A stretch of 64,000 bases of DNA, from contig WHSP01000008.1 in NCBI GenBank assembly GCA_009380025.1, positions 1 to 64,000 of the forward strand, in the 5' to 3' direction. The position numbers were made by a program, and so were the translations under genes. The notes below the pieces were generated by a model. The model saw only the letters and a list, made by a program, of their open reading frames with translations, had not been told where the DNA came from and made no database searches. The stretch is from Gemmatimonas sp. GTDB taxonomy: Bacteria > Gemmatimonadota > Gemmatimonadetes > Longimicrobiales > Longimicrobiaceae. Of this stretch, positions 1 to 64,000 are shown in pieces (positions within the stretch are counted from its first letter, which is position 1; every line of letters starts with the position of its first letter).

Positions 1-55
1 CCTCGCCCAGCGCGAATCCGCCGAGGACGCCAAGACGGAAACGGCGGGCAACTGA
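1..55 (+). CDS. 3' end of a gene entering from the left (partial)
   Basis: An open plus-strand frame reads Leu-Ala-Gln-Arg-Glu-Ser-Ala-Glu-Asp-Ala-Lys and ends with TGA at 53-55, directly ahead of a strong hairpin at 79-114. GC-rich third positions fit coding DNA. Only about 17 hydrophilic residues are visible, so no function can be assigned. Confidence 0.5.
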   Translation, partial: LAQRESAEDAKTETAGN

Positions 56-78
56 CGGTCCATCCGTTCAGACTAGAA

Positions 79-114
79 AACGAGGAGCTCCTCCAGTTTG
101 CGGAGCTCCTCGTT
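79..114. terminator. Perfect 13-bp hairpin terminator between convergent genes
   Basis: Arms 79-91 (AACGAGGAGCTCC) and 102-114 are exact reverse complements around a 10-nt loop. The hairpin is flanked by an A-run on the left and GTTTCT on the right, so it can act in both directions. It lies between the gene ending at 55 (+) and the gene ending at 153 (-). Confidence 0.8.
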
Positions 115-152
115 GTTTCTGCCCGGTCCTTGGGGGCGGGAGAGCGGATCTT

Positions 153-1532
153 TCACAGGTGATCGGCGTTGGGTTCCAAGCTCTCTAGCTGCTGCCTTCT
201 GCGCTCCTCCTGCTGCGTCGCAGCTTCGAGGACGTCTTCCGGGAGAGGCTGACCGACAACGATCCCTCTCGGCTTCGCGGGGGCGAAATAGATCCGTGCG
301 TTGGCCATCTCGTTGTAGGTCTCCTCGCCGTACGCCACATCGACCGAGGGATCGGGGTTGTAGGGGTTGTCTTCCGAGTTGTCGAACCACCAGGTCGTAT
401 GCAGGGTCGACCCGGCAGGCATGAGCAGCGGCTCTTTGTACTGGTAGAGGAACTGCCAGTTGAAATCGTAGTCCGAAACCCAAAGAAGTACCTCTCGTTC
501 ACCATCGGGATACTCGAGCTCCAACTTGACCGACTTGCCCCGGTAGTGCATGTGGGGGCCCATCGAGAGGAGATAGGTATCTTCCTCGAAGTGCATCTCC
601 CTGGAGACCTCGTAATTCGGGTGGTGGGCCGGGATGAGGAAGTCTCTCTGCCAGTTGAGGTCCGTCTGGACCACGTGGTCGATTACCTCCCCGTCCTCGT
701 AGAACTCGAAGGCGCCCTTCGTATCATCGTAGACGCCGGTTCCGGGACCCGGCTTCTTGTTGTAGTGCATGTTGAAGGTGACGACCGGATCGGTCGGGAG
801 CAGGACACCCCAACCCTCGGGGTAGGTGAACGCTCCGCGGCCCGGCGTGCCGACACCGAGATGGCTCGAGACGATGTGATGAACGTAGGGACCACCCGGC
901 TTGAGCTCGGATGCCCGGATCCAGCGGGCCTCGGGATGCTGTTCCTCCGAGACGGGAACGGGGAGGATCGGCTGCCAGTCCTCCACGTCATCGGCGACAT
1001 GGACAGGCTTCTCGAACCCCACGACGAGGTCCGGCTCACCCAGCCACCACTCGCCGCGCTTCGTCTCGTCGGACGCTTGCGGAGCCGGCGGCGCATCGGA
1101 GGGGTTCCCGGCGGGAGCACTTGCGTCCGCCCACGCGATCAGCGTCGCCTTCTCCTCGGCGCTCAGGTAGCGCTCCCCGATGAACGTGCCCTCGTGCTGT
1201 TGATGCGCGCCCCAGGGCGGCATCCTTCCTTCTTGAACGGCTCGTGCGATGCGGGTCGCCCACGGCCGCGTCCCCTCGTAGGTCACCAGCGCCATAGGCG
1301 CGACCAGACCGCCCGCGTTCAGACCCACCTCACTGTGACAGACCTGGCAGTTCTCCTGGAGGATCGGTAGCACGTCCGCGTAGAACGTCGGCGCGTCCGA
1401 AGCCACCGCGAGGCCGGGGGCCGACGCACGTCCCGCCATCGTAGTCGTGGAGCAGCCGCAGAGGCCGATCACGAGCAGGACTAACGCGTGGGACCGGACA
1501 CGTACCGGGAAAGCGCGGGGGATTCCACTCAT
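153..1532 (-). CDS. Lipoprotein: c-type cytochrome fused to Cu(II) ascorbate-dependent monooxygenase-like domain
   Basis: This 459-residue protein starts with a lipoprotein signal (lipobox IGLCGC, residues 22-27) and has one heme-binding motif CQVCH at 62-66 in a short cytochrome segment. The remainder resembles the copper type II ascorbate-dependent monooxygenase/PHM fold, with His-rich motifs HHIVSSHLG, FNMHYNKK and MGPHMHYRG as candidate Cu ligands and a later DNSEDNP segment. It is probably a periplasmic, membrane-anchored redox enzyme whose heme feeds electrons to copper. The substrate is unknown. The start is supported by GAGGTGG a few bases upstream of the ATG. The family assignment is by motif recall, not alignment. 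Confidence 0.8.
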   Translation of the reverse strand: MSGIPRAFPVRVRSHALVLLVIGLCGCSTTTMAGRASAPGLAVASDAPTFYADVLPILQENCQVCHSEVGLNAGGLVAPMALVTYEGTRPWATRIARAVQEGRMPPWGAHQQHEGTFIGERYLSAEEKATLIAWADASAPAGNPSDAPPAPQASDETKRGEWWLGEPDLVVGFEKPVHVADDVEDWQPILPVPVSEEQHPEARWIRASELKPGGPYVHHIVSSHLGVGTPGRGAFTYPEGWGVLLPTDPVVTFNMHYNKKPGPGTGVYDDTKGAFEFYEDGEVIDHVVQTDLNWQRDFLIPAHHPNYEVSREMHFEEDTYLLSMGPHMHYRGKSVKLELEYPDGEREVLLWVSDYDFNWQFLYQYKEPLLMPAGSTLHTTWWFDNSEDNPYNPDPSVDVAYGEETYNEMANARIYFAPAKPRGIVVGQPLPEDVLEAATQQEERRRQQLESLEPNADHL

Positions 1533-1665
1533 GAAGCCACCTCACCTCGCAGGGGTGGACGACTGCGTCTCACACGGAGCCGCGACGATCTGTTGCCACA
1601 AGATGAACGCGATCTACCTCAAAGGAAACCTTCGTGTCTCCGCGTCGCCGCGTGTGTCCCGCTGT

Positions 1666-3897
1666 TCAAAAGCGGTGCGTATAGTTGATCTTCGTCGCGG
1701 CTCGGCGGTCGAGGGTGCGAAAACCGTCGACGCCTGCTTCCTCGAACCAATTGTGGTTGTACACGAAATAGAGATCGTTGCCCGGGCGAACGATCCAGCG
1801 GAAGCGGGCCTGCCAGCCCACCTGGTCGCTCAGGGAATCGTACTGGAGGTTGTTGACCAGGTAGACGCGCGGGTTGAGCTGCGTGTCGGCGACCAGTCGG
1901 AAGAGCCGGGTCTCGAACTCGCCTTCCGGAAGCGCAATCTCGTTCCTCTCGGCAGACAGGTTGACCGTCACGCCGGGCGTCGGTCGCAGACCGACCCCGA
2001 GCACCATCTCGCGCCGGGTCCCAGAGAAGAACGAGCCCCAGGTGTAGCTCGGCTGAAGCGCAACGACCCGTCGGTTGGCGGTTCCGATCTCGATCCGATA
2101 GCGGGTGAAGTCGAAGGCCTCGCCCACCGGGATAACGACGCCCGGGTAGATCTCGAAATCGTCGTCGAGCCGCTCGTAGGTCGGAGTCGCGCTGAAGGAA
2201 ACGTTGTCGCCCGCGTGCCCGTCGATCTGGATCAGTGTGAGATCGAATTCGCGGGTGAGGGCTCGGTTGTCGAGATCGGTGTAGAGGGCAAGGGCGCCGC
2301 CGAAGCTGAACTGTCGGATGATCGGGTGGTTGTCGGGCCGGGGCGACCAGCTCAGCGACGGATGGTAGCTGCGGAACGAACGGCGGCGGAGAAAACCGAC
2401 TCCGGGATCGTGATTGGGCTGAACCTCGGTAAAATGGAAGGCACCATTCCACAGGTCGTTCGGATAGGAGACGCGGAAGCCGTAGGCGAGATCGTCACCC
2501 TCCGTCTCGGAGTTGGGCGTGGCGAGGATCATCCCCCCGATGTCGGCGTTTTTCGAGCCCAGGAAGGTGGACGTCGTGATCCGGAAGTCGAGACCGGCGG
2601 TCTGGAAGCTTCCGAGCCCATCGCCACGACCTCGCCGCAGGGTGTAGATCCCCCCGACATAGGACTGGGTGAAGAAGTGCCGCCGAAACCGCAAAGCGGC
2701 GAAGTCCTCACCCGCTACGTCGTCAGAGGCGCCTGTCCGGACGTAGAGGGCGCCGATGTCCTGGCGACCGGCCTGCCCCGTCAGCTTGAGGCCCCCGTCG
2801 ATGGTCTGGGGGATGCCGCGCGAATCCAGTCCGATCCGGCGGCTGAAGAAAGGTTGCACGTCAGGCGGCGAATAGAAGTCGAAAAACGTACCGCCCTCCA
2901 GGAAGAACCCGCGTTTTTCGGGAAAGAGGAGCGGAAACCGCGTCAGGTTGACCTGCCGCTGATCGACCTCCGTCTCGGCGAAATCGGTATTGATGGTGAG
3001 GTTGGCCCGCAGGTTCGGGGTGAGGTTGTAGTAGAGGTCGACGCCGATGTCTCCGGTACCCTCGGCATCGGCCGCGGGTGCTCGTCCGGGCGCCTCCGCC
3101 ACCTTGGCCGCGACGTACGGCCGCACGTCGATCCCCATCCCCTGGCTCACGTCACGAATCCCGACGAGGAGTCCCGCGTTCGACATCCGGCGAAGCCCCT
3201 GGTTCCGCTCGAACCCGGTCCAGAGGCTCTCTTCGCTCTTCCGGCGAACCGTTCGTTGGAAGTTGATTCCCCAGGCGGGCGCGTCCGGGTCGAAGTTGAG
3301 CGTGCGGAAGGGGATGACGATCTCGATGGTCCAGCCGATCTCGCTGCGGCTGACGCGGGCGTCCCAGATGCCATCCCATTCGCGATTGTTTCCGCCACCG
3401 GGCCCCATCACGGCATCAGCCATGAGCCCGGAAGGGTTCATCTCGAAAAAGTACCCTGTCTGCTGGTCGAGGAAGGTATCGATCGTCCACATGAAGCGAT
3501 CGTCAGCGCTGAGGAACTCGTCGCGCTTCATCGTGTTTCCGAGCAGTCGATCGGGCTCGGAGTCGTAGGCCGTGACGCCCAAATAGAGGTTGTCGCGATC
3601 GAGCGCGATGCGGACCTCGGTAGGCTCTGTGGGCGCGCCACCGAGCAACGGGTCCTGCATGACGAAGTCCTTCGCTGGCTCGGCACGGGTCCAGATTTCC
3701 TCGTCGAGACAACCATCGAGGTCGACTCGTTCCCCGTCGTGTAGCCGTTCGGCCACCATCACCCGGCGGCCGGTCTGGAAGATCGGATGATCCGGATCGG
3801 AGGACGCCGCCACATACGCGTCCGCCTCCTGTGCGGACGCGAGCGCCGGAAGTGCCACGGCAACACCGATTGCGGCTAGGGATCGGAGGAGTCTCAC
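1666..3897 (-). CDS. DUF5916 family outer-membrane protein with CBM9-like N-domain (copy 1)
   Basis: 743 residues with a Sec signal (ALPALASAQ). Residues about 45-220 match the CBM9-like module typical of DUF5916 proteins, with the recurring phrase DGCLDEEIW (variant of DGxLDExxW). Then comes the DUF5916 segment containing NLTRFPLLFPEKRGFFLEG, followed by a long C-terminal region of alternating strands ending in Phe (YTHRF), as expected for an outer-membrane barrel. The biological role of the family is not established; binding or uptake of a glycan or other polymer is a guess. A distant paralogue lies at 10545-13373. The gene is transcribed toward the cytochrome gene with about 130 bp between them. 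Confidence 0.85.
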   Translation of the reverse strand: MRLLRSLAAIGVAVALPALASAQEADAYVAASSDPDHPIFQTGRRVMVAERLHDGERVDLDGCLDEEIWTRAEPAKDFVMQDPLLGGAPTEPTEVRIALDRDNLYLGVTAYDSEPDRLLGNTMKRDEFLSADDRFMWTIDTFLDQQTGYFFEMNPSGLMADAVMGPGGGNNREWDGIWDARVSRSEIGWTIEIVIPFRTLNFDPDAPAWGINFQRTVRRKSEESLWTGFERNQGLRRMSNAGLLVGIRDVSQGMGIDVRPYVAAKVAEAPGRAPAADAEGTGDIGVDLYYNLTPNLRANLTINTDFAETEVDQRQVNLTRFPLLFPEKRGFFLEGGTFFDFYSPPDVQPFFSRRIGLDSRGIPQTIDGGLKLTGQAGRQDIGALYVRTGASDDVAGEDFAALRFRRHFFTQSYVGGIYTLRRGRGDGLGSFQTAGLDFRITTSTFLGSKNADIGGMILATPNSETEGDDLAYGFRVSYPNDLWNGAFHFTEVQPNHDPGVGFLRRRSFRSYHPSLSWSPRPDNHPIIRQFSFGGALALYTDLDNRALTREFDLTLIQIDGHAGDNVSFSATPTYERLDDDFEIYPGVVIPVGEAFDFTRYRIEIGTANRRVVALQPSYTWGSFFSGTRREMVLGVGLRPTPGVTVNLSAERNEIALPEGEFETRLFRLVADTQLNPRVYLVNNLQYDSLSDQVGWQARFRWIVRPGNDLYFVYNHNWFEEAGVDGFRTLDRRAATKINYTHRF

Positions 3898-4003
3898 GTG
3901 GCAGGCAAACCGGTGTTGGGAAAGTGGAACGACAGGCAGGGGAAGATTTTCAGGATAATGAAGAGGGGTGCGTCGCGCCAGCCGGGCGGGAGGGGCGGCT
4001 CGA

Positions 4004-5494
4004 CTACGGGATCACGGCCGGAAGCTGCTCTCCCTGCGGCTCTGCCAACGGTTCGCCTCGGCGAAGCACCTTCACCTCTACTTCTGTACTTCGATCCGGG
4101 GCCATGCGCACCTCGTCCGGAAGGACGAGCGGCACGCTGAGCGTGCCCTCCTCCATGATCCTCATGACATCGATCTCTTCCGTGGGAATCGATGTGGGCG
4201 CCGCGCCCATCGTCGAGGGCACCATCACCTCTACGATCGCTGGGTTCGCGACGAGGGAATCGATCGGGGGGAGAAGGCCAGTGCGACGAATCCGTACGGG
4301 GAGCAGCACCCGCAGCTGGCGGCTCGCGAGGATCTCAACCGATGGTGGGTCGGCGGCGATGAGGTCGAAGTCAGCGGGAACCGTAAGGTTGTCGGCGGTG
4401 ATGGTGAGCTCGTTGACACCGTCCTCCGGGTCCGACAGGTCGAAGGAAGCGGCGAGCTCAGCGGGGTCCAGACGATCGAAGGCTGGCTCTGATCCCGACA
4501 GGGTCACGAGTGCAGACGGGACCTCATCCGTGTCGAGCCGCCAGTCGGCCGGGAGGTTGCGAATCTCGATCGGAACGCGATAGGAACGGAAGACCGTATC
4601 GGCGCTATAGACGAAGAGGAACCAGACCATCGCCGCGAGCCCCAGCGATAGGGCGCCCGTTTCGAGACGCCTCCTCCTCCTCCGCCTTCGACCCTCCCCG
4701 GTCTTCGCCGAATAGTGCTGCCTCCAGAATTCACCGAGTCGCTCGTTCAGCTCCACGGCAGATTCCAGCTCGATGAGTTGTCCGTCCTCAGCGATGCTGA
4801 TGGTGCCCCGCTCTTCCGAGATGACGATCACCAAGGCATCACACTCTTCGGAGAGACCCAGAGCCGCTGTATGGCGAGTACCTCCGGACCAGCTGATCGG
4901 CGGAGGGCGGCGGGCAAGCGGCAGATGAACGGCGAATCGCGTTACTCGATCCCCCTCGACGAGCAACGCGCCATCGTGGCCTGGACTCTCGGCGTTGAAG
5001 ATGCTGTCCAGAAGAGCCCGGCTAAGTTGGCCGTTGAGGGGAATACCCCCTTGCAGATAGGCTTCCCAAGGATCGGTGCCACGGATCGCGATGAGCCCGC
5101 CGGTGCGCTCCTCCGCCATGTGAGAAGCGGCCTCCGTGAGCAGGTGCACCGGTGAGGTCAGCGGGACTCCACGTTCCTCACGCCGAAGGCCAACAGAGCC
5201 GAGCCTGTCGAGCAGCCGTCGGATATCACCCTGAAACACAACGACCAGCGAGATGAGGACGACGAAGAAGAACACGCCGAGGACCGTCTGAGCGAGGAAC
5301 AGCTCGAAGAAGTCCGCGGCGAGATAGACGAGTCCATAGAGGAAGACAAGCGCCATCAGCCGCCGAGCGGCGCTTCCCGACTGCGCACTCCGGACCCAAC
5401 TGATGACGAGGAAGAACAGCCCCGCGACCAGGAGGAGGTCGATCAAATCGGCCGTGCGGAACTCATCCGCAATCTCGCTAACAAAGGGTGGCAT
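4004..5494 (-). CDS. cdaA: Diadenylate cyclase (CdaA type) fused to YbbR-like regulator domain
   Basis: 496 residues. Three hydrophobic helices occur at about 21-36, 46-64 and 71-88, then the DAC catalytic domain with the diagnostic DGA (174-176) and RHT (207-209, in GTRHTAALGLSE) motifs that make c-di-AMP from two ATP. An Arg-rich linker (269-276) leads to another membrane helix (281-297) and then YbbR-like beta repeats to the C-terminus. In most bacteria CdaA and its regulator CdaR (YbbR) are adjacent separate genes; here they are one polypeptide. The YbbR part would lie outside the inner membrane. The start is 11 bp behind the stop of the GGDEF gene, so the two are probably cotranscribed. 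No folP or glmM neighbour is seen. Confidence 0.92.
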   Translation of the reverse strand: MPPFVSEIADEFRTADLIDLLLVAGLFFLVISWVRSAQSGSAARRLMALVFLYGLVYLAADFFELFLAQTVLGVFFFVVLISLVVVFQGDIRRLLDRLGSVGLRREERGVPLTSPVHLLTEAASHMAEERTGGLIAIRGTDPWEAYLQGGIPLNGQLSRALLDSIFNAESPGHDGALLVEGDRVTRFAVHLPLARRPPPISWSGGTRHTAALGLSEECDALVIVISEERGTISIAEDGQLIELESAVELNERLGEFWRQHYSAKTGEGRRRRRRRRLETGALSLGLAAMVWFLFVYSADTVFRSYRVPIEIRNLPADWRLDTDEVPSALVTLSGSEPAFDRLDPAELAASFDLSDPEDGVNELTITADNLTVPADFDLIAADPPSVEILASRQLRVLLPVRIRRTGLLPPIDSLVANPAIVEVMVPSTMGAAPTSIPTEEIDVMRIMEEGTLSVPLVLPDEVRMAPDRSTEVEVKVLRRGEPLAEPQGEQLPAVIP

Positions 5495-5505
5495 CGATCC
5501 GCCGA

Positions 5506-6432
5506 TCAGTTCGGTGCTCGATTCCTGGAGTTGCCCGATCGTGAGGTCGGCTCGCGCGGGACCGAACCTTCCGACGCGAAGGATGGGTTCAGCACTTCCG
5601 TCCGAAAGCGGTTCCCGCCCTCGAGCTTCACGACTCGCATCAGGGTCTCCCCCCGCCGCATCAGCTCATCGAGGTTGTAGGCCGTGCGATCGCACGTCGC
5701 CACGCCGATGCTGAAGCGGATCGGCCAATCCTTTGTCGCCTCCCACAGCTTCTCCCGAACCTTCTCGAGGGCCACCCGGCTCGCCTGCGACCCTGTCTCG
5801 GGAAGGACGATCGCGAACTCGTGGGGCCCCACCCGAGCCAAGAGGTCCGTCTCTCGAAGGTTGAGCCGCAGGGACCAAGCGATCGAAATGAGCACCTCGT
5901 CTTCCGTCGGCTGGTCGAGGTCTGCCTTCAGGGCGCTGAAGCCGCCGACTCCGATATACGCCAGCGTGATCGGCCGTCGGTGCCGAATCGCCAGCCCTAC
6001 CTGGCGGTCAGCTTCTTCGTAGAAGGCATCGCTCGTGCCGAGCCCGGTGACGGGATCGGTCGGTAGCCGCCGCTGACGGGTGCGCGCGTCTCCGAGTGCA
6101 TCGGCCAGAACGGCGACCACCGTGAAGAGAAGCACGTCGAGAAGGATGGATAGCGGCGCCTGGAGCGAGTCGTGGTCGAGGCGGCCGGAAAGGAGCGTCG
6201 CGGCGAGATTGGCGACGGCGGCAATGGCGGCCAGGGCGAGGCCCGCCCCCGCACCTGCACGCCACGACACAGCGACGATCGGAACGATATAGAGAACGGA
6301 AAGGTCGAGCCCGGTGGTCGTCCAGAGGTCCACGAAACCGACGAGGACCGTGGCAGCGAACCCACCGGCCAGTACGGCGGCGGGAGGAAGGGACTCGAAC
6401 CTCACGAGTAATCGGTACAACTGATCATTCAT
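5506..6432 (-). CDS. Membrane protein with degenerate GGDEF domain
   Basis: 308 residues: about four membrane helices in residues 18-115, then a GGDEF-family domain starting with the typical DPVTGLGTSDAFYEEAD. The active-site loop reads GPHEF (202-206) instead of GG(D/E)EF, and the Mg-binding segment is also altered, so diguanylate cyclase activity is doubtful. The late motif FSIGVATC is retained. It sits upstream of the c-di-AMP synthase with an 11-bp gap and likely shares its transcript. It may sense membrane state or bind a nucleotide without catalysis. Fold assignment is secure; role is inference. Confidence 0.85.
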   Translation of the reverse strand: MNDQLYRLLVRFESLPPAAVLAGGFAATVLVGFVDLWTTTGLDLSVLYIVPIVAVSWRAGAGAGLALAAIAAVANLAATLLSGRLDHDSLQAPLSILLDVLLFTVVAVLADALGDARTRQRRLPTDPVTGLGTSDAFYEEADRQVGLAIRHRRPITLAYIGVGGFSALKADLDQPTEDEVLISIAWSLRLNLRETDLLARVGPHEFAIVLPETGSQASRVALEKVREKLWEATKDWPIRFSIGVATCDRTAYNLDELMRRGETLMRVVKLEGGNRFRTEVLNPSFASEGSVPREPTSRSGNSRNRAPN

Positions 6433-6573
6433 GGACGATCATACCTCCGAAGGACCCTGACGACCGAAATGCTCACCAGTCTGTCGTCAAGAGGCCGCGA
6501 TCTCGCATCCAGCGATTAGACATCGCGTTCCGGGCGCGAACTCATTTGGAAGAATTGTGCTCCCGGCACAACG

Positions 6574-6607
6574 CTGGGCCCCGACTCCGCCCTGGAGTGG
6601 GGCCCAG
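6574..6607. terminator. Long G/C hairpin
   Basis: Arms CTGGGCCCC (6574-6582) and GGGGCCCAG (6599-6607) are exact complements, and the interior adds ACTCC/GGAGT with a one-base bulge. The hairpin lies just downstream of the LVIVD gene (minus strand) and upstream of the GGDEF gene. It has no clear U-tract, so termination is only likely. Confidence 0.5.
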
Positions 6608-6635
6608 ACGTGAACCGGAGAGGGGTCCTCAGCCG

Positions 6636-8204
6636 TTAGCGACCTCCCGAAGCACGGGTCTGGAGCTGTGGGTTCAGGCTGTCGATCTCGACCTGCTCCG
6701 CCGCCTCGATGGCGCCCCCCGAAAGGGATTCGCTCGGCGTCAGGCGGAAGACATCGAGCCCGCGGGCGATCTCTGTACCGTAGATCGCGCCGTTGTACCA
6801 GTAGGCAGACCAGTAGCCGGCGAGGGTGGGTCGGTCCGGATCGAGGGGGCCTCGGTCGAAGTATGCGATCTCAAACGGACTCGCCGAATCCGTGAAGTCG
6901 AAGACCGAGATTCCACCCTGGTACCACGCCTGCACCATGATGTCGCGCCCGGGAACGGGGATCAGCGACCCATTGTGCGCCACGCAGTTTTCGAGGGCCG
7001 ATTGCGGAGCCGGTAGCTTGTAGTAGCTGGCGAAACGGAGCTCGCGATCGACGATGTCGAAAATGGCGTTGGCCCCCCAGGTTTCCGGATCCGTCGCCCT
7101 GCAACGCGGCGCCGCTCCCCCTCCCCACTCGTCCGTGAAGATGACCTTGGTGCCATCCTTGTTGAATGTGGCCGAGTGCCAGTAGGCGAAGTTCGGGTCG
7201 GTGACTTCGGCGATCCGGACCGGATTGACCGGATCGGAGATGTCGAGCAAGATGCCATTCCCCGAGCAGGCGCCGGCACCGAGCTCGATTTCGGGGAAGA
7301 CAGTGATGTCGTGACAGGAGTTCGTCTGCGCAGTCTCCTGGGTCCCCGGCCCGTGCGTACCTCCTTCCCAGAGTCCACCGATTGCGCCGGTAGTGGAATC
7401 GGCGAAAATCCGAGGGGTGGAGACGATCTGGGCCTCCTCCGGCGCCCCGATCGGGACCTGGATGACCTCGATCCGCCAGTACGCGGTGTTCGGGTCTTCG
7501 GTCCAGTGGCCTGCGAGGCAGCCGGGCATCTCCGTCTCGGAACGCACCTGACCGGTTCCCGAGACGTAGACATAGACGTTTTCGAGATCGTCCGGATCGG
7601 TGACGAGCGTGTGCGTATGGGAGCCCCTGCAGGTCTGGACGGCGCCGACTTGACGCGGCTCATCGAGATTGCTGACGTCGAAGATGCGGACTCCCTGGAA
7701 TCGCTGACCGGCCCCTCCCACGGAGTCCGCCGCGCAGTTGACCCTTCCGCGTTGCTCCTCGACCGACATGAAGAGCAGGTCCCCGTGGATCGAGACGTCT
7801 CCCTGTCCACCCGGACAGACGAAAGCAGTTCGGAGACGCGGAGCGATCGGATCCGAGATATTGTAGATCTGCAGGCCGTTGTAGCTGCCGATGAAGACGT
7901 GGTCTCCACGGAAAGCGAGGTCGGTGTTGGCGAAGTTGAAATCCGCGGGATCGTCCGGATTGCTGAACGTCGGCGGCCGCGCTTCGTGAGAGATCATCTC
8001 GAGATTCCAGACGGCCTCCTGGGCGTCCTGATACCCACCCTGCAGGCCGACCCTCGCGTCCGGTCCCGAAGCCGGCTGTGAAGCCGGGGAAGGGATCGAA
8101 ATCGATGAGGTCGCGCACCCCGCGAATGATAACGCTGCGACGAGGATCGGGACGACGCGAGCCGAGCTCTTGGTGAAAAGACGATCTTGTCGTGCGAATC
8201 TCAT
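6636..8204 (-). CDS. LVIVD-repeat lipoprotein (beta-propeller-like)
   Basis: 522 residues from the ATG at 8202-8204, chosen because it gives a lipoprotein signal (lipobox SFAGC); the frame stays open further upstream. The body holds repeated segments like GLQIYNISDP, GVRIFDVSNL and GISVFDFTDS that match LVIVD repeats, expected to form a surface beta-propeller. Several Cys residues may form disulphides in the periplasm or outside. Such proteins are common in marine and soil Gemmatimonadota and Acidobacteria and have no established enzyme activity. It is followed by a hairpin at 6574-6607 and separated from the upstream subtilase by about 220 bp containing a dispersed palindrome. Confidence 0.85.
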   Translation of the reverse strand: MRFARQDRLFTKSSARVVPILVAALSFAGCATSSISIPSPASQPASGPDARVGLQGGYQDAQEAVWNLEMISHEARPPTFSNPDDPADFNFANTDLAFRGDHVFIGSYNGLQIYNISDPIAPRLRTAFVCPGGQGDVSIHGDLLFMSVEEQRGRVNCAADSVGGAGQRFQGVRIFDVSNLDEPRQVGAVQTCRGSHTHTLVTDPDDLENVYVYVSGTGQVRSETEMPGCLAGHWTEDPNTAYWRIEVIQVPIGAPEEAQIVSTPRIFADSTTGAIGGLWEGGTHGPGTQETAQTNSCHDITVFPEIELGAGACSGNGILLDISDPVNPVRIAEVTDPNFAYWHSATFNKDGTKVIFTDEWGGGAAPRCRATDPETWGANAIFDIVDRELRFASYYKLPAPQSALENCVAHNGSLIPVPGRDIMVQAWYQGGISVFDFTDSASPFEIAYFDRGPLDPDRPTLAGYWSAYWYNGAIYGTEIARGLDVFRLTPSESLSGGAIEAAEQVEIDSLNPQLQTRASGGR

Positions 8205-8344
8205 GGGCGGACCGGAATCTGGGTTCTGGGCGGAGGGGCGCGGTCCGTCCGAACCGCCGCCGCAGCCAACGCGAGTCCCTACCATACCCCACTTTGCGTA
8301 CGAGGATTCGGGCAGACGTCGTCCTCCGCTGTTGGGTCCACAGG

Positions 8345-8406
8345 CGTAGACGCGAAGGCCGCGAAGGGTTCTCGTATTTCGCTTATCATCGCGTCTTCGC
8401 GTGAAC
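8345..8406. repeat. Dispersed palindrome family A, copy at 8.3 kb
   Basis: Contains GACGCGAAG and GCGTCTTCGCGTGAA arms of an imperfect palindrome found in intergenic DNA throughout the window. It lies between two minus-strand genes. Confidence 0.6.
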
Positions 8407-8427
8407 CCCTTCGCTGCTGCCGAAATC

Positions 8428-10083
8428 TCAGCGGGCCGCCAGACCCGCAACCTCCGCAGCCCTCTCGATCGCCGCGTAGGCGTTTACGATCCCGCCGGTC
8501 ACCGACAGGTTCGCAAAGGGCTCCTGGCCACCGGCGCCACCTGGGAGGACTACATCCTGCCCCGGGTACCGTGTCGCGGTCTCGAGAATGATGTCTTTGA
8601 CCTCCGTCGCGCTCAACGAGGGGAAGTAGGCCATCAGCATGGCAGCCAGACCCGAAACGACAGGCGCGGCCATGCTCGTGCCCTGATTCCTTTCGTATTC
8701 GTCGCCCGGCACCGTCGAAAGGATTTCGACGCCCGGAGCAAAGACGTCAACCCTGGACCCGCTGTAGTTCGAGAAGGGTGCGGCCAGGCTGTCCGCGTGC
8801 TGCCAGCTCGAGGCTCCGACCTCGATCCAGAGATCGGCTTCCCCGCCCGCATCGTAGAATCGGTTGGGATAGTTGATCTCGCTGTCGAGGTCCACACCAT
8901 CGTTCCCCGCCGCATGGACGATCAGGACGCCGCGGGACTCCGCGTAACGGACCGCTTCGTCGACCTGTTCCTTCCCGGGCGAGTGGCCCTTTCCGAAGCT
9001 CATGTTGATGATCTGGGCGCCGTTGTCGACCGCATAGCGGATCGCGTTGGCGATGTCCTTGTCCCGCTCGTCCCCCTGAGGAACCGTTCGAACAACCATT
9101 AGTTCGACCTCGGACGCGATCCCGTCGACACCCAGACCATTCCCTCGCTCCGCTCCGACGATTCCGGCGACGTGCGTTCCGTGCTCCGCTTCGGGGCCCT
9201 CGACCCGGTTCGTCCCGTAGAACCGATCCGTCGGATCGGAGTAGTCATCGCCGACGATGGGTCGAGGGTCGAACTCGGGATTGAAGCCGTACTCGAGCCG
9301 CACCGAGAACGCCTCGATCCCTTCGTCAAGCGCCTCCTGCGTTGCACCGAGCTCCATGAACTGTAGATAGAGCTGACGAGCCTGTAACGCGTCCGTCTGC
9401 AGCGATCGGATCCCGGCCACCGCTTCAGTGGTCAGGGAATCGACGCCCAGGTGCTGTTCGAGGAAGGTCGTGACCTGCTCCAGAGTGCTGCTCATAGTGC
9501 GGTACTGCTGGAGGGTCTCCTCCGCCTCCGCGCGCTCCGCCTCGAACTCGTCGGCAATGGCCCGGCAGTCCGGGGTGTCCAACTCGCCGCGATCCCGACA
9601 CTCCGCATAGAGACGGGTCAGCTCATACGAATCGTAGTGGACATCGCGGCCGTCCGGCCCGCCCAGAAAGCTCCAGCCGTGCACGTCATCGACGTACCCG
9701 TTGTCATCGTCGTCAACGCCGTTTCCTGCGACTTCGTCCTCGTTGACCCAGATATTGTCTGCCAGATCCAGATGCTCGATATCGACGCCCGAGTCCAGGA
9801 TCGCGACGACTACCGCCTGTTCCGGGCTCTGCCCGGCCAGAAGCTCACGGTAGGCTCGCTCGGAGCTCGTACCGTAGACATGGTCCGACCCTTCATCCAG
9901 CAGCCACCAGTTGTCCGGTGCCGTGGCCAGCTCTTCGTCCGGCTCGGGAGTCGGGGGCGACGGTTCGGGCTCCGTCGGCGCCGCCTGCGGCACCGGAGCG
10001 GCGGTGGACGCGGTCTCCACGGATGGAGCGCAAGCGCCCAGGATGAGCGCCGTGAGCAAGATCGAGGTCGAGTGTCTGGTCAT
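8428..10083 (-). CDS. Secreted subtilisin-family (S8) serine protease, lipoprotein
   Basis: 551 residues from the ATG at 10081-10083, chosen because a lipoprotein signal with lipobox ILGAC follows at once. A Pro/Glu-rich linker (about 25-55) precedes the S8 domain. The catalytic triad is visible: Asp97 in VAILDSGVD, His304 in EHGTHVAG and Ser470 in NQGTSMAAP; the oxyanion Asn is in HAAGNDG. The roughly 200-residue insertion between Asp and His is unusual; it includes an acidic, calcium-binding-like DDDDNGYVDD stretch and a predicted helical region rich in Glu/Gln. The likely location is the outer membrane or cell surface, degrading peptides. Confidence 0.93.
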   Translation of the reverse strand: MTRHSTSILLTALILGACAPSVETASTAAPVPQAAPTEPEPSPPTPEPDEELATAPDNWWLLDEGSDHVYGTSSERAYRELLAGQSPEQAVVVAILDSGVDIEHLDLADNIWVNEDEVAGNGVDDDDNGYVDDVHGWSFLGGPDGRDVHYDSYELTRLYAECRDRGELDTPDCRAIADEFEAERAEAEETLQQYRTMSSTLEQVTTFLEQHLGVDSLTTEAVAGIRSLQTDALQARQLYLQFMELGATQEALDEGIEAFSVRLEYGFNPEFDPRPIVGDDYSDPTDRFYGTNRVEGPEAEHGTHVAGIVGAERGNGLGVDGIASEVELMVVRTVPQGDERDKDIANAIRYAVDNGAQIINMSFGKGHSPGKEQVDEAVRYAESRGVLIVHAAGNDGVDLDSEINYPNRFYDAGGEADLWIEVGASSWQHADSLAAPFSNYSGSRVDVFAPGVEILSTVPGDEYERNQGTSMAAPVVSGLAAMLMAYFPSLSATEVKDIILETATRYPGQDVVLPGGAGGQEPFANLSVTGGIVNAYAAIERAAEVAGLAAR

Positions 10084-10544
10084 GATGAGTGGTTGTCGGC
10101 TATCGGTCTCTTGCACATGGATCAACGGCCTTCTATCCGTGATGGCGGCTGCTCGCGACGATGGTCCCTGTACCCTGCGAAGCGGGTGCGGTTGCGCGGA
10201 CGCACCACATCTTTCGTCAGGCGGGCGGGCCCCGCATCCAGCTCCCCGATCCCAGATGGCAGAACCATGCCGCACCTGTCGCACGCTCGTGACAAACGAT
10301 CAGGGCCGGTATGCAGTATGGAGGATAGGGGATCGTCCGTCGATGGCAGCTGAATCTTCGGCAAGTGCGCCTCTGGGGGCCCGGAGGATTCGATATCGAG
10401 GCTCGCGGCGCACTCCATGCACGGAAGACGTGCAAGATTGGCCTTTGGCGGCTACGTTACAAACGGTTTGCCCCAGGACATAGGACGGGGCACGTCCTCC
10501 ACGTGCGCCGTTTTTGGCATTGATCCACTCTCGTCGAGGACTCG
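10084..10544. other. Divergent intergenic region
   Basis: A 461-bp spacer between the subtilase (-) and the second DUF5916 gene (+); promoters for both should be here. A short inverted repeat TGCCCC/GGGGCA flanks 12 nt near 10470-10495. No convincing gene was found. Confidence 0.5.
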
Positions 10545-13373
10545 ATGTATTGTATCGGACCCCGCTTTTTCTCCGCCCGGGCCATTTCTGTTGTCCTGTT
10601 CTTCGCTGTCATCCCTCCATCGTTGAGCGCGCAAGAAGTTCGGGAGGGGGAAATGGAGCCGACTCCAGCCGATGTGACGCTGCCGGCCGTCGAGGCAGAG
10701 GCAACGGGGCCAGCCTACTCGGGACCAATTCACAGCGCGGCACCGGTTGCGCGAGCCGTCCGTACGGCAGAGCCGATCGCCGTCGATGGCCAGTTGGACG
10801 AGGATGCCTGGAAGACGGCGCCGGCGATCACGAACTTCACCCAGATGGACCCAGTGGAGGGATCGCCGATCAGTGAGCGGACGGAGATTCGGTTCCTCTA
10901 CGACGACGAGGCGATCTACGTCGGCGCCTGGCTCTGGGACGACGGCGAAATCCTCAACCGGCTCGCTCGCCGTGACGCCGGCGTTCCCGACGCCGATTTC
11001 TTCGTGGTGATCTTCGACACCTTCCACGATCACAACACCGCATACCGATTCGCGACAGCGCCGTCGGCAATGAAACGGGACGAAATCATGTCGGGCGGCG
11101 GTGGAGGGGGCGGCGGTGGCGGCGGATTCGGGGACACTTCCTGGGATCCCGTCTACGATCTGAATACTACGGTGACCGACCAGGGGTGGTTCGTCGAATA
11201 TCGTATTCCGTTCAGCCAGCTGCGGTTCAGCCCGGTCGAAGACCTCGTCTGGGGGCTTCAGGTGGAGCGGAAGATCCGACGGAAGTCGGAAGACACGGTC
11301 TGGGCGTTCAGCCCGAAGAACGAGCCGGGAGGGACCCCCCGGTTCGGGCACCTCGAAGGGTTGAGCGGGATCGAGCCGGGGCGGCGCCTGGAGGTCTTGC
11401 CATACGTGGGAGCGCGAGCCGAGTTCGTGGGTGTCGAACAGAGCTCGGACGTCACGTTCGCGGATCCTTTCCGCACCGATGCCGAGTACTTCAGCAGCTT
11501 CGGCGCCGACCTGAAGTACCGTCTGACCTCGAACATCACTCTCGACGCGACAGTCAACCCGGACTTCGGACAGGTCGAAGTGGATCCGGCGGTCATCAAT
11601 CTCACGGCGTTCGAGACCCGGTTCAATGAGAAGCGTCCATTCTTCGTCGAGGGCGCAGAGATCTTTCGGTTCGGCGGCGGGGGTGGGGGGGGCGGCGGGC
11701 CAGGAGGGCAGATCCTGTACTCGCGGCGGATCGGCCGGGCGCCGCAGGGCGATGTCCCCGACGAAGCCGAGTACGAGCTCGCCCCGACGGCGACGACGAT
11801 CCTCGGAGCGGCAAAGGTGACGGGGAAGACGGCGAACGGTTGGTCGCTCGGGTTTCTCGAGGCGGTCACCAATCGGGAGCGGGCCGATTGGATCGACGCG
11901 GAGGGCGTGACGCGGGAAGAATTGGTCGAGCCGGTCACGAACTATTTCGTCGGCCGTCTTCGGCGCGAGATGAGGCTCGGGCAGACGACGATCGGAGGCC
12001 TGTTCACCGCGGTGAATCGGGACCTCTCGGGGTCGTCCCTGGAGAGCGAACTGCATGCGGCCGCATACACGGGCGGAATCGACCTCCGACACCTGTGGGC
12101 GGATCGCGAGTGGGAGTTCTCGGCGCGGTTCTCACCCAGCTACGTGACGGGAAGCGAAGAGGCAATCGTAGAGACGCAGGAATCGTCCGCCCGGTACTAT
12201 CAGAGGCCCGACGCATCCTATGTCGATCTCGATCCCACGGCGACATCGCTGTTCGGCTACAATGCCCGCGCCAGCATCGCCAAGCAGGCCGGCGATTGGA
12301 CGGGTCACTTTTCGGCGACCGCGATGAGCCCCGGCTACGAGCTGAACGACATCGGCTTCCTCACCGAGACCGATCGCCTTCAACTCGATCTCAACTTCGG
12401 GTACGAGGAGAATCAGCCGGGCCGGTACTTCCGGCGCTGGAACATTCGCGGGGGCCCAGACGTCGTCTGGAACTATGGAGGCGATGTCGTCGGCGGACAG
12501 ATCAACGCGTTCGGAAACGGACAGTTCGCCAATTACTGGGGCTTCGGCGGTCGATTCGGGTACAACCCGCCTCGCTACAACGACCGGCTGACCCGCGGTG
12601 GCCCGACGACGCGTGAGCTCGCCGGATACAACGGCAACTTCAACATCAGGTCCGACGGTCGGCGTCGCGTGGTGGGTCGGTTTGGCGTCGACTTCGAATG
12701 GGATGAGGGCGGTGCGTGGCGCCGGTCGGCGGACTTCAGCCTGACCATGCGCCCGAACCCGATCGTCGAGCTCGACATCGGTCCCAACCTGAACCGCCGT
12801 CACGTGACGGCGCAGTACGTGACGACCCACACCGATGCCCTCGCCGACCATACCTACGGGGAGCGGTACATCTTCGCCAACCTGGATCAGACGACTCTCG
12901 GCATCGACACGCGGGTCAACGTCACGTTCACGCCGGAGCTGAGCTTCGAGCTGTACGCACAGCCCTTCATGTCGAGTGGAGACTACGAGTCGTTGAAAGA
13001 GCTACGGGCCCCCCGGACCTTCGACCTCATCGAGTACGGGGTCGATGCCGGCAGCATCGAGCCGGTCGACGAGGAGGACTTCGTGATCGACCCCGACGGG
13101 CCGGGTGGAGCGCCCGAATTCACCGTCTCGAACAGCGACTTCAACCTTCGTTCGCTGCGCGGCAACGCCGTGCTGCGGTGGGAATGGACGCCGGGCTCGA
13201 CGCTCTTCCTCGTCTGGCAGCAGAATCGGAGCAACCGGATCACCGCCCACGATCCGGATTCACCCCTCGCGCGGGTAGGAAACTTCGATTTCGGCCGGGA
13301 CGCCCGAGAGCTCGTCGACCTGCCGGCCGACAACATCTTCCTGCTGAAGTTCACCTACTGGCTCAATCCCTAA
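10545..13373 (+). CDS. DUF5916 family outer-membrane protein with CBM9-like N-domain (copy 2)
   Basis: 942 residues with a Sec signal ending IPPSLSAQE. The CBM9-like N-domain carries VDGQLDEDAWKT, and the DUF5916 section includes NLTAFETRFNEKRPFFVEG, closely parallel to copy 1. The C-terminal half is strand-rich and should form a barrel. Two polyglycine tracts interrupt the protein: one in the CBM9-like region encoded near 11093-11127 and one right after the FFVEG motif near 11674-11700; the second includes an uninterrupted run of eight G. Such tracts can slip during replication. Ligand and function are unknown. Confidence 0.85.
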   Translation: MYCIGPRFFSARAISVVLFFAVIPPSLSAQEVREGEMEPTPADVTLPAVEAEATGPAYSGPIHSAAPVARAVRTAEPIAVDGQLDEDAWKTAPAITNFTQMDPVEGSPISERTEIRFLYDDEAIYVGAWLWDDGEILNRLARRDAGVPDADFFVVIFDTFHDHNTAYRFATAPSAMKRDEIMSGGGGGGGGGGGFGDTSWDPVYDLNTTVTDQGWFVEYRIPFSQLRFSPVEDLVWGLQVERKIRRKSEDTVWAFSPKNEPGGTPRFGHLEGLSGIEPGRRLEVLPYVGARAEFVGVEQSSDVTFADPFRTDAEYFSSFGADLKYRLTSNITLDATVNPDFGQVEVDPAVINLTAFETRFNEKRPFFVEGAEIFRFGGGGGGGGGPGGQILYSRRIGRAPQGDVPDEAEYELAPTATTILGAAKVTGKTANGWSLGFLEAVTNRERADWIDAEGVTREELVEPVTNYFVGRLRREMRLGQTTIGGLFTAVNRDLSGSSLESELHAAAYTGGIDLRHLWADREWEFSARFSPSYVTGSEEAIVETQESSARYYQRPDASYVDLDPTATSLFGYNARASIAKQAGDWTGHFSATAMSPGYELNDIGFLTETDRLQLDLNFGYEENQPGRYFRRWNIRGGPDVVWNYGGDVVGGQINAFGNGQFANYWGFGGRFGYNPPRYNDRLTRGGPTTRELAGYNGNFNIRSDGRRRVVGRFGVDFEWDEGGAWRRSADFSLTMRPNPIVELDIGPNLNRRHVTAQYVTTHTDALADHTYGERYIFANLDQTTLGIDTRVNVTFTPELSFELYAQPFMSSGDYESLKELRAPRTFDLIEYGVDAGSIEPVDEEDFVIDPDGPGGAPEFTVSNSDFNLRSLRGNAVLRWEWTPGSTLFLVWQQNRSNRITAHDPDSPLARVGNFDFGRDARELVDLPADNIFLLKFTYWLNP

Positions 13374-13471
13374 GTCGAGCGCAGAACCACCATTTTGAAG
13401 AGAGGAGCCTTTCCGCCCGATTGAGGGCCGGCCTGCGCTCCACTGGTCAACTCACTCTCGCCGAAGGAGAC

Positions 13472-13525
13472 CCTTGTGGAAGGCTACATGTATGGCGTAC
13501 CTTCTACATGTAGCCTTCCACAAGG
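13472..13525. promoter_or_regulatory. 21-bp perfect inverted repeat, likely operator of the toxin-antitoxin pair
   Basis: 13472-13492 and 13505-13525 are perfect reverse complements separated by 12 nt. Each arm contains the near-palindrome CTACATGTA. The CATGTA cores start at 13487 and 13507, and a third CATGTA starts at 13529, so spacing is 20 and 22 bp, or about two helical turns. The repeat ends 8 bp before the antitoxin start, matching where ribbon-helix-helix antitoxins bind to repress their own operon. Confidence 0.8.
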
Positions 13526-13533
13526 ATGCATGT

Positions 13534-13827
13534 ATGAATCGACGAAAGCCCCGGGTACGCGAACCGGTGCAGGTTTACCTGGATCGGGCCGATCGTTCGC
13601 TCCTCGAGGATGTGGCCGCGGTCATGGGATTGTCGCGGGCGGAAATCCTTCGGCGCGGGCTTCGTAAGCTGGCGAGGGACGTACAGGCCGAACGTCAGCC
13701 AGGCGCATCTTTCGATCAACTGATTGGAGCGCTCGGCGACGACCCATCGCTTCCCGGCGACCTGGCCGCCCGCCACGACGAATACCTCTACGGCGACGAG
13801 TCCAGTGGCAAATCGGGCGTTGATTGA
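13534..13827 (+). CDS. Ribbon-helix-helix antitoxin (VapB-like)
   Basis: 97 residues from the ATG at 13534. An earlier in-frame start at 13474 would read through the inverted repeat and is less likely. The N-terminus has the RHH pattern REPVQVYLDRADRSLLEDVA, then LSRAEILRRGLRKLA, typical of DNA-binding antitoxins. The C-terminal part is acidic and should wrap the toxin. Its end overlaps the PIN-domain toxin start by about 23 bp, giving a two-gene operon. It is likely autoregulated through the inverted repeat upstream. Confidence 0.85.
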   Translation: MNRRKPRVREPVQVYLDRADRSLLEDVAAVMGLSRAEILRRGLRKLARDVQAERQPGASFDQLIGALGDDPSLPGDLAARHDEYLYGDESSGKSGVD

Positions 13828-14218
13828 CACCGGGGCGCTGCTGGCCGTTGCGAACCCGCGTGACCAGTATCACGATGAGGCGGTCTCGATCGGCCGGCGG
13901 TTCCTGGCGAGTGGTGGCCGGTGGGTGGGCACTACGCTTGTACTCTCTGAGTTCCATGGGCACCTACTCCAACGGCGTGATCCCAGAAGCGCTTGCTCTC
14001 TGCTCGCCGCCCTGCTGGGCGATCCTGCTTACGAGTGGCTCGACGCGTCAACCGAGTTAGTGAATGAAGCGATCGCGCAGTGGATCGAGCGTTTCGGCGA
14101 CCAGAAGTTCTCGCTCACCGACGCGGTGAGTTTTGAAGTGATGCGACAGCTTCGGCTCACCAAGGCATTCGCCTTCGACAAGCACTTCGTCATCGCTGGC
14201 TTCGAACAGCTGGAGTAG
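13805..14218 (+). CDS. vapC: PIN-domain ribonuclease toxin (VapC-like)
   Basis: 137 residues if it starts at the GTG at 13805, which places the PIN motif ALIDTGALLAV at the very N-terminus as usual. The acidic active-site residues are seen as Asp in LIDTG, Glu in VLSEFHG, Asp in SLTDAVSFEVM and Asp in FAFDKHF, the complete set for a metal-dependent RNase. VapC toxins cut tRNA or rRNA when freed from their antitoxin. The upstream antitoxin overlaps it, so the pair should be translationally coupled. It appears intact. Confidence 0.88.
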   Translation: MANRALIDTGALLAVANPRDQYHDEAVSIGRRFLASGGRWVGTTLVLSEFHGHLLQRRDPRSACSLLAALLGDPAYEWLDASTELVNEAIAQWIERFGDQKFSLTDAVSFEVMRQLRLTKAFAFDKHFVIAGFEQLE

Positions 14219-14421
14219 GCTTCCCTCTCCTCGAGGCATTCCGCCGGGCCAACCTGCCTGGCAGGAGCCCATGACCTGCGGTCCGCCCGTTCCCTCTCGA
14301 TCCGCGGGCGGGGCTCCCGAGAGCGGACGACGGGGCGCATACCAAACTTTCCCCTCCGCCGCCTCATCGGTAGATTTCCACACCTTTTGTCATCAGCACT
14401 TAGATCATTGCCCTGTCCGAC

Positions 14422-17400
14422 GTGACCCCCAGCAGAGAGTCCGCCTCGACGTCTGTCCCGGATGTCGTGCGGGACGCTAGTACCGCTCCCGCCATCCGGA
14501 AACAGATCCGGAAGTTGATGGCGGCGAACCGGAGCGAGATCGCCGTTCGGATCTTCCGCGCCGGGACGGAGTTGAGCCTCCGGACCGTCGCCGTCTACGC
14601 CCAGGAGGATCGGTTCTGTATCCACCGCTACAAGGCGGATGAGGCGTACGAGGTGGGCGAAGGGAAGGGCCCAGTCGCCGCCTACCTCGACATCGACAGC
14701 CTCATGGCGGTGGCGAAGGAAAGGGGCGTCGACGCGATCCATCCGGGCTACGGCTTCCTCTCCGAGAATGCGGAGTTCGCGAAGGCGTGCGAGGCCGCGG
14801 GGATCACCTTCGTCGGGCCGCGGCCGGAGCTGCTGGAGATGATGGGCGACAAGACGGCCGCCCGTGCGTTGGCGCAGCGAATCGGCGTCCCGACGCTCCC
14901 GGGGACAGAGCGTCCCGTCACGGGCCGGGAGGAAGCGCTGGAAGTCGCCTACTCGATCGGGTTCCCGCTGATCATCAAGGCGGCCTTCGGAGGCGGGGGT
15001 CGGGGGATGCGTGTCGTGCAGAGGGCGACGGAGCTGGAGCCCCTGCTGGACGAAGCGCAGGCAGAGGCGAGCCGGGCGTTCGGCAACGCCGCCGTGTTCC
15101 TCGAGAAGTACATCGAGCGAGCGAAGCACCTCGAGGTGCAGATCCTTGGGGACAAGCACGGCAACGTCGTCCACCTCCACGAGCGGGACTGCTCGGTCCA
15201 GCGGCGGCACCAGAAGGTGATCGAGGTCGCGCCGTCATTCGGGCTCCCGGACGAAGTCGTGCGGGAACTCTGTGACGCTGCGGCGCGCATGGCCCGGGAG
15301 ATCCGCTACGACAATGCCGGCACGGTCGAGTTCATCTACGATCTGGACCGCCACGAGTGGTTCTTCATCGAGATGAACCCGCGGATCCAGGTCGAGCACA
15401 CGGTCACGGAGGTGATCACCGGGCTGGACCTGGTCCGCGCCCAGATCCTGATCGCGGAGGGGCACTCGCTGCACTCCCCCATCGTGGGGATGCCCGAACA
15501 GGCGGAGATCCCCCGGAACGGCTACGCGATCCAGTGCCGGATCACCACCGAGGACCCCGAGAACAAGTTCGTACCGGACTACGGCCGGATCCTGGTGTAT
15601 CGATCGCCGGGGGGATTCGGAGTCAGGCTCGACGGAGGGATGGGGTTCGCGGGCGCCGTGATCACCCCGTTCTATGACTCCCTCCTGGTCAAGGCGATTG
15701 CCAGCGGCCCGAGCTTCGAGAGCGCGCTGAGCCGAACGCGGCGCGTCCTCGCCGAGTTCCGCATCCGCGGGATCAAGACGAACATCCCCTTCCTCGAGAA
15801 TGTCATCGCGCACCCGCGGTTCCGGGCCGGCGAGGCGACGACGACGCTGATCGACACCACGCCCGAGTTGTTCAAGTTCAAGCCGCGGCGCGACCGGGCG
15901 ACGAAGCTTCTGAATTACCTGAGCGAGGTCACAGTCAACGGGAACCCCCACGCGAAGGGCTACCGGCCCGAGCGTTCGCTCTCGCCCGCGACGCCGCCGG
16001 CTCATGACGCCACGGAGCCGCCGCCTCCGGGAACGCGACCACGGCTGTTGGAGCTCGGCCCGCGTCGGTTCGCCGAGTGGGCTCGCGCCCAGGAGCAGTT
16101 GCTCATTACCGATACGACTTGGCGGGACGCGCACCAGTCGCTGCTCGCCACTCGTGTCCGCACGTACGACATGCTCGCCTCAGCCCCGGCGCTCGCCCAA
16201 CGCGCGCATCGGCTCTTCTCGCTCGAGATGTGGGGCGGTGCGACCTTCGATACGGCCATGCGCTTCCTGAGGGAGGACCCCTGGGAGCGCCTCCGGCAGC
16301 TGCGCACGTACGTCCCCAACATCTGCTTCCAGATGCTCTTCCGCGGCGCGAACGCGGTCGGCTATACGAACTATCCGGACAGCGTCGTCGCCGGCTTCGT
16401 CGAGCGCGCCGCCGCCGAGGGGATGGACATCTTCCGGGTCTTCGACTCCCTGAACTACCTGCCGAACCTTCGGGTCGCGATGGAGGCGATCGACCGCACC
16501 CACGCGGTCTGTGAAGCGGCGATCTGCTACACGGGCGACATCCTCGACGACCGCCGGGACAAGTACCCGCTGCAGTACTACGTGCGGTTGGCAAAGGATC
16601 TCGAGAGGATGGGTGCGCACTTCATCGCCATCAAGGACATGGCAGGGTTGTGTCGTCCGTACGCGGCGTACAAGCTGGTGAAGGCACTCAAGGAGGCGAG
16701 CGACCTGCCGATCCATTTCCATACCCACGACACGAGCGGCGTGGCGTCGGGAAGCGTGCTTCGAGCATCGGACGCCGGAGTCGACGTGGTCGATCTCGCG
16801 CTTGCCTCGATGAGCGGTAGCACGGCGCAACCGAATCTCAACTCCGTCGTCGCGGCGCTCGAGCATACGGCGCGCGATACGCGTCTGGATCTCCAGGCTC
16901 TGAACGACCTCTCGGACTACTGGGAGCAGGTGCGAGCCTTCTACGCCCCCTTCGATACGTCGCCACGAAGCGGTTCGGCGGAGGTGTACGTCCACGAGAT
17001 GCCCGGCGGTCAGTACACGAACCTGAAGGAGCAGGCCGCCTCGATGGGGATGGCGCATCGGTGGCCGGAGATCGCGCGCACGTACGCCGAGGTCAACGAG
17101 CTCTTCGGCGACATCGTGAAGGTGACGCCGTCTTCGAAGGTCGTCGGCGACATGGCTCTCTTCCTGTTCAGCCGGGGTGTCAAGCCGGGCGACGTCGTCA
17201 ACCTCGAGCCCGGAACGACGCCGTTCCCGGAGAGCGTGATCGACATGATGATAGGCGGTCTCGGCTGGCCGGAAGGGGGGTGGCCATCTGAGGTCTGGAA
17301 GGTGATCCTCGGCACAGATCGCTACGAGGACGCTCGTGGGAGATACGAGCGCGAGACGGAGGGCTCCGCGAAAGAGGATGCCCGGGACTCGGCAGACGAT

Positions 17401-18024
17401 GACATCGATCTCGGCCCGATTCGGGCCCAGCTGGTCGCGGAGCTGAGGCACGAGCCGACGGAAACCGATCTCTACTCCTTTCTGATGTATCCCGAGGTCT
17501 TCCTGGACTTCGCCCGACATTCGAGCACCTACGGCGACGTCAGCGTGTTGCCCACGCCCGCTTTCTTCTACGGCCTGACACCGGGAGAGGAGATTTCCGC
17601 AAGCATCGAGGAGGGGAAGGTCCTCATCATCCGGTTGATCTCGGTGGGCCAGCCCGACAAGGACGGCCGGCGGACGGTCAGCTACGAGCTCAACGGGATC
17701 GCCCGGGAGGCACTGATCGTCGACCGGAGCGTCGCGCCCAGCGCGCAGGCAAGGCCGAAAGCGGATCTGGCGGACCCGACGCAGGTCGCCGCGCCGATCC
17801 CGGGGCTCATCGCCCAGCTTCAGGCCTCGGTCGGAACCAGGGTTGCCAAGGGCGACAAGCTGCTGATGATGGAAGCGATGAAGATGCAGAACACGGTCTA
17901 CGCACCGTGCGACGGGGTGATCGACGAGTTGCGCGTTTCCCTCGGCGATACCGTGGAAGCGAAGGATCTGCTGATGAGGATCAGGCCTCCCGGCGGGACG
18001 GTCGAGCCAGGCAAGAAACCGTAG
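14422..18024 (+). CDS. pyc: Pyruvate carboxylase
   Basis: 1200 residues, close to the usual length for the single-chain enzyme. In order: biotin carboxylase ATP-grasp domain (about 25-490, with AANRSEIAVRIFRAG and the Gly-rich loop KAAFGGGGRGM), carboxyltransferase domain starting near LLITDTTWRDAHQSLLATR, PYC/OADA domain, and a C-terminal biotinyl domain with the biotin Lys in MMEAMKMQ (Lys1154). It converts pyruvate, bicarbonate and ATP to oxaloacetate for anaplerosis. A GTG start at 14422 is assumed; an internal Met at residue 33 would cut into the first strand and is unlikely. A 30-residue variable linker joins the first two domains. Confidence 0.96.
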   Translation: MTPSRESASTSVPDVVRDASTAPAIRKQIRKLMAANRSEIAVRIFRAGTELSLRTVAVYAQEDRFCIHRYKADEAYEVGEGKGPVAAYLDIDSLMAVAKERGVDAIHPGYGFLSENAEFAKACEAAGITFVGPRPELLEMMGDKTAARALAQRIGVPTLPGTERPVTGREEALEVAYSIGFPLIIKAAFGGGGRGMRVVQRATELEPLLDEAQAEASRAFGNAAVFLEKYIERAKHLEVQILGDKHGNVVHLHERDCSVQRRHQKVIEVAPSFGLPDEVVRELCDAAARMAREIRYDNAGTVEFIYDLDRHEWFFIEMNPRIQVEHTVTEVITGLDLVRAQILIAEGHSLHSPIVGMPEQAEIPRNGYAIQCRITTEDPENKFVPDYGRILVYRSPGGFGVRLDGGMGFAGAVITPFYDSLLVKAIASGPSFESALSRTRRVLAEFRIRGIKTNIPFLENVIAHPRFRAGEATTTLIDTTPELFKFKPRRDRATKLLNYLSEVTVNGNPHAKGYRPERSLSPATPPAHDATEPPPPGTRPRLLELGPRRFAEWARAQEQLLITDTTWRDAHQSLLATRVRTYDMLASAPALAQRAHRLFSLEMWGGATFDTAMRFLREDPWERLRQLRTYVPNICFQMLFRGANAVGYTNYPDSVVAGFVERAAAEGMDIFRVFDSLNYLPNLRVAMEAIDRTHAVCEAAICYTGDILDDRRDKYPLQYYVRLAKDLERMGAHFIAIKDMAGLCRPYAAYKLVKALKEASDLPIHFHTHDTSGVASGSVLRASDAGVDVVDLALASMSGSTAQPNLNSVVAALEHTARDTRLDLQALNDLSDYWEQVRAFYAPFDTSPRSGSAEVYVHEMPGGQYTNLKEQAASMGMAHRWPEIARTYAEVNELFGDIVKVTPSSKVVGDMALFLFSRGVKPGDVVNLEPGTTPFPESVIDMMIGGLGWPEGGWPSEVWKVILGTDRYEDARGRYERETEGSAKEDARDSADDDIDLGPIRAQLVAELRHEPTETDLYSFLMYPEVFLDFARHSSTYGDVSVLPTPAFFYGLTPGEEISASIEEGKVLIIRLISVGQPDKDGRRTVSYELNGIAREALIVDRSVAPSAQARPKADLADPTQVAAPIPGLIAQLQASVGTRVAKGDKLLMMEAMKMQNTVYAPCDGVIDELRVSLGDTVEAKDLLMRIRPPGGTVEPGKKP

Positions 18025-18080
18025 ACCTGTCCGAACACCCGGATCTCCAAATACCCGACCACTCTCAGCGCACGAAGTAC

Positions 18081-18542
18081 ATGCGAATCTCCCTACCGGG
18101 CGCCGTGGCGCTCTCCGCGCTCGTCGTGTCGGGGTGCAACCCGTTCGAGGGATCGAGAGAAGTCGAGGTAGAGCCCGAGGCCGACGCCGGCGGCGTCGAG
18201 ATCGTCGCGAGCTCCAGGCCCAGGGGCGATTCCCTCCACTTCGCGACCCGCGTCACGAATACCCTCGACACCACCGCCGAGCTGATCCTGCATGGCGGGT
18301 GCCCGGTGACCGTGCTTGCCTACCGAGACGGCCGCCTGCTCTGGGACGAGAGCGATGGTCTGGTGTGCGAGGATGTCGAGCTGCCCGTTCCCCTGGCACC
18401 GGGGGAGGTGGGGACGCTGTCGCATTCCGTCCACCAGTCGTCGCTGGAGTCGCTTGGCGACCCTGCTGACTACCAGCTCGGGGTGCGCGTGCACATGGCG
18501 GGAGGGAGTGGGTACGTGGTCGAGGCGCCGCGCAGGGAATAG
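18081..18542 (+). CDS. Small lipoprotein with possible BsuPI-like domain
   Basis: 153 residues, lipobox VVSGC at about 15-19. The mature part has the rhythm of the intracellular proteinase inhibitor BsuPI-like beta domain: a segment like FATRVTNTLDTTAELIL, then RDGRLLWDESD, then LAPGEVGTLSHSV. The resemblance is by eye only. It starts 56 bp after pyruvate carboxylase and may be read from the same transcript, though no functional link is evident. Confidence 0.7.
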   Translation: MRISLPGAVALSALVVSGCNPFEGSREVEVEPEADAGGVEIVASSRPRGDSLHFATRVTNTLDTTAELILHGGCPVTVLAYRDGRLLWDESDGLVCEDVELPVPLAPGEVGTLSHSVHQSSLESLGDPADYQLGVRVHMAGGSGYVVEAPRRE

Positions 18543-18552
18543 GAATCCCGTC

Positions 18553-18627
18553 GGTTCACGCCGGGGGCGCGGAGGCGGGATGTTTGCTGTTCTAGCTCTT
18601 CGCGCCCTCCGCGTCTTCGCGTGAGAT
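18553..18627. repeat. Dispersed palindrome family A, copy at 18.6 kb
   Basis: Imperfect palindrome with GTTCACGCC...GGCGCGGAGG on the left and CCTCCGCGTCTTCGCGTGAG on the right. It sits between two plus-strand genes. Confidence 0.65.
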
Positions 18628-18723
18628 CAAATGCGGGGAGGACGCCAGAGCTACGAAAATGCTTGTGCGCACAGCCCCCGCGGGCTAACCGTAGAGGACG
18701 ATTTTCCCTTATGCGGACTCACT

Positions 18724-19533
18724 ATGGCCCCCATCTCCCATCCATTTCCCCGCCTCAGATTCGCGCTCGCAGTCCCGCCAACCTGGGCCTGGCCGATTGT
18801 GGTGTTGTTCGGATCGGTCGGCACGATCGAGGCGCAGAGTACGGTCACAGGAGCGGTCGTTGAAGAGGGGACGGAGCGAGGGATCGCCTCGGCCGAGGTT
18901 CGGCTGGTCGATTCGGCAGGTGGGATCGAGGCCGGTACCCTTACCGACGACGATGGCGCCTTCCAGTTCGAGGCGGATCCGGGAACCTACCGCTTCGTCG
19001 TCGAGCGGCTGGGCTACGCGCCGATCGAATCGGACTCTCTCGAGCTCGAGGAGGGCCAGGACGTCCGCATCGATGTGACCATGAGCACGGCAGCCGTCCC
19101 GCTCGATGCCGTGACGGTTACCGTGCGGCGTTCGGTACCGATCAGGATCGCGGAATATCGAACACGGGCGGAGCAGAGTCAGCGATTGGGTCGCGGACGA
19201 GTCTACATGCGGGACGACATCGAACGACTCCGTCCAATATCGGCGGGAGCGCTGCTCGCCGGCTTCTCCTGGCGTGGACAGTGTCAGCCCCAGATCCTCG
19301 TCGATGGCCTCCCGCCTGTCGAGAACCTCTCCGCAATCGGGCCAGACGACATCGAAGGGATCGAACTGTACCGTGGGGTCAACCAGATCCCTCCGGAATA
19401 CTATCGATACGGTATGTGCGGGCTAGCGCTGATCTGGCTGAGGGCCGATGCGCCGGGTGCGCGTCCGTTGACGTGGGGCCGAGCAATCGTCGCTGGGGTT
19501 ATCGTGACGTTACTGCTGTTGATATCGCGATAG
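18724..19533 (+). CDS. Carboxypeptidase-regulatory-like domain plus TonB plug-like protein without a barrel
   Basis: 269 residues from the ATG at 18724 (an upstream extension to 18631 lacks signal features). A hydrophobic N-terminus (WAWPIVVLFGSVGTIEAQS) is followed by a carboxypeptidase-regulatory-like fold (TGAVVEEGTERGIASAEV ... ERLGYAPIESDSL). Next is a plug-like segment with IRIAEYRTRAEQ, RPISAGALLAG and QILVDGLPPVENL. Instead of a beta-barrel it ends in a hydrophobic helix AIVAGVIVTLLLL. This looks like a truncated TonB-receptor architecture used as a free periplasmic or membrane-anchored module. Confidence 0.75.
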   Translation: MAPISHPFPRLRFALAVPPTWAWPIVVLFGSVGTIEAQSTVTGAVVEEGTERGIASAEVRLVDSAGGIEAGTLTDDDGAFQFEADPGTYRFVVERLGYAPIESDSLELEEGQDVRIDVTMSTAAVPLDAVTVTVRRSVPIRIAEYRTRAEQSQRLGRGRVYMRDDIERLRPISAGALLAGFSWRGQCQPQILVDGLPPVENLSAIGPDDIEGIELYRGVNQIPPEYYRYGMCGLALIWLRADAPGARPLTWGRAIVAGVIVTLLLLISR

Positions 19534-19598
19534 AGCGATCAGCTATCGGACTCAGTACCTCTGGTCACAGGCACGGAGTACCAACTTGACTGCATCGT

Positions 19599-20033
19599 TC
19601 AACAGCCGGCATCCGGACAGGGGCGAACGCGAACGGTGGAGAAGCGGGGGCCCGTGGAGCCGGGGCTGGTGCGCAGCTCCCAGTAGATCTGGTGACCTGG
19701 CAGGACCTGCACCGGTTCCGATACATGGCGCTCGCTGGTGCGCACTGACGAAGACGATGCCGCGGCCAAACGAATCGTTCCAGCCATGGGATTGCGCAGC
19801 CAAACCGACGCATCGGCCATCGCGTTCACCCGCCCCAGAAGCGTCTCTTCGCCCCCCTCGACCGCATAGACCCTGAGGTTTCGCGACGTACCGTTCCGAA
19901 CCAGGACCTCGACGCCCTGGTCGGCGGAGTCGCTCATCGGGCCAACCCGTGGCTCGTTCGCGACGCCCTGCGCGGCACAGCCGGTGCTCCCCAACACCGT
20001 GAGCGCGATCAGGGCCAATCTCCGGGATTGCAT
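19599..20033 (-). CDS. Small lipoprotein of unknown function
   Basis: 144 residues from the ATG at 20031-20033, with signal MQSRRLALIALTVLGSTGC (lipobox GSTGC). The mature domain is beta-rich (VEVLVRNGTSRNLRVYAVEGG ... ETLLGRV), like a small immunoglobulin-like fold, with two Cys at the C-terminus. It converges with the plug protein and lies 85 bp downstream of the oxidase gene, so it could share that operon. No family recognised. Confidence 0.7.
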   Translation of the reverse strand: MQSRRLALIALTVLGSTGCAAQGVANEPRVGPMSDSADQGVEVLVRNGTSRNLRVYAVEGGEETLLGRVNAMADASVWLRNPMAGTIRLAAASSSSVRTSERHVSEPVQVLPGHQIYWELRTSPGSTGPRFSTVRVRPCPDAGC

Positions 20034-20118
20034 CGCGGCTCCTTCGCAGAAGGGAGGATCATTGTGGTAGGTACGTCGGCCGGCGAGGAATCGTTCCGGC
20101 GGCACCGCGGCTGCAGGA

Positions 20119-21312
20119 TCACGATAGGCGGTCGAAGAAGCTCTCCACGGGCGGCGGGCTCGACGCAAGGCTCGACGCAGACCGAGGTCCTTCGGCGAGC
20201 GCCCCGCCAGGAAACGAGCCGAAGATGCGCATCGCATTCTCCATCACTCGATTGCGCTCTTCGACATCGACTTCCATCGACCAAACACCCCGCTGCTGCA
20301 CGTGGCCGAGGATGATGCCGTCGCGACGGGGAAGCATTCCGCCCACGGCGTAGTCGATCTCGGGCTGCGGGACGAGTACGGTCAGCTGACCTTTCACCGG
20401 CATCAGCTCCTGGTCGCCGAAGAGCTGCTTCGCACCGAGACCAGTGCAGTTGACGACAAGGATCTCGTCCAGGGAGGAGAGATCACGTGGCGAGTCGAAG
20501 GCGCGAACCTGGATGCGGCCGCCGAAGAGGAGAACGTCGCGCATGAGGGCTTCGAGGTAGATCGATGGCTCGAACCTCATCGTCGGACGCTGGAGCGCAT
20601 ATCGTGTCGGGAAGGGGTGTTGGCCGCGATCGAGCAGAACGGCACTGGTCTCCACGGTGCTCGGGAGCAGGCGATCGTCGTCGTCGGAACCACGTCCCTC
20701 CCGGGGGGTGTCGGTGGGCGAGTACTCGTAGATCCAGCTTACGCCATAGTCGCGGCCAACGAGGAGTTGGTGTTCCCGATACGCAATCTCGACGGCACGG
20801 CGGAACTGAGCATCCCACTTGGGAGTGCGGTTGGAGACCAGTCCCGAGTTGGGAGTGAAACCCGCCCAGGACATGTTCGAGGTGGTATAGGGGGGCAGCT
20901 CCCTGGCGTAGATGGTGACGTCGAATCCTCGCCGCTGTAGGACGCGTGCGGTCGTCAGCCCGGTGATCCCGCAGCCGATCACGGCGACGCGACGCTCGTG
21001 ATGATCGAGCGCCAGGTCGGTCGCCAGATGTGCAGTGCCCCACGAAAGTGACATCCCCGCTCCGCCGTGTCCGTAGTTGTGGATCACGGTCCGCTCGTCG
21101 AAACGCTCTGGGCGGACGACGAAGCCCGAAGGCCGGTGCGGACGCAACCCAACGGTCGTGCGGACGACTCGATCCCAGGAAACCAGGACTGGCGCAAGGC
21201 TGACGGCGGGGGTCACCCCGCCTCCCCAACTGGCGAGCCGAGGTGTGCACCCTCCCAACCCGGTGCCGAGTACGGCGGCACCGCCCATTTTCAGGAAGCT
21301 ACGGCGATTCAT
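20119..21312 (-). CDS. Tat-exported FAD-dependent D-amino-acid-oxidase-family protein, circularly permuted
   Basis: 397 residues with a twin-arginine signal MNRRSFLKMGG and a lipobox-like GLGGC. The Rossmann FAD-binding motif VAVIGCGITGLTTARVLQRRG is at about 109-129 and is followed by DAO features (YTTSNMSWAGF, VNCTGLGAKQLFG, MPVKGQLTVL). The FAD-contacting segment normally at the C-terminus of D-amino-acid oxidases (GLRPHRPS ... VIHNYGHGGAG ... SWG) is here before the Rossmann fold, at residues 54-92. The chain ends where that segment would normally begin. It is probably a periplasmic flavoenzyme oxidising an amine or D-amino acid; substrate unknown. Confidence 0.85.
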   Translation of the reverse strand: MNRRSFLKMGGAAVLGTGLGGCTPRLASWGGGVTPAVSLAPVLVSWDRVVRTTVGLRPHRPSGFVVRPERFDERTVIHNYGHGGAGMSLSWGTAHLATDLALDHHERRVAVIGCGITGLTTARVLQRRGFDVTIYARELPPYTTSNMSWAGFTPNSGLVSNRTPKWDAQFRRAVEIAYREHQLLVGRDYGVSWIYEYSPTDTPREGRGSDDDDRLLPSTVETSAVLLDRGQHPFPTRYALQRPTMRFEPSIYLEALMRDVLLFGGRIQVRAFDSPRDLSSLDEILVVNCTGLGAKQLFGDQELMPVKGQLTVLVPQPEIDYAVGGMLPRRDGIILGHVQQRGVWSMEVDVEERNRVMENAMRIFGSFPGGALAEGPRSASSLASSPPPVESFFDRLS

Positions 21313-21418
21313 CAGTCGGTCAGAGTACGTGCGGGATCAGGGAGGCGCGGGAGGCGGGCTGCACCGGTCCTGGAGGGCGACCCGGCGACGGGCCACCCTA
21401 TCCTGGAAGAGAGCACGA

Positions 21419-21790
21419 TCAGAAGCTGTACGTCAAGCCGGTCGTGACGAGGAGGTCGAAGTTGTTCACACCACCCACGACTCCACCGTAGAAGCCGATG
21501 TCGGTGCCTTCGCGAGCCCGAGTGCCGGTCTCCCAGGTTCCATCGTTGATCCCGAAGGCATGGAACTTCGAGCGGTACGCTCGTAATTCCGCGTCCAGCC
21601 CAATGCCGCCGAAGGAGCCGGGGCGAAGCTCGACGCCGCCCGCGAGCGAAGGCCGAAGAGACCTCGCGCAGATCGTAAGGGCGCGACGCAGGGCTCCTTG
21701 CCTGTCGCTTCGAGTAGACGTAATCGGCTTGCGCTGTCTCCTGGCGGTGACGTAGAGTTCGACCTCAGAGGCCCGCGGTGAACCGGGTCA
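21419..21790 (-). pseudogene. Frameshifted 3' remnant of an outer-membrane barrel gene
   Basis: On the minus strand the last ~80 codons encode a typical barrel end (GGIGLDAELRAYRSKFHAF ... DLLVTTGLTYSF, stop at 21419-21421). Further upstream the barrel-like sequence continues in a different frame (AQADYVYSKRQARS), and another part (SEVELYVTARRQ) is back in the first frame, implying at least two frameshifts. No start codon or signal peptide remains. It is a decayed outer-membrane protein gene about 100 bp upstream of the oxidase. Confidence 0.55.
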
Positions 21791-21945
21791 GTGCTACCAA
21801 AGCCGTTGGTGCGCGGGACGTCGAGGCAGAAGCACCCGTTCGGGAACCAGCGGTCCGCAGCTTGCCCGTGGCCCCGACGGGTCGGCCGAGCCGGCAGCGT
21901 TACTGGTCTTGGCCCCGATGGCGACCAGATATAGGAGACGAATTC

Positions 21946-22566
21946 ATGCCGAAGCGTGCTCGCTCACTCGTAGTTGGACTCCTGGCAGCCGGTTTCATCG
22001 CTGGGTGCGACCAGGGTACCGAACCGAACTCGGCTCTCTCGCCGGCCGGAGCAAGAGCGCTTGCGGTGATGATCGACAACACGACGACCGGCGCGGTCGA
22101 TTCGCAGGCGGAAAGTGAGGCCCAGCTCTCCCTCTCTCCCAGCGATGGGGCCACCATGGATGTTCTCTCGGGAACACACTCGTTCGAGCTGGAGGTGCCG
22201 TGTCCGCTGGCTGGCGAAGCCGCAGTCGGCGGCGATCTCACCTTCGAGGCGGGCGAGGGCAGCTTCCAGATGGACGTGTCGGCCTCTGCGAACTACCTGG
22301 AGTGCGAGTTCACGACGAACGAGGATGTCGAGGTCGCGCTCGACGGCAGCCTGTCCTTCGAGGCGGAGCGTCGCCTCGACCAGGACGGTGTCTATGGACT
22401 CAACGTCCATACCGGCTCGCTGGACTTCTCGACGAGCGAAGGCGAATCGGGCACCTGCGAGATCGATCTCACGACGGAGCTCGCGGCCGGAAACGGGTCG
22501 GCGACCCGGTCGATCTCCGGAAGTGTATGCGGTCACGAAGTCACGGCCAACTCGGAATGGAGTTGA
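21946..22566 (+). CDS. Lipoprotein of unknown function
   Basis: 206 residues from the ATG at 21946, preceded by AGGAGAC at a good distance. An in-frame upstream extension is rejected because it hides the signal peptide. Lipobox FIAGC at about 19-23. The mature part is acidic and beta-rich with four paired-looking Cys (VPCPL, LECEF, GTCEI, SVCGH), suggesting two disulphides. No family recognised. It is followed by a family B repeat and a hairpin. Confidence 0.75.
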   Translation: MPKRARSLVVGLLAAGFIAGCDQGTEPNSALSPAGARALAVMIDNTTTGAVDSQAESEAQLSLSPSDGATMDVLSGTHSFELEVPCPLAGEAAVGGDLTFEAGEGSFQMDVSASANYLECEFTTNEDVEVALDGSLSFEAERRLDQDGVYGLNVHTGSLDFSTSEGESGTCEIDLTTELAAGNGSATRSISGSVCGHEVTANSEWS

Positions 22567-22624
22567 ACTGCCGACTGAGCACCGTCCGGGCTCGAGGCCA
22601 GACTCGACGGTAACGACGTAGTCT

Positions 22625-22714
22625 GGTCATCCCCAGCCATCATTCCCGCGAACGCGGGAATCGAGAGCGGGAAGTCTACGGAGCGACTGGATCCCCACTT
22701 TCCCGGGGATGACC
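22625..22714. repeat. Dispersed palindrome family B (double hairpin)
   Basis: Outer arms GGTCATCCCC (22625-22634) and GGGGATGACC (22705-22714) are exact complements. The inside holds CATTCCCGCGAACGCGGGAAT, itself a hairpin. Related copies lie at 56886-56941 and, as a half copy, at 27164-27194. Confidence 0.75.
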
Positions 22715-22738
22715 AACCGGCCATGAGAAGCCCCCGAT

Positions 22739-22760
22739 GAGGCCCGCTTCACGGGGCCTC
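22739..22760 (+). terminator. Hairpin after the 21.9-kb lipoprotein gene
   Basis: GAGGCCC (22739-22745) pairs with GGGCCTC (22754-22760) around 8 nt, followed by TTCCTTCCCTT. It is a plausible rho-independent terminator with an imperfect U-tract. Confidence 0.5.
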
Positions 22761-22987
22761 TTCCTTCCCTTATCGGGCGAATCGTCGGGGGCATCGCCAT
22801 CATGGATCTCCCCTAATGCCCTGTCTGCGCGCACGAGAACCTGCAAACCCTGCATGATCTCGTCGGTCGCCAGCCCTGCATAGCCACTCGAGTTCTGCGG
22901 CCGATGACACCGGTTGCACTGGCGTCGGAACTCAGCGTATTCCGCGGCTTTGCGGTTGACTGTAGTTTGCCGGTAACGGGCAATCCG

Positions 22988-23572
22988 TTACTTGACGGCT
23001 TCGACCATCGTGTCCCCGTAGCGAGAATCCGTAAAGTCCATCAACCGCTTCGGAATCACCCGCTTCAGGTGTTTCTCGACCCGATTTCCGCAGCTCTCGC
23101 AGAGGGGCACGTCGAGGCTGGCGCGCTCGCCCTTGCGCAGGTGGACGAACGTGAGCGCGGACTCGCGGCTGACGCCGTTGCAGAGGGCACATCGGCATCC
23201 GTTGTCGAGTAGGGACGGCCCGATGATCCGCTCCACCGCATCGGCCGTCTCCTCTACGGTCGCGCCCAGGGCTACGAACTCCATCCCGATCGGAGTCGGA
23301 CCCCATCGGGCGCGCTCCTCCCGGGTTCCGGCGATTGCGAGAATGGGAATGGACGCCCCGTCGGTCAGTCGAAGAACCGAGAGCACCTGGTACGCCTCGC
23401 CGCCGGGCATGCCGAGGTTGAGGACGACCAGGTCCGGCCGGATGTCGCCGAGGCTGGCGACCGCCTCCAATGGGCTCAGCGCAACTTGCGTGTCGAACAT
23501 GCGCTCAACCAACACGCCAGCGGCCGCCTCCGCCAGCTCCGCGCAATGGTCGACGACCAGGATGTACTTCAT
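22988..23572 (-). CDS. Pseudo-receiver (response-regulator-like) protein with Cys cluster
   Basis: 194 residues from the ATG at 23570-23572; a Met eight codons further upstream is also possible. Residues 1-115 follow the receiver-domain pattern (MKYILVVDH ... DIRPDLVVLNLGMPGGEA), but the phospho-acceptor Asp is Asn52, the first acidic pair is Asp-His, and the conserved Ser/Thr is Ala. Phosphorylation is therefore unlikely. The C-terminal region has CRCALC followed about 35 residues later by CESCG, a probable zinc ribbon, then a basic helix. It may be a phosphorylation-independent regulator. It is divergent from pepF with a 274-bp spacer. Confidence 0.75.
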   Translation of the reverse strand: MKYILVVDHCAELAEAAAGVLVERMFDTQVALSPLEAVASLGDIRPDLVVLNLGMPGGEAYQVLSVLRLTDGASIPILAIAGTREERARWGPTPIGMEFVALGATVEETADAVERIIGPSLLDNGCRCALCNGVSRESALTFVHLRKGERASLDVPLCESCGNRVEKHLKRVIPKRLMDFTDSRYGDTMVEAVK

Positions 23573-23846
23573 TGCTACCAAGGTGTTACTCCGCATGAGT
23601 TCGCGGACCCTAACCGCAGGCGTGGTCCGCTGATACAACCGAACGCCGGTGCAAACAATACACCAAGTCTTGGCCACCATTCCCTCCTTCGCATCACCGG
23701 CGCACTCGCGAGCACGCGCCGACGGACCTGACGACTCGATAGAGACTACCTCAGATTCATGCCCGACCCGAGCGCCGCAACGCGGCGGTTTCCGTGACCC
23801 GCTAACTCGGCTATCATAGATTGGACAACGACTCCCAGGGATTCCC

Positions 23847-25754
23847 ATGCAGAACGTTCGAGCCCGCATGGTATTCAATGTCTGGATCGCGCTCACCATT
23901 GTGGTGGCGTTAGTAGCGGTTGCCCCGGCGCAGACCCGCGCCCGAAACACCGTGCCCGAGAAGTACAAATGGAACCCGGCCGATATCTACGTCGATGATG
24001 GGGCGTGGCGAGCCGCGAAGGAGGAGCTCGCCGCGAGGTTGCCGGAGCTCGCCCGATACGACGATCGTCTGGGGAGCGCGGCCTCGACCCTCGCCGACGC
24101 GCTCGACGCCCGCCAGCTCATGGAGCAGCAGCTCAGCCGACTCTTCACGTACGTCAACCTGCTGAACGATCAGGACACCCGGCAGCCGCGGTATCAAGGG
24201 ATGAGACAGGAGGCCGTCCAACTGAGAGCCGATCTGGCGAGCACTGCGGCGTTCATCGAGCCGGAGATCCTGACCCTGGACCCGGCGCAACTCGGCGAGT
24301 TCATCGAGACCGAGCCTCGGCTCGAGACGTATCGTCACTATCTCGACGACCTGGTTCGCCGCGGCGAGCATACCCGATCGGACAGCGAGGAGCGTCTGCT
24401 GGCCGCCGTTGGCCCACTTGCCAGCGCACCCCGCTCGATCTTCGAGGTGTTCACCGGGAGTGATTTTCCGTATCCAGTGGTCACCCTGAGTGACGGCAGC
24501 AGTGTGCGCCTGACTCAGGCCGCGTATACCGAGCTTCGAGCGCGGTCCATTCGGGTGGATCGCGAGACGGTGATGTCGGCATTCTTCGAGGCCCATGCTG
24601 CGTTCGGCAGCACGCTGGGCACCCTCATGAGCGCCAACGTCCAGGAGGATCTGTTCGAGGCACGGGCCCGTGGCTACGACTCGAACCTGGAGCTCGCGCT
24701 CGACGCGGCAAACATCCCCGTCGAGGTCTACACGCGCCTCATCGAGGGAGTCAATCGGCACCTACCCGAGTTCCACCGCTACCTCGAGCTGCGCAGGCGA
24801 ATGATGGGCGTCGAGGAGCTTCACTACTACGACCTCTACGCTCCCCTGGTGCCCTCGGTAGAGCTGACCTACACGCCCGAGCAGGCGATCGAGCTGGTAC
24901 GGACAGCCGTCGCGCCCCTGGGCGAGGAGTATCAAGCGGTGGTTCAGCGTTCGTTCGACGAACGCTGGGCCGACTGGTTCCCGACGGACGGGAAGCGGAG
25001 CGGCGCCTATTCCGCCGGCGGGGCGTACGACGTCCATCCCTTCGTGCTCCTCAACTTCGCCGGCGGCTACGATGACGTCAGCACGGTCGCTCATGAGCTC
25101 GGGCACGCGATGCACAGCTATCTGTCGAACCGTGCGCTCCCGTTCGCGGCCGCCCGGTATCCGATCTTCGTTGCGGAAGTCGCGTCGACGTTCAACGAGT
25201 CCCTGCTGATCGACCACGTCCTGAAGTCGGTCGACGACCCCGACGTTCGGCTGTCGATCCTCGGAAACTACCTGGAGAACATCAAGGGCACCCTCTTTCG
25301 TCAGGCCCAGTTCGCCGAGTTCGAGTTGGCGATGCACCAGTTGGCGGAGCGGGGCGAACCCATTACAGGGGACGCTCTTGCTTCGATGTACCTGGAGATC
25401 ACCCGCAAGTACTACGGGCACGAGGAGGGCGTGTCAGTGGTCGATGACTACATCGCCCACGAATGGAGTTACGTCCCGCACTTCTACCGCGACTTCTACG
25501 TTTATCAGTACGCCACTTCGTTCACTGCGGCCGAAGCGCTGGCGCAGCCGGTGAAGGCGGGCGATGCCGAGGCGACGGCACGATACCTCGAGTTCCTCTC
25601 GTCGGGCGGCGCGGACTACCCGATCGAGCTGCTTCGCGAAGCCGGCGTCGACATGACCACCGACGAGCCGCTGGACCTGGCGATCCGCGAAATGGTGCGG
25701 GTGATGGATGAGATGGAGCGCCTCCTGGACGAGGGAGCGGCCGGCGGAGGGTAG
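23847..25754 (+). CDS. pepF: Oligoendopeptidase F (M3 family), exported
   Basis: 635 residues. An N-terminal hydrophobic signal (VWIALTIVVALVAVAPAQT) points to export, unlike the cytosolic PepF of Gram-positives. The helical N-domain (about 40-200) is followed by the M3 catalytic domain with the zinc motif HELGHAMHS at about 416-424 and the third ligand region FVAEVASTFNESLL. The C-terminus carries the conserved HEWSYVPHFYRDFYVYQYATS. It cleaves short peptides in the periplasm, perhaps after the subtilase-type proteases. A purine-rich CAGGGA precedes the start. Confidence 0.93.
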   Translation: MQNVRARMVFNVWIALTIVVALVAVAPAQTRARNTVPEKYKWNPADIYVDDGAWRAAKEELAARLPELARYDDRLGSAASTLADALDARQLMEQQLSRLFTYVNLLNDQDTRQPRYQGMRQEAVQLRADLASTAAFIEPEILTLDPAQLGEFIETEPRLETYRHYLDDLVRRGEHTRSDSEERLLAAVGPLASAPRSIFEVFTGSDFPYPVVTLSDGSSVRLTQAAYTELRARSIRVDRETVMSAFFEAHAAFGSTLGTLMSANVQEDLFEARARGYDSNLELALDAANIPVEVYTRLIEGVNRHLPEFHRYLELRRRMMGVEELHYYDLYAPLVPSVELTYTPEQAIELVRTAVAPLGEEYQAVVQRSFDERWADWFPTDGKRSGAYSAGGAYDVHPFVLLNFAGGYDDVSTVAHELGHAMHSYLSNRALPFAAARYPIFVAEVASTFNESLLIDHVLKSVDDPDVRLSILGNYLENIKGTLFRQAQFAEFELAMHQLAERGEPITGDALASMYLEITRKYYGHEEGVSVVDDYIAHEWSYVPHFYRDFYVYQYATSFTAAEALAQPVKAGDAEATARYLEFLSSGGADYPIELLREAGVDMTTDEPLDLAIREMVRVMDEMERLLDEGAAGGG

Positions 25755-25910
25755 GCTCGTGCCCCGGATCGGGCGATACGGGGCCTTCTGGCGGACGATG
25801 GTCGGCCTCGAGCCGGGTGGTGGTTGATCCGTCGACGCTGTTGCGACGGCGCAACTGCCTTTCTATCTTTCCTCGCTCATCTCCACCTCCCTACCCACAG
25901 GTACCCGGCC

Positions 25911-27146
25911 ATGAACCAATCGAGAAGCATGCGAAGTACCCTTCTGCTCCTGCCGCTCCTCGGAATCGCCCTCTCCGGATGCACCCCTGCCGAGGAAAGC
26001 AGCGCGACGATCGCGGCCTCGCAGGAGGATCTGGGAACCATGCCAAACATGCCGGAAGATGCGTCTGGCCCCGGGGTGCCCGACGGAGTTGCACAGTTCG
26101 CCGTCGATCCCTTCTGGCCTCAGCCCCTCCCGAACAACTGGATTCTGGGGCAGGTCGCGGGCACGGCGGTCGACTCCAACGACAACGTCTGGATCATCCA
26201 TCGCCCGTGGACCGTGCAGGGAACCAATGCCGGCGCGACCCCGGAGCAGACGACCCGGGACAACACCTGGGGACACGACCCCCTCCAGTCGGTCTGCTGC
26301 GTGACGGCTCCTCCGGTGGTCGCCTTCGATTCCGAAGGAAACCTGATCCAGGCCTGGGGCGGCAACGACCCGAACGGGGAGTACCAGTGGTTCAACAGCG
26401 AGCACGGCATCCACGTCGACCACAATGGCTTCGTCTGGGTCGCCGGCAACGGCGAGGACGACCATCACATGATGAAGTTCACCCAGGAGGGTGAGTTCGT
26501 CATGCAAATCGGTGGCGTGGGAGTGAGCGAGGGGAGCAACGACACGAACTCGGTGAACCGCGCGGCCACGATGACGGTGGATCCGGAGACCAACGAGATC
26601 TTCGTCGCCGATGGGTACGGCAACCGGCGAGTGATCGTCTTCGATGCGGAGACCGGCGAGTACCGGCGTCACTGGGGAGCGTATGGCGAGCCACCCGTCG
26701 ATGAGGACCCCGGACCCTGGGATCCGGCGGCTCCACCCAGCCGCACCTGGCGCACGCCGGTGCACGGCGTCGAGATCTCCAACGATGGCCTGGTCTACGT
26801 GACCGATCGGCCGAGCAACCGCATCCAGGTCTTCCAGAAGGACGGGACGTACGTCACGGAGGCGGTGCTCGCTCCCGAGACCTACGGCCCCGGCTCGACC
26901 TGGGGCGTCGAGCTCGACCCGCTCGACCCCGAGCAGCGCTTCCTCTACGTCCCCGACGGGACCAACAACAAGGTGTGGGCGCTCGACAGAGAGACCCTCG
27001 AACCGGTCTACTCCTGGGGCCGTGGCGGCCGCCAGCCTGGCCAGTTCGATTGGCTTCACTACCTCGACTTCGACTCCCAGGGCAACGTCTATACAGGCGA
27101 GGTCCAGACGGGGCACCGCGTGCAGAAGTTCATCCGCATGCCCTGA
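25911..27146 (+). CDS. NHL-repeat lipoprotein, peptidyl-alpha-hydroxyglycine amidating-lyase-like
   Basis: 411 residues from the ATG at 25911, chosen because a lipoprotein signal (LSGC lipobox) follows. NHL-type repeats include TNEIFVADGYGNRRVIVFD, GLVYVTDRPSNRIQVF and GNVYTGEVQTGHRVQKF, giving a six-bladed propeller as in the lyase half of peptide-amidating monooxygenase. Bacterial proteins of this type are usually annotated as 6-bladed beta-propellers or amidating-lyase-like; activity is unproven. A strong hairpin lies about 80 bp downstream. Confidence 0.85.
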   Translation: MNQSRSMRSTLLLLPLLGIALSGCTPAEESSATIAASQEDLGTMPNMPEDASGPGVPDGVAQFAVDPFWPQPLPNNWILGQVAGTAVDSNDNVWIIHRPWTVQGTNAGATPEQTTRDNTWGHDPLQSVCCVTAPPVVAFDSEGNLIQAWGGNDPNGEYQWFNSEHGIHVDHNGFVWVAGNGEDDHHMMKFTQEGEFVMQIGGVGVSEGSNDTNSVNRAATMTVDPETNEIFVADGYGNRRVIVFDAETGEYRRHWGAYGEPPVDEDPGPWDPAAPPSRTWRTPVHGVEISNDGLVYVTDRPSNRIQVFQKDGTYVTEAVLAPETYGPGSTWGVELDPLDPEQRFLYVPDGTNNKVWALDRETLEPVYSWGRGGRQPGQFDWLHYLDFDSQGNVYTGEVQTGHRVQKFIRMP

Positions 27147-27163
27147 AGGCTGTTGCGCATCGA

Positions 27164-27194
27164 CCGCTGGATTCCCGCTTTCCACGGGAATGAC
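27164..27194. repeat. Half copy of palindrome family B
   Basis: CCGCTGGATTCCCGCTTTCC...GGGAATGACGGG matches one hairpin of the family B element found at 56886-56941. Confidence 0.55.
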
Positions 27195-27227
27195 GGGGTC
27201 GGGTCGAGTCGGCGACAAGCAGATGCA

Positions 27228-27260
27228 CGAAGGGCGGCCCGCTGCCGGGGCCGCCCTTCG
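27228..27260. terminator. Perfect 13-bp hairpin between convergent genes
   Basis: CGAAGGGCGGCCC (27228-27240) and GGGCCGCCCTTCG (27248-27260) pair perfectly around a 7-nt loop. It sits between the NHL lipoprotein (+) and the EF-hand-like gene (-), with short T-rich sequence to the right. Confidence 0.75.
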
Positions 27261-27269
27261 TCGTGGTTG

Positions 27270-27328
27270 TCTCACGCGGAGGCGCGAAGTCGGTCAGCAA
27301 CCGCCCCGACTTCGCGTCTTTACGTGAG
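27270..27328. repeat. Dispersed palindrome family A, copy at 27.3 kb
   Basis: The best-paired copy: CTCACG...CGCGAAGTCGG on the left and CCGACTTCGCG...CGTGAG on the right, with 11 and 6 bp of perfect complementarity. Confidence 0.75.
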
Positions 27329-27346
27329 CCTCCTTCGTCGTGATCC

Positions 27347-27994
27347 CTACTGTGCGAGTGCTGCGGACGACATCAGGCCCATGTGGGTTTCCACGAGCTC
27401 GAGACCGCCTTCGTCGAGGCCGATCTCACCGTCGCCCGAAGCGTCGGCGCCCGCGACAAGCTGCCCCGCCAGCTCCTGGAGTTGCTGAACGAGGGGGTAC
27501 GCTACGGAGTAGTCCGACGCTTCGATGATGCTGTTGGCGACCTCGACCATCTCGGCCGACCTCTCCGAAACCGCGCGGGCGGCCGTTGCCACGTGAGCCG
27601 AGTGAGTGACAACGGGCTCCGGCGCTCCGTCGGCCCCTGCCGCCAACTCGATATGCTCCGCGATCGCATCCGCCGCCGGACCGACGCCGAACCCACTACC
27701 CGGTCCGTTCTCGGCGGCCGAAGGGTCGAGGGCGTGCAAGACGTGCTGAGCGTGCTGAACCATCGGATCGAGATTGGTCTGCTCCCCTCCGGCCAGCTCG
27801 GCGTGCTGGGCGGCGACCGCGGCGTCTTCTTGCGCTACGCTCAGCAGCGCGGCGCCATCCGGTGCGCCGGGGAACCCTTCCATGACATGTCCGACATGAG
27901 CCTGGTACGTCCCCTGAGCCCCGGCCTCGGAAACCAGCAGAACAGGTACGATGCTGGCCCCAAGAACCAGGCATAACCGGCTGGCTGCGTGCAT
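27347..27994 (-). CDS. Secreted protein with single EF-hand-like loop
   Basis: 215 residues from the ATG at 27992-27994, with signal peptide (LCLVLGASIVPVLLVSEAGAQ). The mature protein is rich in Ala, Glu and His, with several HAxH/AQH elements (QAHVGHVMEG, MVQHAQHVLHAL, VTHSAHVATAA) in a probably helical arrangement. Near the C-terminus, DASGDGEIGLDEGG fits a calcium-binding EF-hand loop. The spaced His could bind metal. No family recognised. Confidence 0.7.
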   Translation of the reverse strand: MHAASRLCLVLGASIVPVLLVSEAGAQGTYQAHVGHVMEGFPGAPDGAALLSVAQEDAAVAAQHAELAGGEQTNLDPMVQHAQHVLHALDPSAAENGPGSGFGVGPAADAIAEHIELAAGADGAPEPVVTHSAHVATAARAVSERSAEMVEVANSIIEASDYSVAYPLVQQLQELAGQLVAGADASGDGEIGLDEGGLELVETHMGLMSSAALAQ

Positions 27995-28133
27995 TGGTCT
28001 ACCTCCGGTTAGATCGATGAGAGCGGAAAAAGCGACCGCGCCTTCCAGGACAATGTAGGCCAAGAGGAAGGGTTCGACCACACCATCCCGATCGAGAAGG
28101 AGTAGCGAGGTGAGATGAAACCCGTTCCTGCGC

Positions 28134-28210
28134 TCAGAATTTGAACGAGAGGGCCGCGTGCGAGAAGGTATGCCCCGCGCCCGCCGTGTACGTCTCGAGG
28201 AACGGCCCGG
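28134..28210 (-). pseudogene. 3' remnant of an outer-membrane porin gene
   Basis: The minus strand reads VGHLFPGPFLETYT, AGAGHTFSHAALSFKF and stop (28134-28136). This resembles the C-terminal strands of alginate-export-type porins, ending in Phe. Only about 25 codons survive, directly downstream of narK, and no upstream part of the gene is present. It is likely the tail of a porin once encoded next to the transporter. Confidence 0.45.
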
Positions 28211-28262
28211 GAAACAAGTGACCGACCCCGCAATTCCTGGTTTCAGGTGGGCGGCACACTGG

Positions 28263-29597
28263 TCACGCTTCCACGGGAACGGGCGCGGTCGAAAGTCGTT
28301 CCTCCACCTCCTGCCGTACGGCCGCTTCCTGCTGTTCCGAGAAGCGAACCAGGAGAGAGAGGCTGGAAACGCCGGCCACGATCAGGCCCAGGATCATGAA
28401 CGCCGTGGGCCAGGACAGCTCCTGGCTACGAAAGAGGAACCCCGCGGCGACCGCCCCTGCGTTGCCGCCAGCGCCGACGATCCCCGCCACCGATCCGAGC
28501 GCTTTCCGATTGACGAAAGGAACCACCGAGTAGGTTGCTCCCTCGGCCATCTGCACGCACAAGCTGAAGAGGATCATGGTGCCGATCGCGAGGGGAAGTA
28601 GCGTCATGCGGGAGAAGAGGACCAACGCCAGCCCCTGGAGGAGGAGGATGCTACCCATGAAGCGCACCCGGCCCTTGAGACCGAAGCGGTCACCAAAGCG
28701 GTCGCCAATCGCCCCGCCCAGGCTTCGAGCGAAGATGTTCATCAGCCCGAAGAGGCTCGCCACGATCCCCGCCGCGCGGAGGTCGAGCTGGAAGTAGTCG
28801 TAGTAGTAGAGTGCCGCGACGTTGTTGATCGTGAGCTCAATGCCGAAGCAGGCACCATAGATCACGAAGAGAGCCCAGACCCTCACGTCCCTGGCCGCCT
28901 CCAGAAACGAGCGGTTTACAGACTGCGACGACGCCATCTCCTTCCGCGCGCGCAGATCCGTATAGTTTCCATCCGGAGAGTCGGCCGTGAACCGCCAATA
29001 GACGAACGACATCAGCAAGAGCATCACGCCGGGAATCACCATCGCGATGCGCCACCCGAGTGCCTCCTCCGCCACAAACATCAGGACCAACCCGAGGATG
29101 AGAGGCATGGCCGCCTGCGTCACACCCCCGCCAAGGTTCCCCCATCCAGCCGTCGTCGCGTTCGCCGTACCCACCACGTTCGGGGCGAACATCACCGAAG
29201 TGTGGTACTGCGTGATCACGAACGACGCGCCGATCGTCCCGATCGCGAGCCGGAAGAGGAGAAAGCTCTCGTAACTGGAGGCGAGCCCGATCGTCATGAC
29301 CGGAATCGAGCCCACCACCAGGAGGATCGTGTACGCCTTTCGGGGACCGATCTTGTCGCAGAGCCAGCCGATGAGGAGCCTCGCGAAGACCGTCACGAAG
29401 ACCGACGCAATGGCCGTGTTCCCGACCTGCTCCGGGGTCAGATTCAGGTCCTCACGGACCACTGCCATGAGCGGCGCGATCCCAAACCATCCGAAGAAGC
29501 AGAGGAAAAACGAGAACCACGTCACGTGGAAGGTTCTCATCGGTATCGTGCTCAGGTCGAAGAGCTTGATCTTCGTCGCCTTGTTCTTGAAATCCAT
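28263..29597 (-). CDS. narK: NarK/NasA-type nitrate/nitrite MFS transporter
   Basis: 444 residues, about 12 membrane helices. The NarK-family signatures are present: the N-terminal helix FHVTWFSFFLCFFGWFGIAPLM, the first nitrate-signature-like GASFVITQYHTSVMFAPNVVGTANATTAGWGNLGGG, and the second near AGIVGAGGNAGAVAAGFLF. It imports nitrate or exports nitrite across the inner membrane. No nitrate reductase is seen in the window. A porin remnant lies downstream. An AT-rich region with two operator-like palindromes is about 340 bp upstream of its start. Confidence 0.94.
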   Translation of the reverse strand: MDFKNKATKIKLFDLSTIPMRTFHVTWFSFFLCFFGWFGIAPLMAVVREDLNLTPEQVGNTAIASVFVTVFARLLIGWLCDKIGPRKAYTILLVVGSIPVMTIGLASSYESFLLFRLAIGTIGASFVITQYHTSVMFAPNVVGTANATTAGWGNLGGGVTQAAMPLILGLVLMFVAEEALGWRIAMVIPGVMLLLMSFVYWRFTADSPDGNYTDLRARKEMASSQSVNRSFLEAARDVRVWALFVIYGACFGIELTINNVAALYYYDYFQLDLRAAGIVASLFGLMNIFARSLGGAIGDRFGDRFGLKGRVRFMGSILLLQGLALVLFSRMTLLPLAIGTMILFSLCVQMAEGATYSVVPFVNRKALGSVAGIVGAGGNAGAVAAGFLFRSQELSWPTAFMILGLIVAGVSSLSLLVRFSEQQEAAVRQEVEERLSTAPVPVEA

Positions 29598-30273
29598 TTA
29601 GTCGATTCAGTTGGATGTGCATGCAGACCCGTCAACCAGCCCTTGCGTGGGTGACCGTCGTCCCGAGATGCACCCGCGTGCCCGCATCGACCTACCTGAA
29701 AGACCGGAGTCGGCGAGCACGGCCGACTACTTCGACCCGCCTAACTTCTGCGTTGAGATGGCGAGACTTGGCCTTCGGCACGAGCTCGACGGGAGGCTCG
29801 GATTCGGCCTCGAAGCCGTGGATCCGGGCAGCGCACACTTTGAATTCCGGCATCCCGCTGATGGGATCCAGAGCGCGGCCCCGCCCAGCCCCCAGCCAAT
29901 CTTCCGAGTTCTAATCATCTAGGCCCATGAACTTACACTTTCACTGCGAGATAAAGTGAATGCTTTACAATTATATGTAAAGCTGGGAAATCGGATACAA
30001 CAAGTCAAGCGCGGGAGTTCGCGAAGAGGCGAGACGCACGCCCTGCCGGTGCGGTGAAAGTGTGCCCCCCGCTGCCAGCCGGTGACGCACTTACCGTCAG
30101 CGTCTGATACTCGTTCGTTACGAGGGCAGGATTCGCGCTTTCGAGGGACGGTTCTATTGTACCGTAGTTCCGATTCCTCTGGGGGCGATGAACGTTGATC
30201 GCTCCGCAGGCTCCGGCCCTGATGGGAGGCGGACCAAATCGACCGGACCGTGTAGATCTTCCCGACCGATCCA
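29598..30273. other. 676-bp divergent intergenic region
   Basis: It lies between narK (-) and the 5'-nucleotidase (+). Short open frames at 29611-29922 occur in two frames with no family resemblance and are judged non-coding. The only notable structure is the AT-rich palindrome cluster at 29936-29983; the remainder shows nothing recognisable. Confidence 0.5.
29936..29983. promoter_or_regulatory. Operator-like palindrome cluster
   Basis: GCTTTACA (29962-29969) and TGTAAAGC (29976-29983) are a perfect 8-bp inverted repeat with a 6-nt AT spacer. Just left, CACTTT (29936-29941) pairs with AAAGTG (29953-29958). The segment is far more AT-rich than its surroundings. A transcription-factor binding site is likely; the regulator is unknown. 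Confidence 0.5.
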
Positions 30274-31935
30274 ATGAATCGACGCAACACCCCTCGATCG
30301 AATCCGGCGAAGATGTGCGGGAAGTGGCTGATTCCCGGGCTTCTGATGAGCATGCTGGCCCTCGGGTGCGCTCCCGTGTCGGTCGGGCCGTCGGGCTCGA
30401 CGGCGGCAGCGGCTCGGGGCGACGGGGTCGGGTCTACCCCCGCGCTGAAGCGGCTTCGAGTGCTGGGGACGAATGACTTCCACGGCCATCTTCGTCCCAC
30501 CACCCCTCCCTGGGCGAATGGCCGCGAGGTCGGCGGTGGTCCGGCGCTCGCTGCGTACTTCCAGCGAGCCCGCGACGAAGTGGACGCGCCCACGATCTTG
30601 ATCGACGCGGGCGATGTAATGCAGGGTACGCCCCTCTCCAACCTGACCAGCGGCCGCTCGACCGTCGACTTCTACAACGAGGTCGGGTACACCGCCGCCG
30701 CGATCGGCAACCACGAGTTCGACTGGACGGCGGAAACCCTCGCCGAGAGGATCGAGCAGGCTGAGTTTGACTGGCTCTCGGCGAACATCTTCGTGGCAGG
30801 CTCGGATACATTTCCCACCTGGGCGACGCCGACGACCATGGTCTCGCTGCCTGGGTGCGCCGCTGGCCCGCCGGCGTGCGATTCGGTGCACGTCGGCATC
30901 ATCGGAATTACGACTCAGACGACCCCCACCGCCGCGATGCCATCGCACGTCGCACCATTTGCCTTCGGCGACGAGGCGGAGGCCATCGACCGCTGGGTGC
31001 CGGTGCTCCGAGACGGGGGGGCCGACTTCGTCGTGGTAACGGCACATGAGGGGGCGTACTGCGGCATCGGTCCGACTGAGAACTGCCGGGGTCCGATGAT
31101 GGACATCGCAGCGCGCCTGACACAGCCGCCAGACCTGATCGTATCGGGCCACACGCATACACTCCTTTCGATCACACCGTCGGGCGTGCCGGTCGTCCAG
31201 GGTGGCTCGTACGGGACCAACTTCTCGATCGTCGACCTCGAGCGGGTATCGGCGGACAGCGTTGCGGTTCACGTCCGTGCGCAGCCGCCGACCTTCGTCG
31301 ACCAGGTGGTCCCGGATCCAGAGATCGAGCGGCTGCTGGACCGCTATCTGGCCGAAGTCGGGCCGATCCTGGACGATGTGGTAGCCACACTGGAAGCCCC
31401 GCTCCTACGACATGGACCGGAGTATCCGCTCGGCAACCTCATCGCGGACGCGCAGCGTACAACCGTCGGCGTGCAGGTCGCGATCATGAACAACGGCGGC
31501 ATCCGAACCGACCTGGGATCGGGGCCGGTGCGCTACGAAGACCTCTTTCGCGTACAGCCATTCGGCAATACCCTCGTCACGATGACCCTGGCGGGGGAGG
31601 CGCTGCTCCGGGCGTTGGAACATCCGCTGAACGGGGGGCGCTCCGCTGGCCACGTGAGCGGCGTCCGCGTGCGATACCGTCGAAATGGCGAGCCGGGACG
31701 CAGGATCGTCGAGGCGATCCTCGATTCGGGAGAGGTGATCCGGGCGCACGGACAGTACCGCGTCGTCGTCAACAACTTCCTGGCCGAGGGCGGCGATGGG
31801 TTCGACATGCTACTCGAAGGAGCGGATGTCGAGCACACCGGCATCGTCGACCTGGATGCTTTGATCGACTATCTCGCCGCCCTGCCATCGCCCACTCCCG
31901 TACCGCCAGTCGGGCGCTTCCAATCCGTCGACTGA
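30274..31935 (+). CDS. 5'-nucleotidase/UshA-family lipoprotein
   Basis: 553 residues. Lipoprotein signal with lipobox LALGC at about 28-32. The calcineurin-like metallophosphatase domain shows GTNDFHGHL, IDAGDVMQG, IGNHEFDW and SGHTHTLLS, which supply the two-metal site. The C-terminal 5'-nucleotidase domain includes YPLGNLIADAQR and the substrate pocket NNGGIRTDL and LAEGGDGFDML. It dephosphorylates extracellular nucleotides in the periplasm. A fragment of a nucleoside transporter gene follows immediately, so a nucleotide-salvage operon once existed. Confidence 0.93.
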   Translation: MNRRNTPRSNPAKMCGKWLIPGLLMSMLALGCAPVSVGPSGSTAAAARGDGVGSTPALKRLRVLGTNDFHGHLRPTTPPWANGREVGGGPALAAYFQRARDEVDAPTILIDAGDVMQGTPLSNLTSGRSTVDFYNEVGYTAAAIGNHEFDWTAETLAERIEQAEFDWLSANIFVAGSDTFPTWATPTTMVSLPGCAAGPPACDSVHVGIIGITTQTTPTAAMPSHVAPFAFGDEAEAIDRWVPVLRDGGADFVVVTAHEGAYCGIGPTENCRGPMMDIAARLTQPPDLIVSGHTHTLLSITPSGVPVVQGGSYGTNFSIVDLERVSADSVAVHVRAQPPTFVDQVVPDPEIERLLDRYLAEVGPILDDVVATLEAPLLRHGPEYPLGNLIADAQRTTVGVQVAIMNNGGIRTDLGSGPVRYEDLFRVQPFGNTLVTMTLAGEALLRALEHPLNGGRSAGHVSGVRVRYRRNGEPGRRIVEAILDSGEVIRAHGQYRVVVNNFLAEGGDGFDMLLEGADVEHTGIVDLDALIDYLAALPSPTPVPPVGRFQSVD

Positions 31936-32140
31936 GCTCACTTCGGCGCGGTCGGTCGTGATCGCTACCTATGCGCTGGCCGGGTTCGCCAACTTCAGCA
32001 GCATCGCGATCCAGGTGGGCGGTATCGGCGCGATCGCCCCGGAGAGGCGGAGCGATCTGAGCCGTCTCGGCCCCCGTGCCATGATCGCAGGGAGCTTCGC
32101 GGCGTTTATGACGGCGTGTGTAGTGGTGGCCTTGATCTAG
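31934..32140 (+). pseudogene. C-terminal remnant of a concentrative nucleoside transporter (CNT/NupC)
   Basis: The frame encodes RSVVIATYALAGFANFSS, IAIQVGGIGAIAPERRSDL and a final helix, then stops at 32140. This is the signature end of CNT transporters, including the FANFSSIAIQ helix. Only about 65 of roughly 400 residues remain. The remnant begins at the stop codon of the 5'-nucleotidase, in another frame, indicating an internal deletion that joined the two genes. Confidence 0.75.
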
Positions 32141-32246
32141 GTATCCAACGGGCAGCCCGTTCCCGTACACGTACACGTTCCCGATGCGAGGTCGAACGGC
32201 AACGGGACCCAAGGCTTGAGCGGGGCACCCCCTGACGGAGGTATGA

Positions 32247-32693
32247 CTACGCGTCGGACATCGGGTCGCTCGTTCCGTCGCGCTCACGGTTCGGACTCGT
32301 GTGCGCCGTGGCGAGTGCGACAAACCGAGCCGCTTCATCGAGCGCCGCGCGTGCCTGCGCTTCGCCGAATGCTTCAAAGGGGACGCCGCCCGGCAGTCCG
32401 TTGGGATAGCGAGTGGGGATGTAGTACTGGTCGAGGATTCCGGCTCCTTCGCGGCGCTCGGCAACCTCGGGGATGGCTTTCGCGACTTCAGCGACCAGCC
32501 CAACCAACGAATGGCCGAGTACGATTCGCTCCCCGCGCGCGTACAGAATCGCCTTCAGCGCCTTCTCCGCCGCCTGCTGGGAGATGAAGCAGGCCTGGTG
32601 ATAGTATCGCTCGTTCAGGGCGAGCCGGGCGAAACCGATATCGTTCTCCGCCTGCCGCAGCCAACGTTCGGCCTCACCGCTGCTATCCTTCAT
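32247..32693 (-). CDS. HEPN-domain protein (toxin partner)
   Basis: 148 residues. All-alpha HEPN domain (RWLRQAENDIGFARLAL, FISQQAAEKALKAILYARG) with the Rx4H catalytic motif RIVLGH at 56-61, usual in HEPN RNases. The C-terminal tail is hydrophilic. The start overlaps the stop of the nucleotidyltransferase gene by 4 nt (ATGA), so the pair is coupled. In HEPN-MNT systems the HEPN protein is the toxin and the MNT modifies it. Confidence 0.88.
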   Translation of the reverse strand: MKDSSGEAERWLRQAENDIGFARLALNERYYHQACFISQQAAEKALKAILYARGERIVLGHSLVGLVAEVAKAIPEVAERREGAGILDQYYIPTRYPNGLPGGVPFEAFGEAQARAALDEAARFVALATAHTSPNRERDGTSDPMSDA

Positions 32694-33007
32694 GATCCTT
32701 CATAGATGATGCGTGCGCCCTCGAGGGCAGCCATGAGGAACGGCCGTTCTTCCTCGTGAAGCGCTGCGAACTCTTCCGGAGTGTACACAAAGAGATCGAC
32801 GCCGACGCCGGCGCTTACGATTGCCGGGAGGTAGTCCCGAAAGCGGTCAACAGGCGAGCGCTCCGAGGGTGCGACGACGATCACATCGATGTCACTGTGC
32901 GCATCCGCGTCGCCGCGAGCATGGGAACCGAAGAGGTAGGCTGCCGCCGCGTCCGTTCGTTCAAGTAGCGGCCGCAACTCCGCCAGGAAAGCTTCTAGGT
33001 GGTCCAT
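32690..33007 (-). CDS. Minimal nucleotidyltransferase (MNT) antitoxin
   Basis: 105 residues from the ATG at 33005-33007; a longer in-frame version is possible but adds a basic, non-conserved leader. The motif YLFGSHARGDADAHSDIDVIV has the GS (27-28) and two Asp (39, 41) of the polymerase-beta-like active site. A third acidic residue is expected in VGVDLFVYT. In characterised pairs this enzyme adds AMP to a Tyr near the HEPN active site to silence it; the HEPN partner here has several candidate Tyr (NERYYHQ, DQYYIP). Confidence 0.87.
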   Translation of the reverse strand: MDHLEAFLAELRPLLERTDAAAAYLFGSHARGDADAHSDIDVIVVAPSERSPVDRFRDYLPAIVSAGVGVDLFVYTPEEFAALHEEERPFLMAALEGARIIYEGS

Positions 33008-33063
33008 ACCGCGAATTCTACAACGCTGCATGTACCTACGGAAGCAACACCCCACATACCGAC

Positions 33064-33124
33064 GTTCACGCGGAGGCGCGGAGCGCCCGGAGAAAAACAC
33101 AGGACTCCGCGTCTCCGCCTGAAC
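33064..33124. repeat. Dispersed palindrome family A, copy at 33.1 kb
   Basis: GTTCACGCGGAGGCGCGGAG pairs imperfectly with CTCCGCGTCTCCGCCTGAAC. It lies between the MNT gene and the TonB receptor 3' end. Confidence 0.7.
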
Positions 33125-33134
33125 CTTTGCCGTT

Positions 33135-35915
33135 CTAGAAGATCACCTCCAGCCCGAGATTCACCCTGCGCGGATCACCCACGAAAATCTCGGCGGCAGC
33201 GGCGTGGTGGCCGCGATCCGCGGCGCAGGGTGCGAAGTTCTCCTCACAGGCGTACCATCCGTTGAAGCTCGAGTTATCCGTGGCGTCCTGCACGTACATC
33301 TCGTCGAGCAGGTTGTAGACGTTCGCGAACACCCGGACATCGCCACCCCTCCACGCCGGTAACAATTCGTTGATCCGGAACGATCCGTGGAGATCGAAGA
33401 CGGTGTAGCCGGGCGCCTGCCACGACTGCAGCCCACCATCGTCCGGAGAAGTTCGATCGAACGGGTTGAACTCGGCGTAGTGCCGCGCGAAGGTCTTGCC
33501 TACGCCCTGAAAGTACAGACCCTCAATCGGGAAGAAGGAGACGGCGTACGACAGCTGGGCTTGAGGAGCGTCGCCGACCTTGAGGCCTTCGATGTAAAAG
33601 TCGTACTCCTCGACCTCGGTGCTGCCTTCGTCCGGTCGATAGGTTCCATGCGCATCATCGATGTGTTTCCAGTCACCGATAGAACCCGCGAGGTCGAGGC
33701 GGATCATGTCGTTCGGCTGGAACGCGGCGGAGGCCTCGAAGCCCATGTGGCGAGCATCCACTCCGAGCAGGTTGATGAGACCGTCGCCTCCCTGATCGTC
33801 GATGTTGCTTACAAAGACGTTGTTGGTGCGGTCCCGCCAGGTCGTGTGGTAGACGTTCGCGTCTGCCGACCAGCGGCGGTTCGCTGACCGATACTGGACG
33901 CCGGCCTCGAACGACAGGAACGTCTCATTCTTGGGGTCGGGGTTGATCGCCGCACCCGCGTCGTTGATAACCCCGTCGAACAGCGGCACCTTGGAGATCC
34001 ATCCGGCGTTCCCGAACACCGACCATTCCTCGGTGACGTTCGCCATTGCCCCTCCCTTGACCTGATAGCCGGTGAGGGTGCCGCTGGAGAGCTTCAGCGT
34101 TTCGTCGTAGGCCGGGTCAGCGGGGTTGTCGCTGGCGGCACGCCGAAAGAAGTCTTCGAAGTCATAGGAGATCGCCGATACACCGCCCAAGCCGTAGACC
34201 GAGCCCCAGGTCCCCGAGCTCTCGGCCTGTGCGTGAGCGCCGATCCAATCGACCTGATTTTCGTTGTGGTAGTCGATCTTGTCGCCGAACCCGGTCTGGC
34301 GCTCACCCGCGAACTCGTTGCGATCGTCGACCCAGTACTGGCCACCAAGCAGGTCCCGCACGCCCCGATAGTGCTCGATCGTGGCGGTCCGCCAGTCAAT
34401 CCCTACTTCGGTCGTGAGTCCCGCGTCGAAATCCTTACGCAGCTTCGCGATCGCGCCGAACGTGGTCTGGTCGTTCACCGAATTTCGCAGGATGCCAGCC
34501 GATGCCACGTTGTCCTGATTCTGTGCGATAGTGGCGTTCCAATCCGGGAAACGCTGTGTGTACGTATAATCCCACTCCAACGAACCCAGCGTCCCGCTGC
34601 CGCCTCCTGATCCGCCCGAGTAGTACCCGATAGTCGACAGCGTCGTGCCGTTCCCGAGGTACGAGTACCAGTTCAGGTTGACTTGCGGTTTGTGAAAGTA
34701 GTTCTCCCGCTCGTGCAACGCCCCGTCATCCCGCCGGGCAAACGTCCCTGCACCAGGGCCGACGCTCAAGTACTGTTGACCCGTATAAGAGGGATTCACG
34801 ACGCCATAGTTCGGGCTCCATTCCAGGCCAACCGCATTGGAAAATCGGTCCAGGGCCGCCGGATCGTAGCCGTCGAGATCCAACGCGAAGTCCCGGTCCC
34901 AGGTGCCAGCGTTGAGGGCGTAGAGACGCTGGCCGTGTCGCTGTGGTGCTCCAACCGCGTAGAGCTCCAGGCGGTTGTTCCCATCGATCTCGAACGCTGC
35001 CGCAGCGTAGTACGCCCAGGAGTCCGTGTACAGGCCGTCTGCTGTCCCCTCCCCGATCTTCCGCACGACGTTCCCCGTGAAGGCGAAGCGCCCGATTGGG
35101 CCGGTCGAGGCCGACACCGTCGTCTTATAGAACTCGCCTGAGCCAAACTCCTGCTTCACTCCGATCCCCGGCTCCTGCGCCGTCGGGTCAGTGATGATGT
35201 TCAAAGTTCCGCCGACCGAAGGGGTGGCGAGGTTGACCGCGCTGAGCCCGCGCTGAAGCTGCACGCTGCGCGCGGCGTCACCGACGCCGTCCCAGTTGGA
35301 CCAGTAGACCCACCCGTTCTCCATATCGTTCACTGGCACGCCGTTGATCATTACCGCCGTGTTGCGCTGGTCGAACCCACGCACGTTGATCCGGGCGTCG
35401 CCCGACCCACCGCCTTCCACAGTCGAGTAGACGCTCGGCGCCGTGTTCAGCACTAGCGGGAGGTCCCGAGACCCGAGCTGATTCTGGATCTGGACCTTCG
35501 GGATCTCGCTGTACGCGACCGGCGTCTGGCGCTCCACCGCTCGCGACGCTGTGACCTCGAGCCCGGCCAGTGAGACCGCCTCGAGCACCAGCGCGAAATC
35601 AATCGCGAGCGACTCGCCGGCCTCCACACGGACCTGCTCCCGGAACTGCGGCGCATATCCAATGAGGCTGGTCTGTACGTTGTAGGTGCCCGGTTGCAGC
35701 TCGATGGAGTACTGTCCATCTTCCGATGTGACGGCGCCTGTCTGGGCTCCCGAGACGGTGTTCGTGATCACGATCTGGGCGACCGCGGCCGGCGCACCCT
35801 CCGCTGTCGTTACACGTCCGGCAATGGTGCTCGATGCCTGCGCCATGGCGCCGGGCACTGTCGAAAGCGCCAGGATCAGCGCCAACAGTGTGGGCAGAAC
35901 TCGTACGATACCCAT
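33135..35915 (-). CDS. TonB-dependent receptor with carboxypeptidase-regulatory-like N-domain
   Basis: 926 residues from the ATG at 35913-35915, which is followed at once by a Sec signal (LLALILALSTVPGAMAQ). Residues about 28-115 form the regulatory-like domain (IAGRVTTAEGAPAAVAQI). The plug follows (SRDLPLVLNTAPSV, INVRGFDQRNTAVMINGV, VGGTLNIITDP), then a large barrel ending in VNLGLEVIF. It imports a large or scarce substrate across the outer membrane using TonB energy. No SusD-like partner is adjacent, and the substrate cannot be told. A divergent ArsR-type regulator lies 292 bp upstream. Confidence 0.92.
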   Translation of the reverse strand: MGIVRVLPTLLALILALSTVPGAMAQASSTIAGRVTTAEGAPAAVAQIVITNTVSGAQTGAVTSEDGQYSIELQPGTYNVQTSLIGYAPQFREQVRVEAGESLAIDFALVLEAVSLAGLEVTASRAVERQTPVAYSEIPKVQIQNQLGSRDLPLVLNTAPSVYSTVEGGGSGDARINVRGFDQRNTAVMINGVPVNDMENGWVYWSNWDGVGDAARSVQLQRGLSAVNLATPSVGGTLNIITDPTAQEPGIGVKQEFGSGEFYKTTVSASTGPIGRFAFTGNVVRKIGEGTADGLYTDSWAYYAAAAFEIDGNNRLELYAVGAPQRHGQRLYALNAGTWDRDFALDLDGYDPAALDRFSNAVGLEWSPNYGVVNPSYTGQQYLSVGPGAGTFARRDDGALHERENYFHKPQVNLNWYSYLGNGTTLSTIGYYSGGSGGGSGTLGSLEWDYTYTQRFPDWNATIAQNQDNVASAGILRNSVNDQTTFGAIAKLRKDFDAGLTTEVGIDWRTATIEHYRGVRDLLGGQYWVDDRNEFAGERQTGFGDKIDYHNENQVDWIGAHAQAESSGTWGSVYGLGGVSAISYDFEDFFRRAASDNPADPAYDETLKLSSGTLTGYQVKGGAMANVTEEWSVFGNAGWISKVPLFDGVINDAGAAINPDPKNETFLSFEAGVQYRSANRRWSADANVYHTTWRDRTNNVFVSNIDDQGGDGLINLLGVDARHMGFEASAAFQPNDMIRLDLAGSIGDWKHIDDAHGTYRPDEGSTEVEEYDFYIEGLKVGDAPQAQLSYAVSFFPIEGLYFQGVGKTFARHYAEFNPFDRTSPDDGGLQSWQAPGYTVFDLHGSFRINELLPAWRGGDVRVFANVYNLLDEMYVQDATDNSSFNGWYACEENFAPCAADRGHHAAAAEIFVGDPRRVNLGLEVIF

Positions 35916-36172
35916 AATCCAATCGGCTCCTTTGCTTGAGTAGCGAGACCCGGCGGCAACGGCACTCCGGCCATCACCCCTCCAGGCACGAGGATGCGGG
36001 TCGATCGTCCGCCTCCTATTACTATCGGACGCCGGTAACAAGAGTACGAACGAATCGTCACAGTTACTTGGTCGAATGCGCGTGGGCGGGTGACAAACGG
36101 CGATCCGCGTCGCCGTCCCATCTCCTGGCTAGCATCGGTGGTTGTCTGGGACCGTCGTCACTGAGAACGCTC

Positions 36173-36200
36173 TTGCGGGGTTTGCAGATCGGCTTATAGT
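36173..36200 (+). promoter_or_regulatory. Sigma70-like promoter for a leaderless arsR-type gene
   Basis: TTGCGG (36173-36178) and TATAGT (36195-36200) are 16 bp apart. Transcription would begin about 7 nt after the -10 box, essentially at the ATG (36208), and no ribosome-binding site is visible, so the mRNA is probably leaderless. Confidence 0.5.
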
Positions 36201-36207
36201 ACACCCT

Positions 36208-36570
36208 ATGGTTAACTATCTGGCGGGACTCGATGCGGTCTTCCTCGCCCTCGCCGATCCCACACGGCGAGGGATGATCGAGCGATTGTCGCGCGGCCCA
36301 GCGACTGTCGGAGAGCTCGGCCGGCCGTTCGCGATGACGAAACCTGCGATCACAAAGCACGTGAGGACGCTTGAGCAGGTGGGGCTGGTGCGTCGTGAAC
36401 GGATTGGCCGGATCCATCGCTGCACTCTTGCGCCTGAGGCGATGCGCGACGCGGAAGAATGGATCGAGCGGCATCGGAGGTTCTGGAAATCCAGCCTGGA
36501 TCGGCTCACACGCCATGTGGAGAGTGGCGACAAGCTTACCCTGGCATTGACGGAGGAGAGAGATGAGTGA
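36208..36570 (+). CDS. ArsR-family transcriptional regulator
   Basis: 120 residues from the ATG at 36208. Winged-helix pattern: AVFLALADPTRRGMIERLS, then MTKPAITKHVRTLEQVGLV as recognition helix, then IGRIHRCTL as the wing. No metal-binding CxC is present, as in the ArsR subfamily paired with SRPBCC/AHSA1 proteins. The end overlaps the SRPBCC gene by 8 bp. It likely represses its own operon until a ligand appears. Confidence 0.9.
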   Translation: MVNYLAGLDAVFLALADPTRRGMIERLSRGPATVGELGRPFAMTKPAITKHVRTLEQVGLVRRERIGRIHRCTLAPEAMRDAEEWIERHRRFWKSSLDRLTRHVESGDKLTLALTEERDE

Positions 36571-37012
36571 GGCGATGAATGTCCTCGAGTTGGAGCTGGA
36601 GCGGAGCCTCCGGGCACCGAGGCAGCGCGTTTGGCAAGCGTTGACGCAGGGGGAAGAGATCGGACGATGGTATGGTCCGAGCGATGATTTCCGCGTCGAC
36701 GTCGTGGAATGGGATTGTCGGCCGGGTGGCAGCTACCGTGTAGCGATGCATGCTCCGGACGGCAACACCCATACGTGCTTCGGAACCTTCCGGGAGGTAG
36801 AGGCGCCGCGACGACTGTCGTACACGTGGAGCTGGGAGGGGCAGCCCCCGATGGATACCCTGGTGACATTCGAACTGGCCGAAGATGGAGAAATGACGAA
36901 GCTTCGCTTCAGTCACACCGGCTTCCCATCTGTCGAGTCACGAGAGCACCACAAGACCGGCTGGACGGGCAATCTCGATCGGCTTGCCAGGTTGGTTACT
37001 GAGGGCGAATGA
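36563..37012 (+). CDS. SRPBCC (AHSA1/START-like) domain protein
   Basis: 149 residues. The AHSA1-type hydrophobic cavity fold is seen in LELERSLRAPRQRVWQAL, IGRWYGPSDDF, CRPGGSYRVAMHAPDG and the C-terminal helix TGWTGNLDRLARLV. These bind small hydrophobic ligands. It is encoded in overlap with the ArsR-type gene, a frequent pair thought to sense a ligand. It converges on the ECF sigma gene, with only 6 bp between stops. Confidence 0.9.
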   Translation: MSEAMNVLELELERSLRAPRQRVWQALTQGEEIGRWYGPSDDFRVDVVEWDCRPGGSYRVAMHAPDGNTHTCFGTFREVEAPRRLSYTWSWEGQPPMDTLVTFELAEDGEMTKLRFSHTGFPSVESREHHKTGWTGNLDRLARLVTEGE

Positions 37013-37018
37013 CTGACG

Positions 37019-38284
37019 CTAACCAGCGATCCGGGCGCGGATCCTCGCTGCCTTGGCATTGAGATAGTCGCGCTCGGGACCGCTCGCTGTCCGTCCGGCT
37101 GCGGTGAGGAAGTAGCGGACCGCGCCTTCGTCGTCGCCGGCCTTCTCCAGCAGGTGTGCCCGGACCGCGTCGAGGCGGTAGTGTCCGCGGATCCGCCGAT
37201 CGGCTGCGAGGACATCGAGCTCTTCCAGACCGAATGCGGGTCCGTCGACCATCGCCCCCGCGATCGCGTGGTTCAGGTCGACCATCGGGTTGTTGGAGAT
37301 ATGGCGCAGGACGCCGTAGAGGGCTCGGATCTGGGGCCAGTCGGTCTCGTCGGCATGCTGAGCTTCGTCGTGGAGGGCGGCGATCGCGGCCTGGAGCTGA
37401 TAGGGACCGACCAGGCCGCTTGGGAGTGCTTTGGAGACGAGGGCGACGCCTTCGGCGATCATGTCGCGATCCCATCGACCGCGATCCTGCTCGTCCAGTG
37501 GGATCAATCGGCCGTGGCGGTCGGTTCGGGCCTCGCGCCGGGCATCGGTCAACAACATGAGGGCGAGTAGTCCGGTGACCTCGGCGTCATCCGGAAGCTG
37601 TTGGTGAACGGCACGGGTCAGGCGAATCGCCTCGTTCGAGAGGTCGACGCGGTGTAGCGCGTCACCGGCGCTGCTGGTGTAGCCTTCGTTGAAGACGAGA
37701 TAGAGAACGTGCAGCACTGCAGCGAGGCGCTCAATCCGTTCGCCAACGCTTGGCATTTCGAAGGATAAGCCGGAAGCCTTGATGGTTTGTTTCGCGCGGC
37801 TGATCCGCTGCCCCATCGTGGTCTCGGGAACCAGGAACGCCCGTGCGATCTCGGCAGTGGTCAAGCCGCCGACGGCGCGGAGGGTAAGAGCGATCGCCGA
37901 GGGCTGTGTGAGGGCGGGATGACAGCACATGAAGAGAAGCAGGAGTGTGTCGTCTTCGGCTGCTCCGATCTCGGCATCCGGCGGTGGTGCGAACGCCTCG
38001 TCCGGGGGAAGCAAGCTCGCGACGGCCCCTTCGCGGCGTCGACGTGCAATCTCGCCGCGGAGGTCGTCCGTCAGTCGGCGCCAGGCGACGCGGTAGAGCC
38101 AACCTTGCGGGTTGGTGGGGACTCCCTCGTCCGGCCACCGCGTCGCCGCAGCGATCAATGCTTCCTGAACGGCGTCTTCAGCGGCCGCGAAATCCTTGTG
38201 GCGACGCGCCAAAGGACCGAGCACCTGCGGCGCGAGCTCACGCAACAGGTGCTCGATTTCCGTCTGCCTCTCCTCGGACGTCAC
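37019..38284 (-). CDS. ECF sigma factor with long C-terminal extension (ECF42/DUF6596 type)
   Basis: 421 residues. Sigma region 2 is in residues about 10-80 (KDFAAAEDAVQEAL, NPQGWLYRVAWRRL), and region 4 contains LTTAEIARAFLVPETTMGQRISRAKQ. The remaining ~240 residues form the helical extension typical of ECF42 (VLYLVFNEGYTSSAG, TGLLALMLLTDARR, GPYQLQAAIAALH). These sigma factors usually have no anti-sigma; the extension and a partner DGPF/YciI protein are thought to control them. The YciI gene overlaps it by 4 nt upstream. Confidence 0.93.
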   Translation of the reverse strand: MTSEERQTEIEHLLRELAPQVLGPLARRHKDFAAAEDAVQEALIAAATRWPDEGVPTNPQGWLYRVAWRRLTDDLRGEIARRRREGAVASLLPPDEAFAPPPDAEIGAAEDDTLLLLFMCCHPALTQPSAIALTLRAVGGLTTAEIARAFLVPETTMGQRISRAKQTIKASGLSFEMPSVGERIERLAAVLHVLYLVFNEGYTSSAGDALHRVDLSNEAIRLTRAVHQQLPDDAEVTGLLALMLLTDARREARTDRHGRLIPLDEQDRGRWDRDMIAEGVALVSKALPSGLVGPYQLQAAIAALHDEAQHADETDWPQIRALYGVLRHISNNPMVDLNHAIAGAMVDGPAFGLEELDVLAADRRIRGHYRLDAVRAHLLEKAGDDEGAVRYFLTAAGRTASGPERDYLNAKAARIRARIAG

Positions 38285-38679
38285 GCGTCCGGCGCGGGTG
38301 CAGACATGACCTGGCGCACCTCGATCGGGATGATCAGCGGGTCACCTCCGGGGCCAGGTGCTGCCGAGGCCTTCGCTGCAATCTCATACGCTCGCTCCGG
38401 GCTCTCCACATCCACGATCCAGTATCCGGCGAGAAACTCTTTCGCCTCAGGGAACGGCCCGTCCGTCACCGCCGGGGCGCCGTCCTTCCTCGCCCGAACG
38501 ATCCGGGCCTCGCCGGGCCCCGCGAGCCCTTCCCCTCCCGCCAGCTCACCCGACTCAGTCAAATGCTCATTTAGGTCGTACATGAACTGCATGTGAGCCT
38601 CGAGATCCTCCGGCGCCCAGTTCGTCACCTGCCAGTCTCCGGCGCCCTTGGGTGCGTGCATCATCAGCATGTACTTCAT
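38281..38679 (-). CDS. YciI/DGPF-domain protein
   Basis: 132 residues. Begins MKYMLMMHAP and carries the signature TDGPFPEAKEFLAGYWI (DGPF motif) of the YCII-related ferredoxin-like fold. Its stop overlaps the sigma factor start (ATGA), giving the conserved YciI-ECF42 operon. The enzymatic role is unknown. The convergent SRPBCC/ArsR pair belongs to the same kind of gene neighbourhood. Confidence 0.93.
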   Translation of the reverse strand: MKYMLMMHAPKGAGDWQVTNWAPEDLEAHMQFMYDLNEHLTESGELAGGEGLAGPGEARIVRARKDGAPAVTDGPFPEAKEFLAGYWIVDVESPERAYEIAAKASAAPGPGGDPLIIPIEVRQVMSAPAPDA

Positions 38680-38782
38680 CGTCTCATCCTCCAGTCTGGG
38701 GTTCGGTCCGCCTGCGCTTTCATAGGGTAGTCGGAGCCGGCCCCGGATTCTCTACATCGATCGACGATCGGGCAAGCAGGGG

Positions 38783-38850
38783 TCTCACGCGGAGGCACGC
38801 GGAGAACAGCTTCGCCCATCATTCTCCGCGTACTCCGCGCTCCGCGTGAG
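38783..38850. repeat. Dispersed palindrome family A, copy at 38.8 kb
   Basis: TCTCACGCGGAGGCACGCGGAG on the left pairs imperfectly with CTCCGCGCTCCGCGTGAG on the right. It sits upstream of the YciI gene and downstream of the broken permease. Confidence 0.7.
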
Positions 38851-38933
38851 CCATCGGATGTTGGCTACAGCACAACAGTCCAGAACCAGACTGCAACCGG
38901 GGTTGGGGTTCCGAGGAGTCTCGCGGAGCAGGG

Positions 38934-40890
38934 TCACCCTGGCGTGAGGGCGGTGATCGGATCGACCCGGGTCGCGTGCCAGGCGGGGACTAGGCACGCG
39001 GCGATAGCGGAAGCGCCGAGCACGAGTGCGACAGAAGTTAGGACGAGGGGATCGAGCGGCTCAATGCCGAAGAGAAGCGATCCGACGACGCCAGTCAGCG
39101 CGGCGCTCGCTAGCACGCCGAGCAGCAGACCAACAACGGCTATACGTATGCCGTGCCCGAGGACGAGGCCGAAGATGCCGCCGGGCGCACTGCCAAGGGC
39201 GATCCGGATTCCCATCTCGCGCATCCGTCGGGTAACGGTATAGGCGAGGGCGCCATAGATCCCGATGATCGCCAGGAACAGCGCGACACCCGCGAAGACG
39301 AGGAGGAGCGTCATCGGCGTGCGGCGATCGGCCAACGACTCGGCGATCCGCTCGTCCATCGTCCGTACGTCGAAGAGCGGCAGCTCGGGATCGATGCGCG
39401 ACACGACCTCCCGGATGCCAGGGATCAGCAAGGAGGGATCCGCTCCCTCCCTCGCCCGAGCGACGAGGGCGTTGGACGTCCTCGGCCTCTGGAGCGCCGA
39501 GAAGTAGTAGGCACCGGCGTGTTCCTCGTTCGGAGCGGTCAGATCGTTCTGCTTGATCGTCTCGACGACGCCGATCACCGTATAGTAGTTCTCCTCCGTT
39601 ATCGACTCATCGCCGGGAACCGCGTCGACGAGCATCCGGCGGCCGAGGGGGCTCTCGTTGGGCCAGTAGCGCCTCGCGAGCCAACGATCGAGAACGACCG
39701 CCCGCGTCTGATCCGGGCCGTCCGACCAATCGAAGTCCCGTCCCTCCAGTAGTTCGATCCCCATCGTCTGGAAGTACGCTGGCCCCACCACGGTCTGAAG
39801 GGGGGACAGGAACGATTCGCCGGGTGGCGGCGTGTACCCCTCCGGCATGATGACGCTGCTGGACTCGTTGCCGCTGAAGGGGACATTGCTCGTGACGGTG
39901 GCCGCCGCGAGCGCGGGCACACTCTGCGCGTCCCGCAGCAGCTCACCGACGAAGGTCCGTCTCGCGTCCGCGTCGGAATAACGAACGGTCGGGAGAGAGA
40001 AATAGGCGGTGGCGAGCCCTCGCGAATCGAATCCCGGCGGAACGGCCAGTGCCGCGCGGAAGCTCATCAGCATCAGGCCAGCGGCGACCAGTAGCACAAA
40101 GGCGAGCGCGACCTGTCCGGTGACGAGGGTGTTGCGCAGCGCCACGGCACCGCGGCTCGCTGTCGCGCTTCGCCCTTCCGCCCTGAACACGCTGCTCAGA
40201 TCACGGCGGAGGACGTCGACGGCGGGTATAGCCGCAAAGAGGAGCCCCGTGACGACCGCGATTAGAATGGTGAACCCAACGATGGTGGTGTTGACGCCAA
40301 TCTCGGTCCCGCGGGGAAGGCGATCCAACCCTAGGCCGGTGAGCAGGCGCAGAACCAGTAGCCCAGCTAGGATCCCGAGGCCGCCTCCGATGAGGCTCAT
40401 GACGAGCGATTCGGTCACGATTTGGCGTGCGACGCGACCACGGGGTGCGCCGAGGGCCATTCGAGTCGCGATCTCGCCGAGTCGGTTCTGAGAACGCGCC
40501 AGCATGAGGTTGGCGATATTCACACACCCGATCAGGAGCACGAAGACGACGCCCGCCCACAACATGTAGAGGGTCGGGCGGACATCAGACACCAGGTCGT
40601 CCGTCGTCGCGACGACGGCCGTGGCGAAGCGGGTGTCCTCGAGGAGCTGGCGCGCGTTCGGGATCGTCGATTCGTCGATGAGCGCCTGGTTCAGCGCATC
40701 ATTCTGCGCCCGGGCCTGCTCGATCGTCGCGCCGTCGCGAAGCCTGGCCAGCATCTCGTAACTGTTGCTGTGCCAGGCATCGGCTGATCGAGCCTCCTGA
40801 TCGAACTCGAGGGGAAGAAAGAACCGCGCTTCCTCGTCGCCCACGACCCGGAACTTTGGAGGAGTAACACCGATAATCGAATACGCCCAC
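38934..40890 (-). pseudogene. ADOP/MacB-type ABC permease, C-terminal part (separated from its N-terminus)
   Basis: About 650 residues starting at YSIIGVTPPKF. This is the second half of the MacB periplasmic core followed by two FtsX permease domains: helices near LYMLWAGVVFVLLIGCVNIANLMLARS with the conserved RLGEIATRMALGAPRGRV, then the second set RMREMGIRIALGSAPGGI, ending HATRVDPITALTPG. The first membrane helix and first half of the periplasmic domain are missing from this strand but lie head-to-head at 41079-41613 on the other strand. Reading through to a start at 41003 adds only unrelated sequence. Probably non-functional in this arrangement. Confidence 0.8.
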
Positions 40891-41078
40891 GTGCGCCTCC
40901 CTCTCGCCCGACCATCGCACGCCTCTGCTCGTGATTTCCAGCCACCACTTAAGCACCTCGTCAACCGTGACATCGATGCCGGCCGGGACGACGACGGTCG
41001 CATCGGCCGAAACCCGGCGGCTTCGCGGCTCGTAGGTCAAACAACCAGCTTCCGACGTCTGCTTGCTCAATCTTATCG

Positions 41079-41613
41079 ATGCCTGCCATGAGCGAGACCC
41101 TCCGCGACATCCGGCTCGCCCTTAAGTCGCTCCGCCGTGAGCGCGCCTTCAGCGCTACTGTTCTGCTCACGCTGGCGGTCGTGATCGGCGCGAACGTGGC
41201 GATCTTCAGCGTCATCCAGGCCGTGCTCCTGGAACCCTTGCCTTACGAGGATGCCGATGAGCTCGTCACGGTCTACAACCAGTATCCCGGCGCTGGCGTG
41301 CCGCGAGCGTCGAACGGTTCTTTCGACTATTTCATGCGCCGTGAGCGGATCGACGCGTTCGAAGAGGTCGCGCTCGTAGAGGGCTACGGAAACACAGTCG
41401 GTGAACCAGGTTCCACCGAGCGGGTGAGTACTTTGCGGGCGACGCCGTCCCTCTTCCCGCTGCTGGGTGTGCAGGCTGCCCTCGGCAGGACCTTCATCGA
41501 AGACGAGATGAATCCGGGCAATCATCTCAAAGTAGTGTTGAGCGATGGGTACTGGCGGGAGCAATTCGCGGCTGATCCGGGCGTCGTGGGTACGGACCTA
41601 CGAATTGATGGGC
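41079..41613 (+). pseudogene. ADOP/MacB-type ABC permease, N-terminal part (inverted)
   Basis: About 178 residues: MPAMSETLRDIRLALKSL, first membrane helix (TVLLTLAVVIGANVAIFSVI), then MacB-core sequence (EPLPYEDADELVTVYNQYP, VVLSDGYWREQFAADPGVVG, TDLRIDG). Resemblance stops exactly where the minus-strand part at 40890 resumes. The frame continues with unrelated residues to 41756 and runs into the esterase 3' end. It is best explained as the 5' portion of one permease gene in an inverted segment. Confidence 0.75.
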
Positions 41614-41698
41614 CGTCATTAGGCGACTGTGATGTAAGGCGTACGGGTGACCCTCCGGCGGCAGACGCCCGCAGCGTACCTCGTCCCCTGCTTCACGG

Positions 41699-42584
41699 CT
41701 ACTTCGGCGTCCCAAAAAGAAACGTAAGCGCGCGTGACAGTCGGCCGGCCCAATAGCGTTCCGAGTGGAGTCCACACGGTTCAACTACTACGTCGATCTC
41801 CGGCGGCCGGCGAGTTGATTCCATGATTGCCTCGAGACGTCGGACGTCTGCGACTGCATCTCCAACGGCGTTATCGTCACGGCATTCTGTCCGTCCCTCA
41901 TGTGTACCGATTCCCATGTAAATCCGGTTAGGCCATTCCGTGACGGATTCCGCGAGACTGAGAACCGCGGCGTCACTGACGCAAAGCGAAGGTCTCCACC
42001 AGCAAGCCTGTGAGTTCGTGTGGTCGTTGCGCAGCCGTGTAGACAGCAATCAATCCGCCGTACGATGCGCCGCCGAGATACCGATGTTCTCGATCGGCGA
42101 GCACTCGATAGCGCTGTTCAATGACGGGAATGACCTCTTCGAATAGGAACCGTGGGTAATCCTGGCCGCGCGGGGAAGGCTCCGGCGGTGAAAGATGCAC
42201 GTCTTCCCAAGGAAGGTATTCCTTGGGCCGATTTCTCTTCCCCGCGTTATCGATTCCGACGACTATGACTGGAGCGATCATGCTATCCTGGATCAACCGC
42301 GCTGCTGATTCATCGACAAGCCACTGGTCGCCACTGAATTGAGAAGTTGAGCGGTCAAAGAGGCTTTGGCCGTCGTTCAGATAGAGGGCAGGATAAGCTT
42401 TCGCTCCGCCATCATAGCCGGGGGGTAGCCACACTCTGAGAGTGCGAGAGTTTCCAAAGACTTCACTTCGGAGCTCCAGTAGCTCTAGCCGCCCGGCCGC
42501 ATCGCCGCTGGATGGGTGCGACGGCACGGAGGCACACCCTCCGACAGCGAACTGCAGGCAGCACACGAGCGCGAAGATTCGCAT
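41699..42584 (-). pseudogene. Lipoprotein esterase (alpha/beta hydrolase, esterase D/Fes-like) with a frameshift
   Basis: The start at 42582-42584 gives a lipoprotein signal (MRIFALVCCLQFAVGGC). The body has LRVWLPPGYDGG, YPALYLNDGQSLFD, PVIVVGIDNAG and the nucleophile elbow GGASYGGLIA. The frame ends early at LLVETFALRQ-stop. In the next frame the family's C-terminus continues (SLCVSDAAVLSLA, WPNRIYMGIGTHEG, catalytic His in EPCGLHSERYWAGRL, ending FLFGTPK at 41699). One frameshift near 42005 therefore separates the catalytic Ser from the His. It is a pseudogene or a sequencing error. Confidence 0.75.
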
Positions 42585-42710
42585 CAGCTGTCCTCTGTTC
42601 TCCCGTGATTGCACGGGCTTGTCGGCTATTAGATGCTCCCGAGCGTATTTCGGGTTGGTCGGCGCCGGTGGAGCAGGACGCAACCGGGTGGTTTCTAAGG
42701 ACGCCACCCC

Positions 42711-44684
42711 CTATCGTTGGATCGACTCGTACTCGTACTCTGAACGGTTGCGCAGCGGATAAACAGGCGGCTCTGGGTGGCGGTCGGCGACAGACCGGTA
42801 CCGCTCGACGAGCTCGATGAAATCTGCGCGATACCCGGCTTCGTCGCTCCCGCGTCCCTGCCGCGCCAGCTCGATCACTTGCGCGGCCGTCAGCGAGCCA
42901 CGGTGGTCCGAATCGCGAAGCAGCATGCCGAAGCCGGCGACGGCAGTCGCGAAGCGCATGTCATCGGAAGGTTCGCCGCTGCCCGCCTGCACGGGCCGCT
43001 CGAGCAGCAGGCTCCGGTCGCCGCTGGGCTGCTTGTATCGGACGCGAACGAGACCCAGCTCGTCCTCGCTGACGTCGGCCGCGGGGCCGGGCTCTGGCCG
43101 ATACCGGAGAGGATCGGTGCCGCGCACCTCGACGTCGGTCTCGGCCCCTACCGGAATCACCTCGTAGAGAGCGGTTACCGTGTGGCCCGCACCCAGCTCG
43201 CCTGCATCCTTGGTATCATCATTGAAGTCCTCCGCCGCCAGGAGTCGATTCTCGTAGCCTATCAGACGGTACGCGCGGACGAGAGAAGGGTTGAATTCCA
43301 CCTGGAGCTTCACGTCCTTCGCCACCGTCACCAGTGTTCCACCCATTTCAGTGACCAGAACCTTTCGAGCCTCGAGCAGCGAATCGATGTACGCGTAGTT
43401 GCCGTTCCCGTGGTCGGCCATCTGCTCCATCTTCGAGTCCTTGAGGTTACCCGTCCCGAAACCGAGCACGGTCAGAGACGTACCCTGCTGCCGCTTCTGC
43501 TCGACCAGCCGAATCATCTCGGAATCACTCGAGACACCGACATTGAAGTCCCCATCGGTAGCGAGGATGACACGATTGTTTCCACCGTCGATGTGGTTGT
43601 CGTGCGCGACGCGATAGGCCAGCTTGAGCCCTTCTCCCCCGGCCGTCGAGCCACCCGCCTCGAGCGATTCGATCGCGCCCATGATCCTCCCCTTGCGGTT
43701 CCCCGGAGTCGAAGGCAGGGCCAACCCGGCCGCCCCGGCGTAGACCACAATCGCCACGCGGTCCCGCGGGCGAAGCTCGTTTGCCAGCAGTCGCAGTGAC
43801 TGCTTGACCAGCGGCAGCTTGTACGGGTCCATCATCGACCCGGACACATCGAGCAGGAAGACGAGATTGCTGGGCGGCAGATCATCGGTCTCGATCGGCT
43901 CGCTCGCCAGGCCGATCCGCATGATCAGGTGTTCGGGCGTCCAGGGAGAGGGGCTCACTTCCGTCGCGACGCCGAACGGATGCTCGCGATCTTCGGTGGG
44001 AAGGCTATAGTCGAAGTAGTTGATCATCTCCTCGATCCGCACCGCGTCCACCGGCGGCAACTGTCCGTCCAGCAGGTAGCGCCGCACGTTGCTGTACGAG
44101 GCGCGGTCGACGTCGATCGAGAGGGTCGAGAGTGGGTTGCCCTCTGTCGCCTTGAACTCGTTCTCGGCGATGTAGCTGTAGCTTTCCGTGTTCCAGTCGG
44201 GGTAGGGATGACGCGCTTGGCGGGGTGCGAGCGAAGCGCCGGACGTCGCGATCACGTGCGTCGGCGCGGAGGCGGCCCGATCCTGGCCCACCGCCATCTC
44301 CATTTCGCCAACTACGCTCGCCTCGTCACTCGCGACGGAGGATGGCTCCAGTCGGAAGTCCGCCGCGACCGTATCAGCACTGAGCCCTACACGGACGACC
44401 GAACTCTCGAACCCGACCGTTGTGGCGCTCAGCCGCACCGAGCCGCCTGAGAGCTCGGTACGCTGCACAGTCAAGCGATACCTACCGCCCATGCGGGTCG
44501 TTGTGGCGTATCGGGTCCCCTCGACAGCCACCTGGACGCCCGCCAGTGGCCGGCCTGTATCAGCGTCCAACACGCTGCCGCTGAACAGGACGAATGGACC
44601 GGACGGCGCCGCCGTCGCGATCGCCACGACGGACGCAGCGAGCAAAGAAAGGAGAAGCACGGGAAGAGGGACGATCTGTTTCAT
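42711..44684 (-). CDS. yfbK: VWA-domain protein (YfbK-like) with carboxypeptidase-regulatory-like N-domain
   Basis: 657 residues from the ATG at 44682-44684, which starts a Sec signal (VPLPVLLLSLLAASVVAIATA). Residues about 30-115 form a regulatory-like domain (GSVLDADTGRPLAGVQVAV). Next is the VWF-like N-domain (YSYIAENEFKATEGNPLSTL, SIDVDRASYSNVRRYL), then the VWA domain with intact MIDAS DVSGSMM and a later LATDGDFNVG. The C-terminal DUF3520-type region follows. It is a periplasmic metal-dependent adhesion or scaffold protein. The divergent sigma/anti-sigma pair upstream, whose anti-sigma carries the same N-type domain, suggests a shared system. Confidence 0.9.
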   Translation of the reverse strand: MKQIVPLPVLLLSLLAASVVAIATAAPSGPFVLFSGSVLDADTGRPLAGVQVAVEGTRYATTTRMGGRYRLTVQRTELSGGSVRLSATTVGFESSVVRVGLSADTVAADFRLEPSSVASDEASVVGEMEMAVGQDRAASAPTHVIATSGASLAPRQARHPYPDWNTESYSYIAENEFKATEGNPLSTLSIDVDRASYSNVRRYLLDGQLPPVDAVRIEEMINYFDYSLPTEDREHPFGVATEVSPSPWTPEHLIMRIGLASEPIETDDLPPSNLVFLLDVSGSMMDPYKLPLVKQSLRLLANELRPRDRVAIVVYAGAAGLALPSTPGNRKGRIMGAIESLEAGGSTAGGEGLKLAYRVAHDNHIDGGNNRVILATDGDFNVGVSSDSEMIRLVEQKRQQGTSLTVLGFGTGNLKDSKMEQMADHGNGNYAYIDSLLEARKVLVTEMGGTLVTVAKDVKLQVEFNPSLVRAYRLIGYENRLLAAEDFNDDTKDAGELGAGHTVTALYEVIPVGAETDVEVRGTDPLRYRPEPGPAADVSEDELGLVRVRYKQPSGDRSLLLERPVQAGSGEPSDDMRFATAVAGFGMLLRDSDHRGSLTAAQVIELARQGRGSDEAGYRADFIELVERYRSVADRHPEPPVYPLRNRSEYEYESIQR

Positions 44685-45141
44685 GGAAATGCCTCCCGAG
44701 CGAAGGGTTTGGCCGCGGCCCGAACGCCGCGCGACCGCAAGGGTACCGTGGACAGGTGCGCTGCCGCGGTCGTAGCTGATGACGACGACCGAGTTTTTCG
44801 TTGCACATGACTGGTTGAGCGATCGGCTATCAGCGATCAGAGGAACGGCCAAGCCTCGGCAGGGTCTTTGGCTTTGCGACGGACCCTGGGGGCGCGGGCG
44901 TCGTGGCCCGCCTGCGGTCGGAGGTGGCAAAGCCCCTCCGGACCCTTCACCCAATAGGGGCGTCGGGCCACTCGCACTATTCACCGCGTAACCCTACTTG
45001 TGTAGTTGGTTTTCGCGGCTTCGCCTCTTCGCGCCCTTCGCGTGAGGTCTTGTATGCGGGCCCCGCAGCGCGACGGTCCGGAGGCTCGGCGATCTCGGGG
45101 AAGTTTCTCCGGGAGCCTTTTCGGTTACCGGGCCCCCCGTT
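44685..45141. other. 457-bp divergent intergenic region
   Basis: It lies between yfbK (-) and the ECF sigma gene (+). It contains a half copy of palindrome family A at 45011-45049 (CTTCGCCTCTTCGCGCCC...CGTGAGG) and several G/C-rich inverted pieces. No gene recognised. Confidence 0.5.
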
Positions 45142-45744
45142 GTGCAACTCCGGCAGTCCGAGTCGTCATCCACGGTGAACGTCGTTCTTGCCTGGCACGG
45201 GGAAGCATCCGTCGCCGATATCGATCCGAGGCATGTGAGCATCGACTGGGGAGAGATCTACCACAGTTGCTATCCTGAACTCGTTCGCTTTCTGCACCGG
45301 AAGGTGTGGGACGAGGAGCGGGCGCATGACCTCGCCCAGGAGGTGTTCGCACGCGCGCTGTCGCAGGAGCCCGACAACCCGCGCGCCTGGATTTTCAAAG
45401 TGGCGACGAACCTGGCCCGTGATGAGGCCCGCATGGTCGTGAGGCGGAAACGGCATCTGACACTGCTTCGAGGCGACGCGGAGGTGGCCACGAGGCCGGC
45501 CCCATCGCCCGCCGAGGAGTTCGAGGAGAAGCAGAGGCAGGAGCGCGTGCGGGAGGCTCTCGAGGCGCTCGGGGACCGCGACCGCGAGGTACTCCTCCTC
45601 TGGGACGCCGGCCTCGACTATTCGGAGATCGCGAAGCAGACGGGACTGGCGCGTGGAGCGATCGGGACGACCCTGTCCCGAGCACGAAAGCGACTGGTGG
45701 AATCGTACGATGCGCTGGAGGGGAAGAATGCCGCACATCGATGA
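45142..45744 (+). CDS. ECF RNA polymerase sigma factor
   Basis: Up to 200 residues; the true start may be a later GTG, since the first ~30 residues are not conserved. Region 2 is in IYHSCYPELVRFLHRKV, ERAHDLAQEVFARAL and NPRAWIFKVATNLARDEAR. Region 4 is in LGDRDREVLLLWDAGLDYSEIA followed by ARGAIGTTLSRARKRL. The end overlaps the anti-sigma gene by 17 bp, the usual coupling of an ECF sigma to its regulator. Confidence 0.93.
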   Translation: MQLRQSESSSTVNVVLAWHGEASVADIDPRHVSIDWGEIYHSCYPELVRFLHRKVWDEERAHDLAQEVFARALSQEPDNPRAWIFKVATNLARDEARMVVRRKRHLTLLRGDAEVATRPAPSPAEEFEEKQRQERVREALEALGDRDREVLLLWDAGLDYSEIAKQTGLARGAIGTTLSRARKRLVESYDALEGKNAAHR

Positions 45745-47113
45745 GGGACGACTGCACGAGTGGCTCGACCGTAGCCGCTCGGGCATGACGCGAGCAGATG
45801 CGGCGGAAGTGGCCCATCACCTGGAGACGTGCGCCGAATGCCGGGCGAAAGCGGCGGAGGCGTCCGGCTTGCGCGACCGATCCGGTGATATCCTCGCCGG
45901 GGCAGGGCCGATTTCCATCACGCAGCCACCTTTCGAGGCGGTTCAGGCCAGGGTGGGCGCAGAAACCACGGAGCCGCGGTCAGCCCCTCGCAACTTCGTC
46001 GCCCTGGCGTGGGCGGCGAGCATCATGGCGGCGTTGGGACTCGGTTGGCTCTCGCGCGAGCTCATCCGACCCGAGCAGATCGCCTTCGAGCGTGCGGCGG
46101 TCGAAATGGAGAGTGGAGGCGATATCGTGGAGCGGGAGTCTGCGGCGGTAGGGCTCGATTCGGCAGCGTCTGGGGGGCCAACGGCTCTCAGTGCGCCCGA
46201 TCCGCGAATCCCCTCGACGTCCCTCGACGCCGCTGACGAGAGGGCGGAGCCGGCCCCGACAGCCGGCGATGCGCGTCCGCCCTACCTGCCGACAGTGTCG
46301 CCGGGCGACATGCCCGGCCCGCCCGCCGCAACGGACGCCGACGGAAGCGGCGTTCCCCGGGTCGCAGCAGCCGACGCCGCGGCGACGCGCCAAAATGTTC
46401 CGCTTCTCGTGCATGGGCGGGTCACGGACGACGAGGGCCGCCCCGTCGCCGGCGTCGTCGTGGAAATCATCGAGGTTCGCACCGCCGTCCTCACCGACCA
46501 GCAGGGCAACTACTCGCTCGCCGTTCCGACCGGTACGAGCCCCGCCGATCGCGCGCTGACCCTCGACGCCTCCGGGACCGGTTTCGGCGCGGAGCGCGTC
46601 ACCCTCGCCGGAGAGGGGGCCGACAGCGTGTCCGCCGACTTTCGCCTCCAGTCGCTGGCCCTCGCGCTCGACGAGCCGGTTGCAGACGCAGCCGCGGCCC
46701 CACCACAGATCGAACGCTCCGCCGCGCGCGCGACGCTCGCACCGACTCCGCCGCCGGACGAGCCCACGCCTCACGTCTCAATCCCTCCCGCCGCTCCCGA
46801 CGTCTGGGTGTCGACGGCACGCGCCGATGCGGAACGACGCTTCGGCCGACCGCTCCTCACGATTGTCGATTTGCCCATCGTCAGGGTCGAGTTCCGTGAG
46901 GATGGAACCGGAGTGGCCGTCCGTGTCGTCCACGTTCAGGAGGGCGCCGAGCTGTCCCTGACCCAAACGCCCCTGACGGGGCCAGTGGCGGATCCGCCTC
47001 TTCCGCCCGAAGGCTTCCGCCGCCTGACTGAGCAGCGTGGAGACCTCCGCTTGAGCGTGACGGGCCCCCTGCCCTCCGACTCCCTCGCGACATTGCTCCG
47101 GCGGGTGCGCTGA
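45728..47113 (+). CDS. Membrane anti-sigma factor with periplasmic carboxypeptidase-regulatory-like domain
   Basis: 461 residues from the ATG at 45728, preceded by GAGGGGAAG. The cytoplasmic N-domain has the zinc anti-sigma motif HHLETCAEC (Hx3Cx2C). A membrane helix follows at about 97-115 (FVALAWAASIMAALGLGWLS). The periplasmic part starts with a long Pro/Ala/Asp-rich linker, then a regulatory-like beta domain (LLVHGRVTDDEGRPVAGVVV ... YSLAVPTG), then a second conserved-looking C-terminal domain (LLTIVDLPIVRVEFREDGTG). It should sequester the overlapping sigma factor until a signal at the envelope is sensed. Confidence 0.88.
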   Translation: MPHIDEGRLHEWLDRSRSGMTRADAAEVAHHLETCAECRAKAAEASGLRDRSGDILAGAGPISITQPPFEAVQARVGAETTEPRSAPRNFVALAWAASIMAALGLGWLSRELIRPEQIAFERAAVEMESGGDIVERESAAVGLDSAASGGPTALSAPDPRIPSTSLDAADERAEPAPTAGDARPPYLPTVSPGDMPGPPAATDADGSGVPRVAAADAAATRQNVPLLVHGRVTDDEGRPVAGVVVEIIEVRTAVLTDQQGNYSLAVPTGTSPADRALTLDASGTGFGAERVTLAGEGADSVSADFRLQSLALALDEPVADAAAAPPQIERSAARATLAPTPPPDEPTPHVSIPPAAPDVWVSTARADAERRFGRPLLTIVDLPIVRVEFREDGTGVAVRVVHVQEGAELSLTQTPLTGPVADPPLPPEGFRRLTEQRGDLRLSVTGPLPSDSLATLLRRVR

Positions 47114-47147
47114 ATCAACGCAGGGCAAGCTCCTAGCAAAGCAAAAT

Positions 47148-47222
47148 CTACCGCTGAGACGCCGAGCCCGCAGACAACGCACAGAACGCGCTCTTTGCGT
47201 TCTCCGCGGCTCTGCGGTTTTT
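47148..47222. repeat. Dispersed palindrome family A, divergent copy at 47.2 kb
   Basis: ACCGCTGAGACGCCGAG at the left and TCTCCGCGGCTCTGCGGT at the right form the imperfect palindrome. It follows the anti-sigma gene. Confidence 0.55.
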
Positions 47223-47242
47223 CCGTTTCTTCAAATGTTTGA

Positions 47243-47272
47243 TTGACGGAGTCGGATCTGCGCTGCTATCCT
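47243..47272 (+). promoter_or_regulatory. Candidate sigma70 promoter
   Basis: TTGACG (47243-47248) and TATCCT (47267-47272) are 18 bp apart, about 50 bp upstream of the GyrI-like gene start at 47323. Confidence 0.4.
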
Positions 47273-47322
47273 GTATACGGTTTTTCTTCGGTCATTTTGG
47301 AACCTTGGAATCCGTAGCTGCA

Positions 47323-47880
47323 ATGCTCCAATCGTTGTTCAGTGAACCGGAAGAGAGCGGGGTGAGGCGGGCGAAAGGTGGTCCCAGGCTGGCAGTTTGC
47401 GCCGATCAGCCGTACGTCGCGATCCCGATCGAAGTGAGCCTTAAGGAGTTGGGGCGAGCGGTCGCCCTGTTCGGCGAGCTTCGGGGTTGGCTGGCCGAGC
47501 GTGCGGCCGAGGTGGCGGGCCCTCCGTTCCTCCGGTACTGGACTTGGGATGATGGCGGAGGAAGGTCCGGGATCGAGGTCGGCATCCCCGTGGTCACTGA
47601 TCTGGTCGGGGACGGGAGGGTGTTTGGCGACGTGATTTCTGGAGGCACGTACGCGACCTTCCTGGACGATCGCTTCCCCGACGGGTTGACAGAGGCGCAC
47701 CGCGTGCTACGGGAGTGGGCGGATCGGCGCCAGGTCCAGCTCGACGCGATGGAGGAAGCAGGCCGGACGGTCTGGTGCGGAGCGTACGAGTTCTTCCTCG
47801 CGGATCCAACGGGTCATCCGACCCTTCGGGGATGTCCTACCGAGCTCGCCTACCGGGTCCGGTCGGAGACCGGGCCGTAG
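47323..47880 (+). CDS. GyrI-like/effector-binding-domain protein
   Basis: 185 residues from the ATG at 47323; an in-frame start at 47239 would overlap the promoter. The fold pattern of the GyrI-like small-molecule-binding domain is suggested by VAIPIEVSLKELGRAVALF, GPPFLRYW, IEVGIPVV, GGTYATFLDDRF and LREWADRRQ, with a late Trp/Tyr-rich EFFLADPTGHPTLRGCPTEL. Such proteins bind hydrophobic or cationic compounds. There is no DNA-binding domain. Confidence 0.75.
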   Translation: MLQSLFSEPEESGVRRAKGGPRLAVCADQPYVAIPIEVSLKELGRAVALFGELRGWLAERAAEVAGPPFLRYWTWDDGGGRSGIEVGIPVVTDLVGDGRVFGDVISGGTYATFLDDRFPDGLTEAHRVLREWADRRQVQLDAMEEAGRTVWCGAYEFFLADPTGHPTLRGCPTELAYRVRSETGP

Positions 47881-47953
47881 CTTCCACACGTCCCGGATCG
47901 GCTCCTGGAACCGCAGGCGTCCCGTCCGGATCAACGGCACCCCCGCTTGTCCG

Positions 47954-47970
47954 GCGGGCGAGACGCCCGC
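47954..47970. terminator. Hairpin between convergent genes
   Basis: GCGGGCG and CGCCCGC pair perfectly around AGA, between the ends of the GyrI-like gene (+) and DUF4159 gene (-). No U-tract. Confidence 0.45.
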
Positions 47971-47995
47971 GATCCCAGGGATACAGTGACCCGAA

Positions 47996-48817
47996 TCAGT
48001 GCGTCATCGCGTACGTGAAGATGTTGGCCGCGACCTGGTAGGCGTAGGTCGAATACGGGAGGGGGTAGTACGGCGCCTCGGCCCACTCCCATGCGTCGCC
48101 GATGTCGGTGTTCCAGTTGATCACCATCATCAAGCGTTCGTCTTCGTCAAAGATGCCGAGAACGTGGGGGACGTAGCCGTCACGCTCGTAGGTGGTACCC
48201 CGCCGTATATTGTTCACGCTCGGGACCTGGACGACCTCGTCGACCAGGTACATGGTCGAGAAGATTTCGTGGTCGAGCGGGATCTCGACGATATCGTATT
48301 CGGGTAGGACCCGCCGAATCTCGTACTCCCAATTCGCCCACTCGTAAGTCCCCCAAAAGTCGTCCACCATCACAAAGCCGCCGTGCAGCATATAGTTGCG
48401 GAGCCCTTCGGCCTCGGCTTCGCTGAGCCGCATGCCGCCCACTTCCAGGATGTAGAGGAAGGGGAACCGGCGGAGGTCGGGGTCGTCGAGGGCGACGTAG
48501 TTCTCGTGCGGGGCTACGTCGATGAGGGTGAGCCGATCGATCACCGAAGCGATCCACCGATCGGCCTGTGGCGCGTCGGTCGACCAGCTCCGTCGCGACC
48601 CACGGAACATCCCTCGGGTGAAGTAGAAATTGTGGACGACATCCTCGCCGGTGAAGCCGCGAGCTCGGCGTTGCGCCGGCGACTGGTCCGGCGTCGCGCG
48701 GGCGAGCGTCGCTGTCGAAGCGGGGGCGTCGTCGACCCCGACGAGTGCCGCACCTGCCGCAGCCACGGGAATGAGAGCCGCGACGACTACATACTTGCCG
48801 GCGAGCCAACCGGGCAT
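47996..48817 (-). CDS. DUF4159 family exported protein
   Basis: 273 residues. Two ATGs in a row follow GGAGGCGC; the second (48815-48817) has the better spacing. After the signal (YVVVAALIPVAAAGAALVG), the protein has DUF4159 features: FYFTRGMFRGS, FPFLYILEVGGMRLSEAEAEGLRNYMLHGGFVMVDDFWG, and the DHEIFSTMYLVDEVVQVP segment. The fold resembles a class I glutamine amidotransferase-like/ThuA-like flavodoxin fold lacking the catalytic Cys. In other genomes it sits with MoxR/VWA genes; here a VWA gene is 3 kb away. Role unknown. Confidence 0.9.
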   Translation of the reverse strand: MPGWLAGKYVVVAALIPVAAAGAALVGVDDAPASTATLARATPDQSPAQRRARGFTGEDVVHNFYFTRGMFRGSRRSWSTDAPQADRWIASVIDRLTLIDVAPHENYVALDDPDLRRFPFLYILEVGGMRLSEAEAEGLRNYMLHGGFVMVDDFWGTYEWANWEYEIRRVLPEYDIVEIPLDHEIFSTMYLVDEVVQVPSVNNIRRGTTYERDGYVPHVLGIFDEDERLMMVINWNTDIGDAWEWAEAPYYPLPYSTYAYQVAANIFTYAMTH

Positions 48818-49134
48818 CATGCGCCTCCTCTCGATTCGAGACCTTGCGGGGATTCGCCACACTGCCTGACTCAATATTACAGCCGAGCGCGCTGCAGAGT
48901 AGGATCGACGCGCTGGCGGCCGGTCCGGCGCGGTCCAAGGCCGTGGGTTGAAGTGTGTGATCGCCGAGCTCCGCTCGACCATGTTCTCCGCCGTTCCCGA
49001 TCCGCTACACGGACGTTACCCCGAGGGAAGGGAGGCGTTACTCGGCCAGCGTACCGTACGCCGGTCGAGCGCCCGGCGGCGGACCGCCGTCGGGATTCCC
49101 TTGGAGTGGACACGACACGTCGGGAGGAGTCGTC

Positions 49135-50541
49135 ATGAAAGCGGACCTGGATCGAAGGACGTTCTTGCGCAGGGCAGCCGGAGGATTGGCAGTTCCAAGT
49201 TCCGTTGTCGGGCTGATGGCCGCGTGCGACAGGTGGCCTGGGACCATCGGACCTGGCGGCCCAAAGGGGTACGGCCCGATCGACAACGATCAGGGGATCC
49301 TGCGCCTGCCGGAGGGTTTCCATCTTCGGCCGTTCGGCGCGGTCGGTGATCCGATGAACGATGGTGCACCCACCCCGATCGCCCACGACGGGATGGCCGC
49401 CTTCTCAGCCGGGCCCCACAAGGTTCGTCTCATTCGGAACCATGAGGACCGGAACGGACCCACGACTGCAATCGGACCCAACGCCTACGATCCGGCCGCG
49501 GGCGCCGGAACGACCACCCTCGAAGTCGGGAAGAATCGGGAACTGATCGGGAGCTGGGTCAGCCTGAGTGGGACGTCGGTCAACTGCGCTGGTGGTCCTA
49601 CCCCCTGGGGAAGCTGGCTTACGTGTGAGGAGACGGTCGTGGGTCCGAACGAAGGATTCGCGGAGACGCACGGCTGGGTCTTCGAGGTACCCGCATCGGC
49701 CAACGGTCCGGTCACGCCGATCCCATACAAGGACATGGGGCGGTTCAGTCACGAGGCGGTGGCCGTCGACCCCCATACGGGAATCGTCTACGAGACCGAG
49801 GACAACGGTTTCCCGCCGGGCTCCGGTTTCTTCCGCTTTCTTCCCAACGAGCCGAGCAATCTCGGCGCGGGAGGCCGGCTGCAGATGGCGCGAATCGTCG
49901 GGAGCCCGAAGCTGGAGATCTGGAGGGGCTCGTCGAGCGGAATCGCCCTCGGCGACACCTTTGAGGTCGACTGGGTGGACATCCCGAACACCGACCCGGG
50001 TGATGGCGACAGCGAGTCCACCCGCCGCGCCGCTCTCTTCATGCAGGGATACGATCAGGGAGGAGTCGCATTCAATCGGCTAGAGGGCTGTTGGTTCGGC
50101 GAGGGGAGCGTCTTCTTCCATGACACGAGTGGTGGCGCGGAGACTCTGGGGCACGTGTGGCAGTACGTTCCGTCCGAAAACGAGGGCGAGGGTGGCTCGG
50201 ATGATCACGGGCTGCTTCGGCTCATCTTCGAGTCTCCGGGCACGGATGTTCTCGACAGTCCCGACAACATCACGGTTAGCCCGAGGGGTGGGATCTTGAT
50301 CTGTGAGGACGGTAGCGACGACCAGTGGCTCAGGGGCCTGAACCGATACGGCGAGATCTTCGACTTCGCCCTCAACCAGCACAACGGCACCGAGTTCGCC
50401 GGTGCGACCTTTAGCCCGGACGGCCACACGCTGTTCGTGAACATCCAGGGCTCGACGACCGGGAGCCCCACCGATCCCGACGTGATGGGTTCGGGCGTCA
50501 CCCTCGCGATCTGGGGCCCCTGGGCCAAGGGCGGGCTGTAG
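49135..50541 (+). CDS. PhoX-like (DUF839) alkaline phosphatase family protein, Tat-exported
   Basis: 468 residues. Twin-arginine signal DRRTFLRRAAGGLAV with a following Cys (LMAAC) that may be lipidated. The body matches the PhoX/DUF839 propeller: HDGMAAF, VRLIRNHED, GGPTPWGSWLTCEE, MGRFSHEAVAVDP, YETEDNGFPPGSGFFRF, and near the end DNITVSPRGGILICEDG and FAGATFSPDGHTLFVN. PhoX enzymes use Fe3+ and Ca2+ to release phosphate from phosphomonoesters. The NxE-type metal ligands seem present, but activity is not certain. Confidence 0.92.
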   Translation: MKADLDRRTFLRRAAGGLAVPSSVVGLMAACDRWPGTIGPGGPKGYGPIDNDQGILRLPEGFHLRPFGAVGDPMNDGAPTPIAHDGMAAFSAGPHKVRLIRNHEDRNGPTTAIGPNAYDPAAGAGTTTLEVGKNRELIGSWVSLSGTSVNCAGGPTPWGSWLTCEETVVGPNEGFAETHGWVFEVPASANGPVTPIPYKDMGRFSHEAVAVDPHTGIVYETEDNGFPPGSGFFRFLPNEPSNLGAGGRLQMARIVGSPKLEIWRGSSSGIALGDTFEVDWVDIPNTDPGDGDSESTRRAALFMQGYDQGGVAFNRLEGCWFGEGSVFFHDTSGGAETLGHVWQYVPSENEGEGGSDDHGLLRLIFESPGTDVLDSPDNITVSPRGGILICEDGSDDQWLRGLNRYGEIFDFALNQHNGTEFAGATFSPDGHTLFVNIQGSTTGSPTDPDVMGSGVTLAIWGPWAKGGL

Positions 50542-50544
50542 GCA

Positions 50545-50595
50545 GTCTCGCGCGGAGCGCGGAGAGCGATTGGGCCCCCGCGTCTCCGCGTGAGA
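50545..50595. repeat. Dispersed palindrome family A, copy at 50.6 kb
   Basis: GTCTCGCGCGGAGCGCGGAG pairs imperfectly with CGCGTCTCCGCGTGAGAT. It follows the PhoX-like gene and precedes addB. Confidence 0.7.
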
Positions 50596-50681
50596 TTCTC
50601 TATTCCCCCCCTTCGCTGGAAGCGGCCTATCGGCTACTTTACTCCCGCCCACAATGAGATCATCCACAGAACCTGCTCAGC

Positions 50682-53600
50682 ATGCCACTCCGGCTCGTCC
50701 GAGCCCCCTCCAATCGAACGCTCTGGAATAGCTGCCGCGACCGATTTCTCGCGGCCGCGGGAACAGCGACAGGGCCGCGTGGTCACAGGGCCCACCTCTG
50801 GATCACCCATCGTGGCCTCCGCGACTCGCTACTCGAACAGGCTTTCGAGCTCGGTATCCGGGGTTGGCTGGATCCGCCGATCTCCTTCTTCTCGGAGCTG
50901 CCTGAGCGCTTCCAGCTGAGCGGAAAGCCGACCGGGCTCCTGACCCGGCGCCGACTGGTTGCTCGGCTGGCGTCGAAGCATGCCGATCGACTCAGAATCG
51001 GGACATCGGCCAACCGCGGGATCATCCGTGGGCACATGATGGACGGGCTCCTCGGCGAGTTGCTTCCCGAGGGTGTCGAGCCGGGGCGTCTGAGCTCCGG
51101 GCTGGCGGCGATCGCCGACGACGACTTCACCCGACGCCGCAACGACTGGGTTGGCGCTGTCTATCGCGAATACCTCGAGGAGCTGTCCCGTCGCGACCAG
51201 TTCGACCCGAGATCCGTGCACGCACTCCTGGCGACGTCGATCGACCAGGGGAATCTGTCGGGTGCGATTGGCGGGGCCCCCGAACTCCACATCTACGGAC
51301 TGTACGGCCTCCGCTCCCGCGAGCGGTTCATCTCGGCACTCGCCACCCAGCGAGACGTTTCCGTGGCGCTCTATACGCTGCTGGAGGACGAACCGGGAGA
51401 ATGGGACGATCTGGCGCAAAGACTGGACGTACAGGTCGAGATCCTTCCCGGGAAGCAGACCCCCGATCCCGCCGTCATTCAACCGGCCCCGGACGCGCTC
51501 CGCGAGTATGGCTGGATCACGGCGGAGGTCAAGCGGCAGCTCACGGAGGGCGGGATCGAGCCGCACGAGATCGCCGTGGTTGCGCGAGAAGGCCGGGTCG
51601 ACACCCGCCTGGCGTACACCGCGTTGGAGTCGGCAGGCATTCCGTGCACAGCGCGGGTGCGGATGCAGCTGAGCAACATCGGGGCCCTCAAAGCTGTTCT
51701 CGAACTGTTCCGCGGCGCTGCGACCGAGTGGAGCTACCGGCCTCTGCGCAACGTTTTGACGAGCCCCTATTTCCAAACGGGAGTCGATCTCAGGGGGATC
51801 GACTTCGTTGCGGCTCAGCGGCGCCTTTCGGGCCTACAAGCCTGGGCAGACGCTCTGGAGAGGGTTGTGTCGGCGAAGGAGGACCCGACCGACCGTGACG
51901 CTCGAGGTCTTGGCGTCCATCGAGAACGGCTCCTCGAAGATGCGGCCCGGCTGCGCTCGATCCAGGACGATCTCGCGATGCTGGACGAGCCGCGCAGCGA
52001 GCGCCAATGGGCCGAGCTGACGATCAGGTTGCTCGGTGAAGGGGTTCTAGACCTCAGACGCAGGGCATCGCAGCCGGTCGCGAACCGCTGGGACGTCGTA
52101 CGATTCGATCAACGGGGGATTCGCCAGCTCGACCGCCTGTTGCGGGAATGGTCGGAGTTGGATCTCCTCGAGGATCCGCTCGCGGTCTCGGAATGGCACC
52201 GTCTGCTGCAGCGGATGTTGGAGGCGCACGAGCTTGCGCTCTCGACGCCCGGTCAGAAGGGGGTGCAGGTCGTGGAGGCGCAGGACGCGGCGCTGACCCC
52301 GTTCCGGGCGATCTATGTGACGCACGCGAACGATGGTGAATTCCCCCGCCCGCCGTTGTCCCAGGGGGTGCTATTGGAGGAGGAGCGCGCGGCTTTGCGG
52401 CGTGCCGGCCTTCCAATCGCCGATCGGGAGCTGAGCCTTCGGCGAGAGCGGACGCTCTGGCGTGCCGCAGTCCAGGCCGACTCCGTCGCGATCACCTACC
52501 GCACGACCGATCCGGCGGGCACGCCGCTACTTCCTTCCCTCATGGTCCCCGACCACGACCCATCGAACGAGTTGCCCCGGTCGTTCGAGCCCATCGCCGG
52601 AGCGGACGAAGGGGCGCGCGATCAGGTAGCCAGCCCCGAGGAGGCCCGCCGCCTCGCCGCCGTCCGGCTCAGGCGGACCGCCGGTTCGAAGGAAACCGTC
52701 GAGTGCGCCGACACGGGCGGCCTCCAGCGGGCGATCGTCGCGGCGCATGCGGAGGTCCGACGAGGGGTTCGCCTCGAGTCGGCCCGTCCCGAGACGGCGG
52801 CCAACCCGTGGCAGGGTGAACTGCGCGACCCGGCCCTGCTCCAGCATCTCGCCCACCGCTACGGTCCAGACCACGTGTGGTCGGCCAGCCAGCTCGAGGC
52901 GTACGCAACCTCGCCGTTTATCTTCCTCGTCGATCGGGTCCTCCGGCTTCGCCCCATGGAGGAGGCGGCGGAGGAAACGACGCCACTGACCTTCGGCGGC
53001 GTCGCGCACGACCTGCTGGAGCGCTTTTACGACGCGACCCTGAACGCATTGCCGGTCTGGTTCGACGAGGTGACCCAGGAGGCCTACGATCGACTCGCCG
53101 ATGAGATCTTCAGCCGGCTCGAGGCGGAGGGCAGGTGGGTTGGTCTGCCGGTACTCTGGCGGCATGCCCGCGAGGAAATCCGCGCGAAGGTCCGGGAATA
53201 CCTTGCCTGGGAAGTCGGGTACCTTCAGAAGAAGGGAGAACGCCCGGTCTGGTGCGAGTTGGAGCTGGTGCGGGACGGGGAGCCGATCACGCTCACGGGG
53301 ATGGATCTCACCGGCTCGCCGCGGGTCATGCGGTTCACTGGACGAATCGACCGCATCGACCTCCGGGGCGTCGGCGAATCGGCGTGCTATGACATCGTCG
53401 ACTACAAGTCTTCCACCTACCCTTCCTCGGCGGGATACACCGACGGCTCCGTCATGCAGGCCGTCCTTTATCTGGAAGGGGTCGCGCATGTCAAGGGCGT
53501 GTCGGCCGGGAGAGGTCGGTACCGGGTCATCAAGAGACCCGGGAACCCGCAGAATGGCTGTCAGATCGAGGCTGGGAAGGCGGATTATCTGAAGGTGCTA

Positions 53601-53750
53601 CGCGTTGCCTTCACGATCCCGGAACGGGTCCAAAGGGGAATCTTCGAACCCGCCATCGCCAAGTCGCAGAAGTGGCTGGCGTATCATCCCGGGATCGACG
53701 TCGTGAGGACGCGAGCGCAGATCGAAGAGGGGAGCCGATTCGATGGCTGA
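50682..53750 (+). CDS. addB: AddB-like helicase-nuclease subunit (PD-(D/E)XK)
   Basis: 1022 residues. The N-terminal ~730 residues resemble the inactive helicase half of AddB (LWITHRGLRDSLLEQAF, HIYGLYGLRSRERFI, IAVVAREGRVDTRLAYTALE, VVEAQDAALTPFRAIYVT), with no Walker A loop. The C-terminal nuclease domain has VWSASQLEAYATSPFIFLVDRVLRL, LTFGGVAHDLLERFYD, FTGRIDRIDLRGVG and YDIVDYKSS, the PD-(D/E)XK catalytic set. The four-Cys Fe-S cluster of Bacillus AddB is not seen. It overlaps addA by 8 bp. The complex processes double-strand DNA ends for recombination. Confidence 0.88.
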   Translation: MPLRLVRAPSNRTLWNSCRDRFLAAAGTATGPRGHRAHLWITHRGLRDSLLEQAFELGIRGWLDPPISFFSELPERFQLSGKPTGLLTRRRLVARLASKHADRLRIGTSANRGIIRGHMMDGLLGELLPEGVEPGRLSSGLAAIADDDFTRRRNDWVGAVYREYLEELSRRDQFDPRSVHALLATSIDQGNLSGAIGGAPELHIYGLYGLRSRERFISALATQRDVSVALYTLLEDEPGEWDDLAQRLDVQVEILPGKQTPDPAVIQPAPDALREYGWITAEVKRQLTEGGIEPHEIAVVAREGRVDTRLAYTALESAGIPCTARVRMQLSNIGALKAVLELFRGAATEWSYRPLRNVLTSPYFQTGVDLRGIDFVAAQRRLSGLQAWADALERVVSAKEDPTDRDARGLGVHRERLLEDAARLRSIQDDLAMLDEPRSERQWAELTIRLLGEGVLDLRRRASQPVANRWDVVRFDQRGIRQLDRLLREWSELDLLEDPLAVSEWHRLLQRMLEAHELALSTPGQKGVQVVEAQDAALTPFRAIYVTHANDGEFPRPPLSQGVLLEEERAALRRAGLPIADRELSLRRERTLWRAAVQADSVAITYRTTDPAGTPLLPSLMVPDHDPSNELPRSFEPIAGADEGARDQVASPEEARRLAAVRLRRTAGSKETVECADTGGLQRAIVAAHAEVRRGVRLESARPETAANPWQGELRDPALLQHLAHRYGPDHVWSASQLEAYATSPFIFLVDRVLRLRPMEEAAEETTPLTFGGVAHDLLERFYDATLNALPVWFDEVTQEAYDRLADEIFSRLEAEGRWVGLPVLWRHAREEIRAKVREYLAWEVGYLQKKGERPVWCELELVRDGEPITLTGMDLTGSPRVMRFTGRIDRIDLRGVGESACYDIVDYKSSTYPSSAGYTDGSVMQAVLYLEGVAHVKGVSAGRGRYRVIKRPGNPQNGCQIEAGKADYLKVLRVAFTIPERVQRGIFEPAIAKSQKWLAYHPGIDVVRTRAQIEEGSRFDG

Positions 53751-56700
53751 TCTCCAGTGGACCGGCGAGCAGGTCGCGGCGATCCTCGGCCGGCGGGATA
53801 CCCTTCTCTCGGCGAACGCCGGCAGTGGCAAGACGACGACGGTGGTCGGCAAGATCCTGTGGCTACTCGGCCTGGACGCGGGCGTCAACGGCGACACAGG
53901 CGAGCCGTTGCCTCCCTGCCTCGAACCCTGTGAACTGCACGAGATCGCCGCGATCACGTTCACCGAGAAAGCCGCGCACGACCTCAAGCGGAAGCTGCGG
54001 AGCGGAATCGAAGACTCGCCGCGCGGCATCGAGCTTCGCTGGAAGATCGACCGCGCGTTCATCGGGACGATCCACTCGTTCTGCGCTTCCTTGCTCCGCG
54101 AACATGCTCTGCGCCTGGGGATCGATCCCACCTTCACCATCCTCGATGAACGGGAGACGCGTTCCGTCCAGGACGATTTGACCAGCGAGCTGGTTCTGGA
54201 ACGGCTCGAGGCGCAAGACGAAGGGGTCGCGGAGATCTTCCGCAGGCACGGTCTCCGCGGCTACACCCTCACGAACGGGACTGTCGATCTCCTCCGGATC
54301 GCTCTCCGCGACCTGCGCTGGCGCCGCGACCGGTACGCGCTCTGGACCGACCAGGCGGGAGGGCGATTGGACGCGAATCGTCTCAGGATGCTCGCCCCCA
54401 GCGGAATCGACGCGAACGACGAGGCGGTCCTCCGTAGCTGCGATACGCTCTATCGCCTCGCCCGGATCGCGTTGCACCGTTGGGAGGAGTATCAGCGGGA
54501 GGAGAACGTCCGAGACTACGACGGTTTGATCCTCGATACCCGTGGCCTGCTGGTGGGACCGCACGGCGCGCCCGCCCTGCGCTCGATTCGCGATCGCTTC
54601 CGCATCCTCGTCATCGATGAGTTCCAGGACACCGATCGCGCTCAGGCCGACATCGCCCTGAACATCGGCCGCGCTGTCGATCGCCCCCAGCTCCTCTTCG
54701 TGGGTGACCCGAAGCAGTCCATCTACCGGTTCCGCGGCGCTGACATTTCGGTCTGGAACGAAGTGGCGCACGCGTTGAAGGACGACGGTGAGCTGTTGTC
54801 GCTCACGAGCAACTTCCGGAGTCAGCCGGAGCTCATCGAATACCTGAACGCCGTGGGAGAGGAGGCGATCGAGGAGACGGGACGTGCCCTGGAGAACGAG
54901 CTGCCGCAGAGTCGCGTGCGCTACAGCCCGTTGAGGGCGGGGCTGGAGAGCTCAGCCACCGCCAGCGTCGAGTTCCTGAGCGTAGACGACGGGAACGCCG
55001 ATTCTCGCCGCGTTGCCGAGGGCGAACAGGTCGCCCGGAGGATCCGCGAGCTGGTCGAGAACGGCGAGACGATCGTCGATCCGGACGACGGCCAGCTTCG
55101 GCCCTGTCGCTACAGCGACATCGCGGTCCTGTACCGCGGTCGCAACGGGCTCAAGCACTATCAGCGGATGCTCGCGGTCCACGGCGTGCCCGTCTTTCAT
55201 CCCGCGCAGGGAGGGCTCGCGGATCAGCAGGAGATCGCTGACGTCGTCAACGCTCTTCGTCTGCTCGATAATCCGGCTGACGATCTCGCTGCGTTCGGGT
55301 TTCTGCGGTCACCCTTTGTCGGGCTCCGCGACGAGGTGGTCGCGCGGATCGCGCTCGAACGCGGATCGCGATCGCTGCTCAGGCAGTCGAGGGCCTTTCT
55401 GGACGAGGTGGAGTGGTGGGCACCGCCCGAGGGCGAGGAGTTGCGCGACATCGAACGAGACGCGCTGCATACCGGCCTCGGGCTCGTTGATGAGCTGATC
55501 GGCCTCGCGGCCCGCCTCCCCCTCGACGAGCTGCTCGCACACCTGCTCGACCGCAGTGGCTATCGCCTCCACCTGATGCTTCTCGGCGAGAACCGCGAAC
55601 CGCTCGCCAACCTTCAGACGCTCGTGCGGATCGCGGAACAGTACCGCAAACACCCGATCGGCGACTTCCTCGACATCTGGAGCCGGTGGAGCGAACAGGA
55701 TACCGGCCTTCCGCAGGCTCCGCTCTACAGCGCGGACGACGACGTGGTGACGTTGACTACCATACACCGCGCGAAGGGCCTCGAGTGGCCCGTCGTCTTC
55801 CTCATCGACACCATTTCGAGAATCACCTCACGGACCACCAACAACTTTTGGAGCGACCCCGACTGCGGCCCTCTCCTGGCCCCGAAAACGAGTGATCAGG
55901 GGCCGCGAGCGAAGGCGATCATCAATCGGTACGAGCTCGAAGAGACCGCCGAGGAAGCGCGCCTCCTCTATGTGGCTACGACGAGGGCGAAGGACCGACT
56001 GGTCATTACGGGTCCCGCTCCGAAGAAGCGGAGCCACCTGCAGTGGCTCACTCATGGATCGGAGGTGAGCGTAGTTAGCGATCGGAGCTGCGCAGCCGAG
56101 CTTCCGCCCCCCGCGGGGAGCCCGGAGGTCGGTCTGGGCTGGCTGGATCGGCTCCGCACAGCCCCGCTACCCCATCTCGCCGAGCTCCTACCCGCGCCGC
56201 CTTTCCGTCACCTCAGCTCTGCCACTGAGGTGATGCTCCGGGAGCGCGACCGGCCCCAATGGGAGCTCCGCTATGTTCACGGGGTCGAACCGGTGTGGGC
56301 ATTCGCCAGGAACTCGAGCGGGAAAAGGATACCCGAGCGCGTTCGCGGCACAATCATCCATGGCGCACTGGAACGTTACCCCCCGGGGCCGCTGGAGCGA
56401 GCGGAGATGGAGGAGGAGCTCGCCCGCATCCTCGAAGAGGTAATCGGCGAGTTGGAGATGCCGGAGCTGGAGCCGTACCTGACGGCCGAGAACGACTACC
56501 GCAACGCGCTCGAACGGGAGATCGCGCACGTCGTCTCGAGCGAAGAATGGGGTTGGTACACTGCGGGCGAGCACTACAGGGAGCTGCCCTTCCTCCACAT
56601 CGTTGGGCAGCGGCTGGCGTATGTCGGCGCCTTCGATCTCTACCGGCCGGAGGACGGAGAGGCCGCCATCATCGACTTCAAGACCCACGACCTGCCAGCA

Positions 56701-56829
56701 GATCGTGTCGCCGTCGCCGCCAAGGAGTACTCACAGCAAGCCAGGCTCTATCGGGATGCTGCGGAGGTTCGCTCGCCAGCTCGTGTGATGCTGCACTTCA
56801 CCAAGCCGGGTGCTGTCGTTGAGATGTGA
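53743..56829 (+). CDS. addA: AddA-like UvrD-family helicase-nuclease subunit
   Basis: 1028 residues. Walker A ANAGSGKTT (24-32), motif Ia ITFTEKAAHDL, motif II VIDEFQDTDRAQ, motif III VGDPKQSIYRFRGAD, motif V/VI LTTIHRAKGLEWPVVFL and LLYVATTRAKDRLVI. The C-terminal PD-(D/E)XK nuclease shows GTIIHGALERYPPG, RLAYVGAFDLYRPEDGEAAIIDFKT and YSQQARLYRDA. It is the motor and second nuclease of AddAB. The gene ends 160 bp before the nurA stop, converging with a family B repeat between them. Confidence 0.94.
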   Translation: MADLQWTGEQVAAILGRRDTLLSANAGSGKTTTVVGKILWLLGLDAGVNGDTGEPLPPCLEPCELHEIAAITFTEKAAHDLKRKLRSGIEDSPRGIELRWKIDRAFIGTIHSFCASLLREHALRLGIDPTFTILDERETRSVQDDLTSELVLERLEAQDEGVAEIFRRHGLRGYTLTNGTVDLLRIALRDLRWRRDRYALWTDQAGGRLDANRLRMLAPSGIDANDEAVLRSCDTLYRLARIALHRWEEYQREENVRDYDGLILDTRGLLVGPHGAPALRSIRDRFRILVIDEFQDTDRAQADIALNIGRAVDRPQLLFVGDPKQSIYRFRGADISVWNEVAHALKDDGELLSLTSNFRSQPELIEYLNAVGEEAIEETGRALENELPQSRVRYSPLRAGLESSATASVEFLSVDDGNADSRRVAEGEQVARRIRELVENGETIVDPDDGQLRPCRYSDIAVLYRGRNGLKHYQRMLAVHGVPVFHPAQGGLADQQEIADVVNALRLLDNPADDLAAFGFLRSPFVGLRDEVVARIALERGSRSLLRQSRAFLDEVEWWAPPEGEELRDIERDALHTGLGLVDELIGLAARLPLDELLAHLLDRSGYRLHLMLLGENREPLANLQTLVRIAEQYRKHPIGDFLDIWSRWSEQDTGLPQAPLYSADDDVVTLTTIHRAKGLEWPVVFLIDTISRITSRTTNNFWSDPDCGPLLAPKTSDQGPRAKAIINRYELEETAEEARLLYVATTRAKDRLVITGPAPKKRSHLQWLTHGSEVSVVSDRSCAAELPPPAGSPEVGLGWLDRLRTAPLPHLAELLPAPPFRHLSSATEVMLRERDRPQWELRYVHGVEPVWAFARNSSGKRIPERVRGTIIHGALERYPPGPLERAEMEEELARILEEVIGELEMPELEPYLTAENDYRNALEREIAHVVSSEEWGWYTAGEHYRELPFLHIVGQRLAYVGAFDLYRPEDGEAAIIDFKTHDLPADRVAVAAKEYSQQARLYRDAAEVRSPARVMLHFTKPGAVVEM

Positions 56830-56885
56830 GCTTCCGTCGAAGGACAAATCTCACGCGCGGACGCGAGCCTCCCGACATCAGTTCC

Positions 56886-56941
56886 GTCATTCCCGCGAAA
56901 GCGGGAATCCAGCGGCTGGATCCCCGCTTCGCGGGGATGAC
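56886..56941. repeat. Dispersed palindrome family B between addA and nurA
   Basis: Two abutting hairpins: CATTCCCGCGAAAGCGGGAAT and ATCCCCGCTTCGCGGGGAT, bounded by GTCAT and ATGAC. The position between convergent operons would allow bidirectional termination. Confidence 0.8.
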
Positions 56942-56989
56942 CGACAATCGGGTTCTGACGCGTCCAACCGGGAAGTCCGGAGCCCACAG

Positions 56990-57976
56990 TCATCCACGAG
57001 CCCCGGCCTTGCCCGGCACCCACCGCGCCGCGCTCGTCCGCAGCGCACGATATACCCATGCCGAATCACCGAGACGCCGGCGCAGCTCACGTTCGAGACC
57101 GCCGATCGGATACAGGTTCTGGGGTGCCCGCGGGTCCTTGTGCGCCGCGGCGGCGAACTCGGGCAGCGCCGAGGCCGACTGGTCGGCGCGAAAGCGCGCG
57201 TCCTCGAGAGGTAGTTCCGTCGAGGCCTCACAGCGGACGACACCCGACCACGGGTGCCCGGCCCCGCCCGGCAGCCGCAGGTACCAGGAGTAGCGGCTCC
57301 ACGTCGTCTGCGTCAGGAAGAGAGGGGTACGCTGCCCGGGCTTCAGCGCCGCCACTACCGGCGTGAGAGCTTCAGGGAGGTAGCCCACCTGGTGCGTCTT
57401 GATATAGCCGATCGCCCCCGTCAGGTGCTGTCGGCCGCGAAGTGGTCCGTCAGCGACCAGCAAACGGTCTCGCGCATCCGCCTCACTGGTCCCGACCTTC
57501 CTGCTTGCCGATTCGGCGGCCTCGATCTCGAGCTCGATCATCCGCTCCTGCAATGCCTGGGAGAGACTCTCGAGATCCTGACCGGCCGCTGCGATGGGGG
57601 CGTACGCCCCCGCCTGCGTGGTCAGCTCGGGCGCGCCCGCGGGCCCGAAGAGCCCGCGCCGCACCTCGGCTACGACGATCGTTGCGCGGCCATCGCAGGT
57701 GACGACTCCGGCGGCGTACGAGGCGCAGATCCCCGGCCGGGTCGTGCCATCCGCACCGGTCAGCCAGACACGAGCGTCGATGCGCCGGACGCCGTCGGTG
57801 AAGTCCACGCGGCTGGGGCGGAGTCCGACCGGGACGTCGACGGGGTCCCAATCCGCGGATCGGACCTCCACCTCGACGTCAACCGTTGCCCCGCTCGGAT
57901 CCAGCGACTCCGTCTCGATCGGTGAACCGTATTCGGGCGCCCACGCCTCGACGACGATCTGTTCGGTGACGCTCAC
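56990..57976 (-). CDS. nurA: NurA-like nuclease
   Basis: 328 residues. NurA-type motifs: the first acidic motif FTDGVRRIDARVW (Asp61), a second LLVADGPLRGR (Asp176) followed by GAIGYIKTHQVGYLP, the core strand RYSWYLRLPG ... GVVRCEAS, and a C-terminal motif LYPIGGLERELRRRLG where the family has its YP...H/E element. NurA degrades the 5' strand of DNA ends and is driven by HerA. Its start overlaps the sbcC stop by 4 nt, and it is the last gene of a herA-sbcD-sbcC-nurA operon. Family sequence conservation is low, so the call rests on motifs plus context. Confidence 0.82.
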   Translation of the reverse strand: MSVTEQIVVEAWAPEYGSPIETESLDPSGATVDVEVEVRSADWDPVDVPVGLRPSRVDFTDGVRRIDARVWLTGADGTTRPGICASYAAGVVTCDGRATIVVAEVRRGLFGPAGAPELTTQAGAYAPIAAAGQDLESLSQALQERMIELEIEAAESASRKVGTSEADARDRLLVADGPLRGRQHLTGAIGYIKTHQVGYLPEALTPVVAALKPGQRTPLFLTQTTWSRYSWYLRLPGGAGHPWSGVVRCEASTELPLEDARFRADQSASALPEFAAAAHKDPRAPQNLYPIGGLERELRRRLGDSAWVYRALRTSAARWVPGKAGARG

Positions 57977-60360
57977 GCGGCCGACCTCTCGACCGTGGAG
58001 GTCCCACCGGCCTTCCTCACCTCGTACCGAACGGGGATGCGTTCGGCGAGCTCGCGGACGTGCGTGACCAGACCGACCATCCGACCCCGGGCGCCCAGCT
58101 CTTCGATGGCCGCGGCGACGATATCGAGGGTATCGGTGTCGAGGGTCCCGAACCCCTCGTCGAGGAAGAGGGAGTCGAGCCTGGCTGCGCTGCCGGACAC
58201 CAGGTCAGCGACCTGATCGGCGAGGGCCAGGGCGAGGGAGAGTGACGCGAGGAAGGTCTCGCCACCGGAGAGAGTCTTGGCAGAGCGACGCTCATCCGCG
58301 TTCCGATGGTCGATCACCTCGAACTCGTTGGTACCGGTGAGCGCCAGTGAGTATGCCCCGCTCGACAGTTCTCGCATCGTTTGAGTAGCGCCGTCGACCA
58401 GGCGCTCGAGGGCGCGGTTGAGGAGCCACGCCTCGAACCCGGTGGCCCTCAGGTGCTGACCGAGCAGGCCCGCGACCTGCGCCGTCTCCCTCGCTTCCGA
58501 TCGCTCGGCCCGCAGCTTCTCCGCCTCCGCAATGCGGTCGACGAGCCGAGTGCAATTCGCCCGAGCCTCGGCCAGCGAAGATACGACCGCGTCCCTCGGT
58601 CGTTCGTCCGAGCCCACTACGACGCCCGCCGCCTTGCACGCTGCCCGAATTTGCTCGCTGATCGCCAAGCGTTCCCTGGCCTGCGCCTCCGCCGTCGCGC
58701 GTAGCGTCTCGAGCGAGTCCCGCACCTCACCCGACGTCACGAACGCCCAGTTCGTCAGCGAGCTCCACGCTTCCGCGAGGTCGTCCAGTGGCGGCGCTGG
58801 AGGGCTCATCTCTGCCACTGTGTCGCGAGCTCGATTGAACACCTTCCAGGCCTTCCCTACCTCGTCGCTGAGCGCAGCCTCAGCGCCTTTCGCCTGCTCG
58901 TCCGCCTTCCGCGCTGCCCGCAGGGTCGCACGAAGGGTGTCGACCCGCTCCTCCAGCTGCCGCAAGCTTTCGAGTTCCTCCCCAACTTCCTCGAGCGGTG
59001 GCGCTTCTTGGAGACCGCTCTCGAGCTTGACGACCTGCTCCTGCGCGGCCGCCTCCAGAGCAGTCGCGGTATTCAGCTCCGCCACCACACGTTCGCGCAG
59101 CTTTGCCGTACGCTGCGCTTCTTCCTGCCGTTTTCGGAGCTCCGCCTCAGTCTCCGCAAGCCCCTCGGGCCGCTCGTGCTCCGGAAGCCGATCCACAGAG
59201 TGCAGGCACACCGGGCACGTACCTCCGACGGCCAGCGACCCGGCGAGGTGGAAAGCGGAGTGCTCCCGGCGGAGGCTCTCCAGCTGCTCAGTCGCCGCGC
59301 CAGCGAGCTCGCTGGCGACGAGGGCATCGGCGGCTACCTTCTCGGCGTCTTCCGAGGCCGCGCCGGTTTTCTCCTTCAACAGGCTCAGCGTTTCCCTTTG
59401 CTCGGTCAGACGTCGGTACGCATCCATGATGGCACTCAGCTCGACCTCGGCTGGCAGGTCACGGAGGGCGTCCTCCGCTGTGTCGGCCGCCTCCTGCGCG
59501 GCCGCGACGGCCTTGGCGCTCTTCGTCGAAGCGTCCCTCGCGGCCGCGACGCGGGCCGCCAACTTCTCCGCGCCCGGGGGCATGCCAATCGATTCGAGAC
59601 TGCGGCCCCGAAGCTCCGTCGCTTCGACATCCGCGGCCAGCTCCCCCAACGACCGTTGGATATCCTCCACGAGTGGTTGCGCCGCCTCCACTTCAGTAAG
59701 CAGCGCTTCGAGATTGCCGACCCGAGCCTCCGCCTCTTTGAGGGCCGCTCCGCTGGCATCGACCAGATCGCTCAGTCGCCGCTCGAGTTGCCCTTCGCGG
59801 GCCTGGGCACCCGCCGACCGCTGCCGGGCGAGACTGCCGATCCGCTCGTAGTCGCGTAAGCCCAGCAACCCGACGAGCAGATCCTGGCGGTCCTTTGGCC
59901 TCGCCCGCATGAACTCCGCAAAATCACCCTGGGGCAGAACGACGCAGCGCACGAAGTGATCGAAAGTCAACCCGATCACTCCCTCGACGGCCCTGGTCAA
60001 CTCCTCGGCGTTGCCAGCGAGTGAGTGTCCCCCTCCGTCCTCGAGCCTCGCCTCTTTGGTCGTAGCTCCCTTGCCGGTCCGGCGGACCACCCGCACCGCT
60101 GTGTACGCCTCCGTGCCGACGACGAAATCCAGGCGAACACGTGCCTCTGCCATCCCTTGGCTGATTACTGGCGCCACGAGGCGCCGATCCTCGTACCGCG
60201 GCACACTGCCGTAGAGGGCGAACGTGATCGCGTCGATCACACTCGATTTGCCGGATCCCGTGGGACCCGTCAGAACGAACAGTTCCGTATCCTCGAATTC
60301 GATCGTCGTCCGCTCCCGGAAGGACGCGAAACCCTCGAGCTCAAGCCGCTTCGGTCTCAT
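57973..60360 (-). CDS. sbcC: SbcC/Rad50-type exonuclease ATPase
   Basis: 795 residues, somewhat short for SbcC (about 1000). Walker A GPTGSGKSS (32-40), Q-loop VVLPQGDFAEFM, long coiled coils, a central zinc hook GGTCPVCLHSVDRLP, then signature TLSGGETFLASLSLALALAD and Walker B LFLDEGFGTLD with the D-loop. It forms the SbcCD (Rad50-Mre11) complex that opens hairpins and trims blocked DNA ends. It overlaps sbcD by 20 bp and nurA by 4 bp. The start is the first Met, typical MRPKRLELEGFASF. Confidence 0.95.
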   Translation of the reverse strand: MRPKRLELEGFASFRERTTIEFEDTELFVLTGPTGSGKSSVIDAITFALYGSVPRYEDRRLVAPVISQGMAEARVRLDFVVGTEAYTAVRVVRRTGKGATTKEARLEDGGGHSLAGNAEELTRAVEGVIGLTFDHFVRCVVLPQGDFAEFMRARPKDRQDLLVGLLGLRDYERIGSLARQRSAGAQAREGQLERRLSDLVDASGAALKEAEARVGNLEALLTEVEAAQPLVEDIQRSLGELAADVEATELRGRSLESIGMPPGAEKLAARVAAARDASTKSAKAVAAAQEAADTAEDALRDLPAEVELSAIMDAYRRLTEQRETLSLLKEKTGAASEDAEKVAADALVASELAGAATEQLESLRREHSAFHLAGSLAVGGTCPVCLHSVDRLPEHERPEGLAETEAELRKRQEEAQRTAKLRERVVAELNTATALEAAAQEQVVKLESGLQEAPPLEEVGEELESLRQLEERVDTLRATLRAARKADEQAKGAEAALSDEVGKAWKVFNRARDTVAEMSPPAPPLDDLAEAWSSLTNWAFVTSGEVRDSLETLRATAEAQARERLAISEQIRAACKAAGVVVGSDERPRDAVVSSLAEARANCTRLVDRIAEAEKLRAERSEARETAQVAGLLGQHLRATGFEAWLLNRALERLVDGATQTMRELSSGAYSLALTGTNEFEVIDHRNADERRSAKTLSGGETFLASLSLALALADQVADLVSGSAARLDSLFLDEGFGTLDTDTLDIVAAAIEELGARGRMVGLVTHVRELAERIPVRYEVRKAGGTSTVERSAA

Positions 60361-61497
60361 TCACCTCTTCCAGGAGTTCGTCGAAGAGTCTCAAGAGTCG
60401 GGGATCCTCGATACTTCGCTCTCGGAGGTACTCCTCGAAGAGCTCCGCCGGGGCTCGCGACCAGGCGCGATCATCCTGCAGGTCTGCGGTCGATCGGCTC
60501 TCGTCGACGCGAACCGAGACGTCGATCGCGTTCGGGAACATGTCGCGGACCTCGTCGGCGAGACCGGCCCGAGGATTCTCGTGGACAATCACGCGCAGGA
60601 ACGCCTCGCCCACGCTCTCCCGCTGCGTCTCGAGCTGCGCCAACGTGCCGCTGATTGTCTGCAGGGAGCGGCCGCCGGAGAGAGTCCGCGGCCGGACCAG
60701 CGCCGGCTCGCTGGGGTGCACCTCCACCAGCAATACGCTTCGCTCCTCGTCGTCGTCGCCGAAGTCGAGCTGCAGGGGCGAGCCGCAGTACCAGATTGGA
60801 CACGCGCCCGGTATGCTCTGCGACCGGTGGAGGTGACCGAGCGCCACGTAGTGCGCGTTGGCCGGGAAGATCTGGGGCGACGCGAAGTAGTCGAAGACCG
60901 TGTGGGCTTGCCGCTCACCCCCGCCAACTTGCCCGCCGACCACGGCGAGATGGGCCACGACGAGGTTGACGGTGCTGGTATCGAAGCCCTCACAAAGCTG
61001 AGCCAAGATCCTGCGACAGCGATCACCATACGCCTGGGCGTGCTCATCCGCCTCGCCCGCCATGAGCCGATCGGCTCGGACCACGCCGCGCTGTGAGAGA
61101 AAGGGCAGGACGGCCACCCTCGCGACCTCGCCGGACTTCGTCTGGAAGTCGATCACCCCGCCCTCCCTCGGCGCGGCAGGAAAGGGTACCGTGTGGACCC
61201 GCGTCAGCAAGAGGAGTGGGCGGATCGCCTTCAGCCGATACGGACTGTCGTGGTTGCCGGCAATCACCAGCACTTCGGCGCCCGTGCCGGCGAGATCGAG
61301 AAGCGTCTTGTAGACCAGCTCCTCGACTTCGGCGGTGGGCGCCGAGCTATCGAAAATATCCCCGACGACGAGAACCAGGTCGACCGCCTCCTCCCGGGTG
61401 ATCTCTACGATCTCCTCCAGGACGACCTTTTGCTCGTCGATCCGACTCCGGCCTCGTAGGCTTCTGCCGACGTGCCAGTCACCGGTATGCAGGATCT

Positions 61498-61501
<4 letters not shown>
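60341..61501 (-). CDS. sbcD: SbcD/Mre11-type nuclease
   Basis: 386 residues. Phosphoesterase motifs in order: GDWHVG, VVGDIFD, VIAGNHDS, VVAHLAVVGG and LGHLHRSQ, all metal ligands present. The C-terminal capping and SbcC-binding region follows (PFLSQRG to LLEEVNETEAA). It is the nuclease subunit of SbcCD. The start overlaps the herA stop by 4 nt (ATGA-type), so it should be translated together with HerA. Confidence 0.95.
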
Positions 61502-63267
<1,766 letters not shown>

Positions 63268-63279
63268 CTGCGATTGGCT

Positions 63280-63366
63280 TCAAGTTCGAAAGATGGCACT
63301 CGGTCGCCGCGCTCGACCCACGAGTGCCTTCACGATCACACTCGTGTCGAGAACGAGGCACTTCAC
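63280..63366 (-). pseudogene. Truncated PIN-domain toxin (28 residues)
   Basis: A GTG at 63364-63366 overlaps the antitoxin stop by 4 nt, and the frame reads VKCLVLDTSVIVKALVGRAR before stopping at 63280-63282. This is the first strand and helix of a VapC-like PIN toxin, including the first catalytic Asp. The remaining ~100 residues are absent; herA begins 12 bp later. The toxin was cut by a deletion or by arrival of the herA operon. Confidence 0.75.
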
Positions 63367-63596
63367 CGACGTAGCCGCTTTCGAACCAGGCGGGTTTGAT
63401 CATCCGTGGTCTTCGGCCTCTTCCGCCGGCCCTCCACCAGACGCTCGATCGCCTGCGAGCGCCGCTGTCGCCTCTCCTTCTCCTCAACCGCGCGCACCAT
63501 CAGATCGGCTATGATCGCACTCTTGTTCCGATTGCGAAATGTCTCGTTGAAGACCCGTTTGATATCCTCAGGAATGCTGAAGTTCATCGTCGCCAT
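63363..63596 (-). CDS. Ribbon-helix-helix antitoxin-like protein
   Basis: 77 residues. Begins MATMNFSIPEDIKRVFNETF, the RHH pattern of CopG/ParD-like antitoxins, then a basic C-terminal tail rich in Arg and Lys instead of the usual acidic toxin-wrapping tail. GAGGG lies 4 nt before the ATG. It precedes a truncated PIN toxin and then herA, so it may now serve as an operon repressor. An inverted repeat ATTGT-N11-ACAAT (63608-63628) just upstream may be its operator. Confidence 0.75.
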   Translation of the reverse strand: MATMNFSIPEDIKRVFNETFRNRNKSAIIADLMVRAVEEKERRQRRSQAIERLVEGRRKRPKTTDDQTRLVRKRLRR

Positions 63597-63607
63597 CGCA
63601 CCCTCGC

Positions 63608-63628
63608 ATTGTTGAATTTCTCTACAAT
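63608..63628. promoter_or_regulatory. Inverted repeat upstream of the antitoxin/herA operon
   Basis: ATTGT (63608-63612) and ACAAT (63624-63628) flank 11 nt in an AT-rich patch; a second ACAATG follows at 63636-63641. It is placed 11 bp upstream of the antitoxin ATG, where its operator or promoter would be. Confidence 0.45.
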
Positions 63629-63722
63629 TTTTGCGACAATGGCGAGTGCAGCTTCCTTGACGAGTTGTGAAAGTTAGGTCTTCGCCTGGTATAGGTTCAC
63701 AATCCTGGTAATCGCACCTCCT

Positions 63723-63741
63723 GTTGGTCTACTTGACCAAC
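63723..63741. promoter_or_regulatory. Perfect 7-bp inverted repeat
   Basis: GTTGGTC and GACCAAC flank TACTT. Elements of this kind often precede toxin-antitoxin genes, but no complete gene follows here. Confidence 0.4.
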
Positions 63742-63874
63742 TTCCTGAAAGGATCGGCACGTGTCCACGGCGGAACCGCGATCTCTCGGCGACTCGGCCA
63801 GGACGTCGGTCTGCTGGCCACGCGACCGGGGCGTCGCGCGAGTTCAGCTGCGCGCTCGGATCGTCGTTGGTGGT

Positions 63875-64000
63875 TCACTGCACAACGGGAATCCGGGCGC
63901 GCACGGCCGAACGCACCTGCTCCGGGATATCCGGAACCTCGCCAAGCCTCCGGCGCAGCTCGGGCGGCGCGACGAGATCGGACCGGATCAATGCCCCACA
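63875..64000 (-). CDS. C-terminus of a gene running off the right edge (partial)
   Basis: The minus strand encodes 41 residues including LIRSDLVAPPELRRRLGEV and VRARIPVVQ, with a stop at 63875-63877. GC-rich third positions support coding. Too short to identify. Confidence 0.5.
   Translation of the reverse strand, partial: CGALIRSDLVAPPELRRRLGEVPDIPEQVRSAVRARIPVVQ

Follow-up and report, generated by a model that had tools for sequence, protein, structure and literature searches.

We have analyzed a split permease gene in the first 64,000 positions (hereafter the window) of contig C467, which is 72,593 bases long and belongs to a 5.0 Mb assembly of 478 contigs. Two ORFs are concerned, 38934-41003 on the minus strand and 41079-41756 on the plus strand. 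Each holds one piece of a protein of the ADOP family of duplicated permeases, represented by the NCBIfam model TIGR03434 (MacB_PCD plus FtsX twice; cut-off 622.3 bits). The features of the locus are as follows.

38934..40883, minus strand: C-terminal piece of the ADOP permease, 649 codons, in the ancestral orientation, open and without internal stop.
40885..40889, no strand: GCCCA, left member of a short inverted repeat, read from the sequence; 40885-40888 would be half of the inferred ancestral GGGCGGGC.
40889..41613, no strand: putative inverted segment, 725 bp, with its most likely boundaries; when it is flipped, the spacer has 9 nt as in the relatives, the frame is correct and the GR dipeptide of close relatives appears.
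41079..41609, plus strand: N-terminal piece of the ADOP permease, 177 codons, the first part of the first MacB_PCD domain, within the inverted segment.
41609..41613, no strand: TGGGC, right member of the short inverted repeat, read from the sequence; 41610-41613 would be the other half of the inferred GGGCGGGC.
41614..41698, no strand: intergenic stretch from the right breakpoint to an esterase pseudogene, delimited by the position of the distal stop of the esterase.

In profile searches the N-terminal piece (41079-41609, plus strand), which encodes residues 1-177, matched positions 2-170 of TIGR03434 with 160 bits, and the C-terminal piece (40883-38934, minus strand), which encodes the remainder, matched positions 174-800 of 803 with 618 bits. 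Searched apart, each piece stays below the cut-off of 622.3 bits, while the sum of 778 lies above it. The two pieces do not overlap on the model and just three model positions lie between them. In Pfam matches the first MacB_PCD domain is split across the pieces at position 145, with positions 1-145 on the N-terminal piece, and the second MacB_PCD and the FtsX domains sit in the C-terminal piece. The N-terminal piece ends in LRIDG, with the D codon at 41607-41609, and reads on through about 47 unrelated codons beyond residue 178. The C-terminal piece begins with YSIIGV, its first codon being 40883-40881, and has no authentic start. According to the first-pass annotation, a local inversion of about 730 bp had split an ADOP gene. 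This is well supported, and the division of the model between the two strands goes far beyond chance. Besides the N-terminal coding part, the segment between the breakpoints contains 190 bp of upstream sequence. A minus-strand frame in it with GC-rich third positions (40889-41070, about 61 codons) was considered as a divergent short gene upstream of the N-terminal piece and rejected, since neither a Pfam match nor, in 99 genomes, a relative was found for it.

The N- and C-terminal pieces were searched separately against 146 related genomes, and a scan of genome contigs gave further loci. Both pieces match the same orthologues in other Gemmatimonadota, each one an intact ORF (in G079, G111, G045, G118, G094, G100, G112 and G029). 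Identity to these orthologues is 52-72% for the N-terminal piece and 44-60%, mostly 56-60%, for the C-terminal piece; the N-terminal piece is 71% identical to the orthologue at locus L031. The uninterrupted ORFs of the orthologues are about 820-870 codons long, and intact orthologues score 801 and 834 bits on TIGR03434, over the 622.3 cut-off. In 47 of the 56 loci that have both parts, the parts are colinear and the spacer from residue 177 to the equivalent of YSIIG is exactly 9 nt; the other nine are truncated or divergent alignments, and some of the 56 are the same gene fetched twice. None of the 56 related loci has the two parts on opposite strands. The colinear spacing in the relatives, together with this lack of any opposite-strand arrangement, indicates that the intact order is ancestral and the order in the window derived. 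Alignment with intact homologues, suggested in the first-pass annotation, thus upholds its statement that the YSIIGV end of the minus-strand fragment and the LRIDG end of the plus-strand fragment are adjacent in intact genes. A single chain of about 800 residues with two MacB_PCD / FtsX units describes both the orthologues and the gene as it would have been before the inversion; in the present order of the window the ADOP pieces do not form one chain. The pieces together cover positions 2-800 of the 803 of TIGR03434 in order, but unlike intact members of the family the gene here is divided between two strands, with the break inside codon 179.

The same arrangement could in principle be the remains of two different ADOP genes lying head to head, an N-terminal stub beside a C-terminal part. 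ADOP genes are abundant in this genome, which has 119 MacB_PCD matches, and some of them are divergently paired. The two pieces are also placed slightly differently in the trees: in the N tree the window sequence falls beside L031, in the C tree near the base of the clade, and the N-terminal piece is closer to L031 (71% against 58%). However, a single clade with support of 100 and 98 contains both pieces, and exchanging the tree positions was not rejected by AU tests (p 0.30, 0.10 and 0.16), so that one history is allowed and separate origins, considered because of these placements, are not supported. The N-terminal part is more conserved than the C-terminal part between most intact relatives too. 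The other ADOP copies of the genome match the N-terminal piece at no more than 43% identity. Moreover, the pieces complement each other to the codon, neither overlapping nor leaving a gap, and in the relatives the gene matched by both is one intact ORF. Two independent truncations meeting at the same codon would be much less likely than one inversion, and we regard an origin from two genes as very improbable. The apparent head-to-head pair of ADOP fragments is then better described as one inverted gene.

The boundaries of the inversion can be placed from the spacing in the relatives. The first-pass annotation had proposed a flip of 40885-41613 that would rejoin the gene to within one base of the correct frame. 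This flip does leave the gene out of frame, as claimed, since the D and Y codons end up 5 nt apart, a shortfall of 4 nt compared with the relatives. Flipping 40889-41613 (725 bp) does better: it restores the 9-nt spacer and the frame, giving GAT GGGCGGGCG TAT, which is read D-GRA-Y. The close relatives have D-GRP-Y (L030 and L032), D-GRS (L031) and D-GVA-Y (L034) at this join. The flip yields RIDGRAYSIIGV, compared with RVDGRPYTVVGV in L030 and L032, and L032 has GACGGGCGGCCCTAC at the join. Other flips that give 9 nt would encode GPA, GPS or GWA, and were set aside as they resemble the close relatives less. Most simply, the most economical ancestor of this sequence carried GGGCGGGC and was broken between its two halves without loss of bases, if no small indel has since arisen at the junction, an assumption on which the exact breakpoints depend.

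The sequence does contain GCCCA at 40885-40889 and TGGGC at 41609-41613, as the first-pass annotation had noted. Their proposed role in the inversion is not borne out. An inverted repeat of equal or greater length occurs within +/-8 bp in 19% of random pairs of positions at the same distance, and within +/-4 bp in 4%; since 19% of random pairs show one as long, the 5-bp repeat is not remarkable. No longer inverted repeats were found at the junctions. A crossover inside GCCCA/TGGGC would leave a 5-nt spacer and the wrong frame. The pair is most simply explained as the two direct-repeat halves of GGGCGGGC, turned face to face by the inversion itself, plus one chance base. When an inversion ends in short inverted repeats, these may thus simply reflect the position of the break and need not be recombination sites.

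Among the explanations offered in the first-pass annotation was a switchable element, in this case a reversible intragenic inverton in which inversion of the stretch between GCCCA and TGGGC would toggle the permease. Invertons are regions flanked by inverted repeats of 10-40 nt and flipped by an invertase (PMC11892184). As in intragenic invertons, the 5' part of the gene lies here in a short reversed segment with inverted bases at its ends; a flip nearly rejoins the gene, and the pieces appear from their sequence to be intact enough to function once rejoined. The locus differs from intragenic invertons in having no repeat of at least 10 bp and no nearby invertase, and in that a flip at the repeat leaves the frame broken, so both orientations would be non-functional. 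The repeat of 5 bp is at chance level, against 10-40 nt in published invertons. No serine or tyrosine recombinase domain, integrase or resolvase, was found on contig C467; the resolvase and phage-integrase matches of the genome are all elsewhere, from where such an enzyme could still act. The inverted state is seen in no relative, only one orientation is present in the assembly, and a search of the rest of the assembly did not find the opposite arrangement. A switch operating through this repeat is therefore highly unlikely, and of the explanations offered earlier it is mutation that is favoured. There is, at most, a slight chance of a phase-variable permease flipped by a recombinase encoded elsewhere, which would act not through the 5-bp repeat but by cutting at 40889 and 41613. 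Such cuts, if they occur, would restore the frame exactly, and both orientations in reads would then reveal an unusual switch without repeats.

On the evidence of the sequence, then, a single ADOP permease gene has probably been cut by one recent local inversion and has become a pseudogene. One inversion of about 725 bp (40889-41613) would have cut a minus-strand gene, with one breakpoint inside codon 179 and the other in the upstream intergenic region, both of them placed by comparing the locus with its intact relatives. The N-terminal part and the upstream region would thereby have been reversed, now reading into unrelated sequence after residue 178, and the C-terminal three quarters would have been deprived of start and promoter, which presumably inactivated the gene. 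The join inside the gene appears clean, with no apparent loss of bases, and would require no repeat; an illegitimate double-break or template-switch event is the mechanism we infer. The orthologues have the pieces adjacent on the same strand, and one inversion explains the present order. The case resembles inversion pseudogenes in that a single inversion has one intragenic and one intergenic breakpoint, with no adjacent recombinase or long repeats and with intact orthologues elsewhere, and nothing notable sets it apart from them. Literature searches on small-inversion pseudogenes, assembly inversions and ADOP provided nothing directly useful. GC3 is normal for coding sequence in the two pieces (0.75 and 0.80), and the pieces retain 90% of the residues that do not vary among the other orthologues, within the 80-97% range of the intact ones. 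As both pieces are open and well conserved with normal GC3, the event, if real, would be recent on this scale.

These same properties bear on whether the event took place in the cell at all. A piece of about 725 bp could have been misoriented during assembly or scaffolding, or chimeric templates could have been assembled, in which case the gene would be intact in the cell. Several features would suit this: the two pieces are entirely open, with conservation as though under selection until very recently, the flip restores a perfect frame, as expected if nothing had happened in the cell, and the assembly is fragmented into 478 contigs. A recent real event would, however, also fit with well-conserved pieces that re-inversion returns to a perfect frame. 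Both junctions are continuous in bases and the window contains no N. The junction repeats of 5 bp are too short to mislead a k-mer assembler, so that a wrong join would have to arise at both ends, through chimeric reads or a gap-closing error. Real decay is plausible in itself, given the lesions described below, which cluster in a few nearby and paralogous genes. We consider an artefact unlikely, though with a chance that should be kept in mind.

A real inversion would not be an isolated lesion. The neighbouring esterase gene (PF00756; 42707-41699, minus strand) has a net frame change near 42010, with Pfam Esterase positions 1-138 in one frame and 153-250 in another, and its halves are otherwise open. 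Twelve suspicious ADOP stretches, obtained from the family search and from fetched stretches, were inspected elsewhere in the genome. Four ADOP copies of 1.0-3.5 kb are broken by frame changes, L081 (C48), L082 (C133), L084 (C456) and L086 (C453), the C456 copy having three or more. In a fifth, L083 (C137), an internal deletion is combined with a frame change, and some further stretches among the 12 look truncated. Most ADOP ORFs in the genome are full length. The clustering of frame changes in a few genes fits pseudogenes better than sequencing error, which would be evenly spread. None of the other ADOP copies checked is split between opposite strands. Most likely the inverted gene is one of several decaying ADOP copies, with at least five others broken, and a heavily duplicated family is losing copies in this genome. 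Beyond annotation, the inversion is of little importance.

At L089 (C476:2800-5200) a complete ADOP gene faces, head to head, the C-terminal half of another (reference residues 475-817).

The nearest relatives of the split gene are in metagenome-assembled Gemmatimonadota, and no second strain of the same species was found. The closest orthologues belong to other families of the order and to scattered phyla (Eiseniibacteriota and Acidobacteriota), not to the family of the window. This patchy spread suggests that this ADOP gene was perhaps horizontally acquired. In the orthologue loci that were fetched, none of the genes that neighbour the ADOP gene in the window was found next to it, and no similar sequence was found in phages. 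Elsewhere in the window, at 36142-37012 on the plus strand, an ArsR-type regulator is followed by an SRPBCC-like protein, a pair that recurs in L048 near 13.0-13.7 kb.
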